From NCBI GenBank assembly GCA_022793565.1, contig JAAWDC010000018.1, positions 1 to 6,414 on the forward strand: DNA of 6,414 nucleotides. The letters are read 5' to 3'. Each line of letters begins with the position of its first letter. The stretch's first letter is position 1. The notes beneath the pieces were generated by a model. The model was not told where the DNA came from. It ran no database searches and saw only the letters and a list, made by a program, of their open reading frames with translations. The position numbers and the translations under genes are program-made. The DNA is from Bacilli bacterium. GTDB lineage: Bacteria > Bacillota_I > Bacilli_A > RF39 > UBA660. This document shows, piece by piece, positions 1 through 6,414 of this stretch.

Positions 1-351
1 TACTAAAAGAAAAATATAAACCAGAAATATTCTTCGACCAATTTTCTCAAGTTGCTCTCTACAATGATTAGTAGAGATTACATAAATATAACATGCAAAC
101 AAAGTAATCCAAGTTAAAAGATAAAAAATATACCCTTTCGAGAATATCAAATTTAAAACCGGAAAACTCATATAATCTTTCATAATATAATAACAAGGAA
201 TCCCAATAAGGGAACCAAACAAACTAGTCAATATGAGAAAACTATAAATTCTATTTTCATAGGTAGACAACCTTCTTTTACAGAAAAAAACAATCGTTAA
301 CAAAATAGAATAAAATAAACTACATAAAGTAAAAGTAATTCCTACATTCAT
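1..351 (-). CDS. Partial multi-spanning membrane protein (5' end only)
   Basis: An open frame of 117 codons starts at ATG 351 and runs off the left edge without a stop. The start is supported by an AGAGGTG Shine-Dalgarno at 357-363, five bases upstream. The protein begins MNVGITFTLCSLFYSILL. It has hydrophobic segments at about residues 5-24, 35-56 and 66-93, and a fourth begins near 108. Short basic loops lie between them (KRRLSTYENR; HCREQLEKIGRR). There is no cleavable signal peptide; segment 1 looks like a membrane anchor. The layout resembles the sensor region of membrane histidine kinases or other multi-TM signalling proteins of Firmicutes, but no catalytic domain is visible, so this is only a guess. 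The upstream terminator at 397-430 isolates it from the acyl-CoA ligase. Overlapping TATGAT boxes at 377-382 and 382-387 could be its -10, although no good -35 is seen. Confidence 0.8.
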   Translation of the reverse strand, partial: MNVGITFTLCSLFYSILLTIVFFCKRRLSTYENRIYSFLILTSLFGSLIGIPCYYIMKDYMSFPVLNLIFSKGYIFYLLTWITLFACYIYVISTNHCREQLEKIGRRIFLVYIFLLV

Positions 352-396
352 AAATACACCTCTATCATATAGGTTTATCATATCATAAATTTCAAT

Positions 397-430
397 AAAA
401 AAATACCAGAATCTAATATCCTAGTATTTT
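397..430 (-). terminator. Intrinsic terminator after the acyl-CoA ligase gene
   Basis: On the minus strand the arms 430-421 (AAAATACTAG) and 409-400 (CTGGTATTTT) form a 10-bp stem with one G-U pair around an 11-base loop (410-420). A run of seven T follows (403-397), overlapping the end of the stem. It lies 18 bases past the TAG stop of the ligase gene and before the start of the membrane protein gene, as expected for a factor-independent terminator. The stem is AT-rich, so efficiency may be moderate. Confidence 0.75.
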
Positions 431-447
431 ATCTCCTATTAAAAAAT

Positions 448-2349
448 CTATATACGCTTTTTGAAATACTGCTTAACCTTTGTATAAATAGTATCTTGTT
501 TGACAGGCTCTAAATCACCTTTCAAAACAAGATTAGTTCCTAACGTCGACAACTTTTCAAAATCTACTTTTTCCATCAAAGTATATGGCAACTCAGGTAG
601 TATTTTATAGTATTGTGGAATCTCTCGTGGTGGAATATTTTCATCACAAAGCTTTCGAAGCTCCATCTCTATTTGACTCATATCAACTCGTTCATCATTC
701 AACACTACAAAAGCCATAGGAACTTTTCCTGTTTGCTCCATAGAATTAGAAACACCAACTACAGCACAATTTTTAACCTGAGGATGCATTGAAATGGCAT
801 TCTCAATTGGTACTAATGGAACTGTATGACCATCTGGTAACATAATAGCTCTTTTGATTCGATCTAGGTAAGTAACAATTCCGTCAAAATCTGCTTGAAC
901 TAAATCACCGGTTTTTCCCCATCTAATATTACCTTCCATTTCAAAAAAACGCTCATCTTCATCTTCTCTATTAAGATATCCTAGCATTTGAGTAGGCCCT
1001 GTCGCATATAACTCACCCATTTGACCATAAGGAACCTCTTCTTTTGTATTAGGGTCGACAATCTTAATATTATTCTGTACTAATGGAATTCCTACTGATC
1101 CAATCAAATTAGTTTCATCGGAAACAGTTGTAGTAATTCCACCTCCAAATTCTGACATACCTAATCCCTTTTTGATAGCAGGGGCACCATGACTCTTCGC
1201 CTCTTTATTTACCTCTAATTCTCGAGAACTAGGGATTTTATCCCCTCCACATATATTATCCTTCATATAGGAAAGATTCTCGTTCTTTTTTCCACGTAAC
1301 TTCTGATACAACATCTCATAAGTTCTAGGAACTTCCATCGTAATAGTTGGTTTGTATTTTTTCAATAGCTTATAAAAATCTTGTGGTCTTCTAGTAGGAA
1401 CTAGACAAATAGAAACACCAGAACATAATGCATTATGCATACCACAACTAGATCCATACGCTGAGAAAAATGGAACATCCCCTAAAAAACGATCTTCTCT
1501 ATTCTTAGAAATTCCAGAATATTTAAATTGCATATTTTGTCCATTATAAGTCTCATTTGGAAGAATAGCTCCTTTTGGTATAGAAGTAGTTCCTCCCGTA
1601 TATACAATAATAGCTGGATATTTCTCTCGATATTCAAAAGTAGGAACTTCTGAAATCCCCTCACCCCTCTTAAGAAAAGTATCCCAACTTTTATACTTTT
1701 CACTATCTTTAACGGTTGGATGAAAGAATTGATATATCCGTTTTTTGATTCCTGCAGAAAAACTATTTACTGCCGAAACACAAATAACTTCATCCAAAGA
1801 ACAATCCTCATCGTAAATCATACGATCTATATTATTCTTACATAAGTCTACCATAATCATCTTTGACGATTGCGCCTCATTTACATATTGCTTAATTCGT
1901 TTAGCATTCGTTCTAGGCTCAATCATATTAGCAACTGCCCCAATTTTGTTTAATGCATACATAGTATACACTGTTTCTGGAATATTAGGCATACATAAAC
2001 TAACTCTATCCCCAGCTTTCACACCACTTGCTATCAAAGATTTTGCTACTCGATCAATATTTTCAAATAATTCTCGAAACGTAACTTGAACATCTTGATA
2101 TATTAAAGCAATTCCATCTAAATTATCTTGATTACATTCATAAATCCTTTGATAAATTGTTTGAGTAGGAACCGTATCCAAAATAGCCTCTTCACTTTGA
2201 AATTTTAAGAACGGTTTATCAAGACTACAATATCCTGTCATTGGACCTTGAATTTCTCCCAAAGACAATTTTCTTAAATACAAATCTCTTTTCTTCTGTT
2301 CATAAACATTTAAATTAGCTATTTTTCTCCTATAATGTTCTAATACCAT
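448..2349 (-). CDS. AMP-forming acyl-CoA ligase (ANL superfamily), substrate unknown
   Basis: The protein is predicted to activate a carboxylic acid with ATP to an acyl-adenylate and then transfer it to CoA, in the cytoplasm. Numbering from the chosen start (633 residues), the ANL core motifs are all present: the P-loop YTGGTTSIPKG (250-260), GLGMSE (395-400), TGDL with Asp482, the hinge DRIKR (Arg497, Lys499), and the C-terminal catalytic lysine in MEKVD (Lys594). The N-terminal stretch GPMTGYCSLDKPFLKF matches the 'TGYPSIDKPWLKYY' block that I recall from clostridial ligases of this class. The P-loop has Ser where Gly is usual (TTS for TTG). ATG 2349 is chosen because a G-rich Shine-Dalgarno (2357-2363) lies at good spacing. 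An in-frame ATG at 2370 would add seven residues but has no usable RBS. The gene has its own promoter (2400-2428) and terminator (397-430), so it is probably monocistronic. Fatty acids are the default guess for substrate, but aryl or other acids cannot be excluded. Confidence 0.92.
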   Translation of the reverse strand: MVLEHYRRKIANLNVYEQKKRDLYLRKLSLGEIQGPMTGYCSLDKPFLKFQSEEAILDTVPTQTIYQRIYECNQDNLDGIALIYQDVQVTFRELFENIDRVAKSLIASGVKAGDRVSLCMPNIPETVYTMYALNKIGAVANMIEPRTNAKRIKQYVNEAQSSKMIMVDLCKNNIDRMIYDEDCSLDEVICVSAVNSFSAGIKKRIYQFFHPTVKDSEKYKSWDTFLKRGEGISEVPTFEYREKYPAIIVYTGGTTSIPKGAILPNETYNGQNMQFKYSGISKNREDRFLGDVPFFSAYGSSCGMHNALCSGVSICLVPTRRPQDFYKLLKKYKPTITMEVPRTYEMLYQKLRGKKNENLSYMKDNICGGDKIPSSRELEVNKEAKSHGAPAIKKGLGMSEFGGGITTTVSDETNLIGSVGIPLVQNNIKIVDPNTKEEVPYGQMGELYATGPTQMLGYLNREDEDERFFEMEGNIRWGKTGDLVQADFDGIVTYLDRIKRAIMLPDGHTVPLVPIENAISMHPQVKNCAVVGVSNSMEQTGKVPMAFVVLNDERVDMSQIEMELRKLCDENIPPREIPQYYKILPELPYTLMEKVDFEKLSTLGTNLVLKGDLEPVKQDTIYTKVKQYFKKRI

Positions 2350-2356
2350 TAGCAAA

Positions 2357-2363
2357 TTCCCCC
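2357..2363 (-). promoter_or_regulatory. G-rich Shine-Dalgarno that sets the ligase start at 2349
   Basis: The minus strand reads GGGGGAA here. The G run ends nine bases before ATG 2349, and the site lies downstream of the alternative ATG at 2370. It can therefore serve only the shorter start. It departs from the AGAGGTG form used by three other genes in the window. Confidence 0.55.
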
Positions 2364-2399
2364 AATTCATTAATTTGTTATGTATCTCTACATCGGCTT

Positions 2400-2428
2400 A
2401 TTATAGCACATATGAACAGATTTGTAAA
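2400..2428 (-). promoter_or_regulatory. Sigma-A-type promoter of the acyl-CoA ligase gene
   Basis: On the minus strand there is a -35 TTTACA (2428-2423), a 17-base spacer and a perfect -10 TATAAT (2405-2400). A TG dinucleotide one base upstream gives the extended form TGTGCTATAAT. Transcription would start near 2393, giving a leader of about 40 bases. This separates the ligase gene from the RelA/SpoT gene ending at 2459, although no terminator is seen between them. Confidence 0.85.
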
Positions 2429-2458
2429 CAAAATAGAAATTTTTATAGTCTCTCATAA

Positions 2459-3991
2459 TTATTTGGGTAAAAACTGTTTGATCATCTGCTTTGCATGTGT
2501 CGTTTTTGCTTGATTTAACCATTCTAACTTTGGACCATTAGCATACGGATCGGTAACAATTTGAACTCGATCTTTTTTTTGTAAAACATAATTTACTGGA
2601 ACCATTTGATCATTCACAACTGCACTCACCATAGTATTCCCCAATTCTTTTCCCATTTGATAGGCAAAGTCAATCGCTGTAGATCCCTTAGGAAGTCCGA
2701 TAATTTCTCCCGTAGATGCATAAACATATATCATCTCTGAAAGCAATTCATTTTTGACATGATTAACAAAATCATAATTATCTACAAATTCACGATCTAT
2801 TTCTAATAGAGATTGGTAAAAAGGACACCTCTTTTTAAACTCTTCTTGCATTTTCTCTCTCGCATTTCCCTGATGAATATTCCAATAGGTAGCTAGACCA
2901 AAGGATGCTACTTGATCCATCTGAAAAGTACGAATTTGCATCTGAACAAGACGATTACTAGGTCCAAAAACAGTTGTATGGAGTGATTGATACATATTAG
3001 TCTTAGGACTCGCAATATAATCCTTCATCCGTCCATGAAATGGTTTATAAGCCTGATGAATCGGTCTTAATAATAAGTAACATTCATCTACTTCATCCAC
3101 CATAATCTTAAAAGAGAGTAAATCATGAATTTTTAATAACTTTTGATCTAGTTCTTTATCCAAAGTTAAGAAACTTCTTCCACTACCCAGCTCTTTTCTA
3201 CTTTGAACTAATCGATGATAAATCCCATATATATTCTTCATTCGAACTTTTACTTCACTAGAAACACCATGGTCATTCAAAATACAATCGATCTTATCAA
3301 GCATTTCCTCAATACAGGATTCACTATTTTCCTTAATTTTCTCCATTTTCTCACAAAGCATTTGATACACTTCTGATTCTAAATAATAAAAAGAAAGATC
3401 TTCTAACTCATTTTTAATTCGGTAAACTCCAAGCATATAAGCAATTGGTGCGTAAACTTCCATAGTCTCACATGAATTCTCTCTCTGCTTTTCTAATGTT
3501 TTATACTGAAGCGTTCTCATATTATGAAGACGATCTGCAAGTTTAATTAAAATAATACGTATATCTGTTGCCATACTAATCAAAATCTTTCTTGTATTAG
3601 CCATTCTCTCTTCAGTTTTAGAAGAAAAATTTAATTTACTAATTCGAGTAACTCCATCAACAAGACAAGCAACATCATGTCCAAACATTGCCTCAATTTC
3701 TTCTTTTGTAATCTCTGTATCTTCAATCGTATCATGCAATAAACCTGCACAAATAGTATCACAATCTGCTCCAACAAGCTCTGCTAAAATATAAGAAACC
3801 GAAATAGGATGTACAATGTATGGTTCACCACTTTGTCGAAAAGCCCCTGCATGTAATTGATCCGCTAAATGATAGGCCCTGATAATCTTAGATATTTCAT
3901 CTTGTGTATAATGCTGAGAAATCAACACTAAAAATTCATCAAATGATACACTTTCTTTTTCAGACATGCTTGTATTAACAATCCGATCCAT
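2459..3991 (-). CDS. relA: Short RelA/SpoT homologue, predicted (p)ppGpp hydrolase with degenerate synthetase
   Basis: This 510-residue protein has an HD hydrolase domain (about 30-200), a RelA/SpoT synthetase domain (about 240-375) and a TGS domain (about 418-482). Family members are usually near 730 residues and continue into helical, zinc-finger/RIS and ACT domains. This one stops soon after TGS, in GPKLEWLNQAKTTHAKQ. The hydrolase site is complete: Arg52, His61, HD 86-87, ED 90-91, Asp153 and Asn157 (LADRLHN). The synthetase domain is damaged. EVQIRT has become QMQIRT, losing the catalytic Glu at Gln350. GRPKHIYSIYKK has become VRMKNIYGIYHR (249-260). The MHxxAExGxAAHW motif has become MDxxASxGxATYW. 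About 17 extra residues sit between 262 and 289. Asp290 and the YQSLHTT loop remain. The TGS histidine that contacts the tRNA CCA end is replaced (Gly447). Hydrolysis without synthesis is the inference. ATG 3991 has an AGAGGTG RBS at 3996-4002. Expression appears to depend on read-through of the terminator at 4009-4048. Confidence 0.93.
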   Translation of the reverse strand: MDRIVNTSMSEKESVSFDEFLVLISQHYTQDEISKIIRAYHLADQLHAGAFRQSGEPYIVHPISVSYILAELVGADCDTICAGLLHDTIEDTEITKEEIEAMFGHDVACLVDGVTRISKLNFSSKTEERMANTRKILISMATDIRIILIKLADRLHNMRTLQYKTLEKQRENSCETMEVYAPIAYMLGVYRIKNELEDLSFYYLESEVYQMLCEKMEKIKENSESCIEEMLDKIDCILNDHGVSSEVKVRMKNIYGIYHRLVQSRKELGSGRSFLTLDKELDQKLLKIHDLLSFKIMVDEVDECYLLLRPIHQAYKPFHGRMKDYIASPKTNMYQSLHTTVFGPSNRLVQMQIRTFQMDQVASFGLATYWNIHQGNAREKMQEEFKKRCPFYQSLLEIDREFVDNYDFVNHVKNELLSEMIYVYASTGEIIGLPKGSTAIDFAYQMGKELGNTMVSAVVNDQMVPVNYVLQKKDRVQIVTDPYANGPKLEWLNQAKTTHAKQMIKQFLPK

Positions 3992-4008
3992 AAAACACCT
4001 CTTTCTTC

Positions 4009-4048
4009 AAACAAAAACACACAGAGAGTTTATCTACTCTGTATGTTT
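4009..4048 (-). terminator. Intrinsic terminator / candidate attenuator before the RelA/SpoT gene
   Basis: Minus-strand bases 4048-4037 (AAACATACAGAG) pair with 4026-4015 (CTCTGTGTGTTT) in a 12-bp stem with one G-U pair. The loop is 10 bases (4036-4027) and the tail is TTTTTGTTT (4017-4009). It lies between the 27-codon ORF and the RBS of the RelA/SpoT gene, and only about seven bases separate its tail from that RBS. The ORF stop codon TAA (4032-4030) is inside the loop, so a terminating ribosome would cover both arms and block the hairpin. No terminator is visible directly after obg, so transcripts from the obg promoter should meet this one too. Confidence 0.8.
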
Positions 4049-4113
4049 ATAAAATAGATGGCACTAGAAAGTCCCAAACAACAATTGAAGAATCCAACAA
4101 TAGTTTCTTTCAT
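4030..4113 (-). CDS. 27-residue hydrophobic leader peptide or small membrane peptide
   Basis: ATG 4113 to TAA 4030 encodes a 27-residue peptide beginning MKETIVGFFNCCLG and ending in INIQSR. Residues 4-24 are nearly all hydrophobic or small, enough for one membrane span, with charges only at the ends (Lys2, Glu3, Arg27). Support for translation is unusual for so short a frame: a near-consensus promoter lies 32 bases upstream and a strong Shine-Dalgarno is at 4118-4126 with good spacing. The stop codon sits in the terminator loop at 4027-4036. The FFNCC cluster (Phe-Phe, Cys-Cys) could sense charged tRNA, but it is not a long run of one residue as in classic amino-acid attenuators. Alternatives are a small membrane protein or a type I toxin-like peptide. 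I do not recognise a family. Confidence 0.6.
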   Translation of the reverse strand: MKETIVGFFNCCLGLSSAIYFINIQSR

Positions 4114-4117
4114 AGAT

Positions 4118-4126
4118 ACCACCTCT
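4118..4126 (-). promoter_or_regulatory. Strong Shine-Dalgarno of the 27-codon ORF
   Basis: The minus strand reads AGAGGTGGT, with its core about six bases before ATG 4113. It is the same AGAGGTG core used by the RelA/SpoT gene (3996-4002) and the membrane protein gene (357-363). It is a main reason to accept so short an ORF as translated. Confidence 0.7.
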
Positions 4127-4144
4127 TTTTATGTATTGAAATTG

Positions 4145-4173
4145 ATAATACCATTCAAAATTTCAAATGTCAA
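4145..4173 (-). promoter_or_regulatory. Near-consensus promoter of the leader ORF and RelA/SpoT gene
   Basis: On the minus strand there is a perfect -35 TTGACA (4173-4168), a 17-base spacer and a -10 TATTAT (4150-4145) with a TG extension (TGGTATTAT). It begins 17 bases after the obg stop codon. The predicted start is near 4138, giving about 24 bases of leader before the 27-codon ORF and about 146 bases before the RelA/SpoT start codon. Confidence 0.85.
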
Positions 4174-4190
4174 GAACATCTTTTTCTGAT

Positions 4191-5465
4191 TTATCTTCGA
4201 TATTCAAAATTAAAATCTAATAAATGTACAATATCTCCTTCTTGTGCACCCATTTCCTCTAATTTTTCATCAATTCCCATCTTACGAAGTCTCTTTGTAA
4301 AGCGAAGCATCCCTTCTTCTGTTTGAAAATTCGTCATCCTAAAAAGTTTTTCAATTTCTTCTCCCTGAACTCTAAAATCCCCATTATCTTCTCGAAGAAT
4401 AATATATGGTTCTTCTTTTTTAAATTTATATAAGACGTGTCCTTCAAACTGATCTTCCTCATAAAGGGTAGTTTCTTCCGTCTGATCCAACAAATCTGCC
4501 AAAGCAGTCAAAACAGAGTCTAATCCTTCCTGATTCATCGCACTAATTGGATAAATTGGACTCTTGACCTTCTTTTGAAACTCTACAAGATGATTAGAGG
4601 CACTTTCTAGATCCATTTTATTCGCAATAATAATTTGTGGCTTTTCTATTAATTTTTCGCTAAATGATTTTAACTCATTTTGAATAACCTGATAATCTTC
4701 ATACGGATCCCTTCCTTCAAAGCCAGACATATCAATAACATGGGCAATTACCTTTGTTCTTTCTATATGACGAAGAAAACGATCCCCAAGTCCTTCTCCC
4801 TGACTTGCACCTTCAATCAATCCTGGCAAATCAGCCATTACAAAACTTCTTCCATCACTAGATCTACAAACCCCTAAGTTAGGAGTTAAAGTCGTAAAAT
4901 GATAAGCTGCAATCTTAGGCTTTGATTTAGAAACTTGAGAGATAAGTGTACTCTTCCCAACACTAGGAAGCCCAACCAACCCAACATCTGCAAGTAATTT
5001 TAACTCTACCTTCAAAAATTTCACTTCACCAGGCTCTCCTTTTTCAGAAAAATTAGGAGCTGGATTGCTTTGTGTTTTAAATGCCGTATTCCCACGACCA
5101 CCACGACCTCCATAAGCAACAATGACTGTATCTTCCTTCCCCTTTAAGTCAGCAACAATAAGTCCACTATCTGTATCTGTGACCACAGTTCCCTGAGGTA
5201 CACGAATCACAATATCTTCACTATTTTTGCCATGACAATTCTTTCCTTGTCCATTTTCACCTTTTTTTCCTTTAATAATTCGATTATAACGAAGATCTAG
5301 TAAGGTATGAAGACCAGTATCCACTGTAAAAACTATGTTACTTCCACGTCCCCCATTTCCACCAAATGGACCACCCATTGGAATGTACTTTTCCCGTCGA
5401 AAAGCAAGACATCCATCGCCACCATTTCCAGCATGTACTTCAATCGTAACCTCATCAATAAACAT
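4191..5465 (-). CDS. obg: Obg/CgtA GTPase, ribosome assembly
   Basis: Obg is an essential cytoplasmic GTPase that acts in late 50S subunit assembly and links ribosome production to growth and the stringent response. At 424 residues this is a full-length Firmicutes form. The glycine-rich Obg fold spans about 1-157 (HAGNGGDGCLAFRREKYIPMGGP, with further Gly runs at 118-125). The G domain has G1 GLPSVGKST (165-173), switch I FTT (190-192), G3 DLPG (212-215), G4 NKMD (282-285) and G5 SAM (308-310). The C-terminal OCT domain spans about 340-420. ATG 5465 is supported by AGAGGGA at 5471-5477, five bases upstream. Obg of Bacillus subtilis has been crystallised with ppGpp, which makes the RelA/SpoT neighbour meaningful. 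The usual neighbours rplU and rpmA are not seen here. The window's own evidence for its transcription is the extended -10 at 5510-5518, with possible read-through from the 6085-6113 promoter. Confidence 0.98.
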   Translation of the reverse strand: MFIDEVTIEVHAGNGGDGCLAFRREKYIPMGGPFGGNGGRGSNIVFTVDTGLHTLLDLRYNRIIKGKKGENGQGKNCHGKNSEDIVIRVPQGTVVTDTDSGLIVADLKGKEDTVIVAYGGRGGRGNTAFKTQSNPAPNFSEKGEPGEVKFLKVELKLLADVGLVGLPSVGKSTLISQVSKSKPKIAAYHFTTLTPNLGVCRSSDGRSFVMADLPGLIEGASQGEGLGDRFLRHIERTKVIAHVIDMSGFEGRDPYEDYQVIQNELKSFSEKLIEKPQIIIANKMDLESASNHLVEFQKKVKSPIYPISAMNQEGLDSVLTALADLLDQTEETTLYEEDQFEGHVLYKFKKEEPYIILREDNGDFRVQGEEIEKLFRMTNFQTEEGMLRFTKRLRKMGIDEKLEEMGAQEGDIVHLLDFNFEYRR

Positions 5466-5509
5466 AACAATCCCTCTTTTCTTAAGTATCAGTTTTAAAA
5501 TCTATATTT

Positions 5510-5518
5510 AGTATACCA
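5510..5518 (-). promoter_or_regulatory. Extended -10 promoter of obg
   Basis: The minus strand reads TGGTATACT: a -10 TATACT (5515-5510) with the TG extension. The -35 position holds only a T-rich stretch with no good match, as is common for extended -10 promoters. The predicted start is near 5503, leaving a leader of about 38 bases that includes the AGAGGGA RBS. Confidence 0.55.
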
Positions 5519-5566
5519 TAATCACTCAAAAAAATTTAAAACAAAAACAAAGAGAAGTTTTAGGAC

Positions 5567-6046
5567 TCATTTTTCCTCACACGAATTAGTTCCAAAACGT
5601 CTCTCAATTACTTTAGCTTTTCCACTGCTTACTTTTACTAAATCAACAGTACGTTGCTGTTCTGTAATTCTCCCAATCAAAATCATTCCATTGAAAGAAA
5701 AAGAAACCAATTGATCAGTCACAGCACCTAATAAATATAATTGTTGTATTTCGTAAGGATCTGTTGACCAATCAACCTTATCAATAGTTCGTCCCAACAT
5801 CATAAGAGAAACCGGAGTTTTGAAACTAAGAGTTGGCACCTGATCCAATAATTCTCCAATTTCTTGTTTATGTTCTTCTAATTTATCATGATGAAATAAA
5901 AGTGTATCAACCCCATTAGGAAGCGGAATTAATAATCGAATACCATCTGGAACATTCTCAATAGGAAATCCATTTTTCTTCCATTCATTAAAAGAAATAA
6001 TACAATCTTTAAATATTTTATTTACATTTTCTTTAGTCAATTTCAT
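5567..6046 (-). CDS. Uncharacterised 159-residue soluble protein
   Basis: I do not recognise a family. The frame is convincing: ATG 6046 has a GAGGAA Shine-Dalgarno at 6053-6058 six bases upstream, and a near-consensus promoter at 6085-6113. The protein has no signal peptide or membrane span. The N-terminal third has an amphipathic helix (NVNKIFKDCIISFNEWKKNG), followed by a likely strand (GIRLLIPLPNGVDTLLF) and a charged helix (DKLEEHKQEIGELLDQ). A second alpha/beta half (about 72-150) contains LMMLGRTIDKVDWSTDP and ends with strands around SFSFNGMILIGRI and a basic tail. No catalytic motif, metal site or nucleotide-binding loop stands out. It ends with TGA at 5567. It lies between the Nudix gene and obg on the same strand; about 100 bases with a separate promoter divide it from obg. 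A binding or regulatory role is possible but unsupported. Confidence 0.85.
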   Translation of the reverse strand: MKLTKENVNKIFKDCIISFNEWKKNGFPIENVPDGIRLLIPLPNGVDTLLFHHDKLEEHKQEIGELLDQVPTLSFKTPVSLMMLGRTIDKVDWSTDPYEIQQLYLLGAVTDQLVSFSFNGMILIGRITEQQRTVDLVKVSSGKAKVIERRFGTNSCEEK

Positions 6047-6084
6047 AATTTATTCCTCGTTCTACAACTTTTCAAAACAGCATT

Positions 6085-6113
6085 ATTATAGCACAGCCCA
6101 TCTATGACGTCAA
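6085..6113 (-). promoter_or_regulatory. Sigma-A-type promoter of the 159-residue protein gene
   Basis: On the minus strand there is a -35 TTGACG (6113-6108), a 17-base spacer and a perfect -10 TATAAT (6090-6085) preceded by TGTGC, giving an extended -10. The -35 starts only seven bases after the Nudix stop codon, so no terminator fits between them. Transcription would start near 6078, leaving a leader of about 32 bases. The 13-base string TGTGCTATAATAA is identical to that in the 2400-2428 promoter. Confidence 0.87.
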
Positions 6114-6119
6114 AATATT

Positions 6120-6413
6120 TTACCGTTCTTGACTACAATTATAAACCAAACTAGCCTTTTGAAGTAACTGTCTTTCATCATCATGCGAAATTTTATCCAT
6201 AGCTTCATTAAGAGGGACAAAGCATACTTCAAAAACTTCATTTATTTGTGGAACAATATGATCTTTAATAGGTTCTCCTAAAAAGAAAATAACATCCTTC
6301 ATAACACCTTCCTTTGGAGAATAAGTAATCATTTCTCGAAAAGAATCTAAAATACGAACCTCTACTCCAGTTTCTTCAAACACCTCACGAAGTGCAGTTT
6401 CTTTCTCTGATTC
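6120..6413 (-). CDS. Nudix hydrolase, Ap4A hydrolase-like (3' part; start beyond the window)
   Basis: The frame enters from the right edge and ends at TAA 6120, leaving 97 visible residues. The first visible residues complete a Nudix box: Glu, seven residues (SEKETAL), REV, Phe, EE, Thr, GV, fitting E-x7-REU-x-EE-x-GU. These glutamates bind the divalent metal that catalyses hydrolysis of a nucleoside diphosphate linked to another group. The following stretch (SFREMITYSPKEGVMKDVIFFLGEP) and the C-terminal ISHDDERQLLQKASLVYN resemble asymmetrical bis(5'-nucleosyl)-tetraphosphatases, which cleave Ap4A. That assignment is from recalled family style and is less certain than the Nudix fold. An in-frame GTG at 6383 lies inside the Nudix box and cannot be the real start. 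The upstream Gly of the box and the true start are outside the window. Confidence 0.88.
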   Translation of the reverse strand, partial: ESEKETALREVFEETGVEVRILDSFREMITYSPKEGVMKDVIFFLGEPIKDHIVPQINEVFEVCFVPLNEAMDKISHDDERQLLQKASLVYNCSQER

Positions 6414-6414
6414 A

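Follow-up and report, generated by a model that had tools for sequence, protein, structure and literature searches.

The locus examined here raises the question of how expression of a gene for a short RelA/SpoT-family (RSH) enzyme could be set by the leader that lies between its promoter and its Shine-Dalgarno sequence. The gene was found in a stretch of 6,414 nucleotides from a Bacilli bacterium (assembly GCA_022793565.1, contig JAAWDC010000018.1), which is called the window below. The leader was analysed in the window and in relatives, and the enzyme was analysed along with it.

The leader in the window

A promoter, a short ORF and a hairpin with the stop codon of the ORF in its loop are confirmed ahead of the RSH gene of the window (Table 1). 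A preliminary description of this DNA had named a near-consensus promoter, a strongly initiated 27-codon ORF and an intrinsic terminator with the ORF's stop codon in the terminator loop. The promoter held up, its score being the joint best in the window and common to three of the 37 promoter-like sites found there. The ORF was likewise recovered, with a strong Shine-Dalgarno sequence, and its stop codon lies in the loop as described. For the terminator, the 14-pair hairpin with its U-rich tract stood and was found by a separate hairpin search, but it was absent from the mechanical terminator scan of the window, which listed no terminator at all (2.1 expected from shuffles). A weak internal promoter that had also been suggested, at 4077-4049, was dropped, as it is not among the window sites scoring at least 9/12.

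Table 1. Coordinates of the RSH gene and of its leader elements in the window
Feature	Position	Strand	Remarks
Short RSH gene	2459..3991	-	510 aa; HD, RelA_SpoT and TGS domains
RSH codon 350	2942..2944	-	Gln where long Rel has Glu
Shine-Dalgarno sequence of the RSH gene	3996..4003	-	AAGAGGTG
U-rich tract	4009..4017	-	TTTTTGTTT; overlaps the base of the 3' arm
Terminator-like hairpin (predicted)	4015..4048	-	14 pairs, -15.0 kcal/mol; then TTGTTT
Stop codon of the leader ORF	4030..4032	-	TAA inside the 5-nt hairpin loop ATAAA
Leader ORF	4030..4113	-	27 codons + TAA; MKETIVGFFNCCLGLSSAIYFINIQSR
Predicted helix of leader Shine-Dalgarno/start with the stretch preceding the terminator	4049..4132	-	MFE fold; adjoins the terminator
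Anti-SD side of the predicted Shine-Dalgarno helix	~4056-4063	-	
Cysteine codons	4078..4083	-	TGT TGT, leader codons 11 and 12; 35 and 32 nt 5' of the hairpin
Shine-Dalgarno sequence of the leader ORF	4119..4126	-	AGAGGTGG, ahead of the ATG
Sigma-70-type promoter	4145..4173	-	TTGACA-17-TATTAT; 11/12 matches, TG before the second hexamer
-10 hexamer	4150-4145	-	TATTAT; 17-nt spacer
-35 hexamer	4173-4168	-	TTGACA; 17-nt spacer

Both the terminator hairpin and the helix that would hide the leader Shine-Dalgarno sequence are predicted by folding. Of 200 dinucleotide shuffles of the stretch 4140-3989, 199 folded less well than the native sequence (z -3.28). No Rfam family (riboswitches, T-boxes, known leaders) gave a match in the window at the gathering score.

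Upstream of the leader lies obg (Obg GTPase; 4191-5465, minus strand), whose end is separated by 17 nt from the -35 hexamer of the leader promoter; the mechanical window scan listed no terminator in this interval. Judged by eye, the leader of L003 is likewise located downstream of obg, and other leaders stand behind other sequence. A 159-aa protein without Pfam match is encoded between obg and a Nudix-type gene (5567-6046, minus strand).

Leader and enzyme in relatives

Searches were carried out in 17 genomes of the genus, 386 of the family and 385 of the order, the order draw overlapping the family draw. Every genome listed by the order search as matching at E 1e-137 belongs to the window's own family. 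Among the matches listed, 125 short RSH loci were fetched with their upstream DNA and 19 long Rel genes were fetched as controls; the 125 leave out three further short paralogues, in genomes G020, G031 and G035. A hairpin with a U-tract, its end lying 8-40 nt upstream of the start codon, was present at 100 of the 125 short RSH genes (-8 kcal/mol or better in 92 of the 100), and 25 of the short genes had no hairpin within the set distance. Before the long Rel genes this combination was found at the same distance in 0 of 19, with a weak hairpin at 41 nt before two of them. The leader ORF of each locus was taken as the best-initiated upstream ORF, irrespective of the position of its stop codon, and could be called in 89 of the 100 hairpin-bearing leaders, leaving 11 without a call. 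At L008 and L043 the hairpin is present and the upstream sequence is too short for an ORF call. The preliminary description had suggested an alignment of related genomes as a check on whether ORF and hairpin are kept, and at these frequencies both recur. In a held-out set of 30 new short genes, for which predictions were written before the analysis and which includes some kin of earlier leaders, two of them identical, a hairpin was found in 25 and an ORF in 22 (5 without hairpin, 3 without ORF).

Redundancy was reduced by clustering the leaders at 70% nucleotide identity, which gave 73 clusters; held-out loci represent 4 of these. Clustering at 60% identity gave 13 clusters and was too lax for AT-rich sequence, shuffled pairs reaching up to 68%. 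The promoter geometry is also kept, with a promoter of at least 9/12 in 68 of the 73 leaders versus 23% of shuffles, and 62 of the 73 have TTGAC ahead of the leader ORF, mostly 50-69 nt before the ORF start. Because the arrangement recurs in relatives and the promoter geometry is kept, it is more than chance.

For the position of the stop codon, a footprint was defined from 6 nt 5' of the 5' arm of the hairpin through the end of the loop. The first stop codon fell within it in 70 of 89 leader ORFs, whereas the two other frames together gave 3 of 178 and dinucleotide shuffles a mean of 5.9 (maximum 12) of 89. Among the remaining ORFs, 3 stop in the 3' arm, 6 run past the hairpin and 10 stop further upstream. 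Held-out loci gave 14/22 versus 1/44 in other frames, three of the ORFs outside the footprint missing it by one base and five ending far from the hairpin. For the 73-leader set, ORF calls had been selected by where they stop and by their length, 103 of 111 being retained, and the set's own figure for stop placing (61/73) is therefore not used here, only the unfiltered counts. The check proposed earlier on the stop-in-loop position thus shows the stop codon within the footprint in most leaders. In the clade of L009, L011, L012 and L014, the leader ORF reads through the terminator; it stops at the RSH Shine-Dalgarno sequence in L009 and L014 and overlaps the RSH start out of frame in L011 and L012. 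This overlap could add translational coupling in that clade.

These counts bear directly on the suggestion that a chance ORF precedes the ordinary terminator of an upstream transcript. AT-rich DNA is certainly full of short ORFs and hairpins, as in 785 kb of the relative G252 (two contigs), where 2325 terminator-like hairpins were counted on both strands, with overlaps counted twice. In the same 785 kb, 12 well-initiated ORFs end in a terminator-like hairpin and only two of these stand directly before a gene, namely the RSH leader and an ordinary rpmH-rnpA pair, named from its sequence. A chance ORF is contradicted by the recurrence in relatives and by the frame, stop and promoter statistics, and the terminator sits between the promoter and the RSH gene, so that this suggestion can be given practically no weight. 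Elsewhere in G252 (contig C1, ~475000+23780, plus strand) a small ORF, MKRFAGLLAAVAMLATGAASMGCIWYFIDEPEANGLFRD, was seen together with a Cys-rich ORF in another frame; it presumably resembles a cyclic-lactone autoinducer (AgrD-like) precursor.

In the FastTree analysis, 124 short proteins formed one clade against the 19 long ones with a support of 100, with several long branches; L059 was omitted from the protein alignment and the tree. This leader-bearing short RSH gene has an in-frame TAG inside it. The presence of the leader requires 16 changes on the tree of short proteins, which indicates that it was lost or gained repeatedly, and some clades possess this enzyme but lack the leader. Eight short RSH genes (L284, L289, L291, L292, L088, L090, L137 and L138) appear by eye to be leaderless, with promoter-like sequence directly before the Shine-Dalgarno sequence, as though these genes had lost the ORF-terminator cassette or had never acquired it. 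In the genus of the window (G001-G016), 7 of 17 genomes listed a short RSH gene at E 1e-80, nine listed long Rel only and G006 (77% complete) listed nothing; the hydrolase-only copy is either patchy in the genus or missed in incomplete genomes. A scan of named genomes gave at least 80 loci, of which the best three (51-56% identity; two labelled uncultured Bacilli and one uncultured Clostridium) resemble the short paralogues, the rest of the listed loci having at most 44%.

The HD motif is intact in the 88 aligned leader-bearing proteins: the H of YI.HP, the H and the D of LLHD, the E of ED and the D of KLADR are present in all 88, and the D of ED in 87 (one has Glu). At the position of the synthetase catalytic Glu, by contrast, the 124 aligned short proteins have Gln (121) or Lys (3) and never Glu, whereas Glu is kept in 19/19 long Rel proteins. 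Leader-bearing and other short proteins have the same replacement there (Gln 87 and Lys 1 of 88; Gln 34 and Lys 2 of 36). This position, codon 350 in the window, is taken to be E323 of RelSeq, the numbering being matched by the EVQIRT-type motif. The substitution E323Q in RelSeq is reported to abolish detectable synthetase activity (PMC13299517). With the HD residues intact and the synthetase Glu replaced, and with this precedent, the short paralogue is predicted to be a pure (p)ppGpp hydrolase, standing beside the long Rel that is also present in the window's genome. The regulatory loop supposed earlier had been made dependent on a hydrolase-only enzyme, which is what the active-site residues indicate. 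No ACT domain match was found in the 510-aa RSH protein of the window.

Cysteine codons and leader RNA

Beyond what had been described from the window, the relatives add two features, namely cysteine codons placed at a fixed distance upstream of the hairpin and a helix that joins the leader ORF's own Shine-Dalgarno sequence to the stretch preceding the terminator. Cysteine is encoded in 77 of the 89 leader ORFs. At -45 to -18 from the hairpin, 98 of 770 codons are Cys codons in frame, versus 30/769 and 25/768 in the other frames. When one leader per cluster was used (n = 73), the counts were 88/650 versus 26/649 and 24/648, or 13.5% in frame versus 3.9%, and the held-out loci gave 19/162 versus 2/162 and 3/162. 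The frequency peaks at -30 to -25 (20.5%, 30/146). The distance from Cys to the hairpin is tighter than that from Cys to the stop codon (interquartile range 15 versus 30 nt), the last Cys preceding the hairpin having a median position 33 nt (11 codons) 5' of the stop. Among the six ORFs continuing beyond the hairpin, five have retained Cys codons at -27 to -33 and the sixth, L107, has none there. Between close pairs, Cys sites were retained in 24 of 34 comparisons. At least one Cys codon lies at -45 to -18 in 49 of the 73 leaders. Cys is absent from that stretch in 24 of 73 and absent altogether in 8 of 73, and therefore it cannot be the sole input everywhere.

The encoded peptides themselves differ in sequence and in length, mostly 18-48 codons, and the differences counted between 14 close, partly overlapping pairs fall almost evenly on the three codon positions (60/49/77); the peptide is thus not conserved. 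A functional leader peptide was rejected as a candidate, no conservation being found beyond frame, stop and Cys. Ile, Leu and Phe are abundant in the leader peptides, as would suit a small membrane peptide co-transcribed with the enzyme, the hairpin then being an ordinary partial terminator. This explanation also fails to account for the placing of the stop codon in the hairpin, and together with the lack of conservation this makes it unlikely in the extreme.

In 79 leaders with the stop codon near the hairpin, the 5' arm of the terminator shows less pairing with upstream RNA than it does in shuffled sequences (0.27 versus 0.42, p 5e-9). An antiterminator was accordingly rejected, in line with the earlier remark that no clear competing antiterminator hairpin could be found. 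The result weighs against a classical attenuator that is switched on by starvation, in which a stall at the Cys codons would favour an antiterminator and raise expression. Cys codons before a terminator do suggest such a device, as has been proposed for the Rhodobacterales cysS leader (PMC8632094). However, a ribosome finishing the ORF would block the terminator, since the stop codon is inside the hairpin, and the target is a predicted hydrolase and no cysteine gene. A starvation-ON attenuator is very unlikely on these grounds.

Upstream of the terminator, the leader has more structure than its shuffled versions (mean z -1.8). Pairing of the leader Shine-Dalgarno sequence with the 35 nt immediately ahead of the terminator amounts to 0.63 versus 0.29 in shuffles (69 leaders, 51 of them above 0.5), the centre of the pairing partner being at a median of 19 nt before the hairpin. 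The Cys codons are mostly just 5' of this partner (median 6 nt) and pair with the Shine-Dalgarno sequence slightly more than other codons do (0.20 versus 0.14), so that an RNA-level share in their placing is possible. The difference between the reading frame and the other frames argues for codons instead.

It could also be supposed that the leader is sensitive to translation in general, any slow or failed translation of the ORF allowing the terminator to form, with Cys codons being merely convenient slow codons. The stop-in-hairpin anatomy is kept in the 8 of 73 leaders without any Cys (e.g., L076 and L080), and the Shine-Dalgarno helix would render initiation itself limiting; both would fit this explanation. 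Against it, the place of the Cys codons is tied to the hairpin, and at -45 to -18 in the 73 leaders Cys is enriched 3.2-fold, while the rare residues Trp and His are unenriched (1/650 and 3/650). Asp and Ser are also enriched there (2.8-fold and 2.0-fold), and depletion is seen for Ala, His and Tyr. A leader that is not cysteine-specific therefore appears rather improbable.

Proposed mechanism and known systems

We consider it quite probable, from the anatomy of the sequence, that the window leader is a cysteine-codon-gated attenuator of a predicted alarmone hydrolase, of the type that starvation switches off. A ribosome finishing the leader ORF would block the hairpin, and transcription would proceed into the RSH gene. 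When the ribosome is held at the cysteine codons, or is absent, the terminator would form and the gene would be off. Shortage of cysteine would thus lead to less hydrolase and to a rise of (p)ppGpp. The preliminary description had already supposed that a finishing ribosome masks the hairpin and that a stalled or absent one lets it form, and this logic gains support from the footprint stops, the missing sign of an antiterminator and the hydrolase residues. We infer that the hairpin terminates, that the leader ORF is translated, that the enzyme is a pure hydrolase and that cysteine supply is the signal, both the polarity and the cysteine sensing being deduced from the anatomy. Owing to the Shine-Dalgarno helix, the leader is probably open to no ribosome but the first (pioneer) one; this helix may also pause RNA polymerase just ahead of the terminator.

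The distances can be compared with those known from E. coli, where the ribosome almost completely represses a terminator located a few bases past a stop codon, the repression is lifted once the distance between stop codon and terminator exceeds ~27-30 nt, and 10-15 nt of free RNA between the A site and the hairpin is thought sufficient for folding (PMC4824070). A stall ahead of the pyrL terminator increases termination in the same species (PMC5021804). By analogy, the hairpin would be covered by a ribosome at the leader stop codon, and a ribosome halted at the Cys codons of the window would leave at least 29 nt free. Judged by the 27-nt threshold, a ribosome halted at the codons closest to the hairpin would continue to repress the terminator in part, and the release of the hairpin may be partial at the Cys peak of the family (25-30 nt upstream), which is near that threshold.

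Matches to cysteine synthase (TIGR01136) are rare: 3 of 35 family genomes and none of the 17 genus genomes have one, with all 14 control genomes positive; the search for a cysteine route was confined to this enzyme, and the window's genome is 76% complete. Cysteine is therefore plausible as a limiting nutrient in the family. G018, which carries the leader L010, has a cysteine synthase and yet its leader is Cys-rich. cysE-like genes were seen in 15 of 17 genus genomes and a cysteine synthase match in none, so the acetyltransferase may have another role.

In the pyrBI attenuator of E. coli the input is UTP, which acts via RNA polymerase pausing. As proposed for the window leader, read-through there needs translation of the leader (pyrL) to reach the terminator, and an upstream stall leads to termination (PMC5021804). 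The leader ORFs described here likewise reach into or through the terminator hairpin. They differ from pyrL in having placed cysteine codons and, as target, a predicted (p)ppGpp hydrolase.

Attenuators of the trp/his type are switched on by starvation through an antiterminator. The present leaders share with them an intrinsic terminator and a leader ORF with regulatory codons for one amino acid, here Cys. They differ in that the stop codon is inside the terminator, that no antiterminator pairing of the 5' arm was detected (79 leaders) and that the target, with its HD, RelA_SpoT and TGS domains, is not an enzyme making or charging the sensed amino acid. Polycysteine leader ORFs in mycobacteria are reportedly cysteine-responsive (Canestrari et al. 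2020). The genes named for those leaders in the available part of one account are cysteine genes under translation attenuation, with no RSH target among them (PMC13236596). The uORFC-8-2 motif of Rhodobacterales cysS also has Cys codons (UGC dominant) in a leader ORF before a terminator. However, it was proposed to be starvation-ON and its target is cysteinyl-tRNA synthetase, whereas the leader here has the opposite predicted polarity, no antiterminator signal and another target, in other bacteria (PMC8632094).

Two further systems are linked to the stringent response or to its enzymes. Possible attenuation by a uORF was described for obgE, a stringent-response-linked gene, in Pseudomonas aeruginosa; the leader ends there form at the obgE start codon rather than at an intrinsic terminator, and the target is obgE, not an RSH gene (PMC8297930). 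In six Bacillus strains, RshC is a second RSH copy beside Rel and is truncated after TGS, like the short RSH here. RshC is labelled as having both activities (PMC3153485), whereas the short RSH is without the synthetase Glu. The present leader resembles pyrBI in polarity and the amino-acid attenuators in its codons, and it is a proven member of neither; trp/his-type membership is not proven because an antiterminator was tested for and not found. The preliminary description knew of no attenuator of this kind for a RelA/SpoT gene, and none was found in the literature on attenuators and leaders of RSH or ppGpp genes, in which subscription journals were thinly covered.

Known control of (p)ppGpp enzymes is mostly exerted on their activity, through uncharged tRNA on the ribosome and through allostery. 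If the proposed attenuator is true, the hydrolase gene itself would read translation, that of cysteine codons especially, with a polarity opposite to that of textbook attenuators. The design rule would be a stall codon placed ~30 nt ahead of a terminator that has to be covered by the ribosome. Within one family the leader recurs in 73 clusters (less than 70% identity), and we favour, with some reserve, the view that it represents an inverted class of amino-acid attenuator there, in which Cys codons at ribosome-footprint distance set the level of an alarmone hydrolase. A shortage of cysteine would then turn the hydrolase off and raise (p)ppGpp, and this one limiting nutrient would be wired directly into the stringent response through transcription.
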